From Flavobacteriales bacterium (lineage in GTDB: Bacteria > Bacteroidota > Bacteroidia > Flavobacteriales > Schleiferiaceae), in the NCBI GenBank assembly GCA_012269745.1, contig JAAXJR010000013.1:1-38566 (forward strand): 38,566 nucleotides of DNA, given 5' to 3'. Below the pieces are notes generated by a model that was not told where the DNA came from, did no database searches, and worked only from the letters and a program-made list of their open reading frames with translations. The position numbers and the translations under genes were made by a program. Shown one piece after another: positions 1 to 38,566 of the stretch (position 1 is its first letter; every line of letters starts with the position of its first letter).

Positions 1-35
1 TCAGAGGGTCCTTGGTTCGAGCCCAAGAGGAGGAG
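1..35 (+). tRNA. 3' part of a tRNA, probably tRNA-Asn
   Basis: The first 35 bases read as the 3' half of a tRNA. A T-arm is formed by CTTGG (11-15), loop TTCGAGC (16-22) and CCAAG (23-27), followed by an acceptor strand AGGAGGA (28-34) and discriminator G35. CCA is not encoded, as is usual in Bacteroidota. Bases 1-4 (TCAG) look like the 3' strand of an anticodon stem, which with the GTC before the T-stem resembles tRNA-Asn(GTT). The anticodon itself lies outside the window, so the amino acid is an inference. Confidence 0.75.
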
Positions 36-42
36 CAACAGG

Positions 43-72
43 AAAGCCCAGCACTTCGTGCTGGGCTTTTTC
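43..72 (+). terminator. Intrinsic terminator of the tRNA transcript
   Basis: A perfect inverted repeat, AAAGCCCAGCAC (43-54) and GTGCTGGGCTTT (58-69), with a three-base loop is followed by a T-rich tract. This is a strong GC-rich factor-independent terminator eight bases after the tRNA end, so the adhesin gene downstream needs its own promoter. Confidence 0.92.
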
Positions 73-376
73 TTTTTACATACAATTTGCATACAAACCA
101 CGTCCAAACAACCGTGTGCGAGGCTACCCTTTTCATTTAAATACCTCTTCTATTTCTCAGAATAATGCTGCACTCAGGAATAAACATCCTAGGCAAGATT
201 TTGCGAGTGAGCATAAGTTACAATAGTGTGTTCCAAAAATGAGATTCACATTAAATCCAAAATAAGTAGTTCCTACAAAACACGTAGTTGTTAAGTCTTA
301 ATATACTGTAATTCAGTGTGTTATAATTCTTTTTGCCTTGTGGTATTGGTAACTTTATGAAGTAACCCCAAGAACC
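73..376. other. AT-rich intergenic region before the adhesin gene
   Basis: About 300 bases with no credible reading frame. Two CATACAA-like words lie at about 79-97, just after the tRNA terminator; alone they are too little to call an attachment site. A weak -7-like element TAACTTTA (350-357) sits 20 bases before the adhesin start, but no -33 TTTG stands at the usual distance. The adhesin promoter must lie here, but I cannot place it firmly. Confidence 0.5.
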
Positions 377-3300
377 ATGAGACGTCTACTTAACGCATCA
401 TTCGCCCTGTTTTTTGTCTTTGCTTTCAGCTTTAGCGCTAAAGCTTCACACATCGTTGGTGGTGAGATTACGTATACTAAAGCTGCCACTGGCGGTTATG
501 TAGTTTCCCTGACCATGTACCGTGATTGTAGCAGCCCGTGGAATTCAAACTTTCCATCTGTGGTGACTATGCGCGCATACGATGCTGCCACAGGAGTGAA
601 ACTGACCAATAACTTCACATTGACTTCAGATTCCGTAATTCCGGTTCCTAATAATGTGAATGCCAATTGTGTTACCGGCCTTCCAAGCTTTTGTGTGGAG
701 AAGCGTATCTACACCGCTACTTGGAATTACACGGGGAGTGCGATTAATGGAATTGACTTTGAATACTGGTTATGTTGTAGAAATGCCACCATCTCAAACC
801 TCAACAACCCGAACAGTACTGGGATGCGCTACAGAACCACGGTTTTCCCTGGCGGCGTGGGCATCGTAAACAGCACTCCTGTATTTGCTGTAGATCCACC
901 TACCATTGTTGCTGCGGGTAAGCCTACCACCGTAGATTTCGCCGCCACCGATGCTGATGGCGATTCACTCTATTATGAGTTTACCAACGCTTTAAATAGA
1001 TGGGGCAATAGCGTCAGCTATGCAACCGGTTACTCTGGCACAAACCCACTGCCTTCAACGCCTGCGGCATCCATAGGAAGCAACGACGGGATCATCTCTG
1101 CGAACATTACCCAGCAAGGGCAATTCGTCATCTCAGTGTACATCACCGAATACCGCAACGGGATTCCACTAAGTAGAATTCAGCGCGATTACCAATTCAA
1201 CACTGCGACCTTCAGCCTTATGGACATCGTATTAGATACCACCTATAGACCTATCCAGTGTGATTTCACTACTGGAGTAGTTGGTGTGAATGTAGACTTT
1301 GGTCAGGCCCCCTACAACTATAGCTGGAACACTGGAGATACTACTCCAGTCATCTTAAATGCTGGGTCCGGCACCTATACCGTCACCGTTGAAGATGCTA
1401 TTGGATGTATAGATTCTCTCAGCATCATCTTGGCTGAACCAAGCGAACTAAATCCAGGGGTTTTGGGATCAGACCCCTCTTGCTTTGGAGTGAATGACGG
1501 CGCCATTAGTGCGAATATTGATTCCCTGATTGGTCCTTATACCTATAGCCTAAATGGTGTGCAAGGAAGTGGGTACTGGAATACTCTGGACACGGGCTTG
1601 TACAACGTCCTCATAACGGACACCAACGGATACTGTATTTATGACACGGCATTTCAATTGAATTCCACTTCGAATTGGAACCCGGTGGTGATCGATTCCA
1701 TTTATAATCCAACCTGTTGGGACCAGCAGAATGGGGGCATACAGCTTGCGGGATCCAATGCCTCTTTGCGACTAACCTGGGAGAATGGGTCGAATGCCTT
1801 GGCGCGCAGCAACCTTGGTGCCGGCAATTATTCGCTATTCGTTTTAGACACCACTTCTGGCTGTTATGATTCTTTGCATGCATCTATCACCGCGCCCGAT
1901 TCTATCATTTTAGAGCTCTTAGACACCGACAACCTCACCTGTGATGCAAGTAATGACGGCGGGTTTACCATTTACGTTCAAGGCGGCACTGGTGGTAAAT
2001 CCATTTCTATCAACGGCACCGCTGCTAGCCCCTATGCAACTAATGGAGACACTTTGACCTTCGCCAGCCTTGGAAGCGGTTCATTTCAAGTGGACGCTGT
2101 TGATGCTTTGGGATGTTCAAAGAGCCTCTCGCTGAACATCGGTATAGACTCCTCTTGGAACAACATCGCCCTTGCAGCCCTTCAAAACCCGACGTGTTTT
2201 GGGGACACCAATGGTCTGATCACTTTCAGCGGCGATACCACAGGACTTAGCTTCGCTTGGAACGACGGCGTTACAACGCTAAATAGAACAGCATTGGGTG
2301 CTGGGTCGTACCAGCTCACCGTGGCTAACGCTGTGGGATGTGTGGATACCTTGGGGGCGCAGCTTACGCAAAACCCTGCCATGAGCTTTGCTTCAGTGAT
2401 TACCTCAGACGCTTCGTGTGATCACGTTCAAGATGCTAGCATCACCATTGCATTGAATCAAGCGTATGCAGGCTATCAGACCTATTTGAACGGTGCGCTA
2501 CAAAACTCTGATAGCATCACCCCCCTTAACCCAGGGCAATACCTCGTCTCAGTGACCGATTCTAATGGCGCTTGTGGCATAGATACTTCCCTGTCTCTTG
2601 GGTTCAACAGTGCATGGAATGATTTTGCCATCACCAACCTCGATAGCATCTCTTGCTTCGGCGCAAATAACGGTCAGATCACTTTATCCGGGACTTCTAC
2701 CGGGCTTAGTTTCTTATGGAATGATGGATCAACGGATACCTCAAGAAGCAACCTGCAAGCAGGGAGTTACCAGGTCTACCTAACTAATGCAGGGGGATGT
2801 GCAGATACGTTGAGCGCAGCGCTTAGTGAGCCACAAGAGATTCAATTGGCCTTCAGCACTTCAAACGCTACTTGTTCGAGCGCAGCTAATGGCAGCATCA
2901 ACTTCGCAGCAACTGGGGGCTCCGGAGTGCTAAGCGCGTTGTTAGATTCTTCCGCACTTCAAGGAAACTTAATCACAGGGCTCGGCTCAAACAGCTACTT
3001 GCTTAGTGTTAGCGATGCGAACGGCTGTAGCGTCGATACAAACATTGCCGTAGGAGTAGACTCCTCTTGGAACAACATCGCCCTTGCGGCCCTTCAAAAC
3101 CCGACGTGTTTTGGGGACACCAATGGTCTGATCACTTTCAGCGGCGATACCACAGGACTTAGCTTCGCTTGGAACGACGGCGTTACAACGCTAAATAGAA
3201 CAGCATTGGGTGCTGGGTCGTACCAGCTCACCGTGGCTAACGCTGTGGGATGTGTGGATACCTTGGGGGCGCAGCTTACGCAAAGTGCACCGCTGATGAT

Positions 3301-4495
3301 TGGAGCTATTACGACGGTAGACGCTTCTTGTGGTTCGGGGATGGATGGAGAGATTTCAGCAAGCGCAATGGGCGGAGCAGCCCCATATACCTACACCATT
3401 GGAGCAGCTTCAAACAGCAATGGGAATTTCAGTGGATTGAGCAGCGGAGCCTACTTAATCACCGTGTTCGATTCAACGGGTGTTTGTTCAGTGGATTCTG
3501 TGGTTGACGTCTTTGGCTCGGCACAAGGATGGAACAACATTACAGGTGCCATTACTGATCCAGTGCAATGCCACGGAACGAGCACAGGTAATATTGTAGT
3601 TCAAACCATCAATGGGGCAGCGGCTAGCAGTGCGTTCTATTGGATGGATGATGCAACTGCGCCACTTAGTCGTTTTGGAGTAGATGCGGGGAGCTATGTT
3701 TTGGTTATAGACAATGGCGAAGGGTGTTCAGATACCATGAGCTTTACCGTGGATGATGTGGCACCAATTTCGGTCCAAACCATCCTCAAGGAAGAGCAAT
3801 GTTTCGGCGACGGCATGGGAGAAATTTCTTTGCAGGTCAGCGGTGGAATGGCACCGTATTACTTTAATTGGCCAGGGGTAAATACCAGTGGGAAGAGCAT
3901 GTTGAACGGCGTTTCAGCAGGTATCTACTACCCAACCATTATGGACGATAACGGCTGCCTCTGGGCAGATACTATAGAGCTAGGCGGTCCAGAAGAAATT
4001 ACCGTGGACCTCAGCCACACCGATCCATATTCTTGTGGCTCCGAAGACGGCGTTATTGATATGATGATTGAAGGGGGCTCTTACCCGTATTACATCACCT
4101 TGAATGGTACACAGATTCCGAACTACTATGATAACGCTTCGGCTGGTGTGCAGGAGATTGTTATACAAGATGCGGTAGGATGTGAATGGGAGACCACAAT
4201 TGAATTGGTCCCGTCGCATAACCTCGTGGTTTACATTCCTAATGCCTTTACGCCAACTGGGGATGGCACGAATGAGAATTTCGACGTGAAAGGCGACCCT
4301 GCCTGCTTTACGGACACAGAATTTATCATCACCGACCGTTGGGGTAATGTATACTTCCGCACGGAGAAACCGTTTGAAGAATTCTGGGACGGCAGCCTTC
4401 CGGATCTTCCTGAAGCACAAAATTTGGCCCAATTCCAATTCCGCTTCACCTCCAACGAATATGTACAGACGGGAAGTTTAACTATGCTTAAGTAG
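377..4495 (+). CDS. Giant SprB-repeat surface adhesin with T9SS type B sorting domain
   Basis: A 1372-residue secreted protein, probably exposed on the cell surface. Residues 1-23 are a signal peptide ending in AKA. Residues 24-280 start with SHIVGGEITY and match the N-terminal domain common in large Bacteroidota surface proteins. From about residue 285 to 1280 come tandem modules of about 75-80 residues, each with a PTCFGDTNG-like start and a GSYQLTV-like strand; these are SprB/PKD-like repeats. Residues 1284-1372 begin VVYIPNAFTPTGDGTNENF and contain ITDRWGNVYF, the gliding-motility-associated (CHU_C, type B) domain that directs export by T9SS. Family knowledge suggests attachment or gliding; the specific role is inferred. 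Two modules (residues about 590-665 and 894-969) are encoded by almost identical DNA. The gene is followed after 32 bases by another T9SS cargo gene, so the two are probably transcribed together. Confidence 0.93.
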   Translation: MRRLLNASFALFFVFAFSFSAKASHIVGGEITYTKAATGGYVVSLTMYRDCSSPWNSNFPSVVTMRAYDAATGVKLTNNFTLTSDSVIPVPNNVNANCVTGLPSFCVEKRIYTATWNYTGSAINGIDFEYWLCCRNATISNLNNPNSTGMRYRTTVFPGGVGIVNSTPVFAVDPPTIVAAGKPTTVDFAATDADGDSLYYEFTNALNRWGNSVSYATGYSGTNPLPSTPAASIGSNDGIISANITQQGQFVISVYITEYRNGIPLSRIQRDYQFNTATFSLMDIVLDTTYRPIQCDFTTGVVGVNVDFGQAPYNYSWNTGDTTPVILNAGSGTYTVTVEDAIGCIDSLSIILAEPSELNPGVLGSDPSCFGVNDGAISANIDSLIGPYTYSLNGVQGSGYWNTLDTGLYNVLITDTNGYCIYDTAFQLNSTSNWNPVVIDSIYNPTCWDQQNGGIQLAGSNASLRLTWENGSNALARSNLGAGNYSLFVLDTTSGCYDSLHASITAPDSIILELLDTDNLTCDASNDGGFTIYVQGGTGGKSISINGTAASPYATNGDTLTFASLGSGSFQVDAVDALGCSKSLSLNIGIDSSWNNIALAALQNPTCFGDTNGLITFSGDTTGLSFAWNDGVTTLNRTALGAGSYQLTVANAVGCVDTLGAQLTQNPAMSFASVITSDASCDHVQDASITIALNQAYAGYQTYLNGALQNSDSITPLNPGQYLVSVTDSNGACGIDTSLSLGFNSAWNDFAITNLDSISCFGANNGQITLSGTSTGLSFLWNDGSTDTSRSNLQAGSYQVYLTNAGGCADTLSAALSEPQEIQLAFSTSNATCSSAANGSINFAATGGSGVLSALLDSSALQGNLITGLGSNSYLLSVSDANGCSVDTNIAVGVDSSWNNIALAALQNPTCFGDTNGLITFSGDTTGLSFAWNDGVTTLNRTALGAGSYQLTVANAVGCVDTLGAQLTQSAPLMIGAITTVDASCGSGMDGEISASAMGGAAPYTYTIGAASNSNGNFSGLSSGAYLITVFDSTGVCSVDSVVDVFGSAQGWNNITGAITDPVQCHGTSTGNIVVQTINGAAASSAFYWMDDATAPLSRFGVDAGSYVLVIDNGEGCSDTMSFTVDDVAPISVQTILKEEQCFGDGMGEISLQVSGGMAPYYFNWPGVNTSGKSMLNGVSAGIYYPTIMDDNGCLWADTIELGGPEEITVDLSHTDPYSCGSEDGVIDMMIEGGSYPYYITLNGTQIPNYYDNASAGVQEIVIQDAVGCEWETTIELVPSHNLVVYIPNAFTPTGDGTNENFDVKGDPACFTDTEFIITDRWGNVYFRTEKPFEEFWDGSLPDLPEAQNLAQFQFRFTSNEYVQTGSLTMLK
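2145..2372 (+). repeat. Direct repeat copy 1 inside the adhesin gene
   Basis: A 228-base segment repeated in the same frame 912 bases downstream (3057-3284). By eye the copies differ only at 2176/3088 (A versus G), a silent change in an alanine codon. Neighbouring modules have diverged strongly in DNA. Confidence 0.95.
3057..3284 (+). repeat. Direct repeat copy 2 inside the adhesin gene
   Basis: Second copy of the 228-base repeat, 912 bases (304 codons) after the first and in frame. Identity begins at TAGACTCC and stops after CGCAAA, so the unit covers one adhesin module exactly. Recombination between the copies would remove 304 residues without shifting the frame. Confidence 0.95.
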
Positions 4496-4507
4496 GCTCT
4501 TTGGGGG

Positions 4508-4529
4508 ATAAGAGTATCTTTACTCTTAT
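4508..4529 (+). promoter_or_regulatory. Hairpin overlapping the start codon of the 4528 gene
   Basis: A perfect 9-base inverted repeat, ATAAGAGTA (4508-4516) and TACTCTTAT (4521-4529), with loop TCTT. The 3' arm contains the first two bases of the ATG at 4528. In the mRNA this would hide the start codon. The stem is AT-rich and has no T-run after it, so it is not a terminator. A translational role is inference. Confidence 0.5.
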
Positions 4530-5784
4530 GACGAAATACTTTCTTTCTGCCCTACTGACAGTAGGTTCCCTTTTGGGTTGGTCCCAGAGCCTTCCGTTCG
4601 ATTTTGAAAATGCAACCTCTGGTATGGTAGGCTATGATGGAGCTACATTCACCATTGTCTCCAATCCAGATACTGCAGGAAACAGCAGTAGTAATGTGGC
4701 AAAAATTGTCAAGGTCAACGTAAATGACCTATGGGCCGGTGGGAAAATTACGTCCGTATCCTCGTTAGATTTCACCACGTCGGCCTCAAGCGTACTCTCC
4801 ATGAAGGTGTATACCACCGAGCCTGTGGGGACAATTATCAAGGTGAAATTAGAGAACCCGTATACTAGTGAAGTAGATGCTGTAACCACTGTGAGTGGCG
4901 CTTGGGAGACACTTACCTTCGATTTCGGCATTCCTGCCCCTTATGGGAGTGCCGATCTCGTCATCATGCCGCAGCCACACACTAATGGCGGGGGAAATAC
5001 TTTCTACATTGATGATATTGAGCAGAAGCCGGGACTTATTGCTACACCGAGGTTGGGCCCGCCGATCACCTTTGAATCTGGAACGAACCCAAGACACCTT
5101 TTCGATTTTGAAAGTGCTATTTCAGACGTGGTTCCTAACCCAGATATCAGCACGGCCAACGGGAGTGCTATGGTTGGAAAAATAGTCCGCTACCTAGGTG
5201 CTCCATGGGGCGGAAGTAAGATTGAATTTGTCAATAATCTAGACTTTAGCAATCACCCGCAGATCAGCATGAAGGTATGGACGAATGCGGCCATTGGCAC
5301 CAATATCACCTTGAAGGCGGAGAAGCCTTTTTGGGGTGAAGAACGCAGTGTGCAAACCACAAAGACCGGGGAATGGGAGACCCTGACCTTCGATTTTACT
5401 AATGCGCCGACAGATATGAATGTACTCGCATTTATGTTTGATTTTGTTGCCGGTAGTTCGAATGTAGGCGACGGTAGCGCCGCCTCCACCTTTTACTTTG
5501 ACGATATTCACTACTCTGATATCGCCTTGGGTACTGAAGATCTGGAATTGGCAGATTATTCCGTTTATCCCAATCCCGCTAGTGACCTGTGGAACGTGAA
5601 TGACCCGCTCCGAAACATCGAGCAAATAGAGGTTTTAAGCATCGAGGGTAAACTGCTTGACATTGTTCATTCGAATGATGCTTCAACGATACAGATCGAC
5701 GCATCACGCTATCCTGCCGGCGTCTATTTAGCGAAAATTTTTACTCAGGACGGAGAACAAATGATTAAGCTCTTCAAGGAATAA
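4528..5784 (+). CDS. Secreted protein with two beta-sandwich modules and T9SS type A tail
   Basis: The protein is 418 residues from ATG at 4528. An upstream in-frame TTG at 4501 would put charged residues before the signal peptide and is not preferred. Residues 1-20 are a signal peptide (TKYFLSALLTVGSLLGWSQS). Two related modules follow, about 24-165 and 192-330. Each opens with FDFE, contains a GAWETLTFDF or GEWETLTFDF strand and ends in a FYIDDI or FYFDDI strand, like carbohydrate-binding beta-sandwich domains of marine Bacteroidota. The C-terminus (VYPNPASDLWNV onward, about the last 75 residues) is a T9SS type A sorting domain. No catalytic domain is visible, so it is probably a binding or matrix protein. 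It lies between the adhesin gene and an Omp85-like gene with short gaps, suggesting one surface operon. The ligand is unknown. Confidence 0.85.
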   Translation: MTKYFLSALLTVGSLLGWSQSLPFDFENATSGMVGYDGATFTIVSNPDTAGNSSSNVAKIVKVNVNDLWAGGKITSVSSLDFTTSASSVLSMKVYTTEPVGTIIKVKLENPYTSEVDAVTTVSGAWETLTFDFGIPAPYGSADLVIMPQPHTNGGGNTFYIDDIEQKPGLIATPRLGPPITFESGTNPRHLFDFESAISDVVPNPDISTANGSAMVGKIVRYLGAPWGGSKIEFVNNLDFSNHPQISMKVWTNAAIGTNITLKAEKPFWGEERSVQTTKTGEWETLTFDFTNAPTDMNVLAFMFDFVAGSSNVGDGSAASTFYFDDIHYSDIALGTEDLELADYSVYPNPASDLWNVNDPLRNIEQIEVLSIEGKLLDIVHSNDASTIQIDASRYPAGVYLAKIFTQDGEQMIKLFKE

Positions 5785-5804
5785 CCCCCCCTGCTTAGTA
5801 CCCT

Positions 5805-7235
5805 ATGACCCTGCCAAAAATTTACCTACCCATATTGCTCAGCTTGCTGCTGACTTCGGTGCCATCGAGCGCCCAGGAACTCTTTGAGCTTGAGCCCGGT
5901 CAAAGCATGCTCATGCACGGCAAAGGCCCAGGGCAGGATGCGACTATCAACCCTTTTGAAGGTCAGGAATGTTACGCGATTATTGAGAACACTGGTGAAT
6001 TTTCTTTTACCATTCGGGTCCAATTTCAAGGTGAAATCACCCTCACAGAAATCATCGAGCCCGGAGAGGAAATGCAGATCCTCTTTAAAGCCAATCATGA
6101 GCTCTATTTAGACGGTACCGCGGAAGCAACGATGGGTGCTAGTGTAGACTACCGACCTATTGAAAAAGAAAGCTTCCCTTTGGTTCGTAGTTATCTTGAA
6201 AACATGCTTGGTGCGCAGAAAGATCCTGCTGCCCCACAATTGATCAACTACCCCACCCTCGCCTATTCGCCTGAGACACGCTGGGAATTTGGAGTGAGCA
6301 GTCTATACGTTTATTCGGCCAAAAGGGATTTGACGAACCGATTGAGCGAGATAAAGGCGTTTACCTTTTACACGCAAGAGAATCAGTACGGGTTTTGGCT
6401 CGACCATGCCGTTTACACCGATAAGAACAAGTGGTTCGTCTATGGCCGCGCACGATACCAGAGCTTTCCGCTGTTGTTCTATGGAATAGGCCCGGATTCG
6501 CCTTCTGAATTTACAGCTCTTATCGACGGAAATTACACCTTGCTCAGAGAACGTATCCTGCGCGAGATTCAGCCTTCGCTCTACTTCGGACTAGAGCTCG
6601 ATTACCAGCGGCTGGCTAATGTGAACTATTTGGAAACTACACCGGATTATGTCGCGCCCGCTTTGGGTGAAAACGGCTCCACCAATCTTGGGATTGGGCT
6701 TGGGTTGTTGTATGACAACATTCACAACGCCATGAATCCTCGAGAGGGCTTCTACAGCGAATGGGCCTTTATGAATTACAACGACGCCATGGGCAGTGAT
6801 TATAATTTTACCACATACATCTCTGATACGCGTATCTACCGGCCCGTGAAAGAGAATACGGTCTTCGCCGCCCAGGTCTATGGCCAATTCACCGCTGGCG
6901 ATGCCCCATTCAACATGCTCGCACTTATGGGCGGGGAAAGCCTTATGCGCGGTTATTATCTCGGTCGCTACAGAGACAAAAATCTGGTAGCTGGCCAGGT
7001 CGAATACCGCATACTGCCTTTCTCCTTTTCCAAGCGCTTTGGCGCGAGCCTATTCTTAGCTGCAGGTCAAGTCTATGGCACTGACCATAGTTTTGATTGG
7101 AACGGCTTCTTGCCCACCGGAGGAGCCGGTATTCGCTACCTCATCTTCCCAGACAAGGATATTTATACTAGGATTGATGTTTCTTACACTAGAGAAGGAA
7201 GCGGGGTTTACTTCTTTATCGGAGAAGCTTTTTAA
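5805..7235 (+). CDS. Omp85/BamA-superfamily outer-membrane barrel with unusual N-terminal domain
   Basis: A 476-residue protein with signal peptide (residues 1-23, ending SSA). Residues 24-118 form a small, beta-rich domain I do not recognise, not clearly a POTRA repeat. Residues about 155-476 look like a 16-stranded Omp85 barrel. They contain the YDNIHNAMNPREG stretch (303-315), similar to the Omp85 YDxRDNxxxPxxG signature, and GGESLMRGYYLG (376-387), the conserved L6-loop (V/M)RG(F/Y) motif. The protein ends in phenylalanine, as outer-membrane barrels usually do. Omp85 proteins insert or export proteins or lipids across the outer membrane. The gene starts 20 bases after a T9SS cargo gene, so it may serve those surface proteins; that link is inference. 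Confidence 0.82.
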   Translation: MTLPKIYLPILLSLLLTSVPSSAQELFELEPGQSMLMHGKGPGQDATINPFEGQECYAIIENTGEFSFTIRVQFQGEITLTEIIEPGEEMQILFKANHELYLDGTAEATMGASVDYRPIEKESFPLVRSYLENMLGAQKDPAAPQLINYPTLAYSPETRWEFGVSSLYVYSAKRDLTNRLSEIKAFTFYTQENQYGFWLDHAVYTDKNKWFVYGRARYQSFPLLFYGIGPDSPSEFTALIDGNYTLLRERILREIQPSLYFGLELDYQRLANVNYLETTPDYVAPALGENGSTNLGIGLGLLYDNIHNAMNPREGFYSEWAFMNYNDAMGSDYNFTTYISDTRIYRPVKENTVFAAQVYGQFTAGDAPFNMLALMGGESLMRGYYLGRYRDKNLVAGQVEYRILPFSFSKRFGASLFLAAGQVYGTDHSFDWNGFLPTGGAGIRYLIFPDKDIYTRIDVSYTREGSGVYFFIGEAF

Positions 7236-7263
7236 GCTGAAAAATCTTAATTGAAGCTATCAA

Positions 7264-7292
7264 TTGTGACCAAGGCCAAATACCCTATTTTG
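7264..7292 (+). promoter_or_regulatory. Probable promoter of the cupin gene
   Basis: TTG (7264-7266) and TATTTTG (7286-7292) are 19 bases apart, close to the Bacteroidota -33 TTTG / -7 TAnnTTTG pattern. The predicted transcript would start about 12-16 bases before the ATG at 7313. Confidence 0.45.
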
Positions 7293-7312
7293 AAGGCATT
7301 AACATTTCTCAG

Positions 7313-7792
7313 ATGAAATCAATTAAGTTACTCGCTGCATTGATCATTGGATTTGCAGCCCATGCACAATCGGATTCTTATGCTATCACTTCATATGCAG
7401 ATGAAGGCTTCCTTGCACCTAATACGCACTATTTGGGCGAAGCATGGTTGCATTTTGCAATGCCCCAAGATTCCTTAACGGGATATGGCATTACGAAGGC
7501 TGAATTCAAGGCAAACTCGACGTTGAATTGGCACAAGCACGGCTCAGTCCAAGTATTAGTCATCGTAGATGGCGTGGGCTACTATCAGGAACGCGGCAAA
7601 GAGCCTATTCTAATCAAGGAAGGTGATATCATCAAGTGTGATCCAGGCACAGAGCATTGGCATTCGTCTTCCAAGGAACACAATGTAACCTACCTGGCTA
7701 TTTACGGCGGAGGAACCCCCACGGAATGGACTGAAGAGTTGACCCGTGAAACGTACGATGCAGTTGCGGAAAAATTAGCTGCTTCTAAATAA
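7313..7792 (+). CDS. Exported cupin-domain protein
   Basis: A 159-residue protein with a signal peptide (MKSIKLLAALIIGFAAHA, then Q). The rest is one cupin barrel. Motif 1 is WHKHGSVQVLVIVDGVGYY, about residues 75-93, with two histidines. Motif 2 is the PGTEHWHSSS stretch, about residues 111-120, with two more histidines. These could bind one metal ion as in small cupins linked to quercetinase-like or sugar-binding proteins. The canonical motif-1 glutamate position is occupied by glutamine, as in some small cupin families. A periplasmic location is inferred from the signal peptide. It has its own promoter-like sequence and stands alone. Substrate unknown. Confidence 0.85.
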   Translation: MKSIKLLAALIIGFAAHAQSDSYAITSYADEGFLAPNTHYLGEAWLHFAMPQDSLTGYGITKAEFKANSTLNWHKHGSVQVLVIVDGVGYYQERGKEPILIKEGDIIKCDPGTEHWHSSSKEHNVTYLAIYGGGTPTEWTEELTRETYDAVAEKLAASK

Positions 7793-7806
7793 CGCAGGAT
7801 TGTTCC

Positions 7807-7838
7807 AATAAAAAACCCCCTTCTTTCGAAGAGGGTTT
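7807..7838 (-). terminator. Terminator between convergent genes, best oriented for the minus-strand gene
   Basis: AAACCCCCTTC (7813-7823) pairs with GAAGAGGGTTT (7828-7838) with one mismatch and a four-base loop. Read on the minus strand the stem is followed by a run of T (complement of 7807-7815), which makes it an intrinsic terminator for the gene at 7863-8645. On the plus strand it may stop the cupin transcript, but lacks a good T-run. Confidence 0.8.
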
Positions 7839-7862
7839 GTGAAAGTTTAAAATTGGCTTCTA

Positions 7863-8645
7863 TTACTTCAAACCACTTAATGGAATGAAAGGAGCCTTCA
7901 CCCAAGAGACAAATTTGTCTGCAAGGCCGTAGAAGAAGCTGTATACCGCAAGAGAAACGTACAGTTGGATCAACATAATGATTACTCCAACAAACGCCAT
8001 ACCTGCACCTACTAGCCCTTCGATGGTCCATCCTGCACCTGCGTAGGTATCAGACATGATTTCCATGCCGTATAGACCTGTGAATAGTTCTGCGATAGCA
8101 TCTAGGCCTACCATTCCAGCAAAGGTTCCCAATACTGTCATCGGTAGATCAGCAGCACCAGCTGCTAGATTTAAACTGTGTGAATAAGTAAATACGTCCG
8201 CATTTACCAGATAAGAAACCACACCTACAACTGCAGTAAAGAATGCGCTCATTGCCGCGAAGTAACCTACTGCTTTGATGTTAGTGATCACTAGATCCTT
8301 AAATACGAACCCTACCGTATTACTTGTAGAAGACGATAGCTCGTCCCCGGCGTTACGGATGATCTTCGCAAGCGGGAAAGCAGCGTAGATGTAAATAAGT
8401 GTCGCAATTGCGCTACCTACTTTAGACAATGCGCTTCCTTCACCAGATAGTGCATCAATACCGCCTGTTACTACACCATAAAGCATAGAAATCAATACTG
8501 CAAAGGCAACCACCTTGTACACAAATCCGAGCCAAGCTTTCGCTGAGTCTTCAGAGCTGCTAATTACTTCGTTCCAATTGTTTCTTGGAAGCATCCCGTT
8601 CACCTTCTCAGGAAAATCGAGGACTTGATTTACATAGTTAATCAT
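7863..8645 (-). CDS. Multi-pass inner-membrane protein of unknown function
   Basis: A 260-residue protein that I do not assign to a family. The first 38 residues are soluble and acidic. Hydrophobic segments lie at about 39-62, 75-97, 121-147, 165-185 and 208-240, giving four or five membrane spans. The spans are rich in Gly, Ala and Val, and the tail SWVKAPFIPLSGLK is short and basic. There is no signal peptide, cofactor motif or conserved charged pair pointing to a transporter class. It is monocistronic: a strong terminator follows it, and upstream lies a 409-base gap, the longest in the window. That isolation suggests independent regulation. Codon use resembles its neighbours, so it is likely a real gene. 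Confidence 0.8.
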   Translation of the reverse strand: MINYVNQVLDFPEKVNGMLPRNNWNEVISSSEDSAKAWLGFVYKVVAFAVLISMLYGVVTGGIDALSGEGSALSKVGSAIATLIYIYAAFPLAKIIRNAGDELSSSTSNTVGFVFKDLVITNIKAVGYFAAMSAFFTAVVGVVSYLVNADVFTYSHSLNLAAGAADLPMTVLGTFAGMVGLDAIAELFTGLYGMEIMSDTYAGAGWTIEGLVGAGMAFVGVIIMLIQLYVSLAVYSFFYGLADKFVSWVKAPFIPLSGLK

Positions 8646-9054
8646 AGTTTTTGAGTGTTTTTGATTTTGTTATCGCAGGAAAAGTTAGAAAAATTCATCG
8701 CCCATTTTTGAACCAAAACCTAAATCAAGTGTTTCCTCTGACTGTGATTTTCGACTCGACGCAACTTATTAAGTGTCGTAAATGCCCTTTAATACTGGGA
8801 TAGATGTTTCCTATATCTCTTCGGCTATCTTGTTAGTTTCATGTGAAGAATTTTAGTAAATAGTGTTTTAAACTCACTGATTTATAAGGGCTTTAGATAG
8901 CCTTGGCAGCATCTGCAGGCTATCTAGCAGTAAAACCAACAACACGAATTCATTAGATTTTATTCCATAAAGTGTACCAACAGACCTTTTATATATTCAA
9001 GGTGACCGGCCATTCATTAATGCTTTCAGCGGATCTTCGTACCTTGAGTATCTG
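8646..9054. other. Structured intergenic region between divergent genes
   Basis: 409 bases between the divergent genes at 8645 (minus) and 9055 (plus). It contains the three-segment pairing region at 8782-8926. It also has TCAAGGT (8997-9003) and ACCTTGA (9041-9047), which could pair over a 37-base loop just before the ATG at 9055. No convincing -33/-7 pair was found on either strand, although both promoters should be here. No tRNA-like or known riboswitch pattern was recognised. Confidence 0.6.
8782..8926 (+). promoter_or_regulatory. Possible leader region with mutually exclusive hairpins
   Basis: The word GGCTATCT occurs at 8823-8830 and again at 8918-8925. Its reverse complement AGATAGCC lies between them at 8895-8902. 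Segment 2 can therefore pair with segment 1 (8 base pairs) or segment 3 (9 base pairs, TAGATAGCC 8894-8902 with GGCTATCTA 8918-8926). The second hairpin gains an inner GCAG/CTGC stem (8906-8909, 8913-8916). Segment 1 falls inside a 24-codon open frame, ATG 8782 to TAG 8856. This resembles attenuator geometry, but no T-run follows segment 3. Alternatively the words are protein-binding half-sites. Function is inference. Confidence 0.35.
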
Positions 9055-9945
9055 ATGATACAATTCAACTCGCGCTTGCTTCTAGCTGCTTTACTTATTG
9101 TAACAGAAATGAGCGGTCAAAAACTAATAGTCTTAGGTACGCTTCAAGATGCGGGCTCGCCTCAGTTGCTGTGTGAAAAAGAATGTTGCGCCCATCCAAA
9201 ACCAAACGACTACGTGTCCTGCCTTGGCGTGATAGATTCAACACGTGCGCTTCTCTTTGACGCTACACCTGATATCGTTCCTCAGCTCTCTGAGCTCTTA
9301 AATAGGTCTGGTACAGATCGCTTTTCCATTTTCTTAACCCATGCGCATGTTGGGCATTACACCGGGCTCATGCATCTCGGCAGGGAAGCTGCTAACACCC
9401 GTAAGGTGCGTGTATATGCCATGCCTAGAATGCTTGAGTTCCTGGCTAAAAACGGACCTTGGAACCAGCTTTTAAAGCTTCAAAACATTGTGCTCAACGG
9501 CTTAGAAAACGGCGTGCCTCGAACATTAGACAACGGGGTAAAAGTTGAGCCTATTTTAGTCCCGCACCGCGATGAATTTTCAGAAACCGTAGGGTATTAC
9601 ATCGAAGGTCCAAACAAAACAGCCCTGTACATTCCTGATATCGACAAGTGGACCGAATGGGAGGAGAATATTCTCGGCCTTGTGCCCACAGTGGATTACG
9701 CTTTCATAGACGGCACCTTTTTCGCAGATGGCGAGATTCCGAGACCGATGTCAGAGGTGCCCCACCCGTTCGTCTCTGAAAGTATTGCGCTATTAAAGCA
9801 CTTGCCCGAAGCCGAAAGGAAGAAAGTCTACTTTATTCACCTTAACCACAGCAACCCTGCAAGAGAGGCCAATTTTGAAGGTCGAAAGGCAGCAGAGGCG
9901 CTCGGGTTTCACTTTGCTGAATTTGGCTTAGAGGTTGATTTATAG
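9055..9945 (+). CDS. Exported PqqB-like metallo-beta-lactamase-fold protein
   Basis: A 296-residue protein with an N-terminal signal peptide (about 1-21). It has the PqqB-like opening LIVLGTLQDAGSPQLLC, with further cysteines at 44, 45 and 56 that could form an extra metal site. It also has the metal motif LTHAHVGHYTGL (94-105). In the latter the usual HxHxDH reads HAHVGH, so the aspartate is glycine; related exported proteins share this as far as I recall. Further conserved residues are the aspartate of YIPDIDKW, the FIDGTFF strand and the histidines of VYFIHLNHSNP. No other PQQ gene is nearby, so a role in PQQ synthesis is not supported; a hydrolase acting in the periplasm is more likely. 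A barrel gene follows after 26 bases, with its own promoter-like sequence. Confidence 0.85.
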   Translation: MIQFNSRLLLAALLIVTEMSGQKLIVLGTLQDAGSPQLLCEKECCAHPKPNDYVSCLGVIDSTRALLFDATPDIVPQLSELLNRSGTDRFSIFLTHAHVGHYTGLMHLGREAANTRKVRVYAMPRMLEFLAKNGPWNQLLKLQNIVLNGLENGVPRTLDNGVKVEPILVPHRDEFSETVGYYIEGPNKTALYIPDIDKWTEWEENILGLVPTVDYAFIDGTFFADGEIPRPMSEVPHPFVSESIALLKHLPEAERKKVYFIHLNHSNPAREANFEGRKAAEALGFHFAEFGLEVDL

Positions 9946-9954
9946 GTATCTTCG
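9922..9954 (+). promoter_or_regulatory. Probable promoter of the 9972 barrel gene
   Basis: TTTG (9922-9925) and TATCTTCG (9947-9954) are separated by 21 bases and match the Bacteroidota -33/-7 pattern with one mismatch in the -7 element. The -33 element lies within the last codons of the preceding gene. Confidence 0.5.
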
Positions 9955-9971
9955 AGCCAATCACAGCTCAT

Positions 9972-11237
9972 ATGAAGAACCATATTTTAGGCTTTTGCCT
10001 CCTCATTTTCACGTTATTTTCGACTCCTACCAATGCCCAAGATTGGGAAAAACGCCACGCTTTTGCCAAAGCGTATTTCGGTGCTGGAGCATATTACATG
10101 CCTACTCTTAATCCGGGCACCGTATTGGATGTCGACGGCAACCTACAATCTTTTGAGAAGGCTGCATTTATGACCCCTGCAGTAAATATTGGGGCAACCC
10201 ATTTCTGGGGACACGCAGATTTCTATGTAAGTATCACGACCACAGACATCACTTTTGGTGAAAACACTATTGAAAACAACTATCGTTTAGGAACCTTTAC
10301 TGGGTTGCGCTTGTACCCCTATCCTACTGAAGTGGGTAAGATGCGTCCTTATGTAGGTTACGCATTCTCGCCCTACCGCTACAAGCAAGTCAATGCTAGC
10401 GGTGAAGAGTTCAAGCACACTGCTGTAAAGTCTATGTACAATGCAGGCTTGGCCTACCAACTGCCTAGTGCCTACATCACTTTAGAATACGGCAGAACAG
10501 CCAACCCTAATTTTGATACCTACCTGTCAAGAACTCAAACGGGATCTGATGCCTTCCCTGCGAGCATGTTCCAGCTGGGGATCAACTTCGCGATTGAAAC
10601 GACAAGTCCTTCTGCGTCGCCAATGAATAAAAAGGCCAACGAAGTCTTTGCTGCATCAAACGCCGATGGATTGTTTGTAGCAGCAGGGCCATCCTCTGCC
10701 TTCCCGGTTCAAAGTTCTTCTTACGTTACCGATTCTCGACCGTATTTAGACGACATGAGCATGCCTATTATCTTCCCGGATTTTGCGGCGGGCTACCACT
10801 TTACCAAATCGGACTTTATCGTGGCTGCAGCATCAAGACGCACCATACAAAAGCGCAGTGCCTTCAACTACACCTCAAGACTTGAGCGTCAGAGTTTGAA
10901 TATTGAAGGGTATAAGTTTCTCTTCGATTACCACGGGTTTGTTCCGTATCTCGGGGCGGGGATTGGACGCGAAAATATAGAACTTACCCGCACAGAGTTC
11001 GGCAACGATCTGGATCCTGTCACCGAACAAATCTGGAGCCCAAACATTGTATTCGGATGGGATATTCGCCCGAGTGTCAAGGGGGATTGGTGGATCTTAA
11101 GAACGAATCTTCGCTATTACCCAACGTTACAGCTTGACCTTGCCGAAGGGGCATTGAGCCAACAACATCTCGAATTCAACTTTATCCAGTTGGTGGTTTA
11201 TCCGCAACGCTTGCAGAAAATAATGAAAGGCTTCTAG
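9972..11237 (+). CDS. Outer-membrane protein with two tandem small barrels
   Basis: A 421-residue protein with signal peptide (1-22, ending TNA). The mature part is full of alternating aromatic/polar strands and seems to hold two OmpA-like barrel halves. One runs over about residues 30-212, ending FQLGINFAIE; the other over about 228-421, ending LEFNFIQLVVY. A low-complexity linker, about 213-225 (TTSPSASPMNKKA), joins them. The last residue is phenylalanine. Both halves contain a GAGAYY/GLFVAAGPS-type first strand and a late strand describing a PYVGYAF/PYLGAGIG turn, suggesting an internal duplication. I do not recognise a specific function. Its stop codon shares bases with the stop of the convergent sulfatase gene (CTAG at 11234-11237). 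Confidence 0.75.
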   Translation: MKNHILGFCLLIFTLFSTPTNAQDWEKRHAFAKAYFGAGAYYMPTLNPGTVLDVDGNLQSFEKAAFMTPAVNIGATHFWGHADFYVSITTTDITFGENTIENNYRLGTFTGLRLYPYPTEVGKMRPYVGYAFSPYRYKQVNASGEEFKHTAVKSMYNAGLAYQLPSAYITLEYGRTANPNFDTYLSRTQTGSDAFPASMFQLGINFAIETTSPSASPMNKKANEVFAASNADGLFVAAGPSSAFPVQSSSYVTDSRPYLDDMSMPIIFPDFAAGYHFTKSDFIVAAASRRTIQKRSAFNYTSRLERQSLNIEGYKFLFDYHGFVPYLGAGIGRENIELTRTEFGNDLDPVTEQIWSPNIVFGWDIRPSVKGDWWILRTNLRYYPTLQLDLAEGALSQQHLEFNFIQLVVYPQRLQKIMKGF

Positions 11238-12649
11238 TGACCGTACATCTCTAGGCGCCAATCTTCTCCTTTTTCAGCTTTATAGCTCTTTAATTCTGCC
11301 CAAAGTCGCTCTACCACCTCCGGGTGGTCGGCGCTTACGTCGTTATTGTTGCGCAAGTCAACATCAAGGTCAAACAGTTCTAGTTCGCCCTTGGTCTCGT
11401 GCCAACGCAAGAACCACTGTCCCTGGCGAATCCAGTACCCATTAACATGGTCTCCCATGACATTCTTTGGGTCATCACTTCGGGTAGTAATCACGTTTCC
11501 GTAAACACTTGAACGCAGGGATTTTTCGTTCCCCTCCAATATGCTGCGGTAGCTTTTTCCAAAGAAATTTGAAGGCACCTCAACACCTGCATAATCCAAA
11601 ATAGTTGCCGGTAAATCGGCACTGTGAATAAGCGCGGTAGTAGTGGTGTTTGGAGCGATCTTCCCTGGGTAGGAAAAGATGATAGGTGAACGGAAACTCA
11701 TGTCATAAATCGACCCTTTCCCTTTGTCGCCGCCATTGTGTGACCGCATAGGATCATCCCAAAATTCTTGGTCAGGATCCTGCTCCCACCCATTGTCATT
11801 CACATAAACAATCAATGTGTTTTCATAGAGGCCCTTCTCCTTGAGATGAGCGACCAATTGGCCCCAAGCATCGTCAAACCATGTACAATTTGCATAATAC
11901 TGCTTGGCCGATTCTGTCATATCCTCGTCCTTGTACAAATCGTAGTACTGCTGCGGCGCATCAAACGGATAGTGCGGCAATGAGGGCGCGAACCACATGA
12001 AAAACGGCTGCCCCTTGGTCTCTTCCAAGAAGTCATAAGCCGGTTGGTTGGTCACTCGTGCCAGGTCCATGCCGTCGCCGCCCATATGCTCTAAAAACCA
12101 ATTCTTCGTCTTCTGATCGCTTTCCATCCAGCCCTTGGTCATGCCGTGTGTAAAACCTCCGTTTTCAAAGGTGTATTCCCACCATTTACCTCCTTGAAAG
12201 CTCACATAGCCCTTTTCCTTCAACAATGTGGGCAGTGTTGCAAAATTGGCCATGTGTTCTGCACGCAAATCAAACTCTCTAGTGAACCCGGCTATTGAAT
12301 CTTCCGGAATGCTCTGTGCGGCTATGATAAAATCTCTCTGTGCTCCCGCCGCACGGTAATAATCGATGGGCAACATCCCGTTGAGCAAGGTCTGTAGGGA
12401 CGGTCGACAATGGTTGTCGCTCACATAACCGTCAGTAAATAGCATGCCCGACGCAGCCAAAGTATCCATGTTGGGTGTATGTACATAATCCGCACCCATG
12501 AAGCCGAAATACGGATAGCCCTGATCATCGCCCACCAGCATGATGACGTTTGGAAGCGCCTCCCCAGCGGCCTGTTCGGGTGTTGTTTCATTGGCACAGC
12601 TGCTTAGCAAAAGTGCGCCTGCTAGTGTAAAAAAGAGGGTTGTTCTCAT
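11234..12649 (-). CDS. Sulfatase-family lipoprotein with non-standard active-site signature
   Basis: The protein is 471 residues from ATG 12649-12647. The start is fixed by a lipoprotein signal (LLLSSC, Cys18) and by the ATGA overlap with the stop of the upstream gene; a longer frame to 12832 would bury the signal peptide. It has the alkaline-phosphatase-superfamily fold of sulfatases: metal ligands D41-D42 (MLVGDDQG), the cysteine normally converted to formylglycine at C81, H226 (LPHYP), NDNG (284-287) and K311 (GGDKGKGS). Two features are unusual. The signature reads CRPSLQTLLNG, with leucine where CxPxR has arginine. The usual GKWH motif is GKWW, with tryptophan at residue 157. It is co-transcribed with a GH127-like gene, suggesting removal of sulfate from a sulfated glycan. 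Activity cannot be assumed. Confidence 0.87.
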   Translation of the reverse strand: MRTTLFFTLAGALLLSSCANETTPEQAAGEALPNVIMLVGDDQGYPYFGFMGADYVHTPNMDTLAASGMLFTDGYVSDNHCRPSLQTLLNGMLPIDYYRAAGAQRDFIIAAQSIPEDSIAGFTREFDLRAEHMANFATLPTLLKEKGYVSFQGGKWWEYTFENGGFTHGMTKGWMESDQKTKNWFLEHMGGDGMDLARVTNQPAYDFLEETKGQPFFMWFAPSLPHYPFDAPQQYYDLYKDEDMTESAKQYYANCTWFDDAWGQLVAHLKEKGLYENTLIVYVNDNGWEQDPDQEFWDDPMRSHNGGDKGKGSIYDMSFRSPIIFSYPGKIAPNTTTTALIHSADLPATILDYAGVEVPSNFFGKSYRSILEGNEKSLRSSVYGNVITTRSDDPKNVMGDHVNGYWIRQGQWFLRWHETKGELELFDLDVDLRNNNDVSADHPEVVERLWAELKSYKAEKGEDWRLEMYGH

Positions 12650-14658
12650 TGTCTTTGAGTAAATGTCGTCTGTCGTAATGTCGTTTGTCCAAAGGGAATT
12701 AGGGTATCCGATGCTACCACTCCTTCCCTTACGGTTTTTACCAGGAGTAGCGGATAATTCTCGCCCTCTGCTTGTTGCACGGCCGAGGTAGCCAAAAGCT
12801 CGAGCTCCTTGTATTGGGTTGATGGCGTACAATAGTAATCGTGGAACCCCTCGAGCGCATAGGATTTAATATTCTCTATTTGTGCAGGTATGTCCTTGGC
12901 GTAGACCAATGGTCCGTAGGTAAGGTACTTCCTGCCCTTAAAGTCTTTTACCGTCGGGGCCGATTCAAAATTCACCTCCAAAGCATCACCCTGAACCCAC
13001 TGGCGCGTGATGTGTGCATAGCCGTTACTTACGCTGTCCACGGGCATGCTACTTTGAAGCTGCGCCCAGGTTGGCACGCGGAAGGTGAAGGTGAAATACA
13101 CGGGGTCGTCCGTTTCTACTTCAAACGCAATGCGGTGCTCGTACGGATAATTCGTGCGCTGGTGTAGGGTAACTGCTTGGCCTTCCACCTGAGTTGTTAA
13201 TGTACTTGGTCCGTACATCAGGGCTGCAATACCTCTTGGACTCCTCATCCACATTTGATTTAGAAAATAGGTCAAGTTCCTTCCATAGTTTGGAACACAG
13301 CATACCGCCGGTTCACTATGCGTTGGCGAATATTTATAGCGCGGATCAGCCGTACGCTCGCCGTTCTCGTGGTGATGGCCGTCCATGGTGTAGCAATTGT
13401 CCAAAGTACCGTACGCCAAGGCCGTTCCACTCTGGTTCCGAGATCCCAACATGGCGTTGTAGGTCAACTCCTCTGCGCTCTGCGCAAAGGCAGCATTCCC
13501 AGACTTCTGGAGCAAGGACCCAAATGAGTTTCGAAGCTCGAGCATCGCACAGTATTCCTGGCCCGTCGTCGACGGGTCCGCCTCTTTCCCTGCAATCCAT
13601 TCATTACCATGACCCGCACCGCTAGGCAACATCACGTTGGAAAGCTTTATCAGCGCAGCATCATACCCTTTCTTTAATCTAGGGTCATTGCTCCTGTAAT
13701 ATGCCGCAGCCAACGCACGCAAGTGCTCGTAGGTATGTACGGCATGACTCTCGTAGGCTGAATCTACCTTTAGCAGATACGGCAATCTCAAATCATTGAA
13801 GGCACGGTTAAGCGGGTACTTCGAGAATTCTTGGTAGAGGTAAGAGGCATAATCAAGATACTCGCCTTTGCCTGTAATTCGTTCGAGAGTTTCACATACA
13901 TCCACCAGCATCAAACCGTGCGTCACACCGCCAAATTCTCCCTCCAAATTAAAAGGACTCCTCCCTTCTGGACCGTACTCCTTCATGGTGAGCCCCATCG
14001 CTCTTTCAACCGCCGCTAGGACGCGCGGCTCTCCCGTGATTTCATAGTAGCCAAGCAGCGTTCGAAAAGCTGTTGTTTGGGCCCATAACTCGCCGTTAGA
14101 GCCCTTGTGCCTGTAGCGTAAGTTTTCCTTGTATATGCCTATGTATCCGTCTTCGTCTTGAGAGGCAAGCAACCCATTCACAATGGCTGTAGCTTGCTGC
14201 ATGGCGCTTTGGTTGTCCGATAAGAAGGCATGACGAACAAAGCCGTCCCACCAATTTCCTATGGTTTCTGCGTTCCACCACATAATAGAGGTTTCCCATG
14301 CCGCTCCAGTAAGCACTAAATCGCCCATTTCAGGCACATCTTCCACACCACCGCGGCGCGCCGAACCATAAAGATCGTCATTTGAAATGCCAGGATACAG
14401 TTCGTCCAAATGGCCAACCATACCCTGTTCAAGATCATTATTCATCATCTCAAGAATCCAACCCTCCGGGCGTACTTGACCGGTAGGGAAAGCCTCAAAG
14501 GCAGTTGGTTTTGGACCCTTATGTTCCAATTCTAGATCATACACTTCTCCCGCAGCGTTCTGATCCACTTCTTGAAGAAAAGCCTCGCCCTGCGAGCTCT
14601 GCTCATTGCAGGAAAGCAAGACGAAAAAAGAGAATGTGAAAAGAATGAATCGGCTCAT
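12646..14658 (-). CDS. GH127-like (DUF1680) glycoside hydrolase lipoprotein
   Basis: The protein has 670 residues, with a lipoprotein signal ending LLSC (Cys17). The body matches the (alpha/alpha)6-barrel family typified by bifidobacterial beta-L-arabinofuranosidase HypBA1. The zinc and nucleophile cluster of that enzyme (Glu, Cys, and a Cys-Cys pair) is visible as E368-Y-C370 and C453-C454 (AVCCVPNYGRN), with very similar spacing. A C-terminal beta-sandwich follows from about 500 (FRVPTWAQ, RKYLTYGPLVYAKD). The family removes beta-L-arabinofuranose or related sugars from glycans; the exact substrate here is unknown. Its stop overlaps the sulfatase start by four bases, so the two are translationally coupled and probably act on the same sulfated polysaccharide. 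No SusC/SusD pair is present in the window. Confidence 0.85.
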   Translation of the reverse strand: MSRFILFTFSFFVLLSCNEQSSQGEAFLQEVDQNAAGEVYDLELEHKGPKPTAFEAFPTGQVRPEGWILEMMNNDLEQGMVGHLDELYPGISNDDLYGSARRGGVEDVPEMGDLVLTGAAWETSIMWWNAETIGNWWDGFVRHAFLSDNQSAMQQATAIVNGLLASQDEDGYIGIYKENLRYRHKGSNGELWAQTTAFRTLLGYYEITGEPRVLAAVERAMGLTMKEYGPEGRSPFNLEGEFGGVTHGLMLVDVCETLERITGKGEYLDYASYLYQEFSKYPLNRAFNDLRLPYLLKVDSAYESHAVHTYEHLRALAAAYYRSNDPRLKKGYDAALIKLSNVMLPSGAGHGNEWIAGKEADPSTTGQEYCAMLELRNSFGSLLQKSGNAAFAQSAEELTYNAMLGSRNQSGTALAYGTLDNCYTMDGHHHENGERTADPRYKYSPTHSEPAVCCVPNYGRNLTYFLNQMWMRSPRGIAALMYGPSTLTTQVEGQAVTLHQRTNYPYEHRIAFEVETDDPVYFTFTFRVPTWAQLQSSMPVDSVSNGYAHITRQWVQGDALEVNFESAPTVKDFKGRKYLTYGPLVYAKDIPAQIENIKSYALEGFHDYYCTPSTQYKELELLATSAVQQAEGENYPLLLVKTVREGVVASDTLIPFGQTTLRQTTFTQRQ

Positions 14659-14741
14659 TGTCCTAAAATAACGACCATCAATGAATTAGGCATTCGTTAA
14701 CACGTATTTGCGTTAAATTGGACAAAAATTACACAAACGCT

Positions 14742-15089
14742 ATGAAAAGCTTAAATGAAAACTGGTTTGCATTTACTCTGATTGCCGTGATTTTCGGCAT
14801 TCTTGGATTCTTGTTGGGCCGCACTTCCGGTCACCACGGACCTAAAGGAATGCCACACATGATGATGGGCGAAGGACACGTTATGAAGAAAGCCATGTTC
14901 ATCACAGACGAAGGAGAAGTTCATGATCTTATGGGCGACTTCGGAGGCGATGTAATGAAGAACATGGATATCGAAGTCATTAAAGGCGATGACGGTGAAA
15001 TTACAGTAACTATTGATAGCCTTGGGGTAGAAGGCATGGAAGGAGAGGCGAAAGCTAAAGTTCGTGTCATAAAAGTCAAAAAAGACTAG
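14742..15089 (+). CDS. Small membrane-anchored Met/His-rich protein
   Basis: The protein is 115 residues from ATG 14742; an in-frame TTG at 14718 is less likely. A short N-terminus is followed by one membrane span (about residues 8-27, FAFTLIAVIFGILGFLLG). Next comes a His/Met-rich stretch (HHGPKGMPHMMMGEGH, about 31-46) and an acidic beta-rich tail (DGEITVTIDSLG) ending in lysines. The His/Met stretch could bind a metal such as copper, but this is only inference. The stop codon overlaps the GTG start of the next gene by one base (TAGTG), so the two are translationally coupled and may be functionally linked to the oxidoreductase. Confidence 0.72.
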   Translation: MKSLNENWFAFTLIAVIFGILGFLLGRTSGHHGPKGMPHMMMGEGHVMKKAMFITDEGEVHDLMGDFGGDVMKNMDIEVIKGDDGEITVTIDSLGVEGMEGEAKAKVRVIKVKKD

Positions 15090-16198
15090 TGCTCAGCTAT
15101 TGGGAAAAAACAACATTACGCCACTTTGATCTAGTGGTTGTTGGAGGCGGTATTGTAGGACACTTTACCGCCTTATTTTATGCCCAAAAGAATCCCACAC
15201 ACCGGGTTGCTATCCTTGAACGCGGACTATTTCCCAGCGGCGCATCCACAAAAAACGCCGGGTTTGCTTGCTTTGGTTCTATTGCAGAGCTAGAGCACGA
15301 TGTTGCGTCCATTGGTGAAGAAGCCACCGCAGCACTTGTGATGAAGCGCTACAATGGCCTTAAACTACTTCGAGAAACGCTTGGGGATGAAGCCACCGGT
15401 TACAGTGAAATTGGTGGATACGAGATGTGCTTTGAGTCTCCCAAACAAGAGCGAATTGACTTTTTTAATGATCTGCTTGAGCCAAACCTTGGAACACGAC
15501 CATACACCATAGTATCACCTGATGGTTATGGGTTCTCAGCGAAGGTCACTCACTTGATTAAAAACAGCCTTGAGGGCACCGTAGATACCGGAAAGATGAT
15601 GGCTGCCTTGCAGCGCAAAGTGGCAAAGGCCGGAGTACTGACTTTCACGCAGAGTCCGGTGGATCGCATTGAAGATACAGAAGGCGGTAAGGTGATCCAT
15701 ATAGATACAGAAGGTGGAACCACCACGTTTTTCTCTCGCCATGTGGCACTTTGCACGAATGCGTTTAGTCGAAAATTCTTAACTGATGTAGACCTTGAGC
15801 CTGGGCGAGGATTAGTCCTGGTTAGTAAGCCTCATCCTGCCTTTAGTTGGGAAGGATCGTTTCATTATCACGATGGCTATAATTACTTCAGAACCGTTGA
15901 CGGCCGCCTTCTTTTAGGCGGTGGTAGACATTTAGACAAGGATGGAGAAACGACGCTCGAAGAAGGCGTGAATGCCTTGATTAAAAAAGCGCTTAAAGAC
16001 GATATGGCCTCGCTTATAGCCCCAGGAGTGGATGTTGAGATCGATTACATGTGGTCGGGCGTCATGGCCTTTGGCATGAACAAACAACCTGTGCTTCAAA
16101 GGGTAGATAGCCACATGGTCGCTGGTGTTCGACTGGGCGGTATGGGTGTAGCTATTGGAGCAGGATTAGGTCAGGAATTGGCAAAATTGATTGGTTAA
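15089..16198 (+). CDS. FAD-dependent oxidoreductase of the D-amino-acid oxidase family
   Basis: The protein has 369 residues, with a GTG start at 15089. The first residues (LSYWEKTTLRHFDL) resemble the N-termini of related Bacteroidota proteins, and the dinucleotide-binding motif follows at once (VVVGGGIVG, about 17-25), so no later start is possible. The second motif is LERGLFPSGASTKNAGFAC, typical of the DAO superfamily (glycine or sarcosine oxidase-like). Near the C-terminus are the GVMAFGMNKQPVL and GVRLGGMGVAIGAGLG stretches that close the FAD site. It probably oxidises an amine substrate in the cytoplasm; the substrate is not evident. The preceding small membrane-protein gene overlaps its start. 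Confidence 0.87.
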   Translation: MLSYWEKTTLRHFDLVVVGGGIVGHFTALFYAQKNPTHRVAILERGLFPSGASTKNAGFACFGSIAELEHDVASIGEEATAALVMKRYNGLKLLRETLGDEATGYSEIGGYEMCFESPKQERIDFFNDLLEPNLGTRPYTIVSPDGYGFSAKVTHLIKNSLEGTVDTGKMMAALQRKVAKAGVLTFTQSPVDRIEDTEGGKVIHIDTEGGTTTFFSRHVALCTNAFSRKFLTDVDLEPGRGLVLVSKPHPAFSWEGSFHYHDGYNYFRTVDGRLLLGGGRHLDKDGETTLEEGVNALIKKALKDDMASLIAPGVDVEIDYMWSGVMAFGMNKQPVLQRVDSHMVAGVRLGGMGVAIGAGLGQELAKLIG

Positions 16199-16291
16199 TA
16201 ACTAGTTGATAAGCAGATGCTTATAATTTAAAACTGCCCTGTATTTAGTATTAAAAACTCGTAACTTATTTGGAAACCAAACGGAAAAGTT

Positions 16292-16444
16292 ATGACAACG
16301 TTTAAAACCACCACGGATCAATTCATTAAGCAACGTATGATGAGCTACCTCCAAGAACTGGGGTACAACTTTTATCAAAGCGCGAAATTGCTAAAATTGA
16401 CTCAGGAAGAAAGAGACGAGATGAGTAGGCATTGGGCCGAATAA
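16292..16444 (+). CDS. Small protein of 50 residues, unknown function
   Basis: An open frame of 50 codons, ATG 16292 to TAA 16444. The product starts MTTFKTTTDQ, continues with FIKQRMMSYLQELGY, and ends in a charged helix (LTQEERDEMSRHWAE). It looks like a compact two-helix soluble protein with no membrane span. The frame fills the space between the oxidoreductase gene and the convergent DUF2490 gene, stopping two bases before the latter's stop. Amino-acid composition is protein-like rather than random. I do not recognise a family. Confidence 0.6.
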   Translation: MTTFKTTTDQFIKQRMMSYLQELGYNFYQSAKLLKLTQEERDEMSRHWAE

Positions 16445-16446
16445 CC

Positions 16447-17103
16447 CTAAAGCCTGTAGCCTAGGGTTAACGTATGATAGTGCGGTGACGACAACGAGAA
16501 GTTGTGCTGGTAGAAGTAACCGAAGCTAACTTTTCCGCCTAATGCCTTATTGTCTGTTTCTGCACCTATCCTTAACCGTCTGCTAAGGTTTCCACTTACA
16601 GATCCCAAGAACTCAGAATAGAAAGTCGGGTCCCATTTCCAGTCTTTGATGTTTTTAGAATACGCTCCTCTGATACGTACATCTGTGCGGTCCGAGCCCC
16701 CTCCAGAAATTATGGCGCGTTGCTGGATGCCGTAGCGCATCGCAAATTCGTCCTTGCCTAGGTCGTAGGTTTTGGTCGCGTTTACTCTAAATCTGATGCG
16801 TTGATTAATGCCCTGTGAAGCTCCCACGTTATCGAAGATCGAATAGTGACGGAATTCTGTTGAGAAGCTCAATGATTTGCTTTGTGCTTTTGAGACCTGA
16901 AGTTCAGTGATCCAACGGTCCATACCTTCTTCGCCACCAACAGTTCTGTACAAGCCGCTAATGTCAATATCTAACCCTTTCGCCGGTTCAAGGCGGTATG
17001 TCAATTTCGTCCAAGTTCTATTCTCAGTTGTGGTCTGAGCGAACACTCCTGCAGAAAGCAGTGAGATTGAGAATATAAGTAGTACTCTAAACTTCATAAA
17101 CAA
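16447..17103 (-). CDS. DUF2490-like outer-membrane barrel protein
   Basis: The protein has 218 residues. A signal peptide covers residues 1-22 (ends GVFA, then Q). Start 17103 gives MFMKF; the ATG six bases downstream (17097) is equally possible. The mature part is a run of amphipathic strands (WTKLTYRLEPAKGLDI, FSTEFRHYSIFD, RIRFRVNATKTYDL, GKVSFGYFYQHNFSL) ending LTLGYRL, matching the DUF2490 family of predicted outer-membrane proteins. It overlaps the end of the DUF4956 gene, so both are read from one message. DUF2490 barrels have been seen beside CotH and DUF4956 genes, as here, but their role is unknown. Confidence 0.75.
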   Translation of the reverse strand: MFMKFRVLLIFSISLLSAGVFAQTTTENRTWTKLTYRLEPAKGLDIDISGLYRTVGGEEGMDRWITELQVSKAQSKSLSFSTEFRHYSIFDNVGASQGINQRIRFRVNATKTYDLGKDEFAMRYGIQQRAIISGGGSDRTDVRIRGAYSKNIKDWKWDPTFYSEFLGSVSGNLSRRLRIGAETDNKALGGKVSFGYFYQHNFSLSSPHYHTLTLGYRL

Positions 17104-17683
17104 CGGTAATTTGCGCTTTCCCTTCTGCGTGGTCTACTTTAGAAATATGGTAGCGAACAACTGTTACCGCCATATTCTCAGCAAACTCATTTACTCGGTC
17201 ATTGACCACAGCTTCGGAAAGTTTTTCGGAAGGTACTACCAAGCTCACCTTCTTCGTTGAGACTTTAGTCTCGCTCGGTTTTTCGAGCAAGAATCTCTCA
17301 AGAATATAAATACATGCAAGTACCGTAGCGTTAATCAGGACCAATTCAACAAGTGATATCGTTTCTGAACTAAGCGCATTGATCACCGCGATACCCAAAG
17401 ACGCGAAGAGATAGGTCATCTCTTGAGGGCGCAATGTTTCTGTGCGGTAACGGATAATCCCAAAGATGGCGAACATACCGATGGCCAACCCAATCTGCAT
17501 CTCGAAAGTGCTAAGTACGTAAGACAAAAAGAACACGACCACAGCAATAATGAAGAAGCTGCTCACGTTAGTACGCGTGGTTCTATTGTGGCGGCTAACA
17601 ATGGCTAATTGGACCAGATTGTAGACCACCATCAAGGCGAACTTCAAGAACATTGTGGATGAAATGTAAAATATTTCAGACAT
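17087..17683 (-). CDS. DUF4956-family membrane protein
   Basis: The protein has 198 residues. Four hydrophobic segments lie at about residues 10-28, 42-60, 62-80 and 88-127. The stretch MFAIFGIIRYRTETLRPQEMTYLF, around residues 70-93, contains the family-typical RYRT and PQEMTYLF words. A soluble C-terminal domain of about 70 residues follows (VSLVVPSEKL through VRYHISKVDHAEGKAQITVVYEV). DUF4956 proteins commonly occur with VTC-type polyphosphate polymerases and CotH kinases. Here CotH is the divergent neighbour, 41 bases away, and the DUF2490 gene overlaps the 3' end, but no VTC gene is in the window. It is a membrane component of unknown activity. Confidence 0.85.
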   Translation of the reverse strand: MSEIFYISSTMFLKFALMVVYNLVQLAIVSRHNRTTRTNVSSFFIIAVVVFFLSYVLSTFEMQIGLAIGMFAIFGIIRYRTETLRPQEMTYLFASLGIAVINALSSETISLVELVLINATVLACIYILERFLLEKPSETKVSTKKVSLVVPSEKLSEAVVNDRVNEFAENMAVTVVRYHISKVDHAEGKAQITVVYEV

Positions 17684-17724
17684 AGGTACAGAGTTGTAAA
17701 GCGAATATAGGTTTAATAATTACA

Positions 17725-19149
17725 ATGTATTTTGCCTGTATGCTTAAACACAAATCTCTGTATTGGATACTATTTCTAGCCCTTGGGTTTAACTCTTGCA
17801 CCAAAGATTACACTTCCGGTCAATTGCCCATGGTTTATCTCGACGTCGACGGACAGATTCGCCCTGATGATAAAATAGATGGTGAGTTCTCCATTGAGGT
17901 GGACAACCGCACCGTCGTTAGTGGCAATATGGGCGTCGAATACAGGGGCAGCACCTCGTACCGGCTAAGCGACAAGAAGTCCTACGGCTTCGAGATTAGG
18001 AAAGCCAATGGAAGCGGGACACCCAAGGCTTTGTTAGGCATGCCTGCAGAGAGCGACTGGATTCTTATGGGACACGTAATACGCTCGAATGGACCAGATG
18101 ATCTCTATGCGTTCGATCCTACACTTATGCACCATTATGTGGGTTATGAATTGGCACGTAGTATAGGGATGTATGCCGCGCGTTGTCGCTGGGTGGAACT
18201 CACTGTAAACGGACAGTATCAGGGTGTTTATGTACTCATGGAGAAGCTCAAGGCAGACCGAATGCGTATCGACGTGGGTGAGCCCTATGGACGCAAGGAG
18301 CCCGGAATCACTGGTGGATACATCCTAAAAATTGATAAGACGGCCTCCTATGCACCTTCGGGCAGGGAGCTCAGTTATTACGACAACAACTGGGGAGATG
18401 ATGCAAATTATACGCCGTACATCAGTTTTAGAAGTGAATATGATATCGAAGCAAGCACCTTGGATATCGAACCCTTCCGCCCACCGTACCACGACGATCA
18501 GTACAGGGAGACCTATTTCCTGCACGAATTTCCTAAGCCTAGTGATTTGAATGGGGAGATGAGATCCTACATCAGTGATTATGTGTATGATTTTGAATCG
18601 GCCATCATTCTAGACAACCTCAACGGGACGAACACGGTTAGTGAGTACGCGGACCTAGAAACCTTTGCGGACGGGTTCATCATGAATGAGCTCGCGGGTA
18701 ATATAGACGCGTATCGCATCAGTACTTTCCTGCACAAACCGCGCGGTGGTAAGCTTCGTTTTGGACCTATATGGGACCTCAACATTGGCTATGGTAGACA
18801 AGGTCGCGTGCCTTGGACAGACTGGATCGCCAACTACAATGATTACGTCAGTCAAGATGCATGGATGGTGCCTTTCTGGTGGGACATGTTCCTAGAAAGT
18901 CCAGAGTTCAAAAGCATTGTAAAATCGCGTTGGACGCAATACCGCAATGGGCCGCTTTCAGATGCTGCAATCTTCGGATTAGTGAATGAAACCGAAGGTC
19001 GACTGCTGAGCACAGGCGCTGCAGAGCGCAATTACGACTTGTGGCGCGCAGAGAATAGAACCATAAACTTTGAGGGTGAGGTAGATTTCTTGCGCAATTA
19101 CCTCGAGCAGCGATTGGCCTGGATGGACGACGAGATAGGTAGCTGGTAA
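17725..19149 (+). CDS. CotH-family protein kinase, lipoprotein
   Basis: The protein has 474 residues. A lipoprotein signal ends FNSC (Cys25 from ATG 17725, Cys20 from the alternative ATG 17740). CotH is an atypical kinase fold that phosphorylates spore-coat proteins in Bacillus; in Bacteroidota it is exported and its target is unknown. Recognisable elements are VEYRGSTSYRLSDKKSYGFE (strand with the Lys-Lys-Ser motif), GVYVLMEKLKADRMRI (family lysine/glutamate stretch), GGYILKIDK, and the metal-binding GPIWDLNIGYG at about residues 346-356. It is divergent from DUF4956/DUF2490, with only 41 bases for both promoters, so the two units may be co-regulated. Its stop codon abuts the convergent permease stop with no gap. 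Confidence 0.88.
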   Translation: MYFACMLKHKSLYWILFLALGFNSCTKDYTSGQLPMVYLDVDGQIRPDDKIDGEFSIEVDNRTVVSGNMGVEYRGSTSYRLSDKKSYGFEIRKANGSGTPKALLGMPAESDWILMGHVIRSNGPDDLYAFDPTLMHHYVGYELARSIGMYAARCRWVELTVNGQYQGVYVLMEKLKADRMRIDVGEPYGRKEPGITGGYILKIDKTASYAPSGRELSYYDNNWGDDANYTPYISFRSEYDIEASTLDIEPFRPPYHDDQYRETYFLHEFPKPSDLNGEMRSYISDYVYDFESAIILDNLNGTNTVSEYADLETFADGFIMNELAGNIDAYRISTFLHKPRGGKLRFGPIWDLNIGYGRQGRVPWTDWIANYNDYVSQDAWMVPFWWDMFLESPEFKSIVKSRWTQYRNGPLSDAAIFGLVNETEGRLLSTGAAERNYDLWRAENRTINFEGEVDFLRNYLEQRLAWMDDEIGSW

Positions 19150-20445
19150 TTAAAGCACCAACCAACCGCTCAACACTACTAAAACAAGCCCAAGCGCACC
19201 CTGCAATGCCGTGGCCCTAGTGTGGTATTTGAAGGCCTCCTCTGTGGAAAGTCCGCCCATTTCACTGACTATCCAGAAATAGCTGTCGTTTGCATGGCTC
19301 ACGGTCATAGCGCCTACCCCTAGGCTCAATATGGTCCATACTTTCCCTAGTTCAGATTCCAATCCGAGGGGGCCCAACATAGGTAACATCATTGATGCGG
19401 TAGTAATAATGGCGACGGTCGAGCTTCCTTGCGCCGATTTTAGCACCGCCGAAATCACAAAGGGCAGCACCAGGGCAAAAGCCCCCGGAACGGCAATACC
19501 CTCGAGCATCGCTCCTACATCGATCAGTTTCAACACTCCGCCTAAGGCACCCCCCATGGCAGTAATTAGAAGTACTGGACCTCCTGCATGTAGGGCATTT
19601 TTTATCCAAGAATGCTTTGTCATTTCATTGCCAGAGATAAGAAGTGCGACAACTACGCCTATTGCTAGTGCCGCCTCGGGTTTGCTGAGGGTGGTGATCC
19701 AAAGCTGAATTGGCCCCTGGGCATCCTTAAAAGACGTGCCTCCCGCAATGAGGATTAAGGGCAATAAAAGTGGAAGAATGGCCTTCCAGAACCCGCCTAG
19801 AACAACCGGCATTTCAATGTTTTCAATAGCTTCCGTTGAAGACAACTGCTTGTTCATTCTCGTTGCAAACCATCCGCCCGCTAATACCAAGGCTAAAGAA
19901 AGTACTCCGCCTGCAATGATGAGCATACCTAATTCATTCAAACCCAAAGTAGCTGCGGCAGCTAATGGGCCCGGGGTTGGCGGGATGAGCACGTGAGGCG
20001 CGAACAATCCCGTGCTAAGCGCAACTGTCAGGGCTTTTCCATTAACCCTCGCATTCTTCGATAAACTCTTTGTCAATGGAGAAAGCAAAATAAATGCTGC
20101 ATCACAGAATACAGGAATGGCGACCACATAACCGATCAAACTCATGGCATAGGTCGTTGGTAATTTCTTCAGCATCTTCACAATGTGCAACGCAATAATC
20201 TCAGTGGCTCCACCCTTCTCCAATATTTCGCCAAGCATTGCTCCTAGAAGTATGATCAATCCGATCCGAGTCATGGTCTTACCAAAACCTTCATTAATCA
20301 ATAAAAGTGCATCTAGGGCGGATGTACCCACGGCTAAAGCTAGAGCAAAGGCTGCGATCAAAAGCACTAAAAATGGGTGCCACTTCATTCGGGAAGTGCC
20401 TATGATGATCCAAATAATAGTAATGACTAAGGCTGCTATTTCCAT
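19150..20445 (-). CDS. GntP-family permease, probably for glycerate or gluconate
   Basis: The protein has 431 residues and about 12-14 hydrophobic spans over its whole length. Typical GntP features are an early MKWHPFLVLLIAA, LGAMLGEILEKGGATEIIA, the pore-lining PVFCDAAFILLSPL, HVLIPPTPGPLAAAATLG, and the late ISAVLKSAQGSSTVAIITTA and VSHANDSYFWIVSEMG. GntP carriers take up gluconate and related sugar acids with protons. Its start overlaps the end of the glycerate kinase gene by ten bases, so they are translationally coupled, and glycerate is the likely substrate. That substrate assignment comes from context, not sequence. Confidence 0.9.
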   Translation of the reverse strand: MEIAALVITIIWIIIGTSRMKWHPFLVLLIAAFALALAVGTSALDALLLINEGFGKTMTRIGLIILLGAMLGEILEKGGATEIIALHIVKMLKKLPTTYAMSLIGYVVAIPVFCDAAFILLSPLTKSLSKNARVNGKALTVALSTGLFAPHVLIPPTPGPLAAAATLGLNELGMLIIAGGVLSLALVLAGGWFATRMNKQLSSTEAIENIEMPVVLGGFWKAILPLLLPLILIAGGTSFKDAQGPIQLWITTLSKPEAALAIGVVVALLISGNEMTKHSWIKNALHAGGPVLLITAMGGALGGVLKLIDVGAMLEGIAVPGAFALVLPFVISAVLKSAQGSSTVAIITTASMMLPMLGPLGLESELGKVWTILSLGVGAMTVSHANDSYFWIVSEMGGLSTEEAFKYHTRATALQGALGLVLVVLSGWLVL

Positions 20446-21548
20446 GACTCTTTACACGCGGTTTTTAGAGCCGATTGAAGTAAAACATCGGCTTTATTGA
20501 TACTCTCTTCTATGGTCATCCCTTGAGGTCTAATCTGGAAGGCCCGATCTACTCCTGCCGCCGAAAATTTATCATGATGACCTTCAACTGTGCCGGCAAA
20601 TACCCAGGTGTCGCAATTAAATTTTTTCGCTTTTTGACAAAGGGAGATGGTAGCCTTTCCAGATAAACTTTGATCGTCTAACATGCCCTCTGCTGTGATG
20701 ACTAAATCTGCCCAATCCAAGGCCTCTTCCAATCCTACCGCTGTGGCAATGAGTTCAAATCCAGGTTTTGATTCTGCGTCGTAAGCAGCCAGTAATGCTA
20801 CACCTGTACCTCCCGCAGCTCCGGACCCTGGCAATTCCGAAACTGCAACACCGAAGGATTGCTCCAGCAAGGCTGCCCAGTGCGCAAGGTTATTATCGAG
20901 CCTATCTACCATTTCAGGCGTTGCGCCCTTTTGCGGCCCGTAAACAGCGCTGGCGCCATCGGGTCCGCACAATGGATTACTTACATCACAGGCCACATCA
21001 ATCTTTACATCCGGGATATCTGGAGGAACGATTTTTACAATTTGATCCAAGTTTCCCCCTGACGGATATACTGGAGTTCCATGACTATTGAGTAGCTCAT
21101 AGCCCATTGCAGCCAAAAGGCCAGCACCGCCATCATTCGTAGCACTACCACCGAGGCCTAAGGTAACCTTCTTAGCACCTTGTGTGATCGCATGTTTGAT
21201 CAGTAAACCCGTCCCGTAGGTTGAAGTGTTCATAGGGTTTCGCTCGGACTCGTTCAACAGAACTAATCCACTTGCCTGACTGAGTTCCACCCACACGGAG
21301 CCGTCGTTGAATTTGAAGTATTCGGCAGTCATTTCCTTACCTAAAGGGTCTTTAGAAGGTGCTTTTACCTTATTCCCTAAACCCAGATTGGCCCAAATGT
21401 CCAACGCCCCTTCGCCACCGTCGGAAAGTGGTAGCGTTTTCACATTTACTTCAGGCAATGAAGCCAACACGGCCGCTCTCATTATTAAAGCGGCGTTTTG
21501 AGCGGTAAGTGACCCTTTTAAGGAATCTGGCGCGATTAGGACATTCAT
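20436..21548 (-). CDS. Glycerate kinase
   Basis: The protein has 370 residues, the usual length for the GlxK/GarK (type 1) family. It opens with MNVLIAPDSLKGSLTA and contains LSDGGEGALD, the glycine-rich GLGGSATNDGGAGLLAAMG, DVSNPLCGPDGASAVYGPQKG, LPGSGAAGGTG and DLVITAEGMLDDQSLSGKA, all family hallmarks. It phosphorylates D-glycerate with ATP, feeding it to glycolysis as phosphoglycerate. It is the first gene of a two-gene operon with a GntP permease, so uptake and phosphorylation are coupled. The ATG is preceded by a short inverted repeat (21550-21574). The number of this family's product isomer (2- or 3-phosphoglycerate) cannot be read from the sequence, and no other glyoxylate-pathway gene is nearby. 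Confidence 0.93.
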   Translation of the reverse strand: MNVLIAPDSLKGSLTAQNAALIMRAAVLASLPEVNVKTLPLSDGGEGALDIWANLGLGNKVKAPSKDPLGKEMTAEYFKFNDGSVWVELSQASGLVLLNESERNPMNTSTYGTGLLIKHAITQGAKKVTLGLGGSATNDGGAGLLAAMGYELLNSHGTPVYPSGGNLDQIVKIVPPDIPDVKIDVACDVSNPLCGPDGASAVYGPQKGATPEMVDRLDNNLAHWAALLEQSFGVAVSELPGSGAAGGTGVALLAAYDAESKPGFELIATAVGLEEALDWADLVITAEGMLDDQSLSGKATISLCQKAKKFNCDTWVFAGTVEGHHDKFSAAGVDRAFQIRPQGMTIEESINKADVLLQSALKTACKESWK

Positions 21549-21549
21549 A

Positions 21550-21574
21550 GTGGGAATTTAGCACTTAATTCCAC
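21550..21574. promoter_or_regulatory. Inverted repeat next to the glycerate kinase start
   Basis: GTGGGAATT (21550-21558) and AATTCCAC (21567-21574) form an 8-base-pair stem with one bulged G. The repeat begins two bases upstream of the glycerate kinase ATG (21548), so it is either a leader hairpin on that mRNA or an operator. A regulator is not identified. Confidence 0.35.
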
Positions 21575-21676
21575 AGGTCTCGAATTTGAAACTATATAGC
21601 CAGTTGTAACCCTTGAGTTCAATCCATTCTAGGACCACTGACCTTTTAGGTACTTTTAACTGCTTATTCGAGAACA

Positions 21677-22954
21677 ATGGAAAAAGGAGCAAAACTCATT
21701 GCAAATATTGCGGGTCTGTTGATTGTGGTGTTTTTCACCACCATCCTTGCTTTTGATGCAGGAAAATATCCTGCAAAAAACAGGTTTGGTGTGCTAAGCA
21801 AGGTTGTTTCCATTATTGGCGAAACGCCTTCGGCCGTGAAATCTATGCTCTTTGAACTGCCTGAATATTTAAAAGCCACACAAGATTTTGCCCCTCCAAT
21901 TAATTTACTCGAAGAGGACATTTACGCACTTCACACCTTTGGCCCAACCAATGAAGCTAAACTTGTAAATCTTAGGAACGACAAGGTCATCAAGAACTGG
22001 GATATAGGCGAACACAAACCCTATCCTAATGCGCGCTATTTCGCGCAACTATTGCCCGACAGCAGTCTCTTTGCTTATGTGCACGAAGGCGATTGGGCAG
22101 GCGTTATAAGCAGTTCTGGTGAAGTAATCTGGGAACGTAGCGGGGATCTCGTTTACCACCACAGCGCAGAGATTCAAAGTGAAAAAATTTGGATTTGTGC
22201 CCGAGACCATGGCTACCTGCACACCTACGGCAGTGCGACGCTAGATACCTTTTTCATCAACGAAAGCAAGGGAATTGGGGTTATGGACGAGGTAATTTTA
22301 GGAATTGATCTTGAAACAGGAGCGACCACAGATAGCATCTCAATGCTTGAAGTGTTTGAGAGAAATGAATTGAACCCCGTTTATAAGAGCTACTACGGTC
22401 CTGCACAAGGGGATTGCTTCCACCTCAACGATATCCAACCAGTAACTTTTACAGACACTCTCCATGGCTACGAAAAGGGGGATCTGCTTATCAGCAACCG
22501 TACTCAAAACGAATTGCTGCATTTGAGACCATCAACGCTTGAAATCCTACACACATTTAATGAAGGGTTGAGCTCTCAACACGACGTAGATATTTTAGGT
22601 GATAGCGCTATTATCTGCTTCAACAACCATAGTCCTAGTCTTTTTCAGCTCCAATTCAACGTTGAAAATGACCAGCACGAGGGTATCTACAGCGAAGTGG
22701 CGGCCTTTGAATTAAATGGAGACAGAAAAACTGAATTGGCCATTTCTAATAAAATGACCCAAGAGAAGATATACACCTCAACCGAAGGGCTGCAAGAATT
22801 TCTCGGAAATGGATATGTGGCAATTGAAGAACAAAACGAATTCACTGTGTACATTTTTAAGGACGATGCACTCGTTTACAAGAACGCTTTGAATTACTTT
22901 GGCAAAACGGAATTCGTTGAGATTCCTAATTGGACAAGATTTTACAGACCATAG
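21677..22954 (+). CDS. Membrane-anchored arylsulfotransferase-like protein
   Basis: The protein has 425 residues. A hydrophobic anchor at about 8-26 (IANIAGLLIVVFFTTILAF) puts the rest outside the cytoplasm. The body reads as a beta-propeller of the arylsulfotransferase (ASST) group. Supporting words are the YVHEGDWAGVISSSGEVIW blade, HH161-162, the DCFHLNDIQPV stretch (246-256), GDLLISNRTQNELL and QHDVDILGDSAIICFNN (301-317). In studied ASSTs, propeller histidines carry and pass a sulfate group between phenols; whether these residues do so here is not shown. The gene is the first of a tight operon (gaps of 2 and 8 bases) with a small membrane protein, a sulfotransferase and a receiver. That context favours sulfate-ester chemistry. 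Confidence 0.8.
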   Translation: MEKGAKLIANIAGLLIVVFFTTILAFDAGKYPAKNRFGVLSKVVSIIGETPSAVKSMLFELPEYLKATQDFAPPINLLEEDIYALHTFGPTNEAKLVNLRNDKVIKNWDIGEHKPYPNARYFAQLLPDSSLFAYVHEGDWAGVISSSGEVIWERSGDLVYHHSAEIQSEKIWICARDHGYLHTYGSATLDTFFINESKGIGVMDEVILGIDLETGATTDSISMLEVFERNELNPVYKSYYGPAQGDCFHLNDIQPVTFTDTLHGYEKGDLLISNRTQNELLHLRPSTLEILHTFNEGLSSQHDVDILGDSAIICFNNHSPSLFQLQFNVENDQHEGIYSEVAAFELNGDRKTELAISNKMTQEKIYTSTEGLQEFLGNGYVAIEEQNEFTVYIFKDDALVYKNALNYFGKTEFVEIPNWTRFYRP

Positions 22955-22956
22955 TT

Positions 22957-23097
22957 ATGACGACACCATTCATGTACATCGGCCCTGGATTGGGCGTAGG
23001 CGCGGGCATCCTTATTGTGCTCGTTTTATTGCTCATCTTAGGATCTTTCGGCTACCTCATCTGGTACCGTATCAAGCGTGCTACACGTAAGAAGTAA
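22957..23097 (+). CDS. Small single-span membrane protein (46 residues)
   Basis: 46 codons, ATG 22957 to TAA 23095-23097. The product starts MTTPFMYIGPGLG. It has one span of mostly Gly, Ile, Leu and Val (about residues 12-37) and ends in a basic tail RIKRATRKK that should face the cytoplasm. It sits two bases after the ASST-like gene and eight before the sulfotransferase start. The YIGPG start resembles short membrane proteins I recall beside sulfo- or phospho-transferase genes. It may be a subunit or chaperone of the neighbouring enzymes. Confidence 0.75.
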   Translation: MTTPFMYIGPGLGVGAGILIVLVLLLILGSFGYLIWYRIKRATRKK

Positions 23098-23105
23098 GCA
23101 ATCTT

Positions 23106-24473
23106 TTGGGTCCAGTTCTTCCATACCTCCTTCCCTTGCTTTCAGGCACCTTGCTTGCTTTGGGGGCACTGTGGATGAAAAACCCATTCTTCAAGCTTGC
23201 TGAACGAAGCGTTGGCCTGCTCAACATACTCGTTGCGGATATAGACGAAGACGAGAAATTTGAGTTAGTCAACACCAAGGTGATGCAAACCATAGGCTCA
23301 CTTTTAGCGGTCCTTCTCATGGCAGCACTAGTCGTTGCAGGTGCTATTGCTCTATACACAGGGCTCTTTGAATACATTCCCTTTGAGGCATCAGGCTACG
23401 GCATGCTCCTTCTCGCTGCGGGCTCTGTGGTACCATTTGTAATTCCAACGAAGAAAAAAAGCGCCTACAGTGCCATGGCCCAGCTATTCCATCATTTGGT
23501 ATTGGACAACTACCACTTGGGTAAAAAACTGCTGAACTATCAAATTAAAGGAGTCGCGGCGGAAAGTCAGAGCAATAGAAAATACAGCCGTGTACTCATT
23601 ACAGGATTGGCTCGAGCAGGAACCACTGCCTTGACTAAAGAGCTTGCAAAACGCGGCCCATTCGCCTCTCTTGATTACAGCAATATGCCGGTGCTTTTAG
23701 CCCCTAAGCTTTGGGCTAAATTTTACAAACCAAAGCGCACAGAGAATAAGGAACGTGCCCATGGCGATGGAGTAAAAGTAGGCCTTGCAAGTGTTGAAGC
23801 TTTAGAAGAGTACTTCTTTAAAGTAATCAAAGACGACAGCTACATTAAGGAAGATGGGCTATATCAACACGAGCTGTCGGAGGAAGAAAACGAGCTGTAT
23901 AGACGGTATCAAAACAGCATTGCAGATGGCGACATCTATCTCGCAAAAAACAACAACGCCGTTCTTCGACTTGAATCGTTAACAACACACAACCCAGATT
24001 TAGCAGTATTCCTTCTAGTACGTGATCCATTGCAACATGCTTACAGCTTGATGCAGCAGCATAAAAAGTTTAGCGCTCAGCAAAAGGAAGATCCTTTCAT
24101 CAAAGACTATATGGACTGGTTAGGCCACCATGAATTTGGCCAAGGACAGCGACCTTTCGTTCTAAACGGTGTGGGCACCCAAGATGGAGATCCAAATGAT
24201 ATTAATTACTGGCTAGAGCGTTGGATGAACTACTATAGTCACGTTGCTATTGGAGAAAATACCTTTGCTTTAACCTATGAGGATTTTTTGGCTGAGCCGA
24301 AACTAACGTTGACCTTTATCAGCTCAACCTTAGGCATTTCCCTTAATTTAGCAAGCACTAAGAACTTTGATAAAGACCCCGTTTCTGTTGGCCGTGTTAA
24401 TGAAGCATTGCTATCTGACGCGAATGCGCTTTACCAGAAACTGAAATCTAGATGTCAAAATCTGTCCTCATAG
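23106..24473 (+). CDS. Membrane-anchored PAPS-type sulfotransferase
   Basis: The protein is 455 residues from a TTG start at 23106, eight bases after the previous stop. The first in-frame ATG (23175) would remove the first span, so TTG is preferred, with some doubt. Hydrophobic segments lie at about 4-24, 62-84 and 97-113. A soluble sulfotransferase domain follows: the P-loop-like GLARAGTTAL (167-176) corresponds to the PAPS 5'-phosphosulfate loop. VRDPLQHAYSL (305-315, with R306 and S314) corresponds to the 3'-phosphate site. FALTYEDFLAEP is the family's late strand-helix. Fused N-terminal spans are unusual for this fold and tether the enzyme to the inner membrane. The acceptor is unknown, perhaps a lipid or nascent glycan. 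The response-regulator gene begins within its last 22 bases. Confidence 0.83.
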   Translation: MGPVLPYLLPLLSGTLLALGALWMKNPFFKLAERSVGLLNILVADIDEDEKFELVNTKVMQTIGSLLAVLLMAALVVAGAIALYTGLFEYIPFEASGYGMLLLAAGSVVPFVIPTKKKSAYSAMAQLFHHLVLDNYHLGKKLLNYQIKGVAAESQSNRKYSRVLITGLARAGTTALTKELAKRGPFASLDYSNMPVLLAPKLWAKFYKPKRTENKERAHGDGVKVGLASVEALEEYFFKVIKDDSYIKEDGLYQHELSEEENELYRRYQNSIADGDIYLAKNNNAVLRLESLTTHNPDLAVFLLVRDPLQHAYSLMQQHKKFSAQQKEDPFIKDYMDWLGHHEFGQGQRPFVLNGVGTQDGDPNDINYWLERWMNYYSHVAIGENTFALTYEDFLAEPKLTLTFISSTLGISLNLASTKNFDKDPVSVGRVNEALLSDANALYQKLKSRCQNLSS

Positions 24474-24799
24474 TCGAAGACGACACATTACTAGGGGAAA
24501 CACTTCACACCATGCTTTCTCTTTTAGAGCATAATCCAAAAGTTTGTACTACTCTAGCCGATGCCAAAACTGCAATTACTGAGCAAAATTGGGATGTTAT
24601 TTTGAGTGACTATTCTTTAGGTGTAGGTACGGGAGTTGATGTTATGAATCATGCCATTGCAGCAAAATCTACCGCTACGCTAATCATATCTAGCGGATAC
24701 GAAAGAGCGCAATTTGAAGAGCAATTAAAAGGGCTAGATCAAGTCCTTTGGTTGAACAAGCCCTACAAAATTGACGAATTGGTCAAACTACTAGGTTAA
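24452..24799 (+). CDS. Single-domain response regulator (CheY-like)
   Basis: A 115-residue receiver domain with no output domain. The acidic triad E9-D10-D11 (LIVEDD), phospho-acceptor D53 (ILSDYSLG), conserved S79-S80 (LIISSGY) and lysine K103 (LNKPY) are all present, so phosphorylation is likely. The gene overlaps the sulfotransferase gene by 22 bases and belongs to that operon. Because it has no DNA-binding domain, it must act through a partner protein. A soluble histidine kinase without a receiver (28319) and a Crp/Fnr regulator (24848) are nearby, but partnership is inference. Confidence 0.9.
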   Translation: MSKSVLIVEDDTLLGETLHTMLSLLEHNPKVCTTLADAKTAITEQNWDVILSDYSLGVGTGVDVMNHAIAAKSTATLIISSGYERAQFEEQLKGLDQVLWLNKPYKIDELVKLLG

Positions 24800-24816
24800 G
24801 GTTTAATAAATGTTCT

Positions 24817-24823
24817 TATTTTG
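24817..24823 (+). promoter_or_regulatory. Possible -7 element of the Crp/Fnr gene
   Basis: TATTTTG 25 bases upstream of the ATG at 24848 resembles the Bacteroidota -7 element. The -33 region (GTTAAG at 24795-24800) is only a weak match, so the Crp/Fnr gene may be partly read from the upstream operon. Confidence 0.3.
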
Positions 24824-24847
24824 AGAGTCCAATAACACTCACAGAAC

Positions 24848-25486
24848 ATGTCATTAGCTTACCTAAATCACGAAGGATTCGATATTCTTTCCCCAGAACT
24901 TAAAGACCACCTCACGAATATTGGCGAGGTTGTAGAGTATGAAAAAGGAGATCTGATCTTAGATTACGGTCTTCATGCGGATTTTATGCCTATCATCCTT
25001 GAGGGGAGTGCCCGTGTCATGCGCATTGCAGATGACGATCCTTCTAAAGAGCTGTTACTTTACTTTTTGACCCCTGGAGAAATCTGTCCTTGTGCTGCCT
25101 TCTCTCAACTCCCAAACGGCAATATGCCTATTACGGTTGAGGCAGAATCGCCTTCAAAAATCCTACATATCCCATTAGAGGGATTGACACCAATGACTGA
25201 GGCTTTTAGCGAATGGCGCATTTACGAGTTAGGGAATTTCCGTCGAAGATTTGAGGAGCTCTTGAGCTTGGTCGACAACGCCATTTTCAATCAACTTGAA
25301 GCCAGGTTGCTTGCTTATATCGAAAAGCGCTGCCTTCTTAACAATCGAAGAGGTGTTTCCTTGTCCAAAGTCAAAATGGCCTCCGAACTAGGTACTTCTC
25401 GAGAAGTCGTCAGCCGACTCCTCAAGAACCTAGAAAATAAAGGTGTGCTTACCCAAGATAAAGAAGGCGTCCACCTCCTTGGCTAG
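24848..25486 (+). CDS. Crp/Fnr-family transcription regulator
   Basis: The protein has 212 residues. An N-terminal cyclic-nucleotide-binding-like jelly roll spans about residues 15-130: VVEYEKGDLILDYG, IILEGSARVMRI, LLYFLTPGEICPCAAFSQL. A long dimer helix follows (about 118-150), then a winged helix. The HTH is RRGVSLSKVKMASELGTSRE, around 168-187, and VVSRLLKNLENKGVL. Three cysteine-rich positions (ICPCAAF) are not the Fnr iron-sulfur pattern. The effector is unknown. It follows the sulfotransferase operon by 48 bases and ends one base before the convergent amylase gene. It may regulate neighbours, but no binding site could be assigned. Confidence 0.9.
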   Translation: MSLAYLNHEGFDILSPELKDHLTNIGEVVEYEKGDLILDYGLHADFMPIILEGSARVMRIADDDPSKELLLYFLTPGEICPCAAFSQLPNGNMPITVEAESPSKILHIPLEGLTPMTEAFSEWRIYELGNFRRRFEELLSLVDNAIFNQLEARLLAYIEKRCLLNNRRGVSLSKVKMASELGTSREVVSRLLKNLENKGVLTQDKEGVHLLG

Positions 25487-25487
25487 A

Positions 25488-28244
25488 TTACTCTAACAGC
25501 AATCGCTCATTGTAAACAGCTGATCCAGCCTGGATTTTCAGCATGTACGCTCCTGATGGAAGATGGTTCAAATCCATATACTCCACACTGTAGAGCGTAG
25601 CATTGAAATTGCCTTCATGAACCGATTTACCAGTGATATCATAAACTTGGTAACGAACATTCGTTCCTTCAGCTACATCTACCAATAGCTCTACATTTCC
25701 GCTACTTGGGTTTGGATACACAGCAACATTAGTAGCTGCTAGCTCCATTTCCTCCTCACCAATAAACGAAGCCTTGTTCAGCTTAACGTCTGTATATACG
25801 TGCCACTCGCCTGGCTGGTAGGTCATCGGAGCCGTTGCATTTGTCACCACAATACTATCTCCGGTGAAGTAATCGTACCATGTCCCTGTATGTTGGAAGT
25901 TTGGATAGACATCACCCGCTGTCACTCTGAAGTTACCTACAACAGTAGCATTGGTATCCGTAGTCGAAAGATTGATGCGCTTCGCACCGCCGTTGAGCGC
26001 ATAAGTAAAGTTGTCCGTATTAAACACACTGTACTTCTTGCGCATTTCAATGAGTGCTGCCGTGTAGAAATACACTTTCTGACGGTGGTTGTTCTCATAA
26101 TAACTCCATAGAATAGGCTTCTCACAAATACGACAAGGGTTGTCTATGGAGATATCATAGGCCAATTCCTCAAACATGTACATCATCTTCGGTCCTGGAA
26201 TGGTGTACAAGAAAGCATGAGTCAAAATCTTACGATCGGCCATGGTCGCGAGAGTTCTTGTATCATAGCCGCCAGAAGAGTTTCCATAGGTCTTGATCTT
26301 ATACGAGGCCCTTTCCTCATCGTGGCTTTCGGTGTAAGAAATCAAGTGTTTGTCGTTCCAGCCGCGCTCTTTGTAGATGCCCCATTTGAAATCACTATTT
26401 GAGGTATAACCCATAGCTGCTTCATAATAAGCATGAGCTACATTGCCCCACAACATCATGCCGTAATCACTAAGCTCTTTTTCTTCGTTATTAGGACCCC
26501 AGTGCTCTAAAATCACATAGAAGTCCTGATCCACACCCCATAGCGTATCTGCTAAGCGCTTAAGTGCAGCGATACGTGGTGCAGAATAGTTATCAGCATT
26601 CGAATTGTTCGTGAAGCCTTTCGTAAAATCAAAGCGGATTCCGTCAATCTTAAACTCCTCTATCCAGTAGGTGTTGATACGATCCATGTAATCACGCGTC
26701 GGCTGCACATAGTGATCGAAGTCGTTGCCCCAACAGTTTGGTGGGTGTGGACAGTTTTGGTTCATGTACGGGTTATCAGCAGCAGGTCTATTATTTGCAC
26801 CATCCCACCAAATCTGAGCGATAGGGTTCTGGCCATAAGCATGATTGTACACCTGATCAGTAATAACCGCAATACCTCTAGAATGACAGCTGTCCACAAA
26901 CTCCTTGAACTTATCTGGCGTCCCGTAATACTTATCTACAGCCATGTGAAAGGACGGGTTATAGCCCCAAGAAGAGTTGCCTTCAAATTCAGAGTTTGGC
27001 ATCAATTCAATAGCGTTCACTCCCAATCTCGCGATGTAATCCAAGGTATCTATGACCGTTTGATAATTGCGTGTAGTTACGAAATCACGGATCAACAACT
27101 CATAGATGACCAATTCCTCTTGCGGTGGGGCCTGAAAATTCGTGTTCTTCCATTGATACGGTGTCTTCGCCGTTTGATACAACGAAACATTACCCGTGGT
27201 CTTCCCCGTTGGATAAGCCGGCAGGTTTGGATATGTTGCAGAAGAGATGTAGCCGTCGTTCCATGGATCGAGAATGAGCGTTGAGAACGGGTCTGCAACT
27301 CTTGTTTGGCCATCAATCAAATACTGATAGGTGAACGGCTGACCGGCCGGCACTGTAACTTCCTTAAACCACCATGCGCCTCCAGGAGTTCGCGTCATCG
27401 CGTTCTGCGGCTCCGGTAAAAAGTCATTCAACGAGGTCAAAACATACACGCGATTTTTACCTGGGGCATACAGCTTGAAGAATACTGTCGTATCATTGAG
27501 CTCATTGAGACCCATCTCCATGCCACCTGGTAATGTGGCCACCTGCAATGGCGGTTCAACTGCGTATTGGATAGTATCATAAACCGTAGATGAGCTATCA
27601 CTTGCCTCTAAAACTACCGTGTGCATTCCAGGAACGGTATCCCTCAAATAAAAAGTCTCTTGTTTGGTAGAGTCTTGAAAAACTAAGGTCCCGTTATCGT
27701 AAACCTTCATATCACAGAACCTTGAAGCAGCAATGACCGTCTCTAAAGAGTCCGTCGGCGAAATGAGCAAGGTGCTCTCGGGCTTCATAAACTGTGCAAT
27801 AAGACCTGCATTCGCAGGATAAATGTCGTAGTAGATATCTGAACCGTCGACAGCACGACCAACCACCGTTCCGTTTGCATTGCGGAATACAAAGGCTAGT
27901 TTTTGCACGGTAACATTACTACCAAATCCATAGTAAGAAGGAATGTGGTATTCCAACTTATGAAGGTTGTTTCCTAATGAAGTCATCAACACGTTAGGGT
28001 CCGCGGTTCCCCAGTTTCCCTGAACGTGCTTCCAATCCGTAGGACTTGTACTTTGATTGGTAATGAGCCCTGCATGGGCATACACAGGTGTATATCCCGT
28101 AAGTGCACCATTACCTTCAGTAGCGTCATATATGACCGTTATTGTATCGTTCTGAGAAGGGAATGCCGGGGTAATATTTAGAACCTGACCTTGAACGAAT
28201 GCAGAAAAAGCTATCGAGAGAGCTAATGCTAGATTTTTAATCAT
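25488..28244 (-). CDS. Secreted GH13 alpha-amylase-type enzyme with T9SS type A tail
   Basis: The protein is 918 residues from ATG 28244; an in-frame TTG at 28265 lies upstream of a good signal peptide (IKNLALALSIAFSAFVQG) and is rejected. An N-terminal beta region (about 20-230) is followed by a CBM48-like module (about 252-330, VFFKLYAPGKNRVYVLT to RVADPFSTLILDP). The GH13 barrel starts near 380. Catalytic motifs: region I ITDQVYNH (H468), region II GIRFD (nucleophile D539), region III VILEHWG (acid E580), region IV SHDEE (H641, D642). The C-terminal domain opens VYPNPSSGNVELLV and ends GSAVYNERLLLE, a T9SS sorting signal. It should degrade starch- or glycogen-like glucans outside the cell. 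No SusCD pair is present. It ends one base from the convergent Crp gene. Confidence 0.93.
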   Translation of the reverse strand: MIKNLALALSIAFSAFVQGQVLNITPAFPSQNDTITVIYDATEGNGALTGYTPVYAHAGLITNQSTSPTDWKHVQGNWGTADPNVLMTSLGNNLHKLEYHIPSYYGFGSNVTVQKLAFVFRNANGTVVGRAVDGSDIYYDIYPANAGLIAQFMKPESTLLISPTDSLETVIAASRFCDMKVYDNGTLVFQDSTKQETFYLRDTVPGMHTVVLEASDSSSTVYDTIQYAVEPPLQVATLPGGMEMGLNELNDTTVFFKLYAPGKNRVYVLTSLNDFLPEPQNAMTRTPGGAWWFKEVTVPAGQPFTYQYLIDGQTRVADPFSTLILDPWNDGYISSATYPNLPAYPTGKTTGNVSLYQTAKTPYQWKNTNFQAPPQEELVIYELLIRDFVTTRNYQTVIDTLDYIARLGVNAIELMPNSEFEGNSSWGYNPSFHMAVDKYYGTPDKFKEFVDSCHSRGIAVITDQVYNHAYGQNPIAQIWWDGANNRPAADNPYMNQNCPHPPNCWGNDFDHYVQPTRDYMDRINTYWIEEFKIDGIRFDFTKGFTNNSNADNYSAPRIAALKRLADTLWGVDQDFYVILEHWGPNNEEKELSDYGMMLWGNVAHAYYEAAMGYTSNSDFKWGIYKERGWNDKHLISYTESHDEERASYKIKTYGNSSGGYDTRTLATMADRKILTHAFLYTIPGPKMMYMFEELAYDISIDNPCRICEKPILWSYYENNHRQKVYFYTAALIEMRKKYSVFNTDNFTYALNGGAKRINLSTTDTNATVVGNFRVTAGDVYPNFQHTGTWYDYFTGDSIVVTNATAPMTYQPGEWHVYTDVKLNKASFIGEEEMELAATNVAVYPNPSSGNVELLVDVAEGTNVRYQVYDITGKSVHEGNFNATLYSVEYMDLNHLPSGAYMLKIQAGSAVYNERLLLE

Positions 28245-28266
28245 GTGAATTTTTGAAACTGTCAAA

Positions 28267-28298
28267 TTTGAGTAGGCTCTAAAGTTACGTTATCTTCG
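28267..28298 (+). promoter_or_regulatory. Probable promoter of the histidine kinase gene
   Basis: TTTG (28267-28270) and TATCTTCG (28291-28298) are 20 bases apart, close to the Bacteroidota consensus. A GTG at 28298 that would extend the kinase gene begins inside this -7 element, which supports ATG 28319 as the start. Confidence 0.6.
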
Positions 28299-28318
28299 TG
28301 GGAGACACACTTCACATT

Positions 28319-29272
28319 ATGACCCGACCTTTTCTTTATTTACCCAAAAATCAGGAAGCTCAATTGGGTGCCTTGAAAGAATGGCTCTCTAGTTATGAGA
28401 TCGATCATGCTTTGGATTGGGAAGATTTAGCTCAGCGTATACACGCCGTTTCAGAAAAAGGCAGTACCGACGAGTCGTTTAAAGTTGGGTCCTACCATTT
28501 CGTTATTGAAAATCAAGAGGAAGGAATCTTGGTATATCAAACAACAAAAGAGTGTATGGCACTGTTTAACAGCACTGCTGAGGAACTAAATGCATTCAAG
28601 GTTATGGCTAGCGCATTAAAGCACGATATCTCCAGTTCACTCAACAATATTTCATTACAGAGTGAATTAATAGGTATTAAAGGGGTGAATGATGCCAAGG
28701 GACTTCAGAAAGGGATACAGTCCATAAAAGCTAGTGTTTTTGCTGCAAATAACATGCTCGAGGACTTGAGCGATTTTGCCAAACTCGTTCGTAATGAGGA
28801 TGATGTTTGCGATATCAATGAAGTTCTTATTCATACCAAACGTCTTTTAGAGAAAGAAATCAAAGCGAGCGGCACCGTTATAGCACATGGCGCCTTTAAA
28901 ACCATTAGCTATTCACCTTCGCGTTTGATGATCATTCTCAAAAACTTATTGTCAAATTCTATTAAGTACAGCGGTAATGCCCGTCCACAGATTTTAATTC
29001 ACGATTCGGAAGACGAAAACTTCTACAAAATCACTCTCGTTGACAATGGCATTGGTATTCCAAAAAAAGATCTTGAAAAAATTGCCCTGCCGTTTTATCG
29101 AGCAGAAAACGTTGGTAAGGCGAAAGGAACAGGGGTAGGTTTGTCTACTGTGAAAAGTTTGATGGGCACTGTTGGAGGCAAAATGGTCATCCGTTCGTCC
29201 AAAGTTAATGTAGGTGAACAATCAGGTACTAAAGTGATACTTTATTTCCCCAAGGCGCTACTAATCGAATAG
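28319..29272 (+). CDS. Soluble sensor histidine kinase
   Basis: The protein is 317 residues from ATG 28319. No signal peptide or membrane span is visible, so it works in the cytoplasm. The N-terminal 95 residues are a sensory region of unknown fold. The dimerisation helix carries the phospho-accepting histidine in ALKHDISSSLNN (H102). The ATPase domain has the N box NLLSNSIKYS (N213), G1 DNGIGIP (242-248) and G2 GKAKGTGVGLSTVK (266-279). No receiver is fused. The nearest receiver lacking a kinase is the protein from 24452, so they may be partners. The gene has its own promoter and is divergent from the amylase gene. Confidence 0.88.
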   Translation: MTRPFLYLPKNQEAQLGALKEWLSSYEIDHALDWEDLAQRIHAVSEKGSTDESFKVGSYHFVIENQEEGILVYQTTKECMALFNSTAEELNAFKVMASALKHDISSSLNNISLQSELIGIKGVNDAKGLQKGIQSIKASVFAANNMLEDLSDFAKLVRNEDDVCDINEVLIHTKRLLEKEIKASGTVIAHGAFKTISYSPSRLMIILKNLLSNSIKYSGNARPQILIHDSEDENFYKITLVDNGIGIPKKDLEKIALPFYRAENVGKAKGTGVGLSTVKSLMGTVGGKMVIRSSKVNVGEQSGTKVILYFPKALLIE

Positions 29273-29273
29273 C

Positions 29274-29287
29274 TTATTACGTAATAA
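29274..29287. repeat. 14-base perfect palindrome
   Basis: TTATTACGTAATAA begins two bases after the kinase stop codon and lies upstream of the promoter of the 29355 gene. It is a plausible binding site for a dimeric regulator; no protein is identified. Confidence 0.45.
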
Positions 29288-29303
29288 CCAAAAGCTATAA
29301 AAG

Positions 29304-29338
29304 TTTGCGGCTTCAATAGCCTTAGGCTATTAGTTTTG
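29304..29338 (+). promoter_or_regulatory. Promoter of the 29355 gene with a palindromic operator between -33 and -7
   Basis: TTTG (29304-29307) and TAGTTTTG (29331-29338) match the Bacteroidota -33 and -7 elements, with a long 23-base spacer. The spacer contains the 17-base palindrome AATAGCCTTAGGCTATT (29315-29331), with 8-base arms around a single T. Its last base is the first T of the -7 element. A repressor bound there would block RNA polymerase. The same sequence could fold as a short hairpin at the end of the kinase transcript, but no strong T-run follows. Confidence 0.6.
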
Positions 29339-29354
29339 TAGGAAAATACAAAAG

Positions 29355-29609
29355 ATGAAAATTCCTTTTATCAAACACTTAGTTGACTTTGTAGAGAAAA
29401 ACGATGTGGACTACATCCATGAGACCATCGAGGTTTTGGAATCTCTAGCAGATGTACCGACATTGAAAGACGAAGAAATGGAAGTCATTGGCGAACTCAT
29501 CTCTAACCTTTACGGAGCGGTGGAAGTACAGAAAGAAATCGCACAGGGTACTGCCAAAAAAGATGCTTTAAATGGATTTATGAAGCGTGTTTTGGGATCG
29601 ATTAACTAA
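29355..29609 (+). CDS. Small conserved Bacteroidota protein (DUF6952-like)
   Basis: The protein has 84 residues and is mostly helical (FIKHLVDFVEKN, YIHETIEVLESLADVPTLKDEEMEVIGELISNLYGAVEVQKEIAQG, ALNGFMKRVLGSIN). It has no cysteine, span or signal peptide. I recall the pattern from a short, widely conserved Flavobacteria family, probably DUF6952, often near peroxiredoxin or thioredoxin genes, but I cannot confirm it here. Its promoter carries a palindromic operator-like site, so it is probably regulated. The ybjQ-type gene follows after 26 bases. Confidence 0.8.
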   Translation: MKIPFIKHLVDFVEKNDVDYIHETIEVLESLADVPTLKDEEMEVIGELISNLYGAVEVQKEIAQGTAKKDALNGFMKRVLGSIN

Positions 29610-29635
29610 CTTAATCGGACCAAAAAACATTTGTC

Positions 29636-29950
29636 ATGATTACCACAACCACCTCCACAATTCCAGGGAAAGAAATTTCTGAAATCTTAGGCATTGCTCG
29701 CGGATCCACCGTTCGCGCTAGAAACATTGGTCGAGACATTTTCGCCGGCCTGAAGAACATCGTTGGAGGTGAGATTGAGGAGTACACCAAACTTCAAGCT
29801 CAAAGCCGAGAACAAGCGATGCAGAGAATGCTGAAAGACGCAGAGCGACTAGGTGCTGATGCTGTTATCAACGTTCGCTTTGGGACCTCCATGGTCATGC
29901 AGGGCGCCGCAGAAATGCTGGCGTACGGCACAGCAGTAAAGCTCAAATAA
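29636..29950 (+). CDS. YbjQ/UPF0145-family protein
   Basis: The protein has 104 residues. It has the family pattern of a homopentameric ferredoxin-like fold: ITTTTSTIPGKEISEILGIARG at the start, then GRDIFAGLKNIVGGEIEEYTKL, the AEMLAYGTAVKLK end and DAERLGADAVINVRFGTS in the middle. UPF0145 (PF01906, sometimes called a putative heavy-metal-binding domain) has no proven function. The TAA stop overlaps the ATG of the next small gene by one base. Confidence 0.92.
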   Translation: MITTTTSTIPGKEISEILGIARGSTVRARNIGRDIFAGLKNIVGGEIEEYTKLQAQSREQAMQRMLKDAERLGADAVINVRFGTSMVMQGAAEMLAYGTAVKLK

Positions 29951-30072
29951 TGCCGGCCGCATTAGCAATCAATATCGCTGTGTGGGCCTTTATCCTTATC
30001 GCTTGTGTTGTTTTGGGCATCCGCGCCTACAACAAGCGCGGGAAAGAAGATTTCGAACAGCGGGATAATTAA
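29950..30072 (+). CDS. Small single-span membrane protein (40 residues)
   Basis: 40 codons from ATG 29950, overlapping the ybjQ-type stop as TAATG. The product has one membrane span (about residues 5-23, LAINIAVWAFILIACVVLG) and a charged tail (RAYNKRGKEDFEQRDN). Its stop shares bases with the stop of the convergent ABC ATPase gene (TTAA at 30069-30072). Coupling to the ybjQ-type gene suggests joint function, perhaps recruiting it to the membrane. Confidence 0.65.
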   Translation: MPAALAINIAVWAFILIACVVLGIRAYNKRGKEDFEQRDN

Positions 30073-31586
30073 GATATAGGTGTGAGCTGCTGAATGCGGT
30101 CGCACATGTACCGAATAACATCGGGGTCGTGAGAGATGAAAATCATGCTCAGGCCCCGATTCTTTTTGATCCCATTCAGAAGGTTGAGCACCTGGGCTTG
30201 AACGCTCACGTCTAAGGCACTAACACTTTCATCACAAATCAACACTGTTGGGTCCGCTGCCAAGGCCCTTGCAATACCGATGCGCTGGCGCTGACCTCCC
30301 GAGAAATCCTTGGGCTTTTTGCCGAGGTCGGAAGGGTGCAAGCCTACTTCCTGCAACAGTGCGGATGCTTTTTCCTTGCGCCCCACAGCGGAGAGCTCTG
30401 GCGCGTGGCGGGAAAGAACCTGTTCAAGGATGCGGCCTATGGTGTGGTTTCGGTTTAAGGCGGACGAGGGGTCTTGGAAAATGAATTGGACCCGACCTTC
30501 ATTGCCTTCAAAATTTCGAATGGAAAAGATCGATGGAACGAGATCTACTACTGCCCTGCCTATGCTGCTCTTCCCGCTGCCCGAGGGGCCTATGAGGCCT
30601 AGTGTTTCTCCCGAATTCAGTGTTACGTCTAGGTCTTGAACGACCCATTTTATCGATTTCTTCCAGCCTTTACGCAGTGTGTATCCAATGTTTAGACCTT
30701 CAATATGCAAGGCCCTGGTATCCGTTTTTGGAGTAGCAAGCTCGGTCGCTTTTGGGGCGCCTTCGCCGTCAAGAAAATCGGCTAGAACTGGCAATGGATA
30801 AGGGCGGCCACTCTTTGGTGGGCGACAGGCTAGTAGGCCCTTTGTATAGGGATGCTTCGGCGTATTGAACACTTCTTTTGCCGCGCCTTGCTCGACCGTT
30901 TTGCCCTTGTACAGGACCACGACACGATCGGAAAATTCAGAGACGACTTCAAGGTCGTGGGAGATGAACCATAAGGCGCAGCCCTTGTCTTTCACCAACG
31001 TACTCAGCAACTTAAGAACGATAGCTTCCACCTCTTTGTCTAAAGCTGTGGTGGGCTCGTCTGCAATAATGAGTTTGGGTTCCAAAAGCATCGCCATGGC
31101 AATGACCACACGCTGGCGCTGCCCGCCGCTCATCTCGTGCGGGTATTTCTTAGCGCTGACCTCTGGCTGTGGGATGCTCACCTCTTCCAATGCTCGCAGC
31201 ACTTTGTCTCTGCGCTGCGCTGCACCTAGATTGGTATGTATCTCCAATACCTCTTCCAATTGCTTCCCTATGCGCATTGAAGGGTGTAGAGCGGTCATAG
31301 GATCTTGAAAGACCATGGCTATTTCCCTGCCGCGTAAGCGTTGCCAATCGCGTTGAGATAGTTCTGAAATGCTTTGACCCAGTACCTCAGCGTGGGTGCT
31401 GGTTATGGAGGCTTTAGGGCTCAGCAAGCCCATGCTCATTAAGGCACTGACCGATTTTCCCGAGCCGCTTTCACCAACCACTGAAACGATTTCCCCTTCC
31501 TCGATTTGTAAGTTAAAATCGCTGAGTACCTCGGTGGTGCCGAAGGAAATGTTTAAGCCTTGTATGTTGACCAGCGGTGAAGGCAC
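30069..31586 (-). CDS. ABC transporter ATPase with two fused ATP-binding domains (YejF/DppDF type)
   Basis: A 505-residue protein made of two complete ATPase domains. Domain 1: Walker A GESGSGKS, signature MSGGQRQR, Walker B LIIADEPTTALD. Domain 2: GPSGSGKS, FSGGQRQR and VLICDESVSALD. The peptide/oligopeptide type is suggested by the double arrangement and the HPYTKGLLACRP segment that ends domain 1. It should power uptake of peptides or related nutrients through membrane partners that are not in the window. It is the last gene of a four-gene minus-strand unit. Confidence 0.9.
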   Translation of the reverse strand: MPSPLVNIQGLNISFGTTEVLSDFNLQIEEGEIVSVVGESGSGKSVSALMSMGLLSPKASITSTHAEVLGQSISELSQRDWQRLRGREIAMVFQDPMTALHPSMRIGKQLEEVLEIHTNLGAAQRRDKVLRALEEVSIPQPEVSAKKYPHEMSGGQRQRVVIAMAMLLEPKLIIADEPTTALDKEVEAIVLKLLSTLVKDKGCALWFISHDLEVVSEFSDRVVVLYKGKTVEQGAAKEVFNTPKHPYTKGLLACRPPKSGRPYPLPVLADFLDGEGAPKATELATPKTDTRALHIEGLNIGYTLRKGWKKSIKWVVQDLDVTLNSGETLGLIGPSGSGKSSIGRAVVDLVPSIFSIRNFEGNEGRVQFIFQDPSSALNRNHTIGRILEQVLSRHAPELSAVGRKEKASALLQEVGLHPSDLGKKPKDFSGGQRQRIGIARALAADPTVLICDESVSALDVSVQAQVLNLLNGIKKNRGLSMIFISHDPDVIRYMCDRIQQLTPIS

Positions 31587-31595
31587 GGAAGTGTT

Positions 31596-32726
31596 TTAGT
31601 TGGCTTGCCAGCGTTCGGCTTGTTTGATGAGCTCGCGACCAATGGTGCGGAAGTCGCCTTCGTACCGATCACCAGCCTTCTCACCAACGCGCATGATGAC
31701 CATGTCGTAGTCTGGCAAGATGATGATCAGCTGGCCATTTAGACCACGGAACGAATAGTTGCGGGCCTCTACGTCCGGGTAAATCCAGAAGCTGTGTCCG
31801 TAGTACGGGCTCTTGTAGCCTATTTGGGCTTCAGCGATAAAGGCGGAATCGATAACTGAATTTGAATCAATGTATCCATGGTTGTTTACAAGCATACCGA
31901 GCTTTGCAAAGTCGCGCACAGCCGCATTCAAGCAGCAATATCCGAGCTCAAAACCTCCTGCACGGTCGAGGTGCCAAGTCGTTGGAACTTCAAAGCCCAC
32001 CTTCGCAAAAAGCTCACGGTTGGCAAACGAAGAAACGCTCTCCCCGATGGCGCGTGATAGTGCAATAGTGAGTAGCTGAGTACAGGCGCTTTGGTACTCC
32101 CATTCCGTACCTGTTTCAAATTTCCCAGGAGGGATGCTCAATGCAGTAGCAACCACATCGTCGCTGTAGTAAAGTTTGGCTGTTTTGTTGAATGGATCCT
32201 TGTAGTCCTCGTCGAACTGAAGACCCGCCGTCATCGTGCTAAGATGGCGCAGTGTAGGCGTAGTAACGCCTTCCGGGATTTCATATTCTGGGATGTAATC
32301 TGTTACAGGGTCGTCCCAAGAACTGATGTAGCCGTCTTGAACAGCAATCTGCGTAAGGAGCGTAATGACCGATTTTGCCGTCGAAAAACTGTTCGAAATA
32401 GCCGCCGTATCGTGCTGGTCCCAGTATTCTTCGTAGACAACCTCATCGTTTTGAAGCACCAACATTCCTTTGGTGCCCGTTTGCTCTAATGGTCCTCTTA
32501 ATTCCTCGTCGATGGATAGTGAAATGGAATCGGATACCGCTAATTTTTTAGGCAGCATCACTGGGATTTCGCGTTGGTCAAAGTACTCGCGGTCGTACAA
32601 ATGCGCAGAGCTGTACCCCTTGAGGTAAGTGTTCTTTACGCCCTTTAGCAAATACTCGTAAGGTGAAAATTTAACCGCTACCAGTAGCGCTACGACTACA
32701 GCGATAATTCGGGTCAATGTCTTCAT
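31596..32726 (-). CDS. Serine hydrolase of the class C beta-lactamase family
   Basis: The protein has 376 residues. An N-terminal hydrophobic segment (about 5-19) acts as signal or anchor. Catalytic S115-x-x-K118 (FSTAKSV), the second-motif tyrosine in WEYQSACTQLL (about residue 217) and the GLNGQ third motif near 332 are present. The family includes esterases, D-aminopeptidases and penicillin-binding proteins as well as beta-lactamases; resistance cannot be inferred. The start is fixed by a four-base ATGA overlap with lipB. Periplasmic location is likely. Confidence 0.88.
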   Translation of the reverse strand: MKTLTRIIAVVVALLVAVKFSPYEYLLKGVKNTYLKGYSSAHLYDREYFDQREIPVMLPKKLAVSDSISLSIDEELRGPLEQTGTKGMLVLQNDEVVYEEYWDQHDTAAISNSFSTAKSVITLLTQIAVQDGYISSWDDPVTDYIPEYEIPEGVTTPTLRHLSTMTAGLQFDEDYKDPFNKTAKLYYSDDVVATALSIPPGKFETGTEWEYQSACTQLLTIALSRAIGESVSSFANRELFAKVGFEVPTTWHLDRAGGFELGYCCLNAAVRDFAKLGMLVNNHGYIDSNSVIDSAFIAEAQIGYKSPYYGHSFWIYPDVEARNYSFRGLNGQLIIILPDYDMVIMRVGEKAGDRYEGDFRTIGRELIKQAERWQAN

Positions 32727-33439
32727 TTGAATGGGTGTGTAGTTGGTATAAATTGGCAGTCGAACTGCTTTTCAAAGTAAAATTTAATCTTGTCTTTGAC
32801 CTCATCAAGGTCTACCTCTCGGCCCAGTTCTACGTGCAGCGAAGTGACCTTTTTATCCGAGATACCACAAGGTACGATGTATTCGAAGTGGCGCAAATCT
32901 GCATTGACATTTAGTGCAAAACCGTGCATCGTCGTCCAACGTGAGGCTTTTACACCCATGGCGCACATTTTGCGCGCAAAGGGAGTGCCTTCGTCCAGCC
33001 ATACGCCCGTCTCGCCATCGCTGCGACCGGCTTTCAGGCCGTAATCTGCAAGTGTAGAAATGATGACTTCTTCCAGGTAGCGCAGGTACTTGTGAATGTC
33101 TGTGAAGTAATGGTCGAGGTCGATGATAGGGTAACCTACAATTTGTCCTGGGCCGTGGTAGGTGATGTCTCCACCGCGATTAACGGGAAAAAACTCAAAA
33201 CCGTCTTTTTCGAGCTGCTCCTGATCTACAAGAAGGTGTTCCATTTTTCCGCTCTTACCCAGGGTAAAAACAGGCGGATGCTCCACAAAGAGGAAATGAT
33301 CCGTGGTTTCCCGAGCAGTTTCTGGTTGTTTTCTGTTGGCCAATTTTAGATCCACCGTCTGTGTAAAGAGCTCCGTTTGGAAGTCCCAGGCATCCCCGTA
33401 GGAAACGCGGCCGATATCTTGGAATTGGACCTTTCTCAT
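32723..33439 (-). CDS. lipB: Octanoyltransferase LipB
   Basis: The protein has 238 residues. LipB moves octanoyl groups from acyl carrier protein to lipoyl domains, the first step of lipoate synthesis. Diagnostic motifs are HPPVFTLGKSG, NRGGDITYHGPGQIVGYPI (H95), the lysine of FARKMCAMGVKASRW (K157) and the catalytic cysteine in IVPCGIS (C191). These line up with the known Lys/Cys pair of the family. The gene follows a small barrel gene with one base between and overlaps the serine hydrolase start by four, so it lies in a mixed operon. No lipA is in the window. Confidence 0.95.
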   Translation of the reverse strand: MRKVQFQDIGRVSYGDAWDFQTELFTQTVDLKLANRKQPETARETTDHFLFVEHPPVFTLGKSGKMEHLLVDQEQLEKDGFEFFPVNRGGDITYHGPGQIVGYPIIDLDHYFTDIHKYLRYLEEVIISTLADYGLKAGRSDGETGVWLDEGTPFARKMCAMGVKASRWTTMHGFALNVNADLRHFEYIVPCGISDKKVTSLHVELGREVDLDEVKDKIKFYFEKQFDCQFIPTTHPFK

Positions 33440-33440
33440 C

Positions 33441-33992
33441 TTACTTTTCTTTATGTTGCCAGCTCAGCTGCAGCCCCACGGGCGCAACCATTTGCCAATC
33501 CCATAACCCGCTAGGCCCCCCATTCGTTCTATTGAGCTGCGGCCAAATGTAGAGACCCACGCTTGAGGAGAACCAGTAGGTGTACTGCATTCCCACGCCC
33601 AATGCGCTCATGCGACGCCCAAACATCTCACCGCTCAGCGTCGTGTTCATGTTCTGACCCAAGGTCCCGTGCACATCCATAATTACTGAATGATTCTGGT
33701 CAGATGCGCCAAATATTTTGTTCTGCAAACGCCAGTTGGCCTCTATGGTCTGCGACAAAGGTGCCCAGTTGTATTTTCCATCAACAGCCAACGCAATATT
33801 TTCATTGAAAAAAATGGACGTTCCTGAAGTAGTCGTGAAGCCCGCATTAGTAAGGTCGCCGCCCAACCCATCAAGAGACGCATTAGCGCTAAAAGTGGCT
33901 AAACGAGTGCCTTTTTGCCAATAGGGTTGTGCATAGCTCGCTCCTACAAAGAAGAGGGTGAGGAAAAGTGCATAAAATCGGCTGCGAGTCAT
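33441..33992 (-). CDS. Small outer-membrane beta-barrel protein, unknown role
   Basis: The protein has 183 residues: a signal peptide (1-21, ending SYA, then Q) and a mature part of alternating strands (NIALAVDGKYNWAPL, IEANWRLQNKIFG, GMQYTYWFSSSVGLYIWPQLNRTNGG, APVGLQLSWQHKEK) that suit an eight-stranded barrel. No family was recognised. It is the first gene of the lipB operon and is divergent from lysS, 56 bases apart. Confidence 0.7.
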   Translation of the reverse strand: MTRSRFYALFLTLFFVGASYAQPYWQKGTRLATFSANASLDGLGGDLTNAGFTTTSGTSIFFNENIALAVDGKYNWAPLSQTIEANWRLQNKIFGASDQNHSVIMDVHGTLGQNMNTTLSGEMFGRRMSALGVGMQYTYWFSSSVGLYIWPQLNRTNGGPSGLWDWQMVAPVGLQLSWQHKEK

Positions 33993-34016
33993 ACTGCTAA
34001 GCTACTAAAAGGCAAT

Positions 34017-34024
34017 TATCTTTG
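34017..34024 (+). promoter_or_regulatory. -7 promoter element of lysS
   Basis: TATCTTTG exactly matches TAnnTTTG, 24 bases upstream of the lysS ATG. A -33 TTTG at normal distance is not obvious. The predicted leader is about 15-20 bases. Confidence 0.55.
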
Positions 34025-34048
34025 CGGTCTTAATATTCATCTAGCATC

Positions 34049-35770
34049 ATGGCAAGACTATTATCTGAACAGGAGGTACTTAGACGCGAATCTTTAGGCA
34101 AATTAAAAGCCTTGGGGATCGATCCGTACCCTGCCGCCGAATACGTTGTTTCACACAAAGCCGATGAATTGGCCGCCAGCTATACAGAGGGCGCTGAAGG
34201 CTTTGAAAAGGTGCGCATCGCGGGCCGATTGATGACTAAACGCATCATGGGTAAGGCTTCGTTCGCAGTCTTGGCGGACTCTACAGGCGAAATGCAGATC
34301 TACGTGAATCGCGACGAGATCTGTCCTGGTGAGGACAAAACCATGTACAACGACGTGTTCAAAAAGCTCCTGGATATCGGTGATTTCATCGGCGTAGAAG
34401 GCCACATGTTCACCACGCAGACAGGCGAAATGAGCTTGCATGTGAAGGAATTGGTCGTGCTTTCAAAGAGCTTGCGTCCGCTTCCAGTTGTCAAGAAAGA
34501 TGCGGAAGGAAACGTATACGATCAGCTCACGGACCCGGAAATTCGTTACCGTCAACGCTACGTTGACCTTGTCGTGAACCCGGGTATTAAAGAGATTTTC
34601 CGCAAGAGAAATAGAATCATGAGCACCATGCGCCGCATTTTTGATGATGCGGGATACATGGAGGTGGAAACGCCAATTTTGCAGCCCATCCCTGGTGGCG
34701 CCGCAGCTCGACCATTCATCACACACCACAACGCACTAGATGTACCATTGTACTTGCGTATTGCCAACGAGCTCTACCTCAAACGCCTCATCGTAGGTGG
34801 CTTTGAAGGGGTGTATGAATTTGCCAAAGACTTCCGCAATGAAGGGATGGACAAAACGCACAACCCAGAGTTCACCGTAATGGAAATCTATGTGGCCTAC
34901 AAGGACTACCACTGGATGATGCGCTTCGTGGAGAACATGCTCGAAGAGGTTGCAATGGCTGTAAATGGTACCTCAGATGCAACTATTGGTGAGAACACCG
35001 TGAGCTTCAAAGCACCGTACGCTCGAGTACCTATCCTTGAAGCCATCAAGGAGCACACTGGTTTAGATTTAAACGGCAAGACAGAAGACGAGGTGCGCGA
35101 AGCAGCGAAATCAATCGGTCTTGAAGTGGATGAAACCATGGGTAAAGGAAAGCTTATCGATGAGATCTTCGGCGAGAAGTGTGAGAAGCACTACATCCAG
35201 CCAACCTTCATCACCGACTATCCTGTGGAGATGTCGCCACTTTGTAAGAAGCACCGCGACAACCCAGAACTCACAGAGCGTTTCGAGCTCATGGTCAACG
35301 GTAAAGAGGTCGCTAACGCCTACTCCGAGCTTAACGATCCTATCGACCAGTTGGAGCGTTTCGAGGACCAATTGAAACTCTCTGAAAAAGGAGACGACGA
35401 AGCGATGTTTATCGACCAAGATTTCGTCCGCGCCCTAGAATACGGTATGCCGCCAACCTCAGGTTTGGGTATCGGTATCGACCGCCTCACGATGATGTTG
35501 ACCAACCAAGACAGCATCCAAGAGGTATTGTTCTTCCCGCAGATGCGTCCGGAAAAGTTTGAGACGGTTGCAGACCCTGAAGAATTCCAAGCGATTGGCG
35601 TTCCAGAAGAATGGTCGCACCACATTGCACAGGCCGGCTACCACACCATTGATGCCTTGCGCGACAATAAGCCAGCTGCTTTGCACCAAAAACTCAACGG
35701 TTACCGTAAAAAGAATAAATTAGACGTAGCAGCGCTCTCCCTAGATGTAGTAGAAAGCTGGTTCAACTAA
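34049..35770 (+). CDS. lysS: Lysyl-tRNA synthetase, class II
   Basis: The protein has 573 residues. An N-terminal OB-fold for anticodon binding (about 50-150, VRIAGRLMTKRIMGKASF) is followed by the class II core. RYRQRYVDLVV lies before motif 1. Motif 2 is EFAKDFRNEGMDKTHNPEFT, and motif 3 is GLGIGIDRLTMMLTNQ. The product attaches lysine to tRNA-Lys. About 70 extra C-terminal residues (from KFETVADPEEF to VVESWFN) form a helical extension that I recall from Bacteroidota LysS proteins. The gene is first of a plus-strand unit with a membrane protein and a MutS2-type protein. Confidence 0.96.
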   Translation: MARLLSEQEVLRRESLGKLKALGIDPYPAAEYVVSHKADELAASYTEGAEGFEKVRIAGRLMTKRIMGKASFAVLADSTGEMQIYVNRDEICPGEDKTMYNDVFKKLLDIGDFIGVEGHMFTTQTGEMSLHVKELVVLSKSLRPLPVVKKDAEGNVYDQLTDPEIRYRQRYVDLVVNPGIKEIFRKRNRIMSTMRRIFDDAGYMEVETPILQPIPGGAAARPFITHHNALDVPLYLRIANELYLKRLIVGGFEGVYEFAKDFRNEGMDKTHNPEFTVMEIYVAYKDYHWMMRFVENMLEEVAMAVNGTSDATIGENTVSFKAPYARVPILEAIKEHTGLDLNGKTEDEVREAAKSIGLEVDETMGKGKLIDEIFGEKCEKHYIQPTFITDYPVEMSPLCKKHRDNPELTERFELMVNGKEVANAYSELNDPIDQLERFEDQLKLSEKGDDEAMFIDQDFVRALEYGMPPTSGLGIGIDRLTMMLTNQDSIQEVLFFPQMRPEKFETVADPEEFQAIGVPEEWSHHIAQAGYHTIDALRDNKPAALHQKLNGYRKKNKLDVAALSLDVVESWFN

Positions 35771-35782
35771 AATTTCACCGCC

Positions 35783-36298
35783 ATGAATAAGTTCCTTTAC
35801 GCCCTACGCTCTATCGGCATCACCATCGTTGGAGTGGTCATTGCTGTGCTCGTCACGTCGGGCCTTCACCAGCTCTTTTCGCTCTTCCTTGACGCACTGC
35901 CGATGGAAGATCTTATGGCCGCCGATTGGGCCGGTCGCTCCAACATCATGGAAACCTATATGGCTGCCAATCCATTCGCCATCTACAGCATGCTTATCGC
36001 TCACTCCTTAGGGTCTGCACTGGCTGTATATTGGTACGTGCGCGCCACCAAGGTGCCTTCTTGGCGCACCCGCGCCGGAATCAAGCCCTATACTGGAGCT
36101 GTTGTTCTGCTCGCATTATGGATTTGGGGCGATGTACAAAACGATCTCTACGACGTGCCAGTGGGCGTGTTCTGGACCACTGTCGATGTAATCATTACTA
36201 TCGCAGTGACTGCACTTGCCTTCGTAATTGCTGGCGGATTGCGTAAACATGAAGGGCCTGCACGCGTTACTAGCGAAGAAGAGGTGTACCGCGGATAA
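35783..36298 (+). CDS. Four-span membrane protein, unknown function
   Basis: The protein has 171 residues. Hydrophobic segments lie at about 11-31, 66-87, 104-120 and 128-151. A short loop between spans 1 and 2 contains acidic and hydrophobic residues (FLDALPMEDLMAADWAGRS). The tail KHEGPARVTSEEEVYRG is cytoplasmic. No family motif is recognised. It lies 12 bases after lysS and ends 20 bases before the MutS2-type start, consistent with one transcript. Confidence 0.8.
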   Translation: MNKFLYALRSIGITIVGVVIAVLVTSGLHQLFSLFLDALPMEDLMAADWAGRSNIMETYMAANPFAIYSMLIAHSLGSALAVYWYVRATKVPSWRTRAGIKPYTGAVVLLALWIWGDVQNDLYDVPVGVFWTTVDVIITIAVTALAFVIAGGLRKHEGPARVTSEEEVYRG

Positions 36299-36318
36299 CA
36301 TCGGTCCCCAAGAACGAT

Positions 36319-38566
36319 TTGAATACCTACCCGGAAGATTTATTTGAAAGCATAGAGTTCGACCTTGTAAAAAAGGCCGTGGCCAAACGCGCCGTCACAC
36401 AGCGTGCCCGAGTGCGCATCAATGAACTCAAGCCTTCGAGTGACTTCAAGGTAGCCACACGAGACCTTCAAGAGGTCCACGAAATCCTTGGGCTCTACCT
36501 TAGCGAATTCCCGGTACCTGCGCTCGCCGCAGAAGATATCAAGCCCTTCTTGGTCCGATTGAAAATCCAAGGAGCCACCCTCGAGGGCGAAGATTTCCTG
36601 ATCATCAAGAACATGATCGAGAGCTTCAACCGAGTCTACACCTTCTTCAAAACACACGCCGAGCGCACCCCTTCCATCCAAGATAAACTCGCCCACCTCG
36701 AGAAGAACAAAACCGTTCCAGACGAGATCGACCGTGTCCTCGACAGACGCGGTGTGGTGAAAACTTCGGCTTCGCCGGCCTTGGGAAAGATTCGCGCCAA
36801 CCTTGCTAAAAAACGTGCCGCGGCCGACCGCATCTTCTACCGCGCCGTTAAGAAATACTCGGGTTCAGGCATCCTTGCCGATACCCAAGAAAGCGTGCAC
36901 GACAACAAGCGCGTACTCGCCGTAGAAGGCGCCTTCAAAGGCCAAGTCAACGGAATCTTTCACGGGTCTTCTTCCAAGGCTACCATCTTTTATGTAGAGC
37001 CTTCAGAAACCCTTGAGATCAATAATGAAATCTCTGTTCTAGAAGACGAGGAGAAACGCGAAGTGACCCGTATCCTGCGCCTGCTTACCGCCTTCGTTGC
37101 CGGCTACCGAAACGAGCTTCGCGACTACAGCACTGCTCTTTATCAAATAGACTTTGTAAACGCAAAGGCGCTGTATGCGCTAGACGAAGAAGCATGTTTG
37201 CCTCAGTTGTTAGACAAGCCACATGTTCATTTGATCAAGGCAATCAACCCTGTTCTTCGCGAGTTCAACAAACAGAAAGGCAAGGGTGTCGTTCCGCTCG
37301 ATCTTCGACTAGATACCCACAACCGCATCTTAGTCATCTCCGGGCCAAACGCTGGAGGGAAGTCCATCACATTAAAGACCGTTGGGTTGCTTCAGTTGAT
37401 GCTCCAGAGCGGTCTACTGGTCACCGTTCATCCCGACAGTACCATGGGGTGGTTCAATGGATTGATGGCCGACATTGGCGATTCACAAAGCATCGAGAAT
37501 GAGCTTTCCACCTACAGTTCCAAGCTCACCAAGATGAACTACTTCTTGAACGCCGCCTACAACAAAACGCTGGTCCTCATCGATGAGTTTGGTTCGGGTT
37601 CAGACCCTGATCTAGGTTCGTCTATGGCCCAAATATTCCTCAAGGAGCTCAACAACAGCAAGACTTACGGGGTCATGACCACCCACTACAACAGTATTAA
37701 AGCGCTGGCGAGTGAGTTGCCAAGGGTAGACAATGGATCTATGCAGTTCAACTCTACCGACCTTACCCCAGAATACGTCTTGAATCAGGGTGTTCCTGGG
37801 TCTTCCTACACCTATGAGGTGGCTCAAAAGGTGGGGGTTAGTCCTGCCTTGATTGATCAAGCGCGAGACGTATTAGATGAAAGTACCGTAGCTGTGGACC
37901 GATTGCTCGTGGGAATTCAGAAAGAGAAAAATGAGCTGACCAGACAGCGTGAAAAATTGGCCGAGCGTCTTGAAGAGTTGGAAAAGCTCAAGGACAAACA
38001 GGATCGCAAAATTCACCAGCTCGAAGACAAGGTGCGTCGCCAAAGCGCAATGAATGAGCAGCAAAATGCCATGATCACCTGGGGGAAGAAGTTCCAAAAT
38101 TTGGTCAACGAATATTCCGAGCAACGCACGAAAAAAGGCAAAGACCAAGTCGTTGGTCGATTCAAAGTATATGCTGGTGAGCGCGCCTCACAAACACAGG
38201 ACGAGCGCGACCAAAAGAAATCAAAGTACCAGAAGCAGAAAGAGCGCAAGATTAAAAAGCTCATCTCGGCTCCTGCTAAAGTGGGTGACCGCGTCAAGCT
38301 CATCGGCTCGCGTCAACCTGGAGAGATTGTAGAGATCAAAAAGGACCAATACCTGCTGTCCATTGGTGCACTTAGCACTTGGGTGACCCGAGATAAATTT
38401 ATCCCTGCCGAAAGTCTGCATGGCGACCAAGGAACAGTGAAGGGCAAGGCTCGTGGCGGTGTTCAAGAACCTCAAAAAGAAGAGGCGGTAAAAGAGGCTG
38501 CTCCAAAGACCAAAGCGGAAGAAACCGCTGAGAAGAAAAAAGCCAAAAAAGAGGCAAAAACAGCCA
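36319..38566 (+). CDS. MutS2-type ATPase, 3' end beyond the window
   Basis: Open for at least 749 codons from TTG 36319 and still open at the window end. TTG is the only usable start: upstream in the same frame is a TAG (36271) with no ATG or GTG between. The beginning NTYPEDLFESIEFDLVKKAV fits MutS2-like proteins. The ATPase domain has Walker A VISGPNAGGKS (about residues 339-349), Walker B LVLIDEFGSGSDPD (about 418-431) and TTHYNSIKAL (about 453). A long lysine/glutamate-rich coiled coil follows (about 530-640), then PAKVGDRVKLIGSRQPGEIV, a KOW-like module, and a Lys/Ala-rich tail. A Smr nuclease domain is not reached. MutS2 proteins act on recombination intermediates or stalled ribosomes. 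Confidence 0.88.
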   Translation, partial: MNTYPEDLFESIEFDLVKKAVAKRAVTQRARVRINELKPSSDFKVATRDLQEVHEILGLYLSEFPVPALAAEDIKPFLVRLKIQGATLEGEDFLIIKNMIESFNRVYTFFKTHAERTPSIQDKLAHLEKNKTVPDEIDRVLDRRGVVKTSASPALGKIRANLAKKRAAADRIFYRAVKKYSGSGILADTQESVHDNKRVLAVEGAFKGQVNGIFHGSSSKATIFYVEPSETLEINNEISVLEDEEKREVTRILRLLTAFVAGYRNELRDYSTALYQIDFVNAKALYALDEEACLPQLLDKPHVHLIKAINPVLREFNKQKGKGVVPLDLRLDTHNRILVISGPNAGGKSITLKTVGLLQLMLQSGLLVTVHPDSTMGWFNGLMADIGDSQSIENELSTYSSKLTKMNYFLNAAYNKTLVLIDEFGSGSDPDLGSSMAQIFLKELNNSKTYGVMTTHYNSIKALASELPRVDNGSMQFNSTDLTPEYVLNQGVPGSSYTYEVAQKVGVSPALIDQARDVLDESTVAVDRLLVGIQKEKNELTRQREKLAERLEELEKLKDKQDRKIHQLEDKVRRQSAMNEQQNAMITWGKKFQNLVNEYSEQRTKKGKDQVVGRFKVYAGERASQTQDERDQKKSKYQKQKERKIKKLISAPAKVGDRVKLIGSRQPGEIVEIKKDQYLLSIGALSTWVTRDKFIPAESLHGDQGTVKGKARGGVQEPQKEEAVKEAAPKTKAEETAEKKKAKKEAKTA

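Follow-up and report, generated by a model that had tools for sequence, protein, structure and literature searches.

Comparison of gene neighborhoods revealed a conserved module of three genes, encoding an ASST-type protein (PAPS-independent arylsulfate sulfotransferase), a mini-protein with a YIGPG motif and a membrane PAPS-type sulfotransferase (here named ST), that is spread across marine and other members of the phylum Bacteroidota. We give about an even chance to the reading that the products of these genes act as a membrane sulfuryl relay, for which we infer a carrier, its flipping, an acceptor and a physical complex, with the topology predicted. The module was examined in a DNA stretch of 38,566 nucleotides (here called the window; positions 1 to 38,566 of contig JAAXJR010000013.1, forward strand, assembly GCA_012269745.1) from a Flavobacteriales bacterium of the Schleiferiaceae. 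The relevant features are as follows; "own group" refers to the closest relatives of the window ST, as defined below.

21677..22954, + strand: ASST-type protein of 425 amino acids with an N-terminal membrane anchor and a propeller fold (PF14269, model, structural matches)
22957..23097, + strand: YIGPG mini-protein of 46 amino acids with one span and a basic C terminus (neighborhood conservation, motif, purifying selection)
23106..24473, + strand: ST, a membrane PAPS-type sulfotransferase of 455 amino acids with a TTG start and three predicted spans followed by the catalytic domain (PF13469/PF00685)
23589..24347, + strand: sulfotransferase domain within ST, residues 162 to 414 (Pfam stretches)
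24452..24799, + strand: single-domain response regulator (receiver) of 115 amino acids, accessory and found in the own group only (PF00072)
24848..25486, + strand: Crp/Fnr-type regulator, a clade-specific neighbor outside the core (PF00027, PF13545; own-group matches only)

The original prediction had described the first four of these genes as one operon, and their placement with gaps of 2 and 8 bases followed by an overlap of 22 bases was reproduced from the open reading frame coordinates. The four differ in their distribution: ASST, mini-protein and ST are conserved together, whereas the receiver occurs only in the own group. The conserved core thus consists of the first three genes, not four.

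We examined the best 80 of 369 ST loci, a sample in which distant copies are underrepresented. Nineteen of the 80, with at least 52% identity to the window ST (the next at 43%), were defined as the own group. In all 78 assessable loci of this sample (not counting L127 and L128, which are cut), the mini-protein is either next to a partner or fused with one, and 58 of 76 assessable loci (not counting L114, L117, L127 and L128) have ASST immediately upstream in the same orientation. Outside the own group, ASST directly precedes ST in 57 of 61 loci; within the own group, the two genes are adjacent in the window itself and in one locus, L120 (the near twin of the window), out of 15 that could be assessed, and several own-group genomes harbor separate ASST copies. 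The next most common neighbor family occurs in 16 of the 80 loci, all of the own group, and the remaining families in at most 15, mostly in single clades. These loci are partly nonindependent, since a single bin supplied both L120 and L127, on separate contigs that match opposite ends of the query, L141 and L142 likewise share a bin, and many loci belong to genomes that are also included under G numbers. Among 246 genomes, 17 contain both ST and ASST, one only ST and one only ASST (Fisher P = 4.6e-24, a statistic that ignores kinship); G034 (E 8.3e-4, two internal stops) was left out of the ST count. Neither ASST nor the mini-protein was found beside ST in genome G376. The locus counts bear out the earlier claim that both kinds of sulfotransferase form a set with the mini-protein, and the lack of joint conservation in related genomes that had been named as counterevidence was not observed.

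The window ASST matches PF14269 with an E value of 4e-20 (72.9 bits at a cut-off of 27). The best structural matches of its predicted model (pLDDT 80.9) are Cpz4 (Z 27.6) and AssT of Escherichia coli (Z 26.0); the top eight rows are all ASST entries (Z 25.5 to 27.6 over 307 to 316 residues), and the next propeller follows at Z 21.4. Foldseek by itself separated Cpz4 (7.5e-10) only slightly from designed propellers (3.8e-9), and a profile search against PDB sequences yielded chance matches and Cpz4 at E 0.56, later at 0.52, so that the structural comparison rather than the PDB sequence search is decisive for the fold assignment. Residues H161, H162, H249, N251, R284, Q301, H302, N316 and N317 are invariant in 36 of 36 sequences, including that of the window, and the motifs of H249 and H302 align with Cpz4 at E 0.52, which is weak by itself. 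By comparison with the catalytic residues of AssT, the conserved histidines are presumably catalytic, and their surroundings are conserved as well. The protein thus has the fold, the Pfam score and the conserved histidines of arylsulfate sulfotransferases. Hydropathy predicts one span at residues 7 to 25 with two K/R residues before and three after it, leaving the topology by charge ambiguous; fusions of the mini-protein ahead of ASST, described below, fit the proposed location outside. The window copy is very divergent and shares with the ASST of L120 a branch of 2.51 outside all other ASSTs in the tree.

ST matches PF13469 (4.5e-9) and PF00685 (8.3e-5) at residues 162 to 414, with three spans predicted by hydropathy at residues 4 to 22, 65 to 83 and 95 to 113. 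We looked for signs that these spans result from a wrongly chosen start, an objection raised in advance, and ruled this out by the N-terminal region, which aligns across 17 rows (starts of L045, L058 and L060 set by hand). G167-L-A-R170, G172-T-T, R306 and S314 are invariant in 17 of 17 sequences, and we take these motifs to be the 5'-phosphosulfate loop and the 3'-phosphate motif; the loop aligned with that of Stf1. A model of the L115 protein, 60% identical to the window ST and standing in for it, retrieved sulfotransferases in 50 of 50 listed PDB rows. Judged by sequence and model, ST has the loop and phosphate motifs as well as the predicted fold of PAPS-dependent sulfotransferases. The predicted topology places the catalytic domain of ST on the inside and would allow ASST to lie outside.

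For the mini-protein, the open reading frame finder chose a TTG at 22930 (55 amino acids), but we took the ATG at 22957 as the start because relatives align from there. No Pfam family matched at E 0.1, and a hit to CcoM (NCBIfam, E 0.0021) fell below the CcoM cut-off and was set aside. Hydropathy predicts one span at residues 11 to 29. Y7, I8, G9, P10 and G11 are invariant in 17 aligned mini-proteins; variants elsewhere are YVGPG in L133 and YGGPG in L213 to L215. Compared with its nearest relative in L120 (dN 0.0097, dS 0.32), 9 of 10 differences fall on third positions, and the mini-protein behaves as a real gene under purifying selection. Fusions join it to ST in five loci (L115, L116, L118, L119 and L117, the last cut by a contig edge; L115 and L116 are 94% identical) and to the N terminus of ASST in three (L173, L185 and L192), and each fusion type may be a single event. 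As it is fused to either enzyme in different loci, these arrangements suggest that the mini-protein links ST and ASST. In a model of a fused protein, the mini-protein part has low to middling confidence, and its packing on ST supports no conclusion. Signal-peptide-like forms ending in AYA before YIGPG (L212) or YGGPG (L213, L215) place the Y-x-GPG motif outside. In 13 loci where ASST stands separately, none of the frames contains the motif, indicating that the mini-protein tracks ST.

The receiver matches PF00072 (E 1.5e-10), has no membrane span by hydropathy and contains what we take to be the usual receiver residues, including the phospho-acceptor. Its overlap with ST and the presence of relatives directly behind ST in L113, L114, L118, L127 and L128 would fit the four-gene, phospho-controlled system of the original prediction. 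This reading is nevertheless very improbable, as 5 of the 17 own-group loci that could be assessed gave a receiver match, leaving 12 unmatched, and the 61 others gave none (L187 among them ends at ST; L120 and L140, with ST cut at its end, were not counted). Likewise, no match to the histidine kinase encoded at 28298-29272 turned up in the sequence around the other receiver-bearing loci, some of these stretches being short. The distribution of the receiver led us to reject it as a core part, and phospho-control as part of the system is not supported. Glycerate kinase, GntP, CotH, Crp and amylase neighbors were set aside as module parts because they are present in the own group only. A KAS III gene near 6 of the 80 loci, with neighboring degradation-type genes beside the g4/g9 copies, was considered as a carrier maker and dismissed as clade-limited.

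Several known systems share parts of the module. AssT of E. coli CFT073 has the ASST fold and, as proposed here for the module ASST, a location outside, but it comes with DsbL/DsbI, whereas the module trio has no DsbL/DsbI-like gene and ASST is partnered by a PAPS-type sulfotransferase; we also take AssT to belong to PF05935, as opposed to PF14269. Mycobacterial Stf1/Stf9 and the tyrosylprotein sulfotransferases share the PAPS sulfotransferase fold (Z 15.1 to 16.3 and 13.9 to 14.4, respectively, with the L115 model), yet they are only 12 to 18% identical to ST, and the three N-terminal spans and the mini-protein are found on the module side. The closest parallel is the two-step sulfation of caprazamycin (liposidomycin type), in which, according to the available parts of the published accounts, the PAPS-dependent Cpz8 puts sulfate on a triketide pyrone and the PAPS-independent Cpz4 then moves it to a sugar hydroxyl. 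Both enzyme types are likewise combined in one unit in the module; its ASST has Cpz4 as the top structural match, and Foldseek matched ST to Cpz8 as well (rank 39, E 0.063). Here, however, both enzymes carry membrane spans, a mini-protein is added and the spread is phylum-wide. Some copies resemble the adipostatin cassette (AdpST, PAPS genes, type III PKS), whose products are sulfated alkylresorcinols, in that a sulfotransferase comes with its own PAPS genes; this five-gene Streptomyces operon, as described in the available text, has neither ASST nor mini-protein (both sulfations: PMC6731281, PMC4257720, PMC12135136). Among the open-licence matches listed in our literature search, no title or abstract start gave an account of the module.

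In the proposed relay, ST, held by its three-span anchor with the catalytic domain in the cytosol, would move sulfate from PAPS to a phenolic, membrane-soluble carrier. The aryl-sulfate carrier would flip across the membrane, and the anchored ASST, with its propeller outside, would take the sulfate onto its catalytic histidine and deliver it to the ultimate acceptor, which is probably a glycan or a glycolipid. The mini-protein, with one span and YIGPG at the outer face, may keep the two enzymes together, and the receiver and Crp-type gene would be local additions. The two-sided relay of the original prediction is partly supported, by the predicted topology and by the caprazamycin precedent of PAPS to aryl sulfate to acceptor, with Cpz4 as the closest solved structure. 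A more specific version, to which we give somewhat less than an even chance, is a dedicated trans-membrane relay complex in which a PAPS-charged, lipid-soluble phenol (a quinol or alkylresorcinol, for example) and coupling by the mini-protein allow ASST to sulfate surface glycans or lipids. Activated sulfate would then be carried across the membrane in a way comparable to sugars on undecaprenyl phosphate. No type III PKS as phenolic carrier synthase was present among the ten window proteins scanned; the carrier may be made elsewhere.

PAPS supply genes adjoin the module in 3 of the 80 loci, namely, L129 (CysQ), L130 (CysQ, APS kinase, CysD and CysN) and L168 (CysN, CysD and CysC), and L212 has an APS kinase directly behind ST (PF01583, E 7.2e-67). 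Since L129 and L130 are sister copies in the tree, these cases count as two or three, not four. All 11 ST-bearing genomes searched outside the window's genus have an APS kinase, compared with 6 of 25 genomes (one cut) within it, where ST occurs in 21 of 25 (not counting the weak matches G604 and G610). APS kinase was not found in the own genome bin, which is 100% complete by the tool's estimate; where present in the genus, the gene sits in an apparent polysaccharide island, so its loss from the bin is possible. Along with the mostly missing ASST neighbor in the own group and the divergent window ASST, this is a weak point of the relay.

The fact that the own group keeps ST and the mini-protein without an adjacent ASST, and that ASST copies stand alone elsewhere, means that the two enzymes can live apart. 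They might accordingly catalyze separate steps of the same pathway, with ST, on the inside, sulfating a membrane lipid or glycan precursor at one site and ASST, on the outside, adding or moving another sulfate, drawing on aryl sulfates from elsewhere without a handover. Sugar or glycan genes near some module copies (names read by eye) fit this explanation, but ASST adjacency outside the own group and the fusions of the mini-protein to either enzyme argue for tighter coupling, and we consider it unlikely. Beta-propellers often serve as scaffolds, and given the divergence of the window copy, the ASST-like propeller could be a nonenzymatic scaffold or sensor for the ST product. The invariant histidines, retained in the window, and the two motifs aligning with Cpz4, at the weak E value given above, speak against this, making it improbable.

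Slightly more probable than such a scaffold, though behind separate steps, is a role in signaling or detoxification, with a sulfated phenol or quinol made by ST as the end product and ASST recycling or exchanging sulfate between phenols. As far as covered by the available text of a 2026 review (PMC13426309), known ASSTs act broadly on phenols, phenols are also substrates of an ASST of Bacteroides vulgatus, and for most ASSTs the natural acceptors are unidentified. Such a role would need neither membrane fixation of three parts nor a link by the mini-protein, and the same source gives sugar hydroxyls as the preference of Cpz4, the closest structure.

The review also describes the cellular roles of bacterial ASSTs as poorly understood. 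In the module, ASST regularly comes with a partner gene whose product may make the donor for ASST, and the proposed relay, if true, would provide a general route for activated sulfate to the outer side of the bacterial membrane. Since carriers of the module include cultured strains of Winogradskyella, Xanthomarina, Formosa and Hanstruepera, the role of ASST becomes testable.

Reading of the open reading frames agreed with the original prediction on the position and strand of four genes, encoding an arylsulfate sulfotransferase of the PAPS-independent type (ASST), a mini-protein, a PAPS-type sulfotransferase (ST) and a receiver:

21677-24799, plus strand: ASST-type protein, YIGPG 46-residue protein, ST with three N-terminal spans, and receiver (open reading frames, families, predicted spans)

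The window belongs to a genome bin of 2.27 Mb in 87 contigs, and the contigs of the closest ST relatives are labeled Cryomorphaceae, Schleiferiaceae, Flavobacteriales or Bacteroidetes. A search of relatives detected ST in 18 of 246 genomes of the order (one additional weak match was left out) and ASST in 18; both occurred in 17 (Fisher p = 4.6e-24, uncorrected for relatedness), nine of which, besides the window, have ASST, mini-protein and ST together. Furthermore, the best 80 of 369 ST loci from a collection scan were retained for neighborhood reading. The mini-protein is encoded directly 5' of ST in 70 of these 80 and is fused to ST in five (a contig edge cuts one of them) or to ASST in three, while two loci are cut and not assessable. 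ASST lies directly upstream of ST in 58 of 76 assessable loci, is arranged otherwise in one and is absent beside ST in 17, including 14 from the window's own group (the 19 loci with at least 52% identity to its ST). Outside this group, ASST is directly upstream in 57 of 61 loci; the exceptions are L129, with a convergent arrangement, and L133, L175 and L188, where the upstream stretch covered only 1.3 to 1.7 kb. The three core genes form a genuine, conserved unit whose enzymes come from known families.

A receiver directly follows ST in the window and in L113, L114, L118, L127 and L128. It was matched in 5 of 17 assessable own-group loci and in none of 61 others (L187 among these ends at ST); since matches are confined to the own group, the receiver is a local addition. 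The observation of the four genes was confirmed and its interpretation supported in part, the receiver as part of the unit not being supported. The kinase gene at 28298-29272 had no match in the stretches, some of them short, of the other receiver loci.

The predicted structure of the window's ASST (pLDDT 80.9) best matched Cpz4, the caprazamycin ASST (Z 27.6, rmsd 3.2, 313 residues), followed by E. coli AssT (Z 26.0), with other propellers at 21.4; Foldseek alone also ranked Cpz4 first (7.5e-10; designed propeller, 3.8e-9). All 36 aligned sequences share histidines 161, 162, 249 and 302 and R284. For ST, the fused relative L115 was modeled with a pLDDT of 81.8 (mostly >90 in the sulfotransferase part; 33 to 77, over blocks of ten, in the mini-protein part), and 50 of 50 matches listed were sulfotransferases. 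The PAPS-binding motifs show no variation among the 17 aligned STs.

In L115 to L119, the mini-protein is in one frame with ST, joined through extra spans, and in L173, L185 and L192 it forms the N terminus of ASST. No Y-x-GPG motif was found in any frame of 13 separate-ASST loci (L062 to L074, the last stopping at ASST), and therefore the mini-protein follows ST. Its predicted topology is N terminus outside, C terminus inside. Because signal-peptide-like forms end in AYA immediately before YIGPG or YGGPG, the motif is placed outside. The predicted topologies agree, with the mini-protein ending inside, the ASST span then going outward and the ST domain inside. Lysine/arginine counts before and after the ST spans are 0/3, 2/0 and 0/3; those around the span of ASST alone are ambiguous.

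The most likely mode of action, to which we give about an even chance, is a membrane sulfuryl relay. ST would transfer sulfate from PAPS to a phenolic membrane carrier, ASST would pass it on to an acceptor outside, and the mini-protein would link the two. Such chemistry has a precedent in caprazamycin (PMC6731281, PMC4257720). Among the literature matches listed, we found no description of these known enzyme families in this membrane arrangement with a mini-protein.

PAPS genes adjoin the module in 3 of the best 80 loci: CysQ in L129, CysQ, APS kinase, CysD and CysN in its sister copy L130, and CysN, CysD and CysC, on the opposite strand, in L168. The kinase of L130 is a fusion:

L130 8641-9477: DUF2061 membrane domain followed, in one protein, by APS kinase

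L212 represents another family of the phylum, and here APS kinase is encoded directly 3' of ST. APS kinase is present in 11 of 11 searched ST-bearing genomes outside the genus. Counting against a PAPS supply, however, a search of the window's own bin found no APS kinase, and within the genus 6 of 25 genomes have it (one cut at a contig edge), although 21 of 25 have ST, some partial. In five genus genomes, CysC, CysD and CysN adjoin, by eye, apparent nucleotide-sugar and polysaccharide genes, with CysC of one confirmed. Polysaccharide islands bearing APS kinase may have been lost in binning.

The window's ASST is 91% identical to its twin in L120, and the two share a branch, 2.51 in length, that falls outside all other ASSTs of the tree, whether from trios or separate (midpoint rooting, for drawing only). 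It may be an old copy retained in place, a fast-evolving copy or a replacement; in other own-group genomes the adjacent ASST gene is missing or ASST is located elsewhere. The window's own genome holds a second, separate ASST (G000:C26:11072-12169; L062 4881-6185) with no mini-protein nearby, in a position common, by eye, to several genus members. Another sulfotransferase (G000:C8; L211 4466-5386, minus strand; PF00685, E = 1.6e-15) lies in a cluster that, judged by eye, seems to serve polysaccharide export.

In a phylum sample of 395 genomes, ST was matched in seven, one a fragment; the remaining six are the window's own genome and five others that were read completely. Four of these five have all three core genes together, and in G376 neither ASST nor mini-protein adjoins ST. 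The module is thus widespread but patchy in the phylum. In L213, L214 and L215, the ST membrane part is a separate small gene between mini-protein and ST. These are high-GC relatives with the motif YGGPG (L214 8489-8872, minus strand). In L216 (8762-9439, minus strand), ASST and mini-protein are seemingly deleted, an ASST-like start being joined to the ST membrane part. In L173 (3831-8049) and L192 (3831-8055), the module lies between two CoA-transferase genes (both PF01144 in L173; by eye in L192).

Within the window, DUF2490, DUF4956 and CotH-kinase genes (16447-19149) are grouped beside the module and retained in part of the own group. A protein of the alpha-amylase type that carries a type IX secretion tail (25488-28265) is a neighbor in 16 of 19 own-group loci, and the gene at 377-4495 encodes a large protein with SprB repeats and a type IX secretion domain.
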